A stretch of 26,955 bases of DNA, taken from IMG/VR virus record IMGVR_UViG_3300035698_031524, positions 1 through 26,955 of that record. One strand, given 5' to 3'. Under the pieces are notes generated by a model. That model worked only from the letters and a program-made list of their open reading frames with translations, was not told where the DNA came from and did not search any database. Numbering within the stretch: position 1 is the first letter of the stretch; each line of letters begins with the position of its first letter. Positions 1 through 26,955 of this stretch are shown here, one piece after another. Both the position numbers and the translations under genes were made by a program. The DNA is from a virus.

Positions 1-84
1 AGACAATCCATCTTTAGCTGTTTCCCATGCCGCTAAAGTAGTATAATCTCCATCACTAGCTTTTATTGTTGAAATATCAGGCAT
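1..84 (-). CDS. Probable phage structural protein, N-terminal fragment (runs off window)
   Basis: The minus strand is open from an ATG at 84 to the window edge, giving 28 residues beginning MPDISTIKASDGDY. A strong Shine-Dalgarno (GGAGGGG) lies just upstream, and the start overlaps the stop of the preceding gene by one base (TAATG), so the two genes are probably translationally coupled. The segment containing GDYTTLAAWE resembles the opening of beta-helix or tail-associated phage and prophage proteins that I know only as a general pattern. That assignment is an inference from a short fragment. The rest of the protein lies outside the window. Confidence 0.5.
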   Translation of the reverse strand, partial: MPDISTIKASDGDYTTLAAWETAKDGLS

Positions 85-482
85 TATTCCCCTCCTAAAA
101 GGCTATCTCTATTTATTATTAAAGGTTCTACAAGGTTCCAAGCAATATTATCGACTTTCACGTCTACATCCAATACAGATTCCCATTGCGGATGTGTATT
201 GAGTTCTACCCCTTTTATTGATCTTTGTAAAATTTCAATTTGTCCTTCGTCATTTTCTTCTAATTCTCGATATGGATAAACAATCAATCCTCTTTCTCCA
301 CTTTCTATCAGTTCTTCAATTTGGGTTTCAAGTGTATCATCCACCCATTCTACGACCTGTAGCTCTTTAACTTCTTTGTTTCCAAATATGAATTCATAGT
401 GCGCTACAACGATAACATCTCCATTTTTATTGGTTTCTGTTTCTTCTAATTCTATCATTGGATCAATCAATGCTAATAACAT
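84..482 (-). CDS. Acidic protein of unknown function, 132 aa
   Basis: I do not recognise this protein. It is acidic, rich in Glu and Asp, with no signal peptide, membrane segment or cysteine motif. The ATG at 482 is supported by an AGAGGT Shine-Dalgarno six to eight bases upstream. It is followed without a gap by the probable structural gene at 1-84, so the pair looks like an operon, and by association it may be a virion or tail protein. A T4-late-like TATAAATA box lies about 40 bases upstream on the same strand (523-530), which fits late expression. Function remains unknown. Confidence 0.75.
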   Translation of the reverse strand: MLLALIDPMIELEETETNKNGDVIVVAHYEFIFGNKEVKELQVVEWVDDTLETQIEELIESGERGLIVYPYRELEENDEGQIEILQRSIKGVELNTHPQWESVLDVDVKVDNIAWNLVEPLIINRDSLLGGE

Positions 483-522
483 ACTTTACCTCTTAAAATT
501 AATTTCAATTGAACTATAGATA

Positions 523-530
523 TATTTATA
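523..530 (-). promoter_or_regulatory. Late-type TATAAATA box for the minus-strand operon
   Basis: Read on the minus strand this is an exact TATAAATA, the consensus of T4 late promoters. Transcription starting a few bases downstream would give a leader of about 35 nt carrying the Shine-Dalgarno of the gene starting at 482. The same bases abut the plus-strand start at 531, so the short interval serves both divergent genes. Promoter activity is inferred from sequence only. Confidence 0.45.
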
Positions 531-1019
531 ATGCAAATAGAAAATTTTAAAAATATTATAGTTACAGGACCGCAAAGAAGCGGAACTAGGATAACTTCTT
601 TAATGCTTGCTGATGTTTTGCACAAACGATACATTGATGAAATCAAAATAAACTTTGACAGTTTGTCCAAAGTGTTTGAGTTTTTGAACTCAAAAAAAGA
701 TGTTGTTTTGCAAGCTCCTAGACTTTCAAGCGTTATTCATTTAATAGATCATCCTCAAACAGCAGTAGTTTTTTCAATTAGAAAAATTGAAGACATTAAA
801 AAAAGCGAAAAAAGAGTGAACTGGAAAGACGACAAACAAATAAAATATTATTTTGTAGAGAAAGGAGAACAATCAATTTTGAAATATGATGCTTGGAAAA
901 TACAAAAAACAATTATGAAAATGCCGTATTTTGAAAACAAATATGGAGATAAATGGATGAAAGATCACCGTCTATGGAAAGAAGACCGCAAAAAATTCGG
1001 CACTATTCAAACAAACTAG
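531..1019 (+). CDS. Sulfotransferase-like P-loop protein, 162 aa
   Basis: The N-terminus carries GPQRSGTR at residues 13-20 after a hydrophobic strand. This matches the 5'-phosphosulfate (PAPS) binding loop of sulfotransferases, typically (S/P)xRSGTT, better than a classical Walker A with GK(S/T). Sulfotransferases move a sulfuryl group from PAPS to a hydroxyl or amine. At 162 residues it is shorter than most family members, and I cannot see a clear second cofactor motif, so the substrate is unknown. No Shine-Dalgarno precedes the ATG. A TATATT box ends four bases before it, as for other first genes here. Its 3' end overlaps the convergent glycosyltransferase-like gene by 17 bases. Confidence 0.6.
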   Translation: MQIENFKNIIVTGPQRSGTRITSLMLADVLHKRYIDEIKINFDSLSKVFEFLNSKKDVVLQAPRLSSVIHLIDHPQTAVVFSIRKIEDIKKSEKRVNWKDDKQIKYYFVEKGEQSILKYDAWKIQKTIMKMPYFENKYGDKWMKDHRLWKEDRKKFGTIQTN

Positions 1020-1743
1020 TCCATTTTTTGCAATTATAAAAATCTTTATCCCATGCTTCTTTTGCTGTATTTTGCCAAAGAGTAGATTTCTTCCACGCTC
1101 CTAATCTTAGGTGTAGGGAATCTGTAGGTAGTTCTACAGAATTCCATTTTTCTCCAATAAATCTATCTCCTAAAGAATTACAAATAACAGATAAAGCATT
1201 TTCTTCTGCTCGTTCTCTGAGGGCTGGTATTCTCGCTGCCTTTACAATAAGTTGCAGCCAAAGATCAATTTGATCAGAATTTTTAACAGCACATACACAT
1301 CCACCATCTGAATCTATAAAACTATTCATATTTATTTTAAGTTTAAGTCTAGATTGCTCTATCATATATTTTTCTTTGTTATTAGATTTTATTTTGCAAG
1401 GATTTACAATTTTATACTTCTCTGCCAAATCAAATATTCTGGTGTCTATTTTATTTAAAAATATACGATCCAAGTCATAATACAAGTTTATGTCATAGGG
1501 ATAATCTCCTTTGTGGCACATTGCTTTTCTAGACCATATTTTTTCTCTATCGTTTAATTTTATTATGTCTTTTTGTTTGAACTCTGAACAAGAAATATTT
1601 CTTTTTAGATAAAATGTAGCTTGTTCACTTATATTTCTATAAACTACATGAAAATTCCCATTATAAACTTTATTTAAAGAATATAATGTTACTGGCAATT
1701 GGTTTATAGAATTGCCTTCTACATAAAAACACACACCATTCAT
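1003..1743 (-). CDS. Glycosyltransferase-like protein, 246 aa
   Basis: The region YYDLDRIFL (residues 88-96) has the spacing of a GT-A-fold DxD motif, Asp90-Leu-Asp92, which normally binds the metal and nucleotide-sugar. It follows a segment with the feel of the GT-A first half (a Ser-Leu-rich helix, then FHVVYRN). Near the C-terminus LHLRLGAWK (210-218) could be the His-containing motif that closes such sites. It would transfer a sugar to an unknown acceptor in the cytoplasm. The overall match is weak, so the family call is an inference. The start codon has no Shine-Dalgarno and lies four bases after TATAATA. The gene is divergent from the cREC-like gene at 1773. Confidence 0.5.
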   Translation of the reverse strand: MNGVCFYVEGNSINQLPVTLYSLNKVYNGNFHVVYRNISEQATFYLKRNISCSEFKQKDIIKLNDREKIWSRKAMCHKGDYPYDINLYYDLDRIFLNKIDTRIFDLAEKYKIVNPCKIKSNNKEKYMIEQSRLKLKINMNSFIDSDGGCVCAVKNSDQIDLWLQLIVKAARIPALRERAEENALSVICNSLGDRFIGEKWNSVELPTDSLHLRLGAWKKSTLWQNTAKEAWDKDFYNCKKWTSLFE

Positions 1744-1747
1744 ATGG

Positions 1748-1759
1748 TATTATATAATA
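1748..1759. promoter_or_regulatory. Bidirectional palindromic promoter box TATTATATAATA
   Basis: This 12-bp perfect palindrome sits in the 29-bp interval between divergent start codons at 1743 (minus) and 1773 (plus). On each strand it presents TATAATA. On the minus strand the box ends exactly four bases before the ATG, which would make that transcript essentially leaderless. On the plus strand the box ends 13 bases before the ATG. The extended 17-base form TATTATATAATAAAAGA recurs exactly at 26410-26426. Function is inferred. Confidence 0.45.
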
Positions 1760-1772
1760 AAAGAGTTTAAAA

Positions 1773-2129
1773 ATGAAAATATGGCTTGACGATGAAAGAA
1801 ATCCAAAAGAAAAAATAATCAAGGAAAGATATCAATCAGAAGGTGATGAAACATGGGTCAAAAATGTAGAAGACGCTATTGCTTATATTGAAAAAGGATG
1901 TGTTACAAGTATTTCTTTAGATCACGATCTTGGAGAAAATAAAAAAACTGGATATTTTTTGGCTAAATGGATTGAAGAAAAGGCTTTTTTAAATGAAATA
2001 AAGCCTTTTAAAACAAGGGTGCATTCTTCTAATCCATCAGGGGCTAAACAAATGAAAATTGCATTAGCTCAAGCAGAAAAGTTTTGGTTAAGATACCATA
2101 GCGATTATCGTAGAAATAGCAACGACTAA
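1773..2129 (+). CDS. Cyclic-phosphate-processing receiver-like (cREC) protein, 118 aa
   Basis: The protein opens with KIWLDDERNP (residues 2-11), has ISLDHDLG (47-54) and then VHSSNPSGAKQM (83-94). This order of an acidic DDxR pair, LDHDLG and an HSxNPxG motif is characteristic of the receiver-like cREC domain. That domain is predicted in the literature to process cyclic phosphates, for example on RNA ends or ADP-ribose derivatives. I see the motifs directly. The enzymatic role is family-level prediction, not shown here. A weak AAGAG precedes the ATG. The 3' end overlaps the minus-strand membrane protein gene by 42 bases. Confidence 0.65.
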   Translation: MKIWLDDERNPKEKIIKERYQSEGDETWVKNVEDAIAYIEKGCVTSISLDHDLGENKKTGYFLAKWIEEKAFLNEIKPFKTRVHSSNPSGAKQMKIALAQAEKFWLRYHSDYRRNSND

Positions 2130-2225
2130 AGACAAAACTTCAAACAACATGCTTTTTCTTGATTGTTTATACGTCACAATTGAAGCACCACTGAAAACTA
2201 GAATTGCCGTTAATAATATTGCCAT
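2088..2225 (-). CDS. Small membrane protein, 45 aa
   Basis: The predicted product has two hydrophobic segments (about residues 2-16 and 28-43) separated by a short basic loop, KQSRKS, so a small double-spanning inner-membrane protein is likely. I chose the ATG at 2225 because an exact TATAAATA box lies four bases upstream on the same strand (2230-2237), matching the start geometry of other genes in the window. An in-frame ATG at 2285 would add 20 residues but would overlap the divergent gene starting at 2264. Function is unknown. It overlaps the cREC-like gene tail to tail. Confidence 0.5.
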   Translation of the reverse strand: MAILLTAILVFSGASIVTYKQSRKSMLFEVLSLVVAISTIIAMVS

Positions 2226-2229
2226 ATCA

Positions 2230-2237
2230 TATTTATA
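2230..2237 (-). promoter_or_regulatory. Late-type TATAAATA box four bases before a start codon
   Basis: The minus strand reads TATAAATA then TGAT then ATG. The box matches the T4 late promoter consensus, and its distance places the expected transcription start at or next to the start codon. No Shine-Dalgarno is present. Confidence 0.45.
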
Positions 2238-2263
2238 TGTTCTATTAACTAATTTAATGTAAT

Positions 2264-2410
2264 ATGGAAAAAATATATAAAACAATATTGCTAATATTAT
2301 TCCTTTTTATGGCAATATTATCTTCAATATTAACGTTGTATTTTATTATTTTTGTGACATATATTTACCAAGAATATGATGCGTATTTTAGAAATCCAAT
2401 TCTTCTCTAA
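2264..2410 (+). CDS. Small membrane protein, 48 aa
   Basis: A short open frame runs from ATG at 2264 to TAA at 2408-2410. The product has a basic N-terminus (MEKIYKT) followed by a continuous hydrophobic segment to about residue 35 and a short polar tail. This predicts a single-pass or hairpin membrane protein. It fills the only gap between the divergent membrane protein gene and the uvsW-like gene, and its 3' end overlaps the latter by 23 bases, repeating the convergent-overlap pattern seen elsewhere. No Shine-Dalgarno is visible. The start MEKIYKT resembles MEKLYQL encoded beside the palindrome at 3853. It could be spurious, since AT-rich DNA yields hydrophobic frames easily. Confidence 0.45.
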   Translation: MEKIYKTILLILFLFMAILSSILTLYFIIFVTYIYQEYDAYFRNPILL

Positions 2411-3833
2411 CATCTACTTTATGTCCTTCTTTTTTCAACGTTTTAATTCTTTTGTTAGAATGATCCTCTAAATACTCATTGGTTTTATACACAAAATCAA
2501 AATATTTCAGCATTTCTTTATCATTAGCTGGTCTTAATCCACGACCAAATCTTTGCACTATTGTATGATCCGCTTTTCCACCGGCTGCATTTATTAAATT
2601 GTGAATAAAAAAGTTAATACCAGCATTTAAAATTTGATGTGTTGCGATTGCAGTCACATCCTCTTTCGAATGCCTAAGTTGTTCTAAAACTTCGTTTCTG
2701 ACCTCTAAACTGTCTTCCCCTCTTATCCATAAAGAATTAGGAAGTATGCTTTTTAAATAATCTCCATGAGATATCCTTTCAACAAGGATAAGCGATCTCC
2801 CACGAAGTTTTTCAGTTACCAGTCTTTTAATTACATTATGAAAATAAATGTTTTCAGATATTCCGTTTTGAACTGCATCTTGATACATGTCAAGCTCTAT
2901 ATTTTCAGGTTGGACTATTGGATAAAAAACACAATCTGCATAGGACAACTGACCTCTTTCTTGAAGTTTTTTAGTTGACAATACTCCATTTTCAGCAGCC
3001 GTAGACTTTATTTTAAATACTGGACCAAAATAGCCTTTGACACTATATTTTTGACATTGGTCTTTTCCCCCAAATTTAAAAGGAGTAGCACTCACTCCAA
3101 TTCTGACATCACAATTTACAAGTTTGTTATAGAACTTTTTAGAAACTTTAGTCATCATCAAATGCACTTCGTCTACAATAATTGCTTTGATGTGTGGCAA
3201 CAGGCTTTCTATTTTGTGTAGAGATTGAACAGTAGCACATGTGATAATATTAGGTTCTTTGTATTTGTCATACAATCTGCCTACGTTTTCAAATTTCCAT
3301 TGTACAAGCTCGTTGTAATTTTGTTCAACTAAGCTTTTTTGTCGACATAGAATAAGAGTAGGAGTTTTAGGCGGCAGGCACTTTAAAATAGAAATCATAA
3401 TAGCTGTCTTGCCAGCGGCAGTGGGAGCTTTTACTATCCCCCTTCTATATTTTATTGATTGATTTGTTAAATCAGCTTGATAATCATGTAGAACATATGG
3501 TTTATCACTGTCGTTCCATTGATTTAGAAAATTCTCATCTATTGAATTAAAAGCAAAATTAGTTATAGTTCTTTCATCAACTAATTTATATTTCACTCCT
3601 AAATGTTTCAAGGCCAACTCTACTTCTGGTAGAAGTCCAGTTAGAAACTTACCATTTTTTTTTGTGAAAAAATCAGTAAACCCATCCCAAATTTTCTGTT
3701 TATATAATCTACTATGGAAATAACCTTTTTCACGAAAACGCAGAGCTTTCCAAAGTATATTTCTTGTAGAGTCGCAATTAGTATTCAGCCAAGAATAACA
3801 ATTTTGAACACGTATTGCAGCTTTCTTTTCCAT
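2388..3833 (-). CDS. uvsW: UvsW-like DNA helicase, 481 aa
   Basis: This is a superfamily 2 helicase close in length to T4 UvsW (about 500 aa). After an N-terminal domain of about 110 residues there is LHDYQ (Q-motif-like, 115-119), Walker A APTAAGKT (136-143), DEVH (221-224), SATPF (248-252) and motif VI QRFGRGLR (427-434). UvsW unwinds branched DNA and R-loops and helps T4 switch from origin-dependent to recombination-dependent replication. The gp32, UvsX and UvsY-like genes of this window fit that role. The ATG at 3833 lies inside a 36-bp perfect palindrome and has no Shine-Dalgarno, and an in-frame stop is 12 bases upstream, so this is the earliest ATG start possible. Confidence 0.85.
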   Translation of the reverse strand: MEKKAAIRVQNCYSWLNTNCDSTRNILWKALRFREKGYFHSRLYKQKIWDGFTDFFTKKNGKFLTGLLPEVELALKHLGVKYKLVDERTITNFAFNSIDENFLNQWNDSDKPYVLHDYQADLTNQSIKYRRGIVKAPTAAGKTAIMISILKCLPPKTPTLILCRQKSLVEQNYNELVQWKFENVGRLYDKYKEPNIITCATVQSLHKIESLLPHIKAIIVDEVHLMMTKVSKKFYNKLVNCDVRIGVSATPFKFGGKDQCQKYSVKGYFGPVFKIKSTAAENGVLSTKKLQERGQLSYADCVFYPIVQPENIELDMYQDAVQNGISENIYFHNVIKRLVTEKLRGRSLILVERISHGDYLKSILPNSLWIRGEDSLEVRNEVLEQLRHSKEDVTAIATHQILNAGINFFIHNLINAAGGKADHTIVQRFGRGLRPANDKEMLKYFDFVYKTNEYLEDHSNKRIKTLKKEGHKVDVREELDF

Positions 3834-3860
3834 AAGATATAATTATATCTTATGGAAAAG
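3825..3860. repeat. 36-bp perfect palindrome over the uvsW-like start
   Basis: Each half is 18 bp, with the centre between 3842 and 3843. The outer arms contain ATGGAAAAG on both strands. On the minus strand this is the start of the uvsW-like gene. On the plus strand it opens a seven-codon frame (MEKLYQL then stop) just before the membrane protein gene at 3891. The element could act as a bidirectional promoter or operator for a dimeric regulator, or as an RNA hairpin hiding the start codon. The inverted symmetry is seen directly and the role is inferred. Confidence 0.9.
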
Positions 3861-3890
3861 TTATATCAATTATAAAAGGAGTAATATAAT

Positions 3891-4109
3891 TTGAGATTCA
3901 AATTTAAGCCTAGACTAGAATGGATGTCTTTTTTAGAAACTAGATATCCGTTCTATATTTGTGCATTTGCAACCGTTTTTTTAGCTACAGTCAAAATAGT
4001 TCTAAACGAGTCTATTAGTTGGAATTTTGTATTTGCCCCTGTAGTGGCATTGTCATTAATTGTTTTACTATGGATTTTTACAGTATTTGCAATATTGTTT
4101 AGATTTTAA
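3891..4109 (+). CDS. Small membrane protein, 72 aa
   Basis: The product has a basic N-terminus (MRFKFKPR) and two hydrophobic segments at about residues 20-38 and 46-71, so a two-span membrane protein with both ends inside is likely. The TTG start is chosen because AAGGAG at 3876-3881 lies nine bases upstream. Its 3' end overlaps the convergent kinase gene by 11 bases. A holin-like or membrane-remodelling role is possible from size and topology alone, but nothing specific supports it. Confidence 0.65.
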   Translation: MRFKFKPRLEWMSFLETRYPFYICAFATVFLATVKIVLNESISWNFVFAPVVALSLIVLLWIFTVFAILFRF

Positions 4110-4704
4110 CATTTGGTTGCCATTTTCTTATCATTCTTCTTATTGCGTCTAACGGAACACCATGAGTATTGCCAGAAGTTCCATATTTCTTACTTAACCC
4201 CCCATGAACACCTGCTAACAATCTTGCAAAGTCTTCTAACTCTGCTTTGTGATTATTTTTATCATCTAACATATGGCGATAATCATTCCACCAAGGGGAA
4301 TCAGGCTCTTTTAATATAACTTCGTACCCATTACTTCTAGCTTCTTTTATATAATTTTCAAACTCCCACAATTTGACATTTGTATTGTCTACAATGACTG
4401 GAGTTGTTTTTTCACCAATAGCTTCTTTAAATCTATTAAAGTTCCATTTATGTGCTTGGCTTAATTTGCTAAGATCAAAATTAGATTTATACACTTCTAT
4501 TTCTTTCAAAGTGCATTCGTCATGATTAAGACCTTTTTTTTGTTCTTTTGTAAAGCCCTGTATAAAAAATTTATCTGTTGAAAATATATGTTTGTCAGGA
4601 TCACTACCGCCAAGTTGTTCTAAAACTTTTTTGGCAGTATAAGATTTACCTGAACCGGGGATTCCCCTGCAGATTATGCAAATTTTTTTGTTTTTATTTT
4701 TCAT
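4099..4704 (-). CDS. P-loop kinase related to polynucleotide kinase / N4BP2-like proteins, 201 aa
   Basis: Walker A GIPGSGKS lies at residues 14-21, followed by STD (42-44), which matches the acceptor-side Asp of polynucleotide-kinase-like enzymes, and VDNTN (105-109), the hallmark of the AAA_33 / N4BP2L group. These proteins phosphorylate nucleic acid 5' ends or related small substrates using ATP. There is no phosphatase domain, unlike T4 PseT. It is the last gene of a minus-strand operon, starting directly after the stop of the histidine-phosphatase-fold gene (TAG ATG), so coupling is likely. Substrate is not determined; RNA end repair is one possibility given the cREC-like gene nearby. Confidence 0.7.
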   Translation of the reverse strand: MKNKNKKICIICRGIPGSGKSYTAKKVLEQLGGSDPDKHIFSTDKFFIQGFTKEQKKGLNHDECTLKEIEVYKSNFDLSKLSQAHKWNFNRFKEAIGEKTTPVIVDNTNVKLWEFENYIKEARSNGYEVILKEPDSPWWNDYRHMLDDKNNHKAELEDFARLLAGVHGGLSKKYGTSGNTHGVPLDAIRRMIRKWQPNVKI

Positions 4705-5334
4705 CTAATTTCGATATCCGTATTGTTTAATGTAAACTCTTTTGGGTTCCCATTTTATAAGGTTGTCTTCTATCAGAGTGACGCTACTTGTCTCTATTTT
4801 TGGAGGCAGAAATTCATTTAAAAGATTGTGATTCGCTTCATATTTTTGTTTCAACAATTCTGGTCCGCTGCCTGTTGCCATGTCAATCAACATACGAGCA
4901 GTTTTGGCTTCTGTTATTATAACAGCTTTTTCCACTTTTTTAAGTGAAGAATAAAAGTCTCTGATTCTATCTACAGAATCGTTTATGCTCTCATTTTTGC
5001 AGACGATTTCTGCGTTTGCTTTTTTCCAATTCAAATTAGAAAAAATATCTCTTTTATCTTTGAATTTGTCGCCTTTAATTGGCAATCCAGAACCGTGATG
5101 TTCTCTCAACCTGTCATCTACAAATATTTCTATTTCATTTAAATGTTGTATTATTGAAGCTGTTTGTAACGATCTGGTGTAAGGACTGCTAAATCCTACA
5201 TAATCTTTTAATGAAAAATTTTCTAAAAACCAATTAGAAGTAGCTACCGCTTGTTGAACACCTGTTTTTGATAGTATTTCGTTTGTAGAAGTACTTTGAT
5301 TCGCTTCTGCATTTCTGATTATCAGCAATTTCAT
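4705..5334 (-). CDS. Histidine-phosphatase-fold protein lacking both catalytic histidines, 209 aa
   Basis: The order of motifs is that of the phosphoglycerate-mutase-like superfamily: an N-terminal strand ending RNAE (7-10) where RHGE is expected, SSPYTRSLQTA (49-59) with the conserved Arg54, REHHGSG (77-83), NES (114-116), and AVIITEAKTARML (137-149) where VSHG is expected. The phosphate-accepting His is replaced by Asn8, and the second His by Thr or Glu (141-142). The remaining phosphate-pocket residues are kept. Known enzymes of this family need both histidines, so this copy is probably a phosphate-binding pseudo-enzyme. It lies between a small unknown gene and the P-loop kinase in one operon, with an AAGG Shine-Dalgarno. 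Confidence 0.7.
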   Translation of the reverse strand: MKLLIIRNAEANQSTSTNEILSKTGVQQAVATSNWFLENFSLKDYVGFSSPYTRSLQTASIIQHLNEIEIFVDDRLREHHGSGLPIKGDKFKDKRDIFSNLNWKKANAEIVCKNESINDSVDRIRDFYSSLKKVEKAVIITEAKTARMLIDMATGSGPELLKQKYEANHNLLNEFLPPKIETSSVTLIEDNLIKWEPKRVYIKQYGYRN

Positions 5335-5342
5335 TGTTCGCC

Positions 5343-5597
5343 TTAAGTTTCTTTAGATAAAAAATCAATTAATTCTTTTATTGTAATTCCATTTTTTATT
5401 CTTTCTTCAACAGAAATGTCATTTTTTAAAATGCCTCTTTCCATCATAGAAGAAATAATACTAGAATCTATATCTTTTGTGTTTAAATCAAGTATATCTT
5501 CTTCGTTGTGAATATTCAATTTATCTTTTAGAAAATCCATAATGACATTTTGAATACCGTTTTGATTAAATTCTTCTATCCATAATCTAAATTGCAT
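5343..5597 (-). CDS. Small protein of unknown function, 84 aa
   Basis: I do not recognise this protein. It is predicted to be mostly helical, with an aromatic N-terminus (MQFRLWIEEF) and an acidic middle. It is the first gene of the minus-strand operon leading to the pseudo-phosphatase and the kinase, with an eight-base gap to the next gene. The ATG lies inside a 48-bp perfect palindrome, has no Shine-Dalgarno, and is preceded by CTAAATA plus four bases. Its first three residues (MQF) are identical to those of the divergent gene at 5626 because the palindrome includes both starts. Confidence 0.65.
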   Translation of the reverse strand: MQFRLWIEEFNQNGIQNVIMDFLKDKLNIHNEEDILDLNTKDIDSSIISSMMERGILKNDISVEERIKNGITIKELIDFLSKET

Positions 5598-5635
5598 AAT
5601 TTATTTAGTGATCACTAAATAAATTATGCAATTTA
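5588..5635. repeat. 48-bp perfect palindrome spanning two divergent start codons
   Basis: Twenty-four bases on each side of the centre (between 5611 and 5612) match perfectly. The central eight bases are GTGATCAC. Each arm contains CTAAATA, a four-base spacer, then ATGCAATTTA, so both divergent genes begin within the element, 28 bases apart, with the same promoter-like box and the same first codons. Neither gene has a Shine-Dalgarno. A perfect repeat of this length is not expected by chance even in AT-rich DNA. A bidirectional promoter with an operator for a dimeric protein is the simplest reading. Confidence 0.95.
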
Positions 5636-6411
5636 AAGATTTTAAAAATTGGTTGATAACAGAAAAGTTCAAAGATGTTTTCGGCATGGAGAAGCAAAAG
5701 CCAATAAAATCCGTTGAACAGGATGAAATGCCTATAAATTTTTTCAATGTTGAAAAGTTGGCAGAAGAATTGAAAATGTTTAAATTGGGTGAAAAATTAC
5801 CACATAGTGAATATGTTAATGAAATTGATTGGGGGAGTAACACAGGGGCTGTCAGATTAAAAGTACATCCAGATTTACATACAGAAATAGCTCGTTTAGG
5901 AATGAATCTATTAGGAGAAAAAGTATGGATAACCAAAAAATTATTTTTGATAAATAGAGAAGGATATGGTGGGAAAGAACACGAAGTAGCACAAAAACTT
6001 TTAGAAGAACTTGAACGTGTTGACAATATGGAAATCAATTACCCTGATGAAAAATTTGACAACATGCCTCAATTGGTCATTGCTATGGCTACTAAAATGA
6101 GACAGTCTGCACGACAAATACATCTATATGAGGGTATTAAAGAACTCGACAGCAATACATATATCATTAGATTTAGTGTAAGGGGACATGGACTAGAAGG
6201 ACCAGATCACAGTAGAATAATAGAAAACCAAACCTTAGTGCATTACGATAAAATAAAAGGGCATATAAGGCTTACAAATTATAATATAGAAACGCCCGTA
6301 AAAGGACATGCTTGGAGCATAAAACCTGTAGATACTGATGTCTTTTTTTTTCCAACCCAAAATAAAGACGAAATAACAGAAATAATAGCAGCTACAATGA
6401 GATGGTATTAA
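5626..6411 (+). CDS. Protein of unknown function, 261 aa
   Basis: I do not recognise a family. The N-terminal 15 residues (MQFKDFKNWLITEKF) are aromatic and basic and look like a short helical tag. The rest is a mixed alpha/beta globular sequence with no signal peptide, membrane segment or nucleotide-binding motif. Residues about 177-197 contain a cluster of charged and glycine residues (FSVRGHGLEGPDH). The ATG lies in the 48-bp palindrome. The gene at 6413 follows after a single base, so the two are co-transcribed. A virion role is possible because T4 internal head proteins carry short N-terminal tags, but that is speculation. Confidence 0.7.
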   Translation: MQFKDFKNWLITEKFKDVFGMEKQKPIKSVEQDEMPINFFNVEKLAEELKMFKLGEKLPHSEYVNEIDWGSNTGAVRLKVHPDLHTEIARLGMNLLGEKVWITKKLFLINREGYGGKEHEVAQKLLEELERVDNMEINYPDEKFDNMPQLVIAMATKMRQSARQIHLYEGIKELDSNTYIIRFSVRGHGLEGPDHSRIIENQTLVHYDKIKGHIRLTNYNIETPVKGHAWSIKPVDTDVFFFPTQNKDEITEIIAATMRWY

Positions 6412-6412
6412 A

Positions 6413-6643
6413 ATGGCAAAAAGCAGCAACCCGTCTAAAGCCGCCATCGACGGCGTTGAAGGAATGATGAACGCCTTTAAAGACTACACTCTTTCAACTC
6501 GAAGAAAAGCTTGGAAAATGATGTCAGGCAATAAAGGCAGTAAAGAAATATCTAAAATATTAAGCCATCCTGTAAGAAGCAAATCTAGATTTAAAAATCT
6601 TAGTTTTCGGGAATGGATTGAAATTCATTCTGAAAAAGAATGA
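6413..6643 (+). CDS. Small basic protein of unknown function, 76 aa
   Basis: The protein is rich in Lys, Arg and Ser, with an N-terminal MAKSSNPSKAAIDG segment, a central basic helix and a C-terminus FREWIEIHSEKE. No family was recognised. It starts one base after the stop of the 261-aa gene, so translation is probably coupled. The first 60 bases are richer in G and C than the surroundings. The basic character would suit a nucleic-acid-binding or head-associated protein. The 3' end overlaps the convergent gene at 6600 by 44 bases, the largest tail-to-tail overlap in the window. Confidence 0.6.
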   Translation: MAKSSNPSKAAIDGVEGMMNAFKDYTLSTRRKAWKMMSGNKGSKEISKILSHPVRSKSRFKNLSFREWIEIHSEKE

Positions 6644-7313
6644 AAAATTCTTCTTTTATTTCAGATGTTATCGCCGGTTCATATACTTCTAAATTAAATT
6701 TCCAATCAGGATTTTTTGCAATGGCGTTTGTGACAAAAGGGGATAAAAGTAAATAAAATGGAGATATCTTCGATAAAGAAACCCATTTTAAATATAATTT
6801 ACTTTCTATTAGTTTTTCTACCTGTGCTTGATTAGGCAAACTTCCTATCTGTTTAATTAGAAATTTTTTTGTGGCTTTTAAGTCGTTTACAACAAACGTT
6901 TTACCAGCATTTACCTTCATATCTTCAGTAGTTGCTTTAAATTGATGGTCTTGCCTTTTGTAAACATTTTCCCACATTTTCCATCTACGCCATGCTTTAT
7001 CTCCCAACAAACATTGAGGATCAATCAAAGCATGAACTTGTCCACTTTTTATGCTTTTTAAAACTTGTAATTGTGCAATAATGTAATACTTGTATTCTTT
7101 ATCGTCAATTAGTCCTTTTGTTTGATTAATTAGCTTATAGCAAATTTTAAAAAGAATTGACTTTCTTGGGTCGCCATCTTTTCTTAAAATTGTATGCTGG
7201 TAATTTGGGAATTCTTTTTTTGAATAAGTCATCCACATTAATGACAACTTGAATGCTTTTGCTTCTGCTTCATTTAATTTGTATTTTATAATGCGTTCTA
7301 AATTTTCAATCAT
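6600..7313 (-). CDS. Protein of unknown function, 237 aa
   Basis: No family was recognised. The protein is basic and largely helical, with Trp and Tyr scattered through it (for example WRRWKMWENVYKRQDHQF at about 109-126) and no cysteine cluster, membrane span or P-loop. It starts at the left edge of the gene-free region before the polymerase, without a clear Shine-Dalgarno. A TAGGT lies too far upstream to be convincing. Its place next to the replication block leaves a DNA or RNA transaction role open, but nothing specific can be said. Confidence 0.65.
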   Translation of the reverse strand: MIENLERIIKYKLNEAEAKAFKLSLMWMTYSKKEFPNYQHTILRKDGDPRKSILFKICYKLINQTKGLIDDKEYKYYIIAQLQVLKSIKSGQVHALIDPQCLLGDKAWRRWKMWENVYKRQDHQFKATTEDMKVNAGKTFVVNDLKATKKFLIKQIGSLPNQAQVEKLIESKLYLKWVSLSKISPFYLLLSPFVTNAIAKNPDWKFNLEVYEPAITSEIKEEFFILFQNEFQSIPEN

Positions 7314-7430
7314 GTCGCTATTTTAATTTAACCTATAAAAGAACTTGATTCGCTTCTAGTTAATGTATAAGATAACATCTTAACAATCAACATTAATAAC
7401 TGACAACCTCAACTTTAATCTACTTTAACA
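7314..7430. other. Gene-free left part of the 575-bp interval, with a short inverted repeat
   Basis: This stretch contains no supportable open frame. At 7368-7382 there is a 6-bp inverted repeat, TAAGAT AAC ATCTTA, that could be an operator or part of a promoter for the RNA that follows, or for the minus-strand gene at 7313. Nothing else stands out. Confidence 0.4.
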
Positions 7431-7816
7431 CGCAGAACGCTACTGTAAAGCGATTTTATTAATTAATTGATGAGTTCCAATTAAAATAAAATTTAAAAAA
7501 CTAGCTGGCTTGTGACCCTGAAGCTAAAGACGTTGAATTAACAATACCAACGATAGCTAATTGTCTTTAAGTTGTGCCATTATCGAAACCCTCTCCAAAA
7601 AGCTGACTAATCGTCGGAGTGTGTATTCGGTGACTTTTGTCACGTAATATGCTTTTAATGGTTTTTTAAAGACGCAATAACACTGAACTTATAATAGATT
7701 TTGTACTGATGTTGAGAACCAACATTTTGTACGGTTTAATTCGTCTTAAATTAAGATATTCAATTAATTATATTGAATTTTACTTAAGACCAGCTAAAGA
7801 AAGGGTTTGTTCTGCG
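7431..7816 (+). ncRNA. Candidate large structured RNA (or structured leader) upstream of the DNA polymerase
   Basis: Reading by eye, the plus strand forms nested helices that abut one another. An outer stem pairs CGCAGAAC 7431-7438 with GTTCTGCG 7809-7816. A hairpin pairs CGCT 7438-7441 with AGCG 7449-7452. A 15-bp helix pairs 7453-7469 with 7478-7492, with an AA bulge. An inner closing stem pairs TAGCTG 7502-7507 with CAGCTA 7791-7796. Inside it are hairpins CGTTG/CAACG (7531-7552), CTGAC/GTCGG (7603-7617), GTGAC/GTCAC with a UUUU loop (7630-7643), ATGTTG/CAACAT (7709-7725) and GTCTTAA/TTAAGAC (7743-7790). AAACCCT 7586-7592 can pair with AGGGTTT 7802-7808, crossing the inner stem as a pseudoknot. 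A U-G pair in one hairpin favours the plus strand. No terminator follows, so it may be the leader of the polymerase mRNA. I could not match it to a known family. Confidence 0.6.
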
Positions 7817-7888
7817 CATATTTAATTACGTTTCTAGTCAGGTTTTAATTGCTTGCATTTACCAATTTTCGATTCTACAATTTGATCT

Positions 7889-9166
7889 ATGGAAATAGAA
7901 ACAGCATTAGAACAGTTGCGTGGCAAGGCACTGTTTATAAAAACAGAACCACTTGATTTGGATTTTTCTATTCCAAAAGAAGGTTTTGTTGTTGTTTCTT
8001 CAGAAGATAAATTGACTTTGAAGTTCCATTTGTCTTCTTCTAAAAAACAACTTTTGTTTAACTTAGCACAGTTGACAGCTTATACATGCGTCAGTCCTGT
8101 AACTATATGTTGGAATATTAAAAGTTTATTTAGTTTTTATTTAAAACATGTGGGTAAAAGATTGGTTGTTAGTAATTTTTATGATTTGAAGTTTTTAGAA
8201 AACTATTTGGGCATAAAAAAAGACCCACCTGTAAATTTTCTTGAAGCTAAAGAGCGATTGGGGAAGGTTTTATCTCATAAAGATTGGGAAAAAGCGAGCA
8301 GAGTATATATAAATGTATATAAAAGCCTAATTTCCAAAACATTACCGGATATTGAGACTATAGGTTTAATAAAAAAAAGAAAACAGTATTATTCGTGTTA
8401 TGAAATAGAGGGGCAAAGGAACGGGCGGCTGAAATGCAGCCAATTGTTTGCAAATTCTTTTAATCCTCACTCAATGTCAAAAGAGTTTAAAGAAGATGTT
8501 AAACCACCAAGTTTAGATCATATTTTTATGCATTTTGATTACAATCATATGGAACCATCGGTTTTGCAGTGGTTGTCGAAAGATACTGTTTTGTTCGATA
8601 TGTTTTCTAAAGGAGATTTGTATGAATCTGTATGGAAAAAACTAACAACATTAGATGCAACACCTGTAACGAGAAAAAAATGTAAAAAGCTGTTTTTGCC
8701 AGTTATTTATGGACAGGGAATAGAATCCATTGCAGAAAGAAACGAAATAGATTTAGATTTGGCTAAAAAACTAAGAGAAAGAATATACACATGTTTTCCT
8801 ATGGCAATGGGGTGGTTGATAGAGGGACAGAAAATTTCGGGCAATTGGGCTGTTGATAAAATGGGGCGACATCGTTATTTTGACGAAAAAGAAAAATATA
8901 AAATTAGAAACTTTTTGGTTCAGTCGCCTGCGTCTTTGTTTTGTTTAAGTAAATTGAATGAGTTAAATGAAGGTGTGGGAGATTTAGCTCATGTAGGCAG
9001 CTATACCCACGATGGATATATTCTCTATGTGAGAAAAAAAGATGTATCACAATTGAATTTTGTAGGGAAAAAAATTCTAGAAAGCGAAAATAAACTTTTT
9101 CCCGGATTAAAATTGAAAGTGTCATGCGAAGTAGGTTATAATTTGAACTTTATGAAAAAAATATAA
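7889..9166 (+). CDS. Family A DNA polymerase, short form, 425 aa
   Basis: Motif A is HFDYNHMEPS (215-224) with metal ligand Asp217 and the conserved Glu222. Motif B runs R262, K266, L270, Y274-G275, and motif C is HDGYI with Asp375. This is a template-directed DNA polymerase catalytic core. The position equivalent to E. coli Pol I Phe762 is Leu270. The N-terminal 200 residues look like a decayed 3'-5' exonuclease: FIKTEPLDLD (16-25) stands where DTETTGLD is usual, with Lys replacing the first catalytic Asp. At 425 residues it is much shorter than T7 or bacterial Pol I enzymes. An in-frame stop lies three bases upstream of the start codon, no Shine-Dalgarno precedes it, and the structured region 7431-7816 lies just upstream. 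Confidence 0.88.
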   Translation: MEIETALEQLRGKALFIKTEPLDLDFSIPKEGFVVVSSEDKLTLKFHLSSSKKQLLFNLAQLTAYTCVSPVTICWNIKSLFSFYLKHVGKRLVVSNFYDLKFLENYLGIKKDPPVNFLEAKERLGKVLSHKDWEKASRVYINVYKSLISKTLPDIETIGLIKKRKQYYSCYEIEGQRNGRLKCSQLFANSFNPHSMSKEFKEDVKPPSLDHIFMHFDYNHMEPSVLQWLSKDTVLFDMFSKGDLYESVWKKLTTLDATPVTRKKCKKLFLPVIYGQGIESIAERNEIDLDLAKKLRERIYTCFPMAMGWLIEGQKISGNWAVDKMGRHRYFDEKEKYKIRNFLVQSPASLFCLSKLNELNEGVGDLAHVGSYTHDGYILYVRKKDVSQLNFVGKKILESENKLFPGLKLKVSCEVGYNLNFMKKI

Positions 9167-9177
9167 TAAGGAGAGAT

Positions 9178-9732
9178 ATGTTTAAAGAATTTCAACCGAC
9201 GAATAGTGAATTTGAGTTGTTAGATAAAGAATTTGGAGATTTGTTGCATTATGCAGGGTGGCAATTATTGAAAAAAAACAATAGCAACAACCACATTAAT
9301 GATGAGGCAGATATAAATCAAGATTTAAATATAGCTTTACTTACAGCAGCAACTTACTACAAAAGACAAGTTTATATTGAAACTTGTCTTAAATTATGTG
9401 AAAAATATGTGGAAGATGAATTCACATATTCTATTTTGGAATCCCTTCAAAATTTGTGGGATAATAAAACAAGGCATGGGGCAAACCGTCAAAAATTCGG
9501 ACCCCAACAAGAAAAACTACTTGATCGTTTGACAAAAAAAGTAGTCCCATGCAGCAATAGACCCTCTAAAAAAGCCCCTCTTTTGTTCGACACCAAGTTT
9601 AAAACTTATTGCAAGGCCATTGTTTGGAATAAGCAAAAGAATTTAGGCAAAAAGATAACAAAAGAGAAATCAATAAGAAATGGCATGGCAAGCTTGTCAG
9701 AATATGAATATTTGGCAGGGACTTCAATATGA
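9178..9732 (+). CDS. Unknown protein, possibly sigma-factor-like, 184 aa
   Basis: I do not recognise this protein with confidence. Two segments resemble sigma-70 region 2: DINQDLNIALLTAATYYKRQ (45-64) recalls the DLxQExxxALxxAxxxY helix, and FDTKFKTYCKAIVWNKQKN (136-154) recalls FDpxFxTYAxxxI. A phage late sigma such as T4 gp55 would fit the TATAAATA boxes in this window, but no direct match to gp55 can be seen. It has a good Shine-Dalgarno (AAGGAGAG), follows the polymerase by 11 bases, and overlaps the Nudix gene by four bases (ATGA), so it belongs to the polymerase operon. Confidence 0.7.
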   Translation: MFKEFQPTNSEFELLDKEFGDLLHYAGWQLLKKNNSNNHINDEADINQDLNIALLTAATYYKRQVYIETCLKLCEKYVEDEFTYSILESLQNLWDNKTRHGANRQKFGPQQEKLLDRLTKKVVPCSNRPSKKAPLLFDTKFKTYCKAIVWNKQKNLGKKITKEKSIRNGMASLSEYEYLAGTSI

Positions 9733-10196
9733 GCAAAGAAATGGTAGTTGTATTCGCTGATTATCCTTTTAAGGAAAGGATGATCTTGGGAATGTACAAA
9801 AAAAAGCCTAAATCTCTAGAAGGATTGTTGAATTTGCCGGGAGGCAAAATAGAGATAGGCGAAACAGAAATAGAAGCTGCTGAAAGAGAATTAAAAGAAG
9901 AAACAGGATTGACGGCAATCAATTCAAGTTCTAAAGTCATGGGCAAAATAGTTTGTGACTTTGGGACAATCCATTGCGTAAAAACAACAGTTGAAAATTC
10001 TGTTTTGAAACCTATAGAAGTAAACGAAATCCCTTTTTGGAGTCCGTGGGAAAGTTTTAAAGACGATCCCACTTTAATTATCAATTTGAAATTAATTATC
10101 CCTTTAATTATTATGGGGGTAAATGGATGGACTATCGTGGAGAACAAATCCAGTTCGTCTAATGTCTCTAGTTCTTTTTCTATATCTATGGAGTAG
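9729..10196 (+). CDS. Nudix hydrolase, 155 aa
   Basis: A complete Nudix box lies at residues 39-61: G39, E45, R53-E54, E57-E58 and G60 in the GX5EX7REUXEEXGU arrangement. Such enzymes hydrolyse nucleoside diphosphates linked to another group, for example dNTPs, oxidised nucleotides, NADH or ADP-ribose. The substrate cannot be told from the box. T4 carries a Nudix protein (NudE) of similar size. The start overlaps the upstream stop by four bases with GGGA upstream. The stop at 10196 is followed closely by the gene at 10201, whose Shine-Dalgarno (GGAG) lies inside the Nudix coding end. Confidence 0.88.
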   Translation: MSKEMVVVFADYPFKERMILGMYKKKPKSLEGLLNLPGGKIEIGETEIEAAERELKEETGLTAINSSSKVMGKIVCDFGTIHCVKTTVENSVLKPIEVNEIPFWSPWESFKDDPTLIINLKLIIPLIIMGVNGWTIVENKSSSSNVSSSFSISME

Positions 10197-10200
10197 ATTA

Positions 10201-10848
10201 ATGTCACATGAATTTGATTATATAATCGACAGATACATTTCAGAATTTCCAAGTAGTGCTGAGAAGACACTGCTATTTGAAGGTCGAATGAACGACATTT
10301 CTAAACCCACTATTGATTTGGGGTTTTTGTTAGAAAGGTCAAGTTTGAATTTGCCTTTGTATGCTGTTTACAATATAGACAAGGTTGATTCTTTAAATGT
10401 TGATTTTTCTTTGGACCCTAATGATTCGGAAACAGACGACTATTCCATTGCCGAGTTTTGTACGTTTTATGGAAAAGGAATTACTGGATTAATACTTGAT
10501 TTGTTAAGACAAAATGCAAAATTAAAAGGCGATTCCTTGTTAAAAAGCCGTTATTTAACATTTGGAAGAAGTTTTGGTTTTTTTCTTAGAAAAAAAATCA
10601 GAGAAGAAATTTTGGATTTTCAAGAGAAATACACTTTTACTGGCATAAGGGGTCAGTTGTATTTGATACAAAAAAGTAATTTTTGGCAACTTCGATCTAG
10701 TGAAAATGATTTTTTTAAAGTGTATCGAACATATTCAGAGTGCGATCCATTTGTTGAGTCTGACGTAATATTGATAGCTAGAAATGTTATGGGCGGATTT
10801 GATTTTTTAAAAAAATATAATAGACTAGACCTTATAGGAAAAGTATAA
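10201..10848 (+). CDS. Protein of unknown function between Nudix and helicase genes, 215 aa
   Basis: The ATG at 10201 is chosen because GGAG lies seven bases upstream. The frame is open further 5', to 10123, but that extension would lie within the Nudix coding sequence. The protein has no recognised motif. It is mixed helical, acidic near residues 64-82, and ends in a basic helix (FDFLKKYNRLDLIGKV). It sits one base before the replicative helicase start, in the place where T4-type phages may encode helicase-loading or priming functions. That position is suggestive only. Confidence 0.7.
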   Translation: MSHEFDYIIDRYISEFPSSAEKTLLFEGRMNDISKPTIDLGFLLERSSLNLPLYAVYNIDKVDSLNVDFSLDPNDSETDDYSIAEFCTFYGKGITGLILDLLRQNAKLKGDSLLKSRYLTFGRSFGFFLRKKIREEILDFQEKYTFTGIRGQLYLIQKSNFWQLRSSENDFFKVYRTYSECDPFVESDVILIARNVMGGFDFLKKYNRLDLIGKV

Positions 10849-10849
10849 A

Positions 10850-12472
10850 ATGCCCGATCTCTCACCAGAAGAACAAAAACAATTAGATTCTTTTATAAAT
10901 TCAAATGATGAAAAACCAGATCAATATGAATGGGGTGAGGATTTTCAAAGGGAACTATTGGGGTTGATGCTTGTAGAGCGTGCTTTTCTTCTTGAATGCG
11001 TGTCTTTAGTAAAGCCTCATTATTTTATCGATGAGGTCCACCAGACGATATCTAAAATATTGTTTGGGCATTTCGATGAGTATAAAGTTCTTCCTACAAA
11101 AATACAGTTGACGGAAGAACTCAGAAACAGAGTTTCAAATCGTGATGATAAAATAAAAGTAAGATATACTACAGAGTTAAATGCAGTATTTGATTTTTAT
11201 GTTCCGGGAGCCGAAACTCGTGATTACTATCGCAATAAAGTATCTAATTTTGCAAAAACACAAGCTATTAAGACTGCTTTTCATGAATGTCTAGAGGAAC
11301 TTAAAAAGTCGCAAGGTCCAGAAACTTGGAGCAAAATTCAAGAATTACTTCGTGCTGCATTAACAGTAGAAGCCAATTATGATATTGGATTGGACTATTT
11401 CAAAGACCCTGCTTCTAGGTATGAAAAAGCTATAGAGGAACAAGTTGAGAAAAAAGACATATTCACTACTGGATTTCCATCAATAGATCATGCTTTGAAA
11501 AAGAACGGTCTATTACGGGGCGAGATGGGATCATGGGTGGCGTTATCTGGAGTAGGAAAGTCTCTTGCTTTGGTGACTGCTTCTTTTGCAAATATCAATC
11601 AAGGCAAAAAAGTTTTATATATTTCTTTAGAAATTTCTCAAGATGCAGTTGCAGAAAGACTAGATGCCCAATTGGCAGACCCTGATCGAACCAAAGGTGT
11701 TACTGTAAACAATTTAATTGAAAAGAAAGACATTGTTATTCAATCTTTAAATAAATATGTTGAAGATATAGATGATAAAACAATGTTTGTCATTAAACAA
11801 TTTCCGGGTGGCACTATGGACGTATCAGCATTTAAAGCGTATTTTTCTCAATTGTGTTTACACGGATTTAGACCAGATTTAGTTATTGTAGATTATATTG
11901 GGGAGATGAAAGATTACCCTAATATGAAAACATATGAATCTAGATATAGAATTACCAGAGATTTAAGAGGGTTTGCCGTCGAAGAACAATTCTGCATCCT
12001 TACAGCCATGCAGCCAAATAGATCGGCTAAAGAACTAATCAAATTAGGCGATGTAATTGATGAAGAACAATTGTCAGATTCTTACGATCAAATTAAGCCT
12101 TTAGATGCAATGTGGTCCATTAATCAAACTCAAGATGAAAAAAACTGCGGTGCAAAAGACGAACCAGACCCAAAAGGACTGGCTAGGGTTTTTATTGCGA
12201 AGCACAGAGAAGGTAAAAGCAAATTTATATTTTATGTGGAGTTTAACTATAACACTTTAAAGATTTCGGAAGTAAGTAAAGCATATTACGAAAAGAAACT
12301 AAAAATGTATAGAGCTTACAAAGACGAAAATATTTCTGATGACATGAATGAAGGCAAGTTGAATTCCATAATTTCTTCAAAAAGTAAAGAAGCTTTTACA
12401 GCCAAGTTTTCCGAGAGTGTGGAAGATGATAATTTAGATGCTATTGATGAACCACCTGCACTTGATGTTTAA
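10850..12472 (+). CDS. DnaB-family replicative DNA helicase (gp41-like), 540 aa
   Basis: An N-terminal DnaB-like helical domain (about 30-110) with FQRELLGLML leads into a RecA-fold motor. Walker A is ALSGVGKS (231-238), the catalytic Glu is in ISLEIS (259-264), Walker B is LVIVDYIGEM (344-353), the sensor Gln is in TAMQPNR (385-391) and the arginine finger region is KHREGK (451-456). It would form a hexamer that moves 5' to 3' on the lagging strand. It is somewhat longer than T4 gp41 (about 475 aa), with an acidic C-terminal tail of about 60 residues that could bind partners. The Shine-Dalgarno is AGGAAAAG. No primase domain is fused and none is seen nearby. Confidence 0.88.
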   Translation: MPDLSPEEQKQLDSFINSNDEKPDQYEWGEDFQRELLGLMLVERAFLLECVSLVKPHYFIDEVHQTISKILFGHFDEYKVLPTKIQLTEELRNRVSNRDDKIKVRYTTELNAVFDFYVPGAETRDYYRNKVSNFAKTQAIKTAFHECLEELKKSQGPETWSKIQELLRAALTVEANYDIGLDYFKDPASRYEKAIEEQVEKKDIFTTGFPSIDHALKKNGLLRGEMGSWVALSGVGKSLALVTASFANINQGKKVLYISLEISQDAVAERLDAQLADPDRTKGVTVNNLIEKKDIVIQSLNKYVEDIDDKTMFVIKQFPGGTMDVSAFKAYFSQLCLHGFRPDLVIVDYIGEMKDYPNMKTYESRYRITRDLRGFAVEEQFCILTAMQPNRSAKELIKLGDVIDEEQLSDSYDQIKPLDAMWSINQTQDEKNCGAKDEPDPKGLARVFIAKHREGKSKFIFYVEFNYNTLKISEVSKAYYEKKLKMYRAYKDENISDDMNEGKLNSIISSKSKEAFTAKFSESVEDDNLDAIDEPPALDV

Positions 12473-12484
12473 ATATAAAACGGT

Positions 12485-12491
12485 TATAATA
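12485..12491 (+). promoter_or_regulatory. Probable promoter box TATAATA before the UvsY-like gene
   Basis: TATAATA is followed by about 27 bases containing AAAGGA and then the ATG at 12519. Unlike the leaderless-type starts, this leaves room for a leader with a Shine-Dalgarno. It may drive both the UvsY-like gene and the RNA that follows it. This is inferred from sequence only. Confidence 0.4.
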
Positions 12492-12518
12492 AAGACACAC
12501 AAATTGTAAAGGAAAACA

Positions 12519-13022
12519 ATGACAGATATAGATAACATTTTAGAAGGCAAGACAGCGATCAAGGTAGCCGGTCAAATGGTTGTTTTGAATTCCAAAAATC
12601 TAGCTTTTACAGAAGCAACTTTGAGTGGCTATATGGAAAAAGAAGCGGCTTGGTATGATTATTTTGGTCAAAGACTTGCAGACGCAGAATCAGAGAATCA
12701 ATATTTTGATTTAAAATATGATCAAATATATTCTGAAAAATATACAGAATATAAAGATTCAGGATGTACTGATAAACTTTCCGAAGCTAACGCAAAAGTA
12801 TGTAAAGAGGTTATTAAGGCTAAAGAAGAAGTTATTCTTTCTAAACATAAAGTAAAATTACTTCAACAGCATTTAAGAGCTTGGGATAAGAATCATGATA
12901 ATGCTCAAAGTTGTGGGCATATGCTTAGAAAGTCTATTGATAAGTTGAACTCCGACATTTTTCTTAATAGAGATACAGAAGAATTAGAAGATAAATTAAA
13001 AGATGTTATTGGTAAAAAATAA
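12519..13022 (+). CDS. Probable UvsY-like recombination mediator, 167 aa
   Basis: The protein is almost wholly helical, with charged heptad-like stretches and a block running from about residue 40 (EKEAAWYDYFGQRLADAE) through KYDQIYSEKYTEYKDSG to a C-terminal helix near 129-150. This layout, with an EKYxEY segment, a helix carrying many Lys and Glu, and a final helix with KSIDKLN, resembles UvsY proteins of T4-type phages, which load UvsX onto gp32-covered DNA. T4 UvsY is a little shorter (about 137 aa). No single diagnostic motif exists, so the call leans on the neighbouring helicase, gp32 and UvsX genes. A Shine-Dalgarno AAAGGA is present. Confidence 0.5.
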   Translation: MTDIDNILEGKTAIKVAGQMVVLNSKNLAFTEATLSGYMEKEAAWYDYFGQRLADAESENQYFDLKYDQIYSEKYTEYKDSGCTDKLSEANAKVCKEVIKAKEEVILSKHKVKLLQQHLRAWDKNHDNAQSCGHMLRKSIDKLNSDIFLNRDTEELEDKLKDVIGKK

Positions 13023-13030
13023 AATATAGG

Positions 13031-13263
13031 ACGAGCAAAAGGATAGATACTTTTGCTTTGGGAGTTTTGTCTTCTAAACTTAGCTTTAACGGACGCTGTA
13101 AATCATGTTGAACCAGCGTCGTTGCTATGAGAAATTGCACGACATGAAGGGGGATGCTTTTTAGTAAGCACTGCCTGTGGATTTCGAAAAATGGGATTTC
13201 GTCAAATGAAACCCCGACCAAAGTAAAGGGTTACTTAGAGTGTTTCTTTGTAACCCTTTTTTT
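13031..13263 (+). ncRNA. Candidate small structured RNA with a pseudoknot, ending in a terminator
   Basis: The 246-base gap between the UvsY-like and methyltransferase-like genes has no convincing frame but folds densely by eye. Hairpins: GCAAAAG/CTTTTGC (13035-13056), AGTTT/AAACT (13063-13080), GACGCTG/CAGCGTC (13092-13120), TGCTT/AAGCA (13155-13170), and GGGATTTC/GAAACCCC with one mismatch (13193-13215). The loop of the third hairpin, TCATGTTG 13103-13110, pairs with CGACATGA 13140-13147 with one G-U, making an H-type pseudoknot. The terminator at 13225-13263 fixes the strand as plus. It may be processed from the upstream transcript or have its own start near 13030. I see no tRNA-like end, so it is not a tmRNA, and I recognise no family. 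Confidence 0.65.
13225..13263 (+). terminator. Intrinsic terminator after the candidate RNA
   Basis: AAAGGGTTAC (13225-13234) pairs perfectly with GTAACCCTTT (13250-13259) around a 15-base loop, and seven T residues run 13257-13263. It ends the transcript only six bases before the methyltransferase-like start codon. Confidence 0.85.
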
Positions 13264-13268
13264 ATATT

Positions 13269-13889
13269 ATGGATTTAAAAAAACTAAAATCAGATTTGGA
13301 AAGCGATTTAGCTTCTCAAAGAGTTTCATCAAAAATATTGTTGAATAAATTCATATTATTAGATGAAGATTCAAAAAAGACAATGGCTTATACCGATCCT
13401 AAATATATGCCATTTTATTATTATTTAGGCAAAATAATTCAGGCAAAAAACATAGTTGAAATTGGATTTAATTTAGGATTATCTAGTGGATGTTTTTTAC
13501 AGGGAAGTACAGATGTTGAAAATTTACTTGTTTTTCAACAAAAGTCAAAAGAAGAATATTATCCTAGACTTGCCTACAAAAACATAAAAAACATTTATAA
13601 AAAAGGATTTTATTATTATTATGGTAATGTTGTTGACGAAGAATTTACAAAAAAGTTAAATTTATTTAAATGGGACGTTATAATAGTAAATGAACAGTTG
13701 GAATATGATGCAATGCTGTTGTATTTTGATGTAGCTTGGCAACACCTTTGCGTAGGCGGATTAATTGTATCGGATTATGTAAATAAAAAAGATTCTGTTA
13801 AAGAAGCTTTTGATAATTTTTGTAAAATAAAAAATAGAAAATGTATTAAATTAGACACACGATATGGAATAGGTATTGTGGAAAGGTGA
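13269..13889 (+). CDS. Class I SAM-dependent methyltransferase-like protein, 206 aa
   Basis: The segment NIVEIGFNLGLSSG (61-74) matches motif I of Rossmann-fold methyltransferases (VEIGxxxGxSS), and WDVIIVNEQ (134-142) with the following helix and CVGGLIVSDYV (161-171) match motifs IV to VI, as in the Methyltransf_24 type. The acidic residue usual at the end of motif IV is Asn here. The substrate is unknown. Small-molecule or sugar methylation is typical for this type. The ATG comes six bases after a terminator and has no Shine-Dalgarno, so translation may rely on a leaderless transcript or on read-through. Confidence 0.65.
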   Translation: MDLKKLKSDLESDLASQRVSSKILLNKFILLDEDSKKTMAYTDPKYMPFYYYLGKIIQAKNIVEIGFNLGLSSGCFLQGSTDVENLLVFQQKSKEEYYPRLAYKNIKNIYKKGFYYYYGNVVDEEFTKKLNLFKWDVIIVNEQLEYDAMLLYFDVAWQHLCVGGLIVSDYVNKKDSVKEAFDNFCKIKNRKCIKLDTRYGIGIVER

Positions 13890-13892
13890 AAA

Positions 13893-14693
13893 ATGGGATA
13901 TGAAGTAGTTTATCATTATTATAAAAGTTTGGAAAAAGGGGAATATGACAAAGAAGACCCTCAACAAAAATCCGTAAAGGTTGGGACGCCCTATGAAGAT
14001 GTGTCTTTAGAAGCTTTAGCTGGAAAAATAATGTCTTTCTTGGCTAGAAGGGACATATTTGTATTTGACGTGGGAGTTTTCGAATTTGCTAAAAAAGAAA
14101 TAAGTTATAGACAGACATCTGACGGTATTATTATTAAAAATAAGAAATTTAAATATAATGACGAAGAAGTTGTGATTGACAATAAGAGCGAATGTGAAGA
14201 CAGTATATTGCAGAAAATTACTGAATTACTAAAAACCAATCCAGAATTACTTTCTAAATTGACTAATTCGCCCCCCCAAGGTAATTCAGTAGGGGAACCA
14301 TCCCCTGATGATAGTGAAACTAAATCAAAGACTTCGCCGTCTCCCGTTCACAATCCATTGAATGATCTAACTCCTATTAGAAGGGAAGTTTACAATCCAG
14401 ATGAAACATTTGCAGAAGACGTTAAGTCTCGTGGAATGAAATTCACCATAGGTAAGAACTATCCCATTTATGAAGAAAAGCCTCATGATGCTGCGGGTAG
14501 AATATACAAAGTTAGAGACGATGAGGGTAAAATCAGAATGCTCCCGCAAATGTTTTTCAGCCATGAAGGTAGAGGGTTGGGAGCAGCATATGAAAAAGAA
14601 GTAGAGAAAGCAAAAAGTGGAATGCCTTCTACAAATTCTAACGGACTAAAATGGGACGGCGTTCAAAAAGAACAGCCTTTAAACATAAGATAA
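13893..14693 (+). CDS. Protein of unknown function with a proline/serine-rich linker, 266 aa
   Basis: Three parts are visible: an N-terminal globular part to about residue 125, a low-complexity linker from about 126 to 155 rich in Pro, Ser, Asp and Lys, and a C-terminal part with GKNYPIYEEKPHDAAGRIYK (about 187-206) and MLPQMFF. The C-terminal part looks like a small beta domain with the GxxYPxxxE...YxVxDDxG pattern common in small phage proteins. The Shine-Dalgarno AAGGTG places the start, three bases after the methyltransferase-like stop. No function can be proposed. Confidence 0.75.
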   Translation: MGYEVVYHYYKSLEKGEYDKEDPQQKSVKVGTPYEDVSLEALAGKIMSFLARRDIFVFDVGVFEFAKKEISYRQTSDGIIIKNKKFKYNDEEVVIDNKSECEDSILQKITELLKTNPELLSKLTNSPPQGNSVGEPSPDDSETKSKTSPSPVHNPLNDLTPIRREVYNPDETFAEDVKSRGMKFTIGKNYPIYEEKPHDAAGRIYKVRDDEGKIRMLPQMFFSHEGRGLGAAYEKEVEKAKSGMPSTNSNGLKWDGVQKEQPLNIR

Positions 14694-14703
14694 GAGGAAT
14701 AAA

Positions 14704-15054
14704 TTGAGCAAAAAAAGAGATTTAAGAAAACGTAAAAAGTATCAAGAAAAAAAGAAGTTGGTTTTAGAGGAACGAAGAAAAGATAAAGAGTATAAAGCAA
14801 TATTTGACAAGCAAAAGAAGATCAAATATTTATCAGAAGAAGAAAAAAAGCAAAAACAAGAAGAAGCAGCAGATAAGCTTAAACACAATTATAAGATATT
14901 GCAAAGCTTGGAAGCTGAATATGACAAAGAAATGTTAGAGAGAAGCAACCTTCATGAAAAATTAGAAAAAGAAGGAGCAGAATCTTTGGAAGATAAAATG
15001 AATTTGATTTCAAAAAAAGTTAAAAAACTTGAAAAAGGTTCTAAAAAGGATTGA
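14704..15054 (+). CDS. Highly charged coiled-coil protein, 116 aa
   Basis: The protein is nearly all Lys, Glu, Arg and Leu, with a strongly basic first 55 residues (KKRDLRKRKKYQEKKK at 3-18) and a more balanced heptad-like second half. A long coiled coil or single helix is likely, and the basic end could contact nucleic acid. The TTG start is chosen for the GAGG seven bases upstream. It follows the 266-aa gene by ten bases and precedes gp32 by about 100 bases. No family was recognised. Confidence 0.65.
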   Translation: MSKKRDLRKRKKYQEKKKLVLEERRKDKEYKAIFDKQKKIKYLSEEEKKQKQEEAADKLKHNYKILQSLEAEYDKEMLERSNLHEKLEKEGAESLEDKMNLISKKVKKLEKGSKKD

Positions 15055-15156
15055 TTTAGTAGTCGATATGTTTGTATAGTAACAACATAACAATATGAAA
15101 AACCAAATGTAACTTTTTCTACTATTGTTTACAAATGACAACAAAGGAGTCAAAAC

Positions 15157-16134
15157 ATGGCTAAGTATGGATTGAATTTAAGTTCGAATTCGCTTCAAGA
15201 AGAATATAATCAGGTGCAAACCAAAGAAGGTGGTGGATCAGAGTTTTTAGATAATTTTGTAAAGATGCCTGATGGTAATGGACACATTACTTTTCGTTTC
15301 CTACCACCTGCTCCCAAAGGTATGTTTGAACACGAAGATTTATTCGTTCAGAGTACTAGACTGCATATGCTTAAAAATCGCACCTATCATTGCCCAAAAG
15401 TAAAAGAAGGCAGAAAATGGGTTGGGGATTGCCCAATATGTAATTATTACAACTGGCTTTGGAAAGAATCTGAAAATAAGTCTACAGACAATGAAGCGAA
15501 AGTGCTTCAAGCACAAGCACGATCAATCAAGCCTATCCCAAGATACTATTACAATGTAATGGTTCGCCAAGTAGTAACTGAGGATGGTATTGAGAAAAAC
15601 GTTGGCCCTAAGATTTATTCTTGCGGCAAGACTGTTCATGCCATGATTCTGCGTGCAATTTACGGGAACGAAGAATTGGATGAAGCCCCATTGGGCGACA
15701 TTACTTGTCCTGAAACTGGTCGTGATTTCAAAGTTATTAAAACTATGAAACAATCTGGCAATGAATCGTTCCCTTCGTATAATACGTCTAAATTTTTAGA
15801 CCCATCCCCATTGGGAACGCCAGAAGAAGTAGAAAAGTGGATGTCTGAATTGCATGACCTTTCTACTTTGAAACAACTAAAAGATGTTGATGAAATGAGC
15901 AAGGGGTTGAAGATACATTTGGGAATCATTCCTGAAGACAGTGATAATGGTTTTGATCCTTCCGAGTTTCAAAAAGGTAGCGGTAGTGCTGCTGAAAGCA
16001 CAGCAAGCAGCGTTGTAGTTGAAGAAGAAAAAGCACCAGTTTCTGATCCTGATGATAGTGGTGTCGTCGAAGAAGAAACAGATGAGCCAGCAATCGAAAG
16101 CGATTTCATGGAAAAACTTAAAGGTTTGGAATAA
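15157..16134 (+). CDS. Single-stranded DNA-binding protein, T4 gp32-like, 325 aa
   Basis: A glycine-containing N-terminal arm leads to an OB-fold core with a zinc site: His70 or His78 and Cys79, then CPIC (Cys92, Cys95). This corresponds to the His-Cys-Cys-Cys site of T4 gp32 (301 aa). ITFRFLPP (44-51) is typical of the core. The C-terminus from about 285 is strongly acidic (VVEEEK, VVEEETDEPAIESDF), the tail that in gp32 recruits replication and recombination partners. It coats single-stranded DNA during replication and recombination. A strong Shine-Dalgarno (AAAGGAG) precedes the ATG, and an intrinsic terminator follows. The 100-base leader (15055-15156) holds a weak TAGTAG/CTACTA pairing; T4 gp32 is autoregulated through its leader, so this is worth testing. 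Confidence 0.87.
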   Translation: MAKYGLNLSSNSLQEEYNQVQTKEGGGSEFLDNFVKMPDGNGHITFRFLPPAPKGMFEHEDLFVQSTRLHMLKNRTYHCPKVKEGRKWVGDCPICNYYNWLWKESENKSTDNEAKVLQAQARSIKPIPRYYYNVMVRQVVTEDGIEKNVGPKIYSCGKTVHAMILRAIYGNEELDEAPLGDITCPETGRDFKVIKTMKQSGNESFPSYNTSKFLDPSPLGTPEEVEKWMSELHDLSTLKQLKDVDEMSKGLKIHLGIIPEDSDNGFDPSEFQKGSGSAAESTASSVVVEEEKAPVSDPDDSGVVEEETDEPAIESDFMEKLKGLE

Positions 16135-16142
16135 GAACGTTC

Positions 16143-16176
16143 ACTATCTAACCCTGAAAAGGGTTAGATAGTTTTT
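16143..16176 (+). terminator. Intrinsic terminator between gp32 and uvsX
   Basis: A perfect 12-bp stem, ACTATCTAACCC/GGGTTAGATAGT (16143-16154 and 16161-16172), closes a TGAAAA loop and is followed by TTTTT. It separates the abundant SSB message from uvsX and could attenuate rather than fully stop transcription, because no obvious promoter lies between it and the uvsX start at 16194. Confidence 0.9.
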
Positions 16177-16193
16177 AATAAAATGGAGTTAAG

Positions 16194-17426
16194 ATGGCAA
16201 AAAGAAAAAAAGTTGTTGAAGAAAATGATTTAGGCTTTTATAAAAAATTAGCAGAAGATACTGGTGGACACGTATTAAAAGGGTTAGGTGATTCAAAATA
16301 TTTTATAGATTCAGGGAATCTTGCTTTAAACTACGTATGTTCTGGCAAATTCATGGGTGGCGGTCTACCTACTGGAATAATAGAAGTGTACGGGCCAGAA
16401 GCTTCTGCTAAGACATTGCTTGCGTTGACCGCCGCAGGGCAATGTCAACGGATGGGGGGATATGTAGTTTTGTTTGACTGTGAACGGGCGTCTAACGAAA
16501 GATTTGCAGTATTGGCAGGTCATGTAAATCCAGATCAATTGATAGTCCAACAGCCTTGTTATATTGAAGAAGTAGAAAAAAAGATCAGAGATATAACAAC
16601 TCTTATTCGTAAAGAAAAGGGAGACGAACCTCCTATTATGTTCATTTGGGATTCTATTGGGGTAACTTGTTGCCATCGTGAATGGCGAGAAATGAATTTG
16701 CCTTCTAATTACACCGCTGCCGATTACAAAAAAATTGTTGGTGGTAAAGAGCAACCGGGAGAAAGAGCTAAGGCAGCAGGCAAATTCTTTAGAATTATCA
16801 ATCCTTTCATATCGGACAATAATGCTAGTTTGTTTATAATCAATCAAATTAGAGAAAAAATTGGCGTTATGTATGGATCGCCAGAAACAACAGCCGGTGG
16901 TGGTAGGGGATTGCCCTACTATGCAAATTGTCGTTTGAGAAGTTCTGCTTCTAAAAAAATAGAAGACAAAAAACGGGATATAAGAATCGGAGTCAAACTT
17001 TCGTTTGCTAATAAAAAATCAAGAAGCTTTATGCCTTTTTTGAAAACAGAAGGTGTTCAAATGTTTTTTGATCGTGGTATCAACCCGTTAGGAGGGCTTC
17101 TGACTATGCTGATAGCAGCAGGCAGGGTTGAAGGGAAGGGAAATTATAAGATCAATGAGCCGTGGGCAGGCGGGCAAGAAATAAAGTTTAAAGCAAATAA
17201 AGAGAACAACATGGTGCCTTTGGAAGTTTTAAAGAGCAATCCCTCTCTTGTAGATGCAGAAACTGCCGAAGAACTAGAAGAATATTTATCTGTTTTCCAA
17301 GATGCTATAGATACTTCTAGTGCAGATTACATAGAAGAATCAGATTTGAATAGCGATGAAGACGAAAAAAATGTAGATGATTACGAGTCTAAAATAGATG
17401 AAATAATAGCCAATGATTCAAAATAA
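16194..17426 (+). CDS. uvsX: UvsX/RecA-type recombinase, 410 aa
   Basis: The RecA fold is clear. Walker A is GPEASAKT (67-74), a conserved DCERAS (95-100) stands in the DAExA position, Walker B ends at Asp153 in FIWDSI, and the DNA-binding loop region includes QIREKIGVMYG (218-228) and ETTAGGGRGLPYYAN (231-245). The usual Gly before the Walker Lys is Ala. T4 UvsX also lacks that Gly, which favours UvsX over cellular RecA. The C-terminal 60 residues are acidic. It forms filaments that perform strand exchange for recombination-dependent replication, working with the gp32-like, UvsY-like and UvsW-like proteins here. GGAG precedes the ATG. Confidence 0.88.
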   Translation: MAKRKKVVEENDLGFYKKLAEDTGGHVLKGLGDSKYFIDSGNLALNYVCSGKFMGGGLPTGIIEVYGPEASAKTLLALTAAGQCQRMGGYVVLFDCERASNERFAVLAGHVNPDQLIVQQPCYIEEVEKKIRDITTLIRKEKGDEPPIMFIWDSIGVTCCHREWREMNLPSNYTAADYKKIVGGKEQPGERAKAAGKFFRIINPFISDNNASLFIINQIREKIGVMYGSPETTAGGGRGLPYYANCRLRSSASKKIEDKKRDIRIGVKLSFANKKSRSFMPFLKTEGVQMFFDRGINPLGGLLTMLIAAGRVEGKGNYKINEPWAGGQEIKFKANKENNMVPLEVLKSNPSLVDAETAEELEEYLSVFQDAIDTSSADYIEESDLNSDEDEKNVDDYESKIDEIIANDSK

Positions 17427-17437
17427 AGGCTGAATTT

Positions 17438-18379
17438 ATGGAAAAAAAAATATTGATAACAGGTGGCTTGGGATTTATCGCAAGCCACCTTGTTAATTTG
17501 TTGTTGGAGCAGGGCAATATTGTTGTAAATGTCGATAATGTGACATATGCAGCAGATTATACTCGTATAGATTCAGATTTGGCAAATCAAAATTATCATT
17601 TTTTAAAAAAGAATGTTGCATATGAAAAAGATATAGACTATATGTTTTCTTATATGAATTATGATATTGTTTATCATATGGCTGCACACACCCATGTCGA
17701 CAATAGCATAGAAACTCCTTTGTTATTTACTGAAAACATTCAAAGCACATCTTTGATTTTAGAACAAATAAGGAAGCGAGAGATGAAACTTGTTTACATG
17801 AGTACCGATGAAGTAATGGGGGATTTAGAATATGACGAAAAGAGATTTGACACGAATTCTCCATTAAAACCATCTTCTCCATATTCTGCAACAAAAGCGT
17901 CTGGAGAAATGTTGGTTAGAGCTTATAAAAGAACTTATGGAATAAATGCTTCGTGTTTGCGGGCTACAAATGCTTATGGCCCAAAACAGCATAAAGAGAA
18001 ACTGATACCTAAAACTATAACCAATTCCATATTAGGGAACAACATCCCTGTATATGGGAGTGGGCAAAATGTTCGTGATTGGATTTTTGTGGAAGATTTA
18101 GTAGAAGCTATTGTTTTTATAGGCAATATGCCCGTATCTCCAGAAGTAATAAATGTTGGGTCAGGGAATGAAAAGACCAATATAGATTTGGTTAACATGA
18201 TACTAAATCTAGTTGGAAACAAAAAAGCAAAAATAGAATTTGTTAAGGATCGTCTTGGGCATGACAAGAGATATGCAATCAACCCAAAAGAGTTAGCTCT
18301 TTTGGGTTGGACAGCACACACTTCTTTTGAAGAAGGAATTGAGAAGACGATAGAGTGGTATAAATCAAAAGTCAACTAG
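17438..18379 (+). CDS. NAD-dependent epimerase/dehydratase, dTDP-glucose 4,6-dehydratase-like, 313 aa
   Basis: This is an extended short-chain dehydrogenase. TGGLGFIASH (8-17) binds NAD, AAHTHVDNSI (82-91) and STDEVMGD (122-129) match RmlB signatures including the Asp-Glu acid-base pair, YSATK (149-153) is the catalytic Tyr-Lys, and GSGQNVRDWIFVEDL matches the substrate-binding region. RmlB converts dTDP-glucose to dTDP-4-keto-6-deoxyglucose for deoxysugar synthesis. UDP-sugar relatives cannot be excluded. No other rml genes are in view. It follows uvsX by 11 bases with only a weak AAGG. Its 3' end overlaps the convergent gene by 15 bases. Confidence 0.82.
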   Translation: MEKKILITGGLGFIASHLVNLLLEQGNIVVNVDNVTYAADYTRIDSDLANQNYHFLKKNVAYEKDIDYMFSYMNYDIVYHMAAHTHVDNSIETPLLFTENIQSTSLILEQIRKREMKLVYMSTDEVMGDLEYDEKRFDTNSPLKPSSPYSATKASGEMLVRAYKRTYGINASCLRATNAYGPKQHKEKLIPKTITNSILGNNIPVYGSGQNVRDWIFVEDLVEAIVFIGNMPVSPEVINVGSGNEKTNIDLVNMILNLVGNKKAKIEFVKDRLGHDKRYAINPKELALLGWTAHTSFEEGIEKTIEWYKSKVN

Positions 18380-18853
18380 AACATATTTGCCTGCACCTTT
18401 TTTGGCAAATATTCTATTGTTTTTTTCTAATTGTTTTCTCACGTTAGAAAAGTGATTTGAAAAACAACTTTTAGTCAATCCATAATTTTCGAATTCTGTG
18501 GATATTTCGGTTAAAGACAACACATTTCCAGCCAACAATTTTGTCTTAATATATTTTTTTATATTTTTTGACATTTCTTGCCTTTTGGGCTTTGTAGAAA
18601 GTATAATTCTTTTTTCTTTATGGTTTTCTATTAAAGTCTCGATTATTTCATATTTTGTAGATTTGGAAACAGTGCCAGTTGTAATATGTTCAGCCAACTT
18701 TTTTATAGGCAACAAACTTGGACTTTCTGCTTTTACTTTTATTATGTTTGCCTTGAACGTTTTTGCAAATTCTATTAATTGAGCATAGTTTTTTATTTGT
18801 GTGAAATATTTTTCATTGTCTTTGGTGCTAATTAGTAAACAAGTTGTCATCAT
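18365..18853 (-). CDS. Protein with a winged-helix-like C-terminus, 162 aa
   Basis: The N-terminal half (TKDNEKYFTQIKNYAQLIEFAK, in parts) is an unrecognised alpha/beta region. The C-terminal half from about 90 has a basic stretch, then LSLTEISTEFENYGLTKS (118-135), SNVRKQLEKN and GAGKYVL, in the order helix, turn, recognition helix, wing. This suggests a DNA-binding winged helix. The ATG ATG at 18853 is preferred. A TTG at 18919 would add 22 basic residues and lie only six bases from the divergent gene start at 18926. It could be a phage transcription regulator and a candidate to bind the palindromic promoters, which is inference only. On the plus strand, ATATTTGCC/GGCAAATAT (18383-18412) could end the neighbour's transcript. 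Confidence 0.65.
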   Translation of the reverse strand: MMTTCLLISTKDNEKYFTQIKNYAQLIEFAKTFKANIIKVKAESPSLLPIKKLAEHITTGTVSKSTKYEIIETLIENHKEKRIILSTKPKRQEMSKNIKKYIKTKLLAGNVLSLTEISTEFENYGLTKSCFSNHFSNVRKQLEKNNRIFAKKGAGKYVLVDF

Positions 18854-18925
18854 ATATTTCTTTCTTTTGAATGTTTTTATAATCGATTTGTATTTTAACA
18901 ATCTAATTGATAAAATCAAAGTCTT

Positions 18926-19912
18926 ATGAATGACGAAAAGAAAATAACCGACATTAGGTCAAAAAGAAGATTTGGTGTAGAAATAGAACTGAACTCTTTT
19001 GACAATCGTGATTTTAAAATCAGTCCTTTAGGACTCGATGAAATTCCAGAAGGAGCAGAAGAAGTTGCAGAAATAATTGCTGATGTTACAAAAGCTCCTG
19101 TCAATATAATAAAATGGAATTATACAAATAACAATGAAGAATGGATCGTAAAATATGATTCTACATGTGGTATTGAGGTTTGCTCTCCTGTTTTGGCAGG
19201 ATGGGCAGGAATAAGAGAAGTGGCTAAGGTAGTCGAAGCATTTAAAAAAGAAAATGTGCCTTGTGATGAAAAATGTTCGTTTCATGTGCATGTAGCTACA
19301 GATAGAGATAAAAGAAAAACTGCAAAAATGATGGCTCATTGGATTAAATGCGAAGCGGTTTTTTCAGATTCAATCCCCGATCATAGGAAAAAAAATAATT
19401 ATTGCCAACAGATTGGGTTATCTGACTTTTTTAATACAGATACTGTTTTTTGTCCAGATGATATATTAAATTGTTTAGGGGCAAATAAATATTACACACT
19501 CAATTGTTATCATTTAAGGAAGAAAAGACGAAGTACAGTAGAGTTTAGAATCATAGAAAATGAAGCTTGCGTTAATCCTTTTTTTGTTTCTAATTGGTTG
19601 AAGCTAATGCTTTATTTTGTGGATGTAGGACTATCTGCTGAGGAAATAACGCCTTATGAAAAAGGCAATAGCAAATCTTCGTTTTTATGGTTGGATTTTA
19701 AAGAAGTTATGTCTTTTTTAAATTTGTCATTAGAAAACGATATTACCCCTGAATCAGAAGAAGTAAGAAATTGGTTTATATCTAGAGTAAGAAAAAATGT
19801 AAAATCCAGCTTGACAGGCATTTGGTCGTCAGAAGGGCGACAAGTAACAAATAAACAAGTAGAAGAATATGTTTCAAGTTTAAATATAAATATTGAGAAC
19901 TATTGTTTTTAG
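18926..19912 (+). CDS. Amidoligase-like enzyme (carboxylate-amine ligase fold), 328 aa
   Basis: Motifs fit the phage and bacterial Amidoligase_2 family: FGVEIEL (16-22), KYDSTCGIEVCSPVL (76-90), FHVHV (119-123), a conserved Arg region near 154, and LNCYHLRKK with STVEFR (203-208). These are the metal- and ATP-binding elements of a glutamine-synthetase-like fold. Members are predicted to join an amine to a carboxylate, often to modify peptidoglycan, peptides or proteins. The partner genes commonly found with them (gamma-glutamyl cyclotransferase-like, ATP-grasp or amidotransferase) are absent, and the neighbours are small unknown proteins. There is no Shine-Dalgarno. The gene is divergent from the winged-helix-like gene. 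Confidence 0.72.
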   Translation: MNDEKKITDIRSKRRFGVEIELNSFDNRDFKISPLGLDEIPEGAEEVAEIIADVTKAPVNIIKWNYTNNNEEWIVKYDSTCGIEVCSPVLAGWAGIREVAKVVEAFKKENVPCDEKCSFHVHVATDRDKRKTAKMMAHWIKCEAVFSDSIPDHRKKNNYCQQIGLSDFFNTDTVFCPDDILNCLGANKYYTLNCYHLRKKRRSTVEFRIIENEACVNPFFVSNWLKLMLYFVDVGLSAEEITPYEKGNSKSSFLWLDFKEVMSFLNLSLENDITPESEEVRNWFISRVRKNVKSSLTGIWSSEGRQVTNKQVEEYVSSLNINIENYCF

Positions 19913-19935
19913 CCATACATAATTACAGGTGATAT

Positions 19936-20385
19936 ATGAAAACATTAAATGAATCAGTAGATCGTTTGAAAATAATGGCAGATCAATTAATTCCTTATTC
20001 TTATCCTAAAACGTCACATGAAATACAAAAAAAACTGATATTATTAAAACAAGAATTTATAATGGTGGATGGGCATCAGATAATCGTTCATTTTAATAAA
20101 AGTGATTATGGAAATTATTTTGTAGAAACATTAAAACTAAAAAGCAAAAATGGTTCTTTTGTGCCTTTTAGCGTTATGATGAAGGTTGTAATTAGGTTTT
20201 TAGGTTCGCATGAATTGTCTTTAATGGAATATGTTAAAAATGATAAAAAACTATATTTTTGGACTGTTTATTTGAATACTAGAGGATGCCCATTGCCGAT
20301 TGAAGGGGATAACATCACAAAGCATACTTATGAAGGTATAAATTACAAGAAAATGGATTCTTCACAAGCAAATCTTTTATGGTAA
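19936..20385 (+). CDS. Protein of unknown function, 149 aa
   Basis: I do not recognise a family. An N-terminal helix (MKTLNESVDRLKIMADQL) precedes a mixed beta region with HQIIVHFNKSDYGNYFVETL (47-66) and a C-terminal part with no repeats or cysteine pattern. The Shine-Dalgarno AGGTGA sits well before the ATG, 23 bases after the amidoligase-like stop, so the two are probably co-transcribed and may function together. No further statement is possible. Confidence 0.7.
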   Translation: MKTLNESVDRLKIMADQLIPYSYPKTSHEIQKKLILLKQEFIMVDGHQIIVHFNKSDYGNYFVETLKLKSKNGSFVPFSVMMKVVIRFLGSHELSLMEYVKNDKKLYFWTVYLNTRGCPLPIEGDNITKHTYEGINYKKMDSSQANLLW

Positions 20386-20399
20386 TGTAATTGTTATTG

Positions 20400-20427
20400 A
20401 ATAAATACATTTGACAATCGTATTTAT
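20400..20427 (+). promoter_or_regulatory. Inverted repeat with a late-type box and TTGACA
   Basis: ATAAATAC (20401-20408) and GTATTTAT (20420-20427) are perfect inverted repeats flanking an 11-base loop that contains TTGACA (20411-20416). The left arm resembles a late promoter box on the plus strand and the right arm resembles one on the minus strand. It precedes the gene at 20442 by 14 bases and could be a promoter, operator or weak terminator for the upstream gene. No T-tract follows, which argues against a terminator. Confidence 0.4.
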
Positions 20428-20441
20428 ATGAAAGGTTTATT

Positions 20442-20744
20442 ATGAACAATAAACAAAAAATACAATTCCTTTTAATTAAAGAACTTATGGACAAAGGATG
20501 CGTTGAAATCGATCTTCCAGATGGAATGAAAATAGAATTTGGAACGTTGAAAGAAGATCGAAATGGGGATTTGTCACCAGTGGATAAATATTGCTGGTCT
20601 ATCGTTACAAACAGTAATGGAACAATTTATATGGATTCTTTTAATATGGGATTGAGATATATTAAAGATAGTGGTAAGATAATTGCGGAAGATAGTACTT
20701 TAGATGAAAATGGGCTTGAAACGCAAATAATAAACGTTATATAA
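20442..20744 (+). CDS. Small protein of unknown function, 100 aa
   Basis: No family was recognised. The N-terminal helix (KQKIQFLLIKELMDKGC) is followed by a beta-rich acidic region containing VEIDLPDGMKIEFG and YCWSIVTNSNGTIY. There are no membrane segments. AAAGGT precedes the ATG. Its 3' end overlaps the convergent 90-aa gene by eight bases. It may form a unit with the neighbouring small genes, all of unknown role. Confidence 0.68.
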   Translation: MNNKQKIQFLLIKELMDKGCVEIDLPDGMKIEFGTLKEDRNGDLSPVDKYCWSIVTNSNGTIYMDSFNMGLRYIKDSGKIIAEDSTLDENGLETQIINVI

Positions 20745-21009
20745 TGGTTGATATGTGTGTTAATTCTCCATCGTGAGAAAGAACGAGTTCGCTTGTTCCT
20801 TGCTTATTATTAGTAGTTTCAAATTCTGCCCAAATATAAAATCCTTTTTGTATAGGTCTGAAATGTGTCAGAGTAAGTTTTTTTATTTTAACAGGTTTGT
20901 TGGTTTGTTTTTCTGCCAAATCTGTTATAAAAGAGAGCAGCAGTCTGTAGTTAACAAAACTCGTCCAGTTTGTTAACAATGTGGTTTCAATTTTGTTTAT
21001 GTCAAACAT
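20737..21009 (-). CDS. Small protein of unknown function, 90 aa
   Basis: The minus-strand frame reads as a plausible globular protein (basic helical first half, then a beta pattern YIWAEFETTNNKQGTSELVL), whereas the opposite strand here gives only cysteine- and phenylalanine-rich nonsense. The ATG at 21009 has no Shine-Dalgarno and lies only 12 bases from the divergent start at 21022, so the two genes must share overlapping control sequences. Function is unknown. Confidence 0.6.
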   Translation of the reverse strand: MFDINKIETTLLTNWTSFVNYRLLLSFITDLAEKQTNKPVKIKKLTLTHFRPIQKGFYIWAEFETTNNKQGTSELVLSHDGELTHISTII

Positions 21010-21021
21010 GAGGTTAAAAAA

Positions 21022-21273
21022 ATGAATAATGTAAGCATTGTAAAAGAGTATGTAGACAAATTAAATGATGATGATTTAAGACGTTTATATGAATGTCATC
21101 GTGATAATCTGCAAGGCGACAGAGCTAGACTTGCAGATTTTGTGAGTCGAGATAGAGGGGTAGAAAGAATTCTTCGCTCTACATCTTGTTCTATGGAATG
21201 GTTTGATGTCGTAGATGAAATAGGTTCGATTGTGTCTGAAAAGTTTGAAAAGTCGATACTTATGGCTTCCTAA
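21022..21273 (+). CDS. Small protein of unknown function, 83 aa
   Basis: The protein is helical and charged, with several Arg-Asp pairs (DDDLRRLYE, DRARLADFVSRDRG) and an acidic C-terminal helix. No family was recognised. TGAGGT lies well placed before the ATG, overlapping the start codon of the divergent minus-strand gene. A long intrinsic terminator follows at 21279-21338, so it ends a transcription unit. Confidence 0.68.
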   Translation: MNNVSIVKEYVDKLNDDDLRRLYECHRDNLQGDRARLADFVSRDRGVERILRSTSCSMEWFDVVDEIGSIVSEKFEKSILMAS

Positions 21274-21278
21274 TTAAG

Positions 21279-21338
21279 AAATCTCTTATTCGATATTGCA
21301 TTGTTTTAAATGCTGTCGGATAAGAGATTTGTTTTTTT
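21279..21338 (+). terminator. Long intrinsic terminator before the Hel308-like gene
   Basis: A 15-bp stem pairs 21279-21293 with 21316-21330 with one G-T. Its loop contains a further 5-bp GCATT/AATGC hairpin, and TTTTTTT follows at 21332-21338. The TTG start of the helicase gene lies 21 bases downstream. Confidence 0.88.
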
Positions 21339-21358
21339 AATTTTAGAGAGGAATACTG

Positions 21359-24300
21359 TTGCCCCCAATTGTTAAAATAAAAGATCAAAATGAATTAGTT
21401 GATACCAGTTCGTTCCCAAAATACGCACATTTTCCTTTTGAAAAATTCAATCCTGTTCAAAGTCGAATATTTGAAATATATGACAAAGAATGTAGTGTGG
21501 TGATTGCAGCGGCCACTAGCGCTGGGAAAACGGTTTGTAGCGAAATGTTCGCTAGTCATGAAATTAGAGAACGTGGGGGCAAGGCTTTATATTTAGCTCC
21601 ATTAAAAGCACTAGCTAAAGAAAAAATAGATGATTGGACTGATCCTAAACATCACTTCAATGATTTGAATATGTCTATATGTACAGGAGACTATAGGCTA
21701 ACACCAGCCAGAAAAAAAGAATTAGAAGTTTCAGATTTTATCATAATGACATCTGAAATGTTGTTAAGCAGAACTAGAAATTTTAAATCTGAACAAAATG
21801 AATTTTTAAAAGACGTTGGTACTGTCATCGTTGATGAGTCGCATTTGTTGACAGTACCGGGTCGTGGGGATCATCTAGAAGTAGGATTGATGAAATTGAG
21901 CCAAATTTCAAAAAATCTTCGCATCGTCTTTTTATCAGCGACTATGCCTAATGTAGATGAAATAGCGGAATGGATCAGTTATTCGCTAACAGGTAGAGAG
22001 ACTTATTTATTGGAATCAAAATATCGTCCGTGTCCTTTAGGCGTTCATTATGAAACATATTGGCCAGAAAAGAACTACGACGACACTGAAAAAGAAAAAG
22101 TCAATAAGGCTATAGAAATAATAGATGAAAACAAAGAAGATTTGTTTTTAGTTTTCGCTCACACGAAAAGAACAGGCCAATTGATGAAAAAATCTTTAGA
22201 AGAAGATGGATACAAGTGTGAGTTTCACAGTGCGGATGTCACAAAAGAAGATAGACAAAAGATAGAAAAAAAGTTTAAAAATAAAAAATTAGACGTTTTG
22301 GTTGCTACTAGTACCGTTGCTTGGGGATGCTATGCAAAAGGCAGTTTGATGTTTGGTCCTGAAAAAACTTCTTTTGTCGAAGATTTAAAAATTAATGATG
22401 AACTTTTATCTTTGTCAAAAGAGGGGACTATTGAAACGGTAAGAGTTTTAGATAAAAACGAATATGAAACAACTGGATACTATGAAGTAGAATTGAAATC
22501 TGGCGAAAGATGTAAAGTAAGCAAAGATCATGTTTTTTGGGGGGCAATGGCAAGAGAATCGCCTGCTTGGGTTGATGTAAGCAAATTGAAAGTTGGCGAT
22601 TTCATCGGCGTTCCTAAAAATGACGATTTTACTAATCCAAAATTTGTAGAAGATGATTTGTCTTATTTACAAGGTTATTTAGCTGGTGATGGATGTTTGA
22701 CACAGGCTGGAAAATATGCCAACAATGAAAATAAAATATTATTAGACATTGCTTTTGGGAAAGATAATAGACACATTGATTATGTTGAGAATCTTTTTCT
22801 TAAATTGTTTGATTATAAAATAAACACATGTGAAGATGTTAATGACGTTAAACACTTGGTGTCTAAGAAAAAATCAATAGTAGACAACTTTCTGAATATT
22901 ATTCCAATAGGTCGTAAAGGGGAATGGCTAATATCTAGTGCTATTTGCAATGACGAAAAGATGGTGTCGTTTTTGCAAGGTTTATATGATGCAGATGGCT
23001 GGCCTGAAAAATATAAAAATGGTAATTTTTCAGTTGCTTTGGCAACTATTAGTTATAATTTATGTCTACAAATAAAACATTTTTTGTTTCGTTTTGGAAT
23101 AAATTGCTCAATATCAAAAAAGAAAATGAAAGATGTTTGTATCAATGGCAGATGGCAAAAAGCTGTTCGAGATTACATCTATGAATTGAAGATCAGAAAT
23201 AGTCATGCTAAAAACTTTGAAAAACTAATTGGTTTCAGAATGAATTCTAAAAAAGAAATTTTATCTGGTTTTGAAGTTAAGGAAAAAAGTTTTCAAGATA
23301 CTCACGATTTGGTTCCTGTTCGAAAAGCGTTTGAAGAACATGTAAATCAATTAAAAATTAAGCATAAATATTTGGCGAAAACATCTGTTGATAAATGGTA
23401 TTTGTTGAATAAAGGTGAAATCACTAGAAGTAAATTGCAAGAGTTTTTAGATTTATTTCCTGCCGATACAGAGTTAAACAAACTGTGCAATTTGAATGTT
23501 AATTGGAAAAAAATAAAATCAATAAAATTTGTCAATGAAAAATCTTCGTTTGTTGAGATAAAAGTTGATAAAAATGAAAACTACATTGGTAATGGGATAA
23601 TATCTCATAATTGCAATCTACCCGCACGTAGAGTAATTGTTTTAGGAGTCCATAGAGGCATGAATGAAGTGGCCACCTACGACATTTGGCAAATGGTAGG
23701 CCGATCAGGGCGAGTAGGGCTTGATCCTCGTGGAGACGCTTACATACTGCTTCCATACGGTCATGAGGTTAAGCATATGGAGAGGTTAAAAGATCACCAA
23801 CCGATAGAATCTAGATTGTTAGATCATGTGGGGACTTTTAAGAATGCTCATTATAAAACATTGGCTTTTCATCTAGTGAGTGAAATACACCATAAGAGCA
23901 TTCAAACTCTTGACGATATTCACAAATGGTATCAAAAATCTTTAGCACATTTTCAGGCAAAAGATTTAGACGATGAAATAGTTTTGTCAACAATGGAATC
24001 GTTAGAAAAGTGCGGGGCTATTAAAAAAGAAGGTGATATATACAAAGTTACAGCTATAGGCATGGTAGCTAGTATGTTTTACTTTAGCCCGTTTGATGTG
24101 TCTGATTTGAGGAAGAATTTCAAGGCTCTATTTGCAAGTGGTCAGGAAAACAATGATATGATATTGTCTATATGTTTGGGGAATATAGACTCAAATAGAA
24201 TGGGAATAGCTAGTAAAGCTGAAAAAGCAGTTTTTATAAACTATAAATTGAAATTAGAAGGTATGTTTGGAAAAGGCGAATTTACAGATGCCGCATTAAA

Positions 24301-24685
24301 AACTGGTTATGCATATTATTCGTTGATGAACGGGATCAATTCTCCTGTTTTGTTGTCGTATCAAAAAACATTGCAATGGGATGCTCCTAGACTTATTCAA
24401 GTTTTGAATTCTTTAGATCAAATAAATTGTAAATGGGACAGAGAAGAATGGTTTGGGGATTTAGCTTCTAGAATGTCTTATGGCGTAAAATCCCATTTGA
24501 TAAATTTAGTTAGACTGCCAAATATAGGAAAAGTGAGAGCGGAAAGACTATGGGATGCAGGGATAAAAACTCCTAGCGATGTTGCCGAAAATGCTAACAA
24601 AGTTAAATCAGTATTAAATATGAAGGCTGATAAAGTGAAAGAAATATGTGAAATAGCTCAATTGATGAAAGGAACAAATGCTTAA
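21359..24685 (+). CDS. Hel308/Ski2-like DNA helicase interrupted by an intein, 1108 aa precursor
   Basis: Helicase motifs are Walker A ATSAGKT (52-58), TxxE-like TSEML (131-135), DESH (159-162), SATMP (193-197), motif V split by the intein (TSTVAWG up to 323, then CNLPARR from 752) and motif VI QMVGRSGR (778-785). A C-terminal helix-hairpin-helix, LVRLPNIGKVRAERLW, ends the protein. Removing the 428-residue intein leaves 680 residues, the size of Hel308 enzymes, which unwind stalled forks 3' to 5'. This family is best known from archaea and eukaryotes and is not part of T4. The TTG start is chosen for GAGAGG seven bases upstream. It overlaps the next gene by eight bases. Confidence 0.87.
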   Translation: MPPIVKIKDQNELVDTSSFPKYAHFPFEKFNPVQSRIFEIYDKECSVVIAAATSAGKTVCSEMFASHEIRERGGKALYLAPLKALAKEKIDDWTDPKHHFNDLNMSICTGDYRLTPARKKELEVSDFIIMTSEMLLSRTRNFKSEQNEFLKDVGTVIVDESHLLTVPGRGDHLEVGLMKLSQISKNLRIVFLSATMPNVDEIAEWISYSLTGRETYLLESKYRPCPLGVHYETYWPEKNYDDTEKEKVNKAIEIIDENKEDLFLVFAHTKRTGQLMKKSLEEDGYKCEFHSADVTKEDRQKIEKKFKNKKLDVLVATSTVAWGCYAKGSLMFGPEKTSFVEDLKINDELLSLSKEGTIETVRVLDKNEYETTGYYEVELKSGERCKVSKDHVFWGAMARESPAWVDVSKLKVGDFIGVPKNDDFTNPKFVEDDLSYLQGYLAGDGCLTQAGKYANNENKILLDIAFGKDNRHIDYVENLFLKLFDYKINTCEDVNDVKHLVSKKKSIVDNFLNIIPIGRKGEWLISSAICNDEKMVSFLQGLYDADGWPEKYKNGNFSVALATISYNLCLQIKHFLFRFGINCSISKKKMKDVCINGRWQKAVRDYIYELKIRNSHAKNFEKLIGFRMNSKKEILSGFEVKEKSFQDTHDLVPVRKAFEEHVNQLKIKHKYLAKTSVDKWYLLNKGEITRSKLQEFLDLFPADTELNKLCNLNVNWKKIKSIKFVNEKSSFVEIKVDKNENYIGNGIISHNCNLPARRVIVLGVHRGMNEVATYDIWQMVGRSGRVGLDPRGDAYILLPYGHEVKHMERLKDHQPIESRLLDHVGTFKNAHYKTLAFHLVSEIHHKSIQTLDDIHKWYQKSLAHFQAKDLDDEIVLSTMESLEKCGAIKKEGDIYKVTAIGMVASMFYFSPFDVSDLRKNFKALFASGQENNDMILSICLGNIDSNRMGIASKAEKAVFINYKLKLEGMFGKGEFTDAALKTGYAYYSLMNGINSPVLLSYQKTLQWDAPRLIQVLNSLDQINCKWDREEWFGDLASRMSYGVKSHLINLVRLPNIGKVRAERLWDAGIKTPSDVAENANKVKSVLNMKADKVKEICEIAQLMKGTNA
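22328..23611 (+). other. Intein with LAGLIDADG homing endonuclease, 428 aa
   Basis: Residues 324-751 of the helicase precursor form the intein. It begins with the nucleophile Cys324 (CYAKGSLMFG) and has block B SKDHVFWG with its conserved His at intein position 68. Two dodecapeptide LAGLIDADG motifs, LQGYLAGDG (114-122) and LQGLYDADG (216-224), each keep a catalytic Asp. It ends ENYIGNGIISHN with His427-Asn428. The +1 extein residue is Cys752, so all protein-splicing residues are intact. Insertion is inside helicase motif V (AWG / CNLP), a highly conserved site where an unspliced protein would be inactive. The endonuclease would spread the element to intein-free alleles. Both catalytic parts look functional. 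Confidence 0.93.
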
Positions 24686-25007
24686 AAAATTATTTAGAAA
24701 AATATTTAATAAAAAAATAGAACCAAAGTGTAAACACTGTCGCCTTTTCAATAAAGAAGATGGTATTTGCGAAGTCGTTATACTTTTCGAAGGAGAAAGA
24801 CACAATTTAGATGTTGAGCCTGATGATGATTGTGTTTTTGAAAAAGAATATGAAGCAATTAATGAAGAAGGGAAAGTAGAAAAATTCAAATTAAATGTAG
24901 ATCAGGCAAAGTTTTGGGTTGAAGATAAAAAAGGGAAGAAAACAAATAAAGATGGTTCTGTAAAAATAGAATATTCAGAGGGGTTTTTTGGCGAAAAAGA
25001 TATTTAA
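24678..25007 (+). CDS. Small protein with a four-cysteine, zinc-site-like N-terminus, 109 aa
   Basis: After a basic N-terminus (MLKKLFRKIFNKK) the pattern CKHC (18-21), Cys31 and Cys52 with EPDDDC suggests a small zinc-binding module of the CxxC-x9-C-x20-C kind seen in short phage proteins. The second half is acidic and lysine-rich, without cysteines. The ATG lies within the end of the helicase gene with AAAGGA upstream, so translation follows helicase synthesis. Its 3' end overlaps the convergent zinc-ribbon gene by four bases. Function is unknown. Confidence 0.68.
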   Translation: MLKKLFRKIFNKKIEPKCKHCRLFNKEDGICEVVILFEGERHNLDVEPDDDCVFEKEYEAINEEGKVEKFKLNVDQAKFWVEDKKGKKTNKDGSVKIEYSEGFFGEKDI

Positions 25008-25678
25008 ATTTCTATTATCCTTTCGCTTTTCCAAGTGTAATTAGCTTCAAATCCTTCTATCTTTTTTGGCAATTCACTTTTGTCTTTTTTTATAATATTA
25101 TCTATCTTTTTTCCATTGACATAAATGTCTTTACAAGAAACGTCACAAGGCAGACTTTTTTTGTCTAGTTCGAAACTTATTGAATGTATTTCCCCTTCTT
25201 GTAGAAGTTTGTTATAAACAGTCAACGTAATCCAATTGTGCAGTCTAGTTTTTACAGGAATTATTTTTTCGCTTCTTGCCCAATCTATCATGTAAAAAGT
25301 AGAATTTTTATCAATTGAAGATGTATTTTGTTGCCCATAATGTAAAAAGTCTCCATTGTAAATGGCTTCTGAAACAGGGTTGAAAATTAAAGTTTTATCG
25401 TATTTTTTTTTGTTTATTATGGATTTGGTATTATACGTATCCTTTTTAGATGGATATTCAAAGTAGTTGTTACATTTTTCGCATTGAAAAGTAGATTCTT
25501 TTGTGTTCTCCCAAGGATATGAAGAATTGCATTTGGGGCATTTGAATTTAGGTGTTTCATTATCCCTATTTGGATCATTGGTTAGGATGTTTATTTGAAG
25601 ATTCAGCCCTCCTTCCATTAAAGTGAAATCGTGAATGAAGTCCTTTTCGCATTTTTCGCATTTTATTTTCTTTTTCAT
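25004..25678 (-). CDS. Protein with three CxxC zinc-ribbon-like pairs, 224 aa
   Basis: CEKC at 7-10, CPKC at 47-50 and CEKC at 66-69 give one unpaired CxxC and a likely complete zinc ribbon (47-69). The rest, from about 85, is a beta-rich domain with IDWARSEKIIPVKTRLHNW and ends YTWKSERIIEI. The gene overlaps the stop of the upstream gene by four bases (ATGA). The two products share the same plan, an N-terminal CxxC and a C-terminal domain with similar WxxxEK(I/L)I and Y(T/N)W segments, so they may be old paralogues. Possibly structural or regulatory; not determined. Confidence 0.7.
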   Translation of the reverse strand: MKKKIKCEKCEKDFIHDFTLMEGGLNLQINILTNDPNRDNETPKFKCPKCNSSYPWENTKESTFQCEKCNNYFEYPSKKDTYNTKSIINKKKYDKTLIFNPVSEAIYNGDFLHYGQQNTSSIDKNSTFYMIDWARSEKIIPVKTRLHNWITLTVYNKLLQEGEIHSISFELDKKSLPCDVSCKDIYVNGKKIDNIIKKDKSELPKKIEGFEANYTWKSERIIEI

Positions 25679-26379
25679 ATTACATCTTTAATAAATATTG
25701 ATTCTTCTTGTAAAACTTCATCTTCATCATCTATTAAAGGATTGGAAAGCCAATTATAGGTAGATGAAAAGTTTTTCAACTCTCCGAAATTTTTATTATA
25801 AGTTAACGAACAAATGTCATCTTCTAGCATTGTTCTTAAAACAGTACCTTTTTTAGTTATTTCTACATCGCTAAATTCGCCTTGTTTGTTGATTTCCCAT
25901 TTTTTTAGATTCTGTTTTTCTTCGTTGATTATTAGATCGTTGATTATTACTTCCATATTTATTGAATTTAAATAAATAGATATTCCTTTTATGGTGCTGC
26001 TTCTTATTTTTTTTATTAATTTTTCTGTTTCGGTCCATTCTGAAAGAACATATCCCGGCAACCCTAGCCTGCTTTTAGGTCGTTCTCCATACCAAGAGTT
26101 TGACAACATGTGTGTCTGACCATTTTGCAACCAAAATATTCCTTGGAGATAGTCAATATATTCAGAAGTCCACACCATTGTTGAGTATTTTTTGTCTATT
26201 GTGAAAAAAGATTCATAAGCAAGAATTACATTTGATTTTTCATTAGTATGCATGTGCAGGCGTAAAGCAGGAGAAATTCTTCTCCTGCTTGCAACATTGT
26301 TTTTTTCTAAATCTTTTTCTAATACATAATTACAATGAGGGCATTTGACATTTTTGTTCAATTCCATATTTGAATTCAT
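25675..26379 (-). CDS. Protein with an N-terminal CPHC motif, possible paralogue of its neighbour, 234 aa
   Basis: CPHC lies at residues 13-16 with no second CxxC, so a full zinc ribbon is not visible. The central part (RLHMHTNEKSNVILAYESF; GIFWLQNGQTHML) looks beta-rich, and the C-terminus is acidic. Similar segments in the downstream gene (EWTETEKLIKK against DWARSEKIIPV; YNW against YTW) suggest duplication. The ATG at 26379 has no Shine-Dalgarno and is preceded by TATAATA plus four bases. An alternative ATG at 26367 would start MELNKN. First gene of a two-gene minus-strand operon. Confidence 0.68.
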   Translation of the reverse strand: MNSNMELNKNVKCPHCNYVLEKDLEKNNVASRRRISPALRLHMHTNEKSNVILAYESFFTIDKKYSTMVWTSEYIDYLQGIFWLQNGQTHMLSNSWYGERPKSRLGLPGYVLSEWTETEKLIKKIRSSTIKGISIYLNSINMEVIINDLIINEEKQNLKKWEINKQGEFSDVEITKKGTVLRTMLEDDICSLTYNKNFGELKNFSSTYNWLSNPLIDDEDEVLQEESIFIKDVI

Positions 26380-26402
26380 AAAGTATTATAGATATAAAGA
26401 CA
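26380..26402. promoter_or_regulatory. 23-bp divergent start region with two promoter-like boxes
   Basis: On the minus strand TATAATA (26384-26390) is followed by CTTT and the ATG at 26379. On the plus strand TATAAA (26393-26398) is followed by GACA and the ATG at 26403. Each spacer is exactly four bases. With only 23 bases between the start codons neither gene can have a normal Shine-Dalgarno leader starting inside the interval. Confidence 0.5.
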
Positions 26403-26955
26403 ATGAAAATATTATATAATAAAAGAAAAATAACACGCAGGTTGAATAAACTAATAACCAATCAAAGTGTTCAAGCGTTAACGACATTAACAGAGGGAGA
26501 CAATTGTTTCAGTACATATAATGAATGTTGTGACTGCTGCGATGAAGAAGGATGTGAGCCATGTCCTAGCGGATACATTTATTTACACGATGAAATATCT
26601 GGATTGGGGGGTGGAACTTCTTGTTTGGAAGTTAATCTTCCAGAAGGCATATATGAAGTAAGTGGAGATTGCACTTCTCCGGGTGCGTTTTATGGCGGTG
26701 CTGCTCACCAAATAGGGATTGGATATTCCGAAGCAGAAGATGAATGGAGATTGGGGATGGCAGGTACAGACGGAGGGTTTACTTATGTAAAAATAGAAAA
26801 TGGATTAGATACACTAGATGGAACATATGCTTTTTTATCAGGATCATGTACCGACCTTCCAGAGACTATTCAAGTATCTTGCTATAGCGAATGCCCTGAA
26901 GATTGTTCAGATTGTGGTAGTTACGGAGTAACAATTGTAGGAGCCGCCAATGCTG
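26403..26955 (+). CDS. Cysteine-rich protein, N-terminal 184 aa (runs off window)
   Basis: The frame is open from ATG at 26403 to the window edge. After a basic N-terminus (MKILYNKRKITRRLNK) there is a cysteine cluster, NECCDCCDEEGCEPC (41-55), then a glycine- and acid-rich region with spaced cysteines and a second cluster, CYSECPEDCSDC. So many paired cysteines are unusual for a cytoplasmic phage protein. A disulfide-bonded virion or appendage protein, or a metal-binding one, is possible. No signal peptide is obvious. The true start is uncertain, because the 17-base repeat TATTATATAATAAAAGA (26410-26426) lies inside codons 3-8 and may itself be a promoter, making the in-frame TTG at 26442 the start. 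Confidence 0.65.
   Translation, partial: MKILYNKRKITRRLNKLITNQSVQALTTLTEGDNCFSTYNECCDCCDEEGCEPCPSGYIYLHDEISGLGGGTSCLEVNLPEGIYEVSGDCTSPGAFYGGAAHQIGIGYSEAEDEWRLGMAGTDGGFTYVKIENGLDTLDGTYAFLSGSCTDLPETIQVSCYSECPEDCSDCGSYGVTIVGAANA

Follow-up and report, generated by a model that had tools for sequence, protein, structure and literature searches.

A 48-bp perfect palindrome over two divergent gene starts in a group of uncultured huge phages: a candidate two-sided late-gene start element

The window, i.e. the whole 26,955-bp stretch of DNA analysed here, is a virus record that encodes UvsX/RecA, a DnaB-type helicase, a single-strand binding protein, a UvsW-type helicase and a fragment of a family A polymerase. 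Sequence comparison places it in a group of huge phages whose nearest named record is LR756511 (595 kb, uncultured). No near match to the window was found in the phage collection, in which p261, one of the two genes at the centre of this study, had a single relative (in LR756511) and its neighbour p84 had no match; 80 loci of the huge-phage group were gathered through uvsW matches. Genes were called as simple ORFs, the records are metagenomic and mostly incomplete, and the enrichment tests reported below were devised after examples had been seen; comparisons with known systems draw on the publications cited and on stretches of T4, Aeh1 and S-PM2 analysed alongside. The features of the p84/p261 locus are the following, where CTS stands for the capsid-targeting sequence of phage T4:

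5343..5597, minus strand: p84, small protein with the T4-CTS-like N-terminus MQFRLWIEE, with a 46% identical homolog in locus L055
5588..5635, no strand: perfect 48-bp palindrome, TAAATTGCATAATTTATTTAGTGA joined to TCACTAAATAAATTATGCAATTTA, an exact self-match
5602..5608, minus strand: mirror-image late promoter box CTAAATA, 4 nt 5' of the p84 ATG, at the group-wide spacing peak
5615..5621, plus strand: T4-type late promoter box CTAAATA, 4 nt 5' of the p261 ATG (group-wide spacing peak 4-5 nt)
5626..6411, plus strand: p261, conserved protein with the T4-CTS-like N-terminus MQFKDFKNWLITE, with homologs in 46 fetched loci and in LR756511
6600..7313, minus strand: p237, whose 3' end overlaps p76 (6413-6643, plus strand); relatives are 45% identical

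Elsewhere in the window, the DEAD-box/Holliday-junction helicase gene at 21359-24685 (+) is interrupted by an intein that contains a LAGLIDADG domain (Pfam Intein_splicing 361-751, E 3.3e-15), and the family A DNA polymerase match at 7889-9166 (+) covers only 425 aa (Pfam DNA_pol_A, E 1.4e-14), so that other parts of the polymerase may be encoded elsewhere. Upstream of this polymerase gene, about 575 bp (7314-7888) hold many stops and no plausible gene, making a control region or an RNA possible there; an Rfam search of the window returned zero matches.

The first-pass annotation of this DNA had described a perfect 48-bp palindrome containing two divergent promoters and the first codons of two genes, a description that proved exact. 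The palindrome has 24-bp arms and zero loop, whereas 300 second-order Markov copies of the window gave a longest palindrome of 24 bp (mean 16). Its dyad, with the core TTTAGTGATCACTAAA, is centred between the two promoters, and CTAAATA stands exactly 4 nt before each ATG. Both ORFs open inside the palindrome with an ATG-ATG gap of 28 bp, and the mirror covers the intergenic bases, the ATG and 7 more bases on each side; 5343-5597(-) starts with MQFRLW and 5626-6411(+) with MQFKDF, so that the mirrored first residues MQF are indeed common to both. The perfect palindromes of the window measure 48 bp, 36 bp (3825-3860, which the earlier reading had not mentioned), and then 14 bp.

Perfect palindromes of 36-48 bp also lie between convergent gene ends of related phages (G007 268005-268052, G007 130652-130691 and LR756511 487213-487248), where they are apparently bidirectional terminators. 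The window palindrome resembles the 48-bp one of G007 268005-268052 in being a long perfect inverted repeat, but it differs from the terminator palindromes of these phages, situated at gene ends, by its position at gene starts and by having no G+C-rich stem with a T-run. With an A+T-rich stem placed at gene starts, and not figuring among the terminator-like sites, it does not classify as an intrinsic (bidirectional) terminator. Hairpin telomeres of protelomerase systems stand at genome ends and go with a protelomerase gene, and the window palindrome has a conserved gene on each side. That long palindromes might characterise the whole group was considered and rejected, most long inverted repeats of the relatives being at gene ends.

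In many relatives p84 and p261 are divergent neighbours with starts 14-54 bp apart, and the order and orientation of p261 and its divergent MxxFxxW partner are kept in L016, L015, L056, L067, L095, L101 and others, both families opening with M-x-x-F-x-x-W. In L055, the closest locus (45% identity for p261, 46% for p84 and 61% for the UvsW-like helicase), the pair is split by three genes (about 2 kb). The AlphaFold2 model of p261 (pLDDT 83) found no clear match in the PDB; its C-terminal half reached Z up to 8.6 against capping-protein-like folds, a value within the range of unrelated models, and p261 relatives approached through a single sequence or a diverse alignment gave no usable result.

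An assembly artefact, either a fold-back or a chimeric contig, had been raised as a concern, the record being a metagenomic virus contig known from its contig sequence alone. We regard this explanation as extremely unlikely: the flanks differ on the two sides of the palindrome, both frames run on into conserved proteins, a fold-back would duplicate far more sequence, and a chimeric join is made improbable by the relatives that keep the divergent p84/p261 pair in the same order and orientation.

In the p84/p261 interval of these relatives, no inverted repeat longer than 6 bp was found, so the 48-bp form is specific to the lineage of the window, and because the relatives have no palindrome at this locus its function is something we infer. 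Asymmetric intervals in related phages, which the first-pass annotation had named as evidence against its reading, thus exist, at this locus only. Close divergent starts in relatives without a palindrome would also fit a bidirectional promoter and nothing else, in which overlapping divergent late promoters serve compact co-expression and the hairpin is incidental. Symmetrical promoters with divergent transcription are common in bacteria (PMC12825309), and divergent transcription from symmetrical sequence is likewise predicted for the window palindrome; but such a promoter requires neither a perfect mirror nor mirrored codons, and the window has two separate boxes with mirrored codons in place of one shared pseudo-symmetrical -10 element, which makes this reading highly unlikely.

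The two boxes follow a grammar that is common to the huge-phage group. Across 3.98 Mb of its sequence, CTAAATA precedes an ORF-opening ATG 33 times at 4 nt and 31 times at 5 nt, against about 3 times per other spacing, and CTATATA does so 15 times at 4 nt and 33 times at 5 nt, control words being flat. In the T4-like phage Aeh1, CTAAATA serves as the late promoter and begins at -12 (PMC1524935); T4-type late promoters carry a TATAAATA-like box, of which CTAAATA is a variant, at -12/-13 to -6 relative to the transcription start. The palindrome arms use the same 7-base box as this T4-type (gp55) promoter; unlike the group, the T4, Aeh1 and S-PM2 stretches have the late box mostly 14-40 nt upstream of the ATG. 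Since a box 4-5 nt from the ATG places the transcription start at most 1 base from it, late RNAs of the group should be leaderless, and for the p261 box at 5615-5621 (+) the start is predicted to lie within 1 nt of the ATG. Of 13 group records searched, 6 encode a gp55-like late sigma (E 1.5e-9 to 2.3e-6); it was not found in the 27-kb window, itself a fragment.

Boxed genes are, moreover, enriched in an N-terminal tag. The pattern M-x(1-4)-[FY]-x-x-[WFY]-[LIMVF] opens 52 of 99 boxed ORFs versus 391 of 5579 others (7%; odds ratio 14.7, p 2e-32); it occurs in 443 of all 5678 ORFs, and the reversed motif in 104. In the window, box and tag come together only on p84 and p261. T4 ipII and ipIII begin with MKTYQEFIAE, and starts of this type are the capsid-targeting sequence of T4 internal head proteins (PMC3012670, PMC5694885). 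The group tag is similar in being an N-terminal M-x(1-4)-F/Y-x-x-W/F-L/I with an acidic residue nearby, accompanied in the group by a gp21-type prohead protease (6 of 10 records, E near 1e-48), and the T4-type pattern M-x-x-[FY]-x-x-[WF]-[LI]-x-E was found at the N-terminus of otherwise unrelated late proteins. Compared with the T4 CTS, the group tag is present on about 6-8% of ORFs, and its role in prohead targeting and in cleavage by the prohead protease is putative. Across the group, for example in LR756511, G007, G008 and G014, many of these T4-CTS-like starts are on otherwise unrelated proteins behind predicted leaderless late boxes.

It had also been proposed that a transcript crossing the palindrome would hide the start, and in silico folding agrees with this. 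Read-through RNA is predicted to fold at -26.4 (+) and -26.9 (-) kcal/mol (z -7.6 and -6.4) with the ATG fully paired, while the structure predicted for late RNAs that begin at either ATG is unremarkable (z 0.26 and -0.06). Hairpins that enclose a late promoter are known at the T4 late genes e, soc, 49, I-TevI and segB and at mobE of Aeh1 (PMC3014915, PMC2988022). The window element is like them in having a T4-type late box inside an inverted repeat, with a longer RNA that would mask the initiation region and a late RNA without the 5' arm; T4 e, when refolded, gave the same layout, with TATAAATA within the hairpin (cf. PMC3014915). Three features of the T4 lock are found here, namely the box inside an inverted repeat and, in silico, a long RNA stem containing the start codon and a stem-free late RNA. 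Unlike the T4-type hairpins, the window element is common to two genes on opposite strands, its stem is a perfect 48-bp palindrome, and it masks the AUG and not a Shine-Dalgarno site, the late RNA being expected to be leaderless. Boxes, spacing, tags and predicted folds are direct readings of the sequence.

In our preferred reading, for which we estimate a probability of roughly 0.5, the 48-bp palindrome is a two-sided late-gene start element, a T4-type lock made bidirectional and leaderless, whose symmetry arose by template switching. Each arm would be a CTAAATA-N4-ATG promoter fused to the first codons of a CTS-like tagged gene, the two copies standing head to head. In either direction, an early or antisense RNA crossing the element would fold and mask the start codon; when the late sigma comes into action, the RNA would begin inside the element at the AUG, without the 5' arm, and would be translated, the same principle as at T4 genes e, soc, 49 and I-TevI but bidirectional and leaderless. 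That translation is blocked, and freed again late in infection, is what we infer from this arrangement.

Read-through toward the palindrome is possible on the plus strand because the 3' end of p72 overlaps the convergent 4099-4704(-), and on the minus strand because the 3' end of p237 overlaps the convergent p76. Such a putative RNA would be antisense to the flanking genes, which counts against the lock, and the lock may add little because known locks mostly hide the Shine-Dalgarno site, of which the window start has none. Further points weigh against it: with no inverted repeat above 6 bp in any relative at this locus, comparison lends the 48-bp element itself no support; other examples are few (three independent loci outside the window); and the second palindrome of the window has a different promoter type. 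This second palindrome lies at the uvsW start, among the following features:

2388..3833, minus strand: UvsW-like helicase (phrog_16, E 1.7e-68; relatives 54-61% identical), with its first codons MEK inside the 36-bp palindrome
3825..3860, no strand: the other perfect palindrome (36 bp), which spans the uvsW start codon
3842..3869, minus strand: sigma70-like promoter TTGATA-16-TATAAT (11/12) for uvsW, overlapping the 36-bp palindrome
3891..4109, plus strand: p72, small putative membrane protein with a TTG start and AAGGAG, located 3' of the 36-bp palindrome and overlapping 4099-4704(-) with its own 3' end

The promoter here is sigma70-like and not late-type, and the predicted RNA folds reach -27.9 (+) and -20.6 (-) kcal/mol (z -5.3 and -4.0). 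On the plus strand, the mirrored 'start' encodes just MEKLYQL and a stop, before the TTG start with AAGGAG at 3891. The 36-bp palindrome may act as a related device, or may simply be another outcome of the mutational process behind the 48-bp one.

The two palindromes have no core sequence in common, which bears on the possibility that the 48-bp element is a symmetrical operator, bound by a dimeric phage or host regulator that co-represses or co-activates both genes. A perfect dyad between two promoters, with the core TTTAGTGATCACTAAA, is what such an operator would look like; but a search of IMG/VR found the exact 20-bp core at no other place, the second palindrome is built on a different one, and analogous elements differ in sequence outside the late box. 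No regulator candidate stands out either: the 18365-18853 protein, whose binding the first-pass annotation had suggested testing, is singled out by nothing and has weak sub-cutoff family matches only. A common operator is consequently not supported, and we consider it quite improbable.

Start hairpins were sought at other loci as Watson-Crick stems of at least 9 bp that include an ORF-opening ATG and enclose a loop of 15 nt or fewer. They occur at 6 of 171 TAAATA-N4/5-ATG starts versus 62 of 32390 starts overall (p 1e-6), at 4 of 213 when the window is left out and both boxes are taken together (p 7e-4), and at 0 of 377 permuted words. Because those of G016 37459 and L121 are homologous, the 4 hairpins outside the window amount to three independent loci. 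The box sits in the hairpin loop, as in L005 (TGGACATGGAGG-ATAAATA-CCTCCATGTCCA, the loop being exactly ATAAATA) and G016 (CTTCCCCATGACGT-AAATA-ACGTCATGGGGAAG). One gene carries the hairpin in three records, with the arms TAATCCCATGCG-box-CGCATGGGATTA in G016, TAATGCCATGCG-box-CGCATGGCATTA in L121 and CTTAATCCCATGCGG-box-CCGCATGGGATTAAG in L098, and its pairing is preserved through a double C-G to G-C change. Whether relatives keep the symmetry while the sequence changes, a check suggested in the first-pass annotation, is answered by yes for this homologous hairpin and by no at p84/p261, where intervals are asymmetric. The G016/L121/L098 hairpin belongs to one late gene, since the antisense ORF overlaps a conserved plus-strand gene, and this late gene sits downstream of a co-directional gene, as do T4 gene e and also I-TevI, segB and mobE (PMC2988022). 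Two apparent mirrored divergent pairs dissolved in this way, the minus ORF in G016/L121/L098 being antisense to the conserved plus gene.

Over all boxed starts, mean start-codon pairing was not significantly higher than in shuffles (p 0.10), so only some of the late genes are marked by start hairpins. Folding z fell below -2 at 33 of 111 boxed starts versus 4 expected, partly from upstream terminators. A further hairpin at G014 344905 (+), with a 22-bp stem and a 21-nt loop, covers AAGGAGG and the ATG of an MKFDLYKKKY gene with no late box, and is a classical RBS-sequestering hairpin.

As for the origin of the perfect symmetry, two head-to-head late modules already share the box, the ATG and the F codon, and thereby form a quasi-palindrome. 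Template-switch copying between two such similar promoter-start modules would have perfected the symmetry, most likely from the p84 side to p261. The p84 family opens with MEF, MHF, MRF, MKF or MQF in relatives, so MQF is native to it; the conserved F of p261 stands at position 6, codons 2-3 differ from L055 and MQF occupies the place of the L055 MSI, which suggests that the p84 start was copied onto p261. Copying between the arms, one of several origins the first-pass annotation had listed, is thus the likely one. Correction of such repeats by template switching has been described outside phages, in other organisms (PMC3820800, PMC8604942).

The main rival to the lock takes this process as the whole explanation: a polymerase template switch on a quasi-palindrome equalised the arms, and the symmetry is a mutational product with no function of its own beyond a working p261 late promoter and start. 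It would account for perfect arms that reach into the codons of both genes, for two different perfect palindromes within 27 kb, and for the MEK codons copied in the 36-bp palindrome, which have no coding role because they open only a 7-codon uORF. The p84 and p261 openings described above and the published cases of inverted-repeat homogenisation fit it as well. Mirror runs of at least 9 nt beyond the ATG, found in 3 of 422 divergent pairs versus 0.19 expected, also speak for it, one of the three being the window itself and one (G016) a single-gene hairpin. Against it, start hairpins concentrate at late-box starts even without divergent genes, a concentration that copying alone fails to predict, and the pairing of one hairpin survives a double change, though copying could also yield a double change. 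On this balance a purely mutational product appears rather unlikely. Mirroring of divergent genes as a general phenomenon was rejected, the enrichment being weak (at least 6 identical nt in 3 of 432 pairs versus 0.49; with the window left out, identical first codons of at least 6 nt in 2 versus 0.49 expected, p 0.09).

Taking up the two-sided lock again, the element probably works like the known T4 switches, in which late genes stay off until the late promoter within the hairpin fires, with the difference that two genes are served at once. More tentatively, and with somewhat less than even confidence, one perfect palindrome may combine two leaderless late promoters with a start-codon trap for both genes, as the extreme case of a group-wide device that sets late boxes in hairpin loops before capsid-targeted proteins. 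If the lock is real, 48 bp of palindrome provide two genes with their promoter, their start codon and a regulatory stem, and if the proposed origin is correct, the palindrome also preserves a naturally occurring case of template-switch mutation in phage DNA.

These results connect an unusual palindrome with a promoter grammar of uncultured huge phages that is open to testing: a CTAAATA or CTATATA box 4-5 nt ahead of an ATG allows leaderless late genes, often with CTS-tagged products, to be predicted from sequence alone. The CTS-like tagged ORFs of the group form a possible catalogue of head-packaged proteins, and the combination of box and tag offers a way to list candidate head-packaged, injected proteins without a laboratory host.

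Follow-up and report, generated by a model that had tools for sequence, protein, structure and literature searches.

A candidate family of large pseudoknotted RNAs encoded in front of the PolA-type DNA polymerase gene in a lineage of large phages

In bacteriophage T4, the gene 43 leader carries a short operator over the ribosome-binding site through which the DNA polymerase is autoregulated. GOLLD and ROOL are large, intricate and pseudoknotted non-coding RNAs of phages and prophages, without known function, which often lie near tRNA islands and form RNA-only cages (PMC12286853). Only a small number of large structured RNAs have been described from bacteria and phages, most of them still without an assigned function, and the locus described here adds a further family that is absent from Rfam. 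The predicted RNA upstream of the polymerase is comparable to GOLLD and ROOL in size class, intricacy and pseudoknotting; it differs in that it matches neither model and in that its place is fixed, in front of a PolA gene and not beside tRNA islands. A search for tRNA genes in the DNA analysed here returned none. As in the T4 gene 43 leader, a structured RNA is found near a phage DNA polymerase gene, but it spans hundreds of nucleotides and precedes a separate predicted promoter with an apparently leaderless start, whereas the T4 element is short and covers the ribosome-binding site. It is best called a new family of the general GOLLD/ROOL kind.

The DNA under study (the window) is a complete IMG/VR virus record of 26,955 bases that carries a replication block comprising a PolA-type polymerase, a DnaB-like helicase, a gp32-like single-strand binding protein and a RecA/UvsX-like recombinase. 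The interval 7314-7888 is its longest gene-free stretch, in agreement with the initial annotation, which had described it as the only long one. The polymerase consists of a PolA domain within 425 residues and lacks a recognised exonuclease domain. Searches of Pfam and PHROGs returned no match for either the divergent 237-aa gene that bounds the gap or the 184-aa gene downstream of the polymerase, and both proteins are conserved through the whole lineage, the 184-aa protein strongly so. The nearest named relative, LR756511.1, is an uncultured 595-kb phage with a polymerase identity of 33.6% and the same gene order, and other relatives carrying the RNA reside on contigs of up to 459 kb, so that the source phage of the window is probably large. 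Elsewhere in the window, a DEAD-box helicase gene (21359-24685) contains an intein with a LAGLIDADG domain (matches to Intein_splicing and LAGLIDADG_3).

Related loci were gathered in IMG/VR through searches with the polymerase and with the 184-aa gene, yielding sets of 15, 47 and 80 loci, many of them overlapping; 80 of the 169 relatives returned by the 184-aa-gene search were taken in. Most polymerase relatives have a gene-free gap of roughly 500-800 nt between a divergent gene of the 237-aa type and the polymerase, and about 30 distinct phage loci encode a structured RNA there, on the polymerase strand. The window has the same layout, with its candidate RNA on the plus strand between the divergent gene and PolA. 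The family extends over dozens of phage contigs, whose GC content varies widely, and includes groups A, C and D, the last of which contains the window (Table 1). From 5' to 3', the elements comprise a promoter, helices P1 and P2, a P3 domain with P3a and P3b, P4, the loop GAGGTGAG, P5 with inner helices, the motif TTAGGA, the 3' strand of P4, variable hairpins and a 3' tail, in many cases terminating in TGCGC, which base-pairs with the loop of P5. The element with this ending recurs at the RNA 3' end in many loci, for example at 7810-7817 in the window, and several relatives have an additional ATGCGC ahead of the promoter of the RNA.

None of the 4227 Rfam families, GOLLD and ROOL included, matched the window or the scanned relative loci at the gathering threshold, and permissive scans gave only unrelated, chance-level matches. 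The suggestion in the initial annotation of a large phage RNA of the ornate kind is supported in that the RNA is large, pseudoknotted, conserved and non-coding; the Rfam scan that it had named as a check shows it to be neither GOLLD nor ROOL nor any other Rfam family. A blastn comparison of the gap with phage records gave no match, and we found no description of this RNA in the open-access literature. Scans of 2.9 million viral contigs with the group A, C and D motifs returned 5, 17 and 6 contigs, respectively, all of them already known as loci of this polymerase, and a pattern scan for further relatives of the two other group D loci (L025 and L100) returned only known loci. Within the sensitivity of exact motifs, the RNA appears restricted to the polymerase locus. 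An intron or mobile RNA inserted at this site (group I or II, or HEARO-like) could account for a long structured RNA of the right size and for the variable content of the locus between sister phages. We regard it as highly improbable, given that Rfam holds no match, that the motifs were never found away from the polymerase locus and that the upstream gene, being on the opposite strand, provides no 5' exon.

Table 1. Features of the window around the predicted RNA, and loci assigned to each RNA group.
Feature	Position	Strand	Details and basis
Divergent conserved gene, 237 aa	6600..7313	-	Bounds the RNA locus; most relatives have a homologue in the corresponding position
Predicted RNA promoter	7345..7373	+	TTGATT-N17-TAAGAT, start point about 7380; family pattern
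Predicted RNA, ~440 nt	7380..7817	+	Both ends predicted, from promoter position, P1 and the recurrent 3' element ending TGCGC
Outer stem P1	7431-7438 / 7809-7816	+	CGCAGAAC / GTTCTGCG; 8 Watson-Crick pairs, probability 0.96-1.0, in minimum-energy fold
P2, bulged hairpin	7452..7493 (7452-7469 with 7478-7493)	+	Fold
P3	7502..7559 (7502-7506 / 7555-7559)	+	Encloses P3a and P3b; likeness to L025 and L100, constrained fold, model R2 alignment
Closing stem	7502-7507 / 7791-7796	+	TAGCTG / CAGCTA; pair probability 0.63-0.78 in minimum-energy fold
P3a	7507-7511 / 7521-7525	+	9-nt loop GTGACCCTG; aligned by model R2
P3b	7531-7535 / 7548-7552	+	Within P3
P4	7563..7568 / 7668..7673	+	GTCTTT / AAAGAC; own-versus-cross test
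P5	7577..7582 / 7656..7661	+	CCATTA / TAATGG; own-versus-cross test
Pseudoknot (crossing pairing)	7586-7592 / 7802-7808	+	AAACCCT / AGGGTTT; best loop-tail pairing in the window
P6	7593..7619 (7593-7596 / 7616-7619)	+	CTCC / GGAG; aligned by model R2
Possible second pseudoknot	7601-7605 / 7791-7795	+	AGCTG / CAGCT; putative, position like group C GCTGAC / GTCAGC
Hairpin inside P5	7621..7652	+	7 + 5 pairs; fold
Predicted polymerase promoter	7853..7881	+	TTGCAT-N17-TACAAT, ATG at about +1; -10-like box 7 nt before ATG
PolA-type DNA polymerase, 425 aa	7889..9166	+	PF00476, 1.4e-14; homologues in relatives
Conserved 184-aa gene	9178..9732	+	Downstream of polymerase; mostly 48-63% identity in relatives
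DnaB-like helicase	10850-12472
gp32-like single-strand binding protein	15157-16134
RecA/UvsX-like recombinase	16194-17426
Group A loci			L012, L014, L015, L018, L043, L045, L049, L050, L061, L062, L147
Group C loci (includes)			L036, L044, L066, L109, L117, L119, L121, L122, L124, L129, L131, L132, L136, L141, L150, L152; close to group C: L059, L065
Group D loci			L025, L100, window
Group B RNA loci			L006, L008, L029, L031, L032, L039, L073, L074, L075, L096, L099

Support for a conserved fold comes from the relatives. Nine distinct group A sequences were aligned with MAFFT over a core of 171-187 nt, in which 89.5% of cells are paired (74.0% in shuffles), both sides have changed in 26 of 40 pairs (14.4 in shuffles) and the covariation score is 0.513 (0.235 in shuffles); none of 500 shuffles reached the observed value for any of the three. 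Sliding the partners by 1-3 columns lowered pairing to 35-48%, a control that is favourable by construction since the structure was derived with RNAalifold from the same alignment. Cells with G.U pairs outnumber those with A.C by 43 to 9 in the relatives, which identifies the plus strand as the structured one. Compensatory changes in homologues, which the initial annotation had named as a check on its RNA, are hence present and favour a structured RNA.

On the group C alignment, in which the helices are misplaced by MAFFT, RNAalifold performed poorly, and this approach gave way to tests on anchor-defined segments, in which the pairing of each strand with its own partner was compared with that obtained upon permuting partners among loci. 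In this diverged set, where the permutation leaves sequence relatedness in and where anchors and strands were placed by eye in several tests, the pseudoknot between loop and 3' tail scored 9.60 with own partners and 7.36 (sd 0.25) with permuted ones over 31 loci (0/50000 permutations), P4 scored 6.43 against 3.91 over 30 loci, and P5 scored 7.98 against 4.26 (0/20000 permutations for each helix). Among the relatives, compensatory changes accompany the conservation of the loop-tail pseudoknot, of the P3 domain and of the P4-P5 module. In the window, the own partner outperforms all 29 foreign strands for P4 and likewise for P5, and the module formed by P4, the internal loop and P5 is recognised there, though the 3' half of the loop (J5/4) reads TTTTTT and not TTAGGA. 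The AAACCCT/AGGGTTT pairing of the window, taken alone, is matched by 17% of foreign tails, which pair equally well with the window loop.

To place the window relative to this family, we used two covariance models, R1 built from group A and R2 built only from L025 and L100. With E-values that are rough owing to shortened calibrations, R1 recovered three held-out loci, L147 (6.8e-17), L012 (2e-11) and L100 (0.003), and gave weaker matches to L088, L141 and others; every match lay upstream of the polymerase, on the strand of the RNA. Applied to the whole contigs of 17 relatives, R1 found only two group A members, as it is too narrow for the remaining ones, and it gave no match on the window. Membership of the window is consequently argued from its nearer relatives through R2. 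The top R2 match in the entire window, searched on both strands with filters off, is a full-length alignment at 7496-7669 on the plus strand (15.3 bits, approximate E 0.027; approximate E 0.00057 on the gap alone) that puts P3a (loop), P5 and P6 where they had previously been assigned. Over 38 loci, the top match of R2 is the group A core of L050 (approximate E 0.05), thereby linking groups D and A. A profile built from the sequences of L025 and L100, with structure left aside, aligned with the window at the collinear place with a p of 25/2000 (about 0.013).

The gap could in principle be AT-rich intergenic DNA that is not homologous to the RNA family and folds by chance, which would agree with the absence of an R1 match, with the weak sequence-profile similarity and with a fold energy that is not exceptional within the contig. 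We consider this improbable, as R2 aligns over its full length exactly in the gap, with no better match on either strand, and the position, promoter spacing and P4/P5 pairing are those of the family. It is very likely, in our assessment, that the window belongs to the family, of which it is a divergent and short member.

All pairings named in the initial annotation are present in the window. The region 7420-7830 folds with an energy of -94.2 kcal/mol (z -4.42), which none of 100 shuffles equalled. Across 138 windows of 387 nt taken from both strands of the contig, the mean z is -1.04 (sd 1.53); seven of the 138 lie at or below the z of -3.9 of the target, and this stretch folds no less well on its minus strand (z -5.9). 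The argument that such a fit of pairings is hard to get by chance is thus weaker than put forward, the fold standing out clearly against shuffled sequence but less so against the rest of the contig, and fold z was dropped as proof of function on account of these comparable windows and the minus strand.

The previously described architecture likewise held in part. P1 and the crossing pairing fit the family design, of which loop-tail pairing is the hallmark; by eye, P1 has a group C counterpart in ACTGAG/CTCGGT, and P2 has counterparts in relatives. The closing stem, for which we found no counterpart in the relatives, competes with the family-like P3 and with the possible second pseudoknot, and is itself doubtful. 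L025 and L100 have the same P3 arrangement built from other stems, with loops GTGGCCCTG and GTAACCCTG. When the pseudoknot strands are kept unpaired, the fold itself adopts P3 and P3a, the helices predicted from these two loci; its energy is -87.0 kcal/mol, which excludes that of the pseudoknot, compared with -94.2 kcal/mol with the closing stem. The segment 7791-7795 has alternative partners in the closing stem and the possible second pseudoknot, the latter of which could form together with AAACCCT/AGGGTTT. P6 corresponds to CCCC/GGGG in L025 and L100 and has a probability of only about 0.13 in the unconstrained fold of the window.

The promoter arrangement suggests that the RNA and the polymerase are transcribed separately. 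Of 33 loci, 22 have the pattern TTGNNN-N17-TANNNT ahead of the RNA core (in shuffles 3.6 on average, sd 1.7, maximum 8), with counts of promoter-like sites highest at spacers of 16-17. In the family, the spacer-17 site precedes the core by about 100-180 nt, and the window has such a site. At the polymerase, TANNNT ends 6 nt (11 loci) or 7 nt (3 loci) before the ATG in 14 of 32 loci, compared with about one locus at most other offsets. A generic promoter scan at a stricter threshold listed neither of the two window sites. From these patterns, the polymerase mRNA is probably leaderless across the lineage, which would explain the missing Shine-Dalgarno sequence that the initial annotation had pointed out and which constitutes a simple, testable prediction. 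Since the polymerase promoter-like site lies downstream of the RNA, the main polymerase mRNA would not contain it, and the RNA is probably a transcription unit of its own. Moreover, the RNA core of L147 ends about 1.2 kb before the polymerase, so that the RNA need not be a leader. An autoregulatory leader, also put forward earlier, is not supported, as the RNA has its own predicted promoter-like site and is followed by another for the polymerase, one whose -10-like box at 6-7 nt from the ATG recurs in 14 of 32 loci.

A broader cis-acting role ranks next after the trans role that we favour, and we regard it as a less likely alternative. The RNA would then make up the 5' portion of an extended polymerase transcript and govern read-through or the expression of the replication genes, perhaps with the closing-stem and pseudoknot folds as the two states of a switch. 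The two rival folds for 7791-7796 have similar energies (-94.2 and, before pseudoknot energy, -87.0), a search of the stretch that follows the RNA and leads up to the polymerase revealed no terminator-like site, and the RNA is co-directional with the polymerase and near it in nearly all loci, a constant adjacency that would also fit a role in cis. The polymerase promoter-like site after the RNA, the leaderless start, the distance in L147 and, in a sister group of loci (group B), a small ORF between RNA and polymerase weigh against it.

Our preferred reading, to which we give somewhat better than even confidence, is that a non-coding RNA with a transcript of its own is encoded in this interval, that it represents a new family of large pseudoknotted phage RNAs in front of PolA and that it most likely acts in trans. 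In this model, a lineage of large phages maintains the RNA family at this place; the window version, of about 440 nt, would fold into P1, P2 and two domains, one of P3 and one of P4-P5, and pairing of the P4-P5 domain loop with the 3' tail would lock the 3' end into the body of the molecule. By analogy with other large phage RNAs, it may function as a stable RNA, or in a particle with protein, produced alongside the replication genes. Conservation, strand, strict position and, in the relatives, covariation are shown here, whereas the use of the promoters, the RNA ends, stability and function are predictions. We prefer a role in trans because the RNA appears to be separately transcribed and because the distance to the polymerase can exceed 1 kb (L147) or contain an ORF (group B); the position and promoter arrangement also fit a stable RNA produced with the replication genes. 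The pseudoknotted architecture and the fixed genomic place suggest what to test.

A replication-origin or primer RNA, whose transcript would prime or organise initiation beside the polymerase gene, appears unlikely. The locus is flanked by divergent genes, GC skew changes sign near it in the window, and in two relatives, of 381 kb and 245 kb, the RNA is found close to the start of an extended block of co-directional genes. In the three long contigs used for a GC-skew origin test, however, skew is confounded by gene direction, tracking coding direction with extremes that do not fall on the RNA, and some sister phages have an ORF in place of the RNA.

The locus has other occupants. Group B comprises eleven loci with an RNA of different appearance, whose sequence shows no discernible likeness to that of groups A, C and D, at the same locus and on the same strand. 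Both sides have changed in 17 of 37 of its pairs, and its loop-tail pairing scores 9.52 with own partners and 7.57 with permuted ones (1/20000), so that a structured RNA is found here as well, possibly a deep relative or a replacement. In several of these loci, the small ORF between RNA and polymerase encodes a basic protein (RRNIRRLAERKGI..EAILKFYK..NKNLVYSLNK). Four other relatives (L003, at 3832-4995, L010, L011 and L037) carry in place of the RNA an ORF of 387-394 aa whose stop overlaps the polymerase start. The encoded protein, which belongs to no recognised family, has conserved NIDIxNSQP and TIHDSILTT motifs of polymerase-like appearance. Its identification as a second PolA-like enzyme was rejected for the 387-aa ORF, as profile comparison gave no support for homology to the neighbouring PolA (probability 4.9%) and a PDB search likewise gave none. 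A tentative and rather unlikely extension of our reading is that the RNA is a working part of the replication apparatus, for example a partner of the exonuclease-less PolA, that is replaced in sister phages by the gene for the 387-394-aa protein. That sister phages have different RNAs, or else a protein-coding gene, at a single locus amounts to a natural replacement experiment. Finally, L022 has a CRISPR-like array (about 2000-2470) directly upstream of the polymerase, where other relatives have the RNA, with several copies of the repeat GGTGTGGAACACCTTGAATTGTAGGTAGACCGCAAC and spacers that differ.

Follow-up and report, generated by a model that had tools for sequence, protein, structure and literature searches.

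The interval between the 167-aa and 206-aa genes (13031–13263) of the 26,955-base virus record analysed here in full (the window) encodes a structured RNA, which we designate RNA1, at 13052–13263; it is approximately 210 nt long including its terminator. As far as comparison of sequences can establish them, its fold, its pseudoknot pairing and its conserved genomic place are demonstrated, and this comparative analysis upheld the proposal, made in a preliminary description, of a small pseudoknotted RNA that carries a terminator of its own. RNA1 occurs in a lineage of phages that have not been cultivated and that possess replication genes of the T4 type; some of their genomes run to hundreds of kilobases. 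Stand-alone structured phage RNAs are a known kind, and the RNA1 family itself is new. Our preferred interpretation is that RNA1 is a stand-alone, late-expressed, protein-bound RNA that acts in trans, a reading to which, taken as a whole, we assign a probability of roughly 0.58.

The predicted folding energy of the interval is −70.7 kcal/mol versus −53.6 ± 4.4 in dinucleotide shuffles (z −3.9), and none of 200 shuffles was as good. The fold is closed by helix P1, the 5′ strand of which (13053–13061) lies close to the inferred 5′ end of the RNA and pairs with 13218–13226, where P1 and the terminator abut (the parts of RNA1, its promoter-like element and both neighbouring genes are all on the plus strand). 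This is followed by hairpin P2 (AGTTT/AAACT, 13063–13080), which carries a conserved GUCUUC in its loop, and by hairpin P3 (GACGCTG/CAGCGTC, 13093–13120). Within the P3 loop, pseudoknot strand a, TCATGTTG (13103–13110), pairs with strand b, CGACATGA (13140–13147), to form an 8-bp helix with one G-U pair. Helix P4 (13131–13139 with 13177–13185, one bulged G) encloses hairpin H5 (13148–13176), which contains a GA bulge at 13153–13154 with an invariant U-A pair above it, and hairpin P6 (GGG(A)TTTC/GAAACCC) occupies 13193–13214. The intrinsic terminator hairpin (13225–13263) has a perfect 10-bp stem (13225–13234 with 13250–13259), the pentaloop GTGTT at 13240–13244 and a run of seven T residues at 13257–13263. 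Inspection of the sequence recovered every element of the preliminary description, including the 8-bp pairing, the perfect terminator and all five hairpins, the first of which (13034–13057) exists as letters and is not conserved. That description had not noticed P1 or P4, both of which are conserved, and had begun the RNA at 13031, which the comparative data move to near 13053.

Compensatory change supports every helix of the closed domain and the pseudoknot. In an alignment of 43 rows that includes the window (A12), in which members of the family share a mean pairwise identity of 44% and the nearest relative of the window (L087) is 56% identical to it, 87.9% of 1812 cells were paired across the whole structure, compared with 37–42% when the partners were slid by one to three columns, and 625 cells were changed on both sides versus 204 ± 13 in shuffles. 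Individual helices were paired in 91.3% (P1, with covariation), 74.3% (P2, with both-side changes in 6/6 pairs), 74.8% (P3, covarying), 88.6% and 81.2% (P4, scored as two helices), 96.0% (H5) and 84.3% (P6, with both-side changes in 3/3 pairs) of cells. The preliminary description had named non-compensated changes in the stems as an outcome that would refute it; the opposite was found. For the pseudoknot, an earlier alignment (A11) showed standard pairs at all six of six columns in each of the 24 rows with letters there, so that 100% of cells were paired versus 81.6% in shuffles and 23–58% when slid, and 39 cells were changed on both sides versus 12.0 ± 3.4 in shuffles. Among the 43 rows of A12, 34 formed six of the six pairs, eight formed five and one was gapped. 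Pseudoknots cannot be represented in Infernal models, so this pairing had no part in fitting the alignments. The aligned rows are related, the cells do not represent independent events and the nested helices, unlike the pseudoknot, took part in the model fit; moreover, covariation alone cannot exclude that the pseudoknot pairing, inferred here from aligned sequences, takes place between two molecules.

Recognition of the family depended on synteny and then on covariance models. Five viral loci were found by way of the replicative-helicase gene upstream, and for the methyltransferase-like (A1) and uvsY-like (A2) alignments the best 80 of 109 and the best 80 of 117 loci were taken. In the three syntenic intervals examined first (L002, L003 and L004), the DNA could not usefully be aligned with the window by BLAST. 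By eye, these intervals share its plan: P1, P2 with a GUCUUC-like loop, P3 with a loop that pairs downstream, H5 bulged by two bases, P6 with a GGG/CCC stem, the return strand of P1 and a terminator. Since MAFFT alone misaligned distant members, ten were aligned by hand, and the three of these with an acceptable MAFFT alignment formed the first covariance model, R1. Searching 92 sources (1.03 Mb) with R1 gave nine matches at E ≤0.01, six of them new, from which R2 was built without the window. A filtered R2 search returned 25 matches at E <0.1, all on the plus strand, and the window was not among them; an unfiltered search of seven sources ranked it first at 13052–13224 (L001 1553–1725; 27.9 bits, E 2.3e-5). 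R3, built from 25 sequences with the window left out, was run with filters on 72 sources (809 kb) and recovered the window at the same position, with a modest score of 30.8 bits (E 1.5e-5). Of the 26 matches listed, 21 had E ≤0.019, and two of these 21 (L016 and L123) were training rows. A descriptor scan of our own gave 18 real matches versus one shuffled match at a score of at least 66, with many false positives below that score, and missed L016. One locus (L111), with a recognisable copy that scores below threshold, and perhaps two others (L038 and L044) were judged real by eye and missed by the models, so the numbers of loci without a copy are maxima; L039 and L121, which are one contig, both stand within the locus counts.

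Outside this collection, relatives are scarce. DNA-level comparison of RNA1 with annotated phages yielded only short chance matches, and among bacterial genomes, considered for host inference, none of 11 pattern matches encoded a relative. Within the annotated phage collection, the uvsY-like and methyltransferase-like genes have a single relative, LR756511.1, an unannotated 595-kb uncultured phage. Upstream of its methyltransferase-like gene (L167, 7733–7932) lies a divergent RNA1 candidate with an E of 0.059 in an unfiltered R3 search, in which a GA-bulge hairpin (GAG-GA-TGG/CCA-CTC) and an NNGUN terminator loop can be seen by eye; a stricter R3 scan of the whole record gave no match. The whole-record R3 search found one copy each in 13 of 49 records, four of these 13 being 225–527 kb long, and none in T4, Mosig, G, phiKZ, S-PM2 or SPO1.

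The 5′ boundary of RNA1 is marked by an element, GATAGATA (13042–13049), that matches six of the eight positions of TATAAATA, which we take to be the T4 late promoter consensus. Elements of this type just 5′ of P1 reach at least six of eight positions in 27 of 36 relatives versus 6.2 expected, and seven of eight in 8 of 36 versus 0.8 expected, where the expectation comes from random positions in the same loci. As this background was drawn from whole loci and not from AT-rich intergenic DNA, the enrichment is overstated. In the window the element falls between the two arms of the first hairpin, AGCAAAAG (13034–13041) and CTTTTGCT (13050–13057). This hairpin probably lies outside the RNA, to judge from the sequences compared, and was dropped because it straddles the promoter-like element and has no counterpart in the relatives closest to the window (L087, L088, L090 and L144). 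The position of the element and the absence of the hairpin put the ends of the RNA near 13053 and at 13263. A putative promoter and a terminator belonging to RNA1 itself, both well supported, suggest a stand-alone gene.

The bases that change least are concentrated in a few places. In A12, the near-invariant positions are UCUUC of the P2 loop, the U before P3, the AUC after P3 and the A after the pseudoknot strand. The bulged G and A of H5 are each conserved in 93% of rows, the U-A pair above the bulge is present in 43/43 rows and a U-G wobble in 37/42, and the A of the P6 loop occurs in all 42 rows with a letter there. The terminator is present in 30 of 36 relatives and was detected in 35 of the 43 aligned members, 25 of which have pentaloops, every one of them NNGUN; a GU lies within the loop of 32 of the 35. 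By comparison, NNGUN occurred in none of 44 pentaloops among 294 other terminator-like hairpins from the same loci, a control set that was detected more loosely and includes many weak hairpins. Kissing of the terminator loop with the P2, J3, H5 or P6 loops was not clearly above permuted pairing: the P2 pairing was matched by 26 of 300 permutations, and pairing with the other loops by more.

We propose that transcription of RNA1 would start at the late-type promoter element, late in infection, and that the transcript would fold into a compact domain closed by P1 and containing P2, P3, P4/H5 and P6, whose hairpins would be locked when the P3 loop forms the pseudoknot with the strand preceding H5; the transcript would end at its own terminator. 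RNA1 would then act in trans as a protein-bound RNA, with likely protein contacts at the UCUUC loop, the AUC after P3, the GA bulge with its U-A and U-G pairs, and the NNGUN loop. The protein-bound reading stems from the observation that conservation falls on unpaired or bulge positions, whereas the helices drift freely. Late transcription from the promoter element, action in trans and protein binding are inferences, as no transcript data are available and no protein partner has been identified. A decoy or regulator role, raised in the preliminary description, is neither demonstrated nor excluded. A bolder form of the hypothesis is possible and remains tentative, being in our estimate doubtful: that RNA1 represents a new RNA class, a core, single-copy component of a huge-phage lineage that forms a dedicated ribonucleoprotein with a nearby-encoded phage protein (e.g. 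the methyltransferase-like or uvsY-like protein), serves a late role in replication, recombination or transcription, and uses its terminator hairpin also as a protein-binding site.

The conserved loops are also what would be expected of a base-pairing small RNA, in which the GUCUUC loop and the NNGUN loop of the terminator would pair with phage or host mRNAs. An RNA that ends in a terminator and carries conserved single-stranded loops rich in CU and GU fits this possibility, which we nevertheless consider improbable, for an antisense RNA would not need a structure nearly as elaborate, or as strongly preserved, as that of the rest of RNA1, and pairing of the terminator loop with other loops within the RNA did not exceed permuted pairing.

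The genomic place of RNA1 is as constant as its fold. Its 5′ neighbour in the window is a uvsY-like gene (167 aa, 12519–13022) at a conserved position, and its 3′ neighbour a methyltransferase-like gene, MT (206 aa, 13269–13889; phrog_15516, E 2.6e-5). The names given to both genes in the preliminary description are weakly supported. The uvsY-like label has position and a weak motif in its favour, and UvsY identity was confirmed neither by comparing profiles with T4 UvsY, which gave no significant result, nor by solved structures, none of whose chains matched; the methyltransferase label has a Pfam match (Methyltransf_24), but at 24.7 bits it is below the cut-off of 26.3. RNA1 was found in 43 of 92 loci: the window itself, 23 of the 47 loci retrieved with MT and 19 of the 44 retrieved with the uvsY-like protein. 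Where both genes are visible it always lies between them; in one locus (L067) it overlaps the end of the uvsY-like gene by 20 nt. MT is visible in 41 of the RNA1 loci, and in all of them RNA1 lies 49–2764 nt upstream on the strand that also carries MT. No copy was detected in 49 of the 92 loci, including some that are near relatives by their flanking genes (L020, L022 and L023). Homologues lacking the interval were the other finding that, by the preliminary description, would speak against the RNA; such loci exist as far as detection goes, and whether RNA1 was lost from them or diverged beyond recognition cannot be told apart. In five loci (L025, L031, L047, L049 and L069) RNA1 lies between minus-strand genes on both sides, the downstream one, which separates it from MT, encoding UDP-galactopyranose mutase in all five. 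A sixth (L048) appears by inspection to have the same minus-strand flanking, its neighbours being outside the Pfam search. Because minus-strand genes flank it in these five loci, RNA1 would need its own promoter and terminator there, and this arrangement indicates a stand-alone gene and not a leader. In one of the five (L049), the mutase gene adjoins a glycosyltransferase gene.

Several features were observed directly upstream of MT. In the window (13257–13271) the MT start codon follows the T-run of the terminator by 5 nt and no Shine-Dalgarno sequence was seen, and in the four nearest relatives (L087, L088, L090 and L144) the start codon comes directly after the T-run. In 11 distinct loci, identified by pattern, a second small conserved element, RNA2, lies directly upstream of the MT start (L003 2787, L119 7823, L130 8347, L149 3540, L064 5940, L067 935 and five more). 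RNA2 is a hairpin with an internal loop, CUCAAGUC opposite GGGCGAUAGG, whose stems differ between loci and which often follows a TATATAA-like element; it is absent from the window, and four examples (L018, L011, L067 and L046) gave no relevant match in Rfam.

These arrangements bear on the suggestion that RNA1 is a cis-acting leader of MT, a riboswitch or attenuator in which the fold would decide whether the terminator forms. Its constant position ahead of MT on the strand they share, at a distance of no more than 400 nt in 21 of 41 loci, the abutment of P1 and terminator, and, in the window, the 5 nt between T-run and start codon without a visible Shine-Dalgarno sequence are all compatible with such a role. 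A leader should hold a fixed position upstream of its gene, which is not the case where MT lies 755–2764 nt away (20 of 41 loci) or where a minus-strand gene intervenes (the five loci above); furthermore, no alternative pairing of P1 and terminator was seen, by eye only, and RNA2, directly upstream of MT in its 11 loci, fits a leader role better. We therefore consider that RNA1 has little prospect of proving to be a leader.

RNA1 also matches no known Rfam family, in keeping with the statement in the preliminary description that no family could be recognised. None of the 4227 families of Rfam 15 matched the window or ten further loci at the gathering threshold, which rules out a known Rfam family, and a relaxed search of window positions 12950–13330 and five further loci gave only weak, unrelated, sub-threshold matches. 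A tRNA or tmRNA, the latter already set aside in that description, is ruled out, as ARAGORN found no genes and no Rfam tmRNA model matched. The assertion that the interval has no coding frame also held: ORF-like frames overlap RNA1 on the minus (13006–13221, 71 aa) and plus (13154–13348, 64 aa) strands, neither has meaningful relatives, and protein coding was rejected, the best match being a single one of nine residues at E 0.33. A literature search, which reached mainly titles and the openings of abstracts and few subscription papers, found no description of RNA1.

Among the known RNAs that RNA1 resembles is the phi29 pRNA, which is encoded by the phage, gene-sized and folded, with a terminal closing helix and loop pairing. 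RNA1 is similar in each of these respects; it differs in that its P3 loop pairs with a junction strand, in its replication neighbourhood, in ending at a terminator and in having no match in Rfam. A role as a pRNA-like structural or packaging RNA, or as a ribozyme, would suit the size and compact fold of RNA1, its few strictly conserved unpaired bases and its late-type promoter element. We hold this to be quite unlikely, because Rfam, whose families include pRNA and ribozymes, gave no match and because the neighbours are replication genes, not head or packaging genes. The Rfam pRNA model, applied to the question of a phi29-type pRNA, did not match.

The stable RNAs C and D of T4 lie in its tRNA cluster. 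They and the uvsY transcript at oriF resemble RNA1 in being small RNAs or transcripts of a T4-type phage, and differ in that R3 matches nothing in T4. A replication primer or origin RNA like that uvsY transcript is very unlikely, even though RNA1 adjoins the uvsY-like gene and replication genes and oriF is annotated at uvsY in the T4 record, where the transcript is given as the primer. Against it, GC skew does not change sign across RNA1 in any of 16 loci (a weak test in phages with several origins) or near 13 kb of the window, oriF does not use an RNA that is pseudoknotted and ends in a terminator, and RNA1 sits among minus-strand genes in five loci.

Three further comparisons can be made. 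The 6S RNA and other protein-binding regulatory RNAs offer a possible shared mode, that of a folded RNA binding a protein, although RNA1 lacks a long bulged hairpin and has no match in Rfam. The GOLLD and ROOL RNAs are much larger than RNA1, which differs from them in size and in having no Rfam match. These RNAs of phages and prophages resemble RNA1 in being conserved, ornate, often phage-borne and of unknown function (see PMC12286853). Huge phages carry tmRNAs (PMC7162821); RNA1, with no tRNA-like domain and no Rfam tmRNA match, is unlike these.

Across distant phages the knotted fold and its place persist although almost every letter differs, from which we conclude that RNA1 must do a job, and its presence as a single copy, fixed in the replication module at a mean pairwise identity of approximately 44%, points to a real task in this lineage. 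Very large phage genomes have so far been mined mostly for proteins, tRNAs and CRISPR arrays, and RNA1 serves as a warning that annotation reliant on Rfam misses genes of this kind. It supplies a covariance model, a defined fold and near-invariant bases that are open to direct testing.

Two further features of the window were noted. GC skew and gene direction switch together near 7.5 kb (within 7000–8000), dividing a minus-strand block of genes from a plus-strand block, and an ORF of 1108 aa at 21359–24685 resembles a Ski2-like helicase whose middle portion appears, by eye, to be intein-like, with a homing endonuclease of the LAGLIDADG type.
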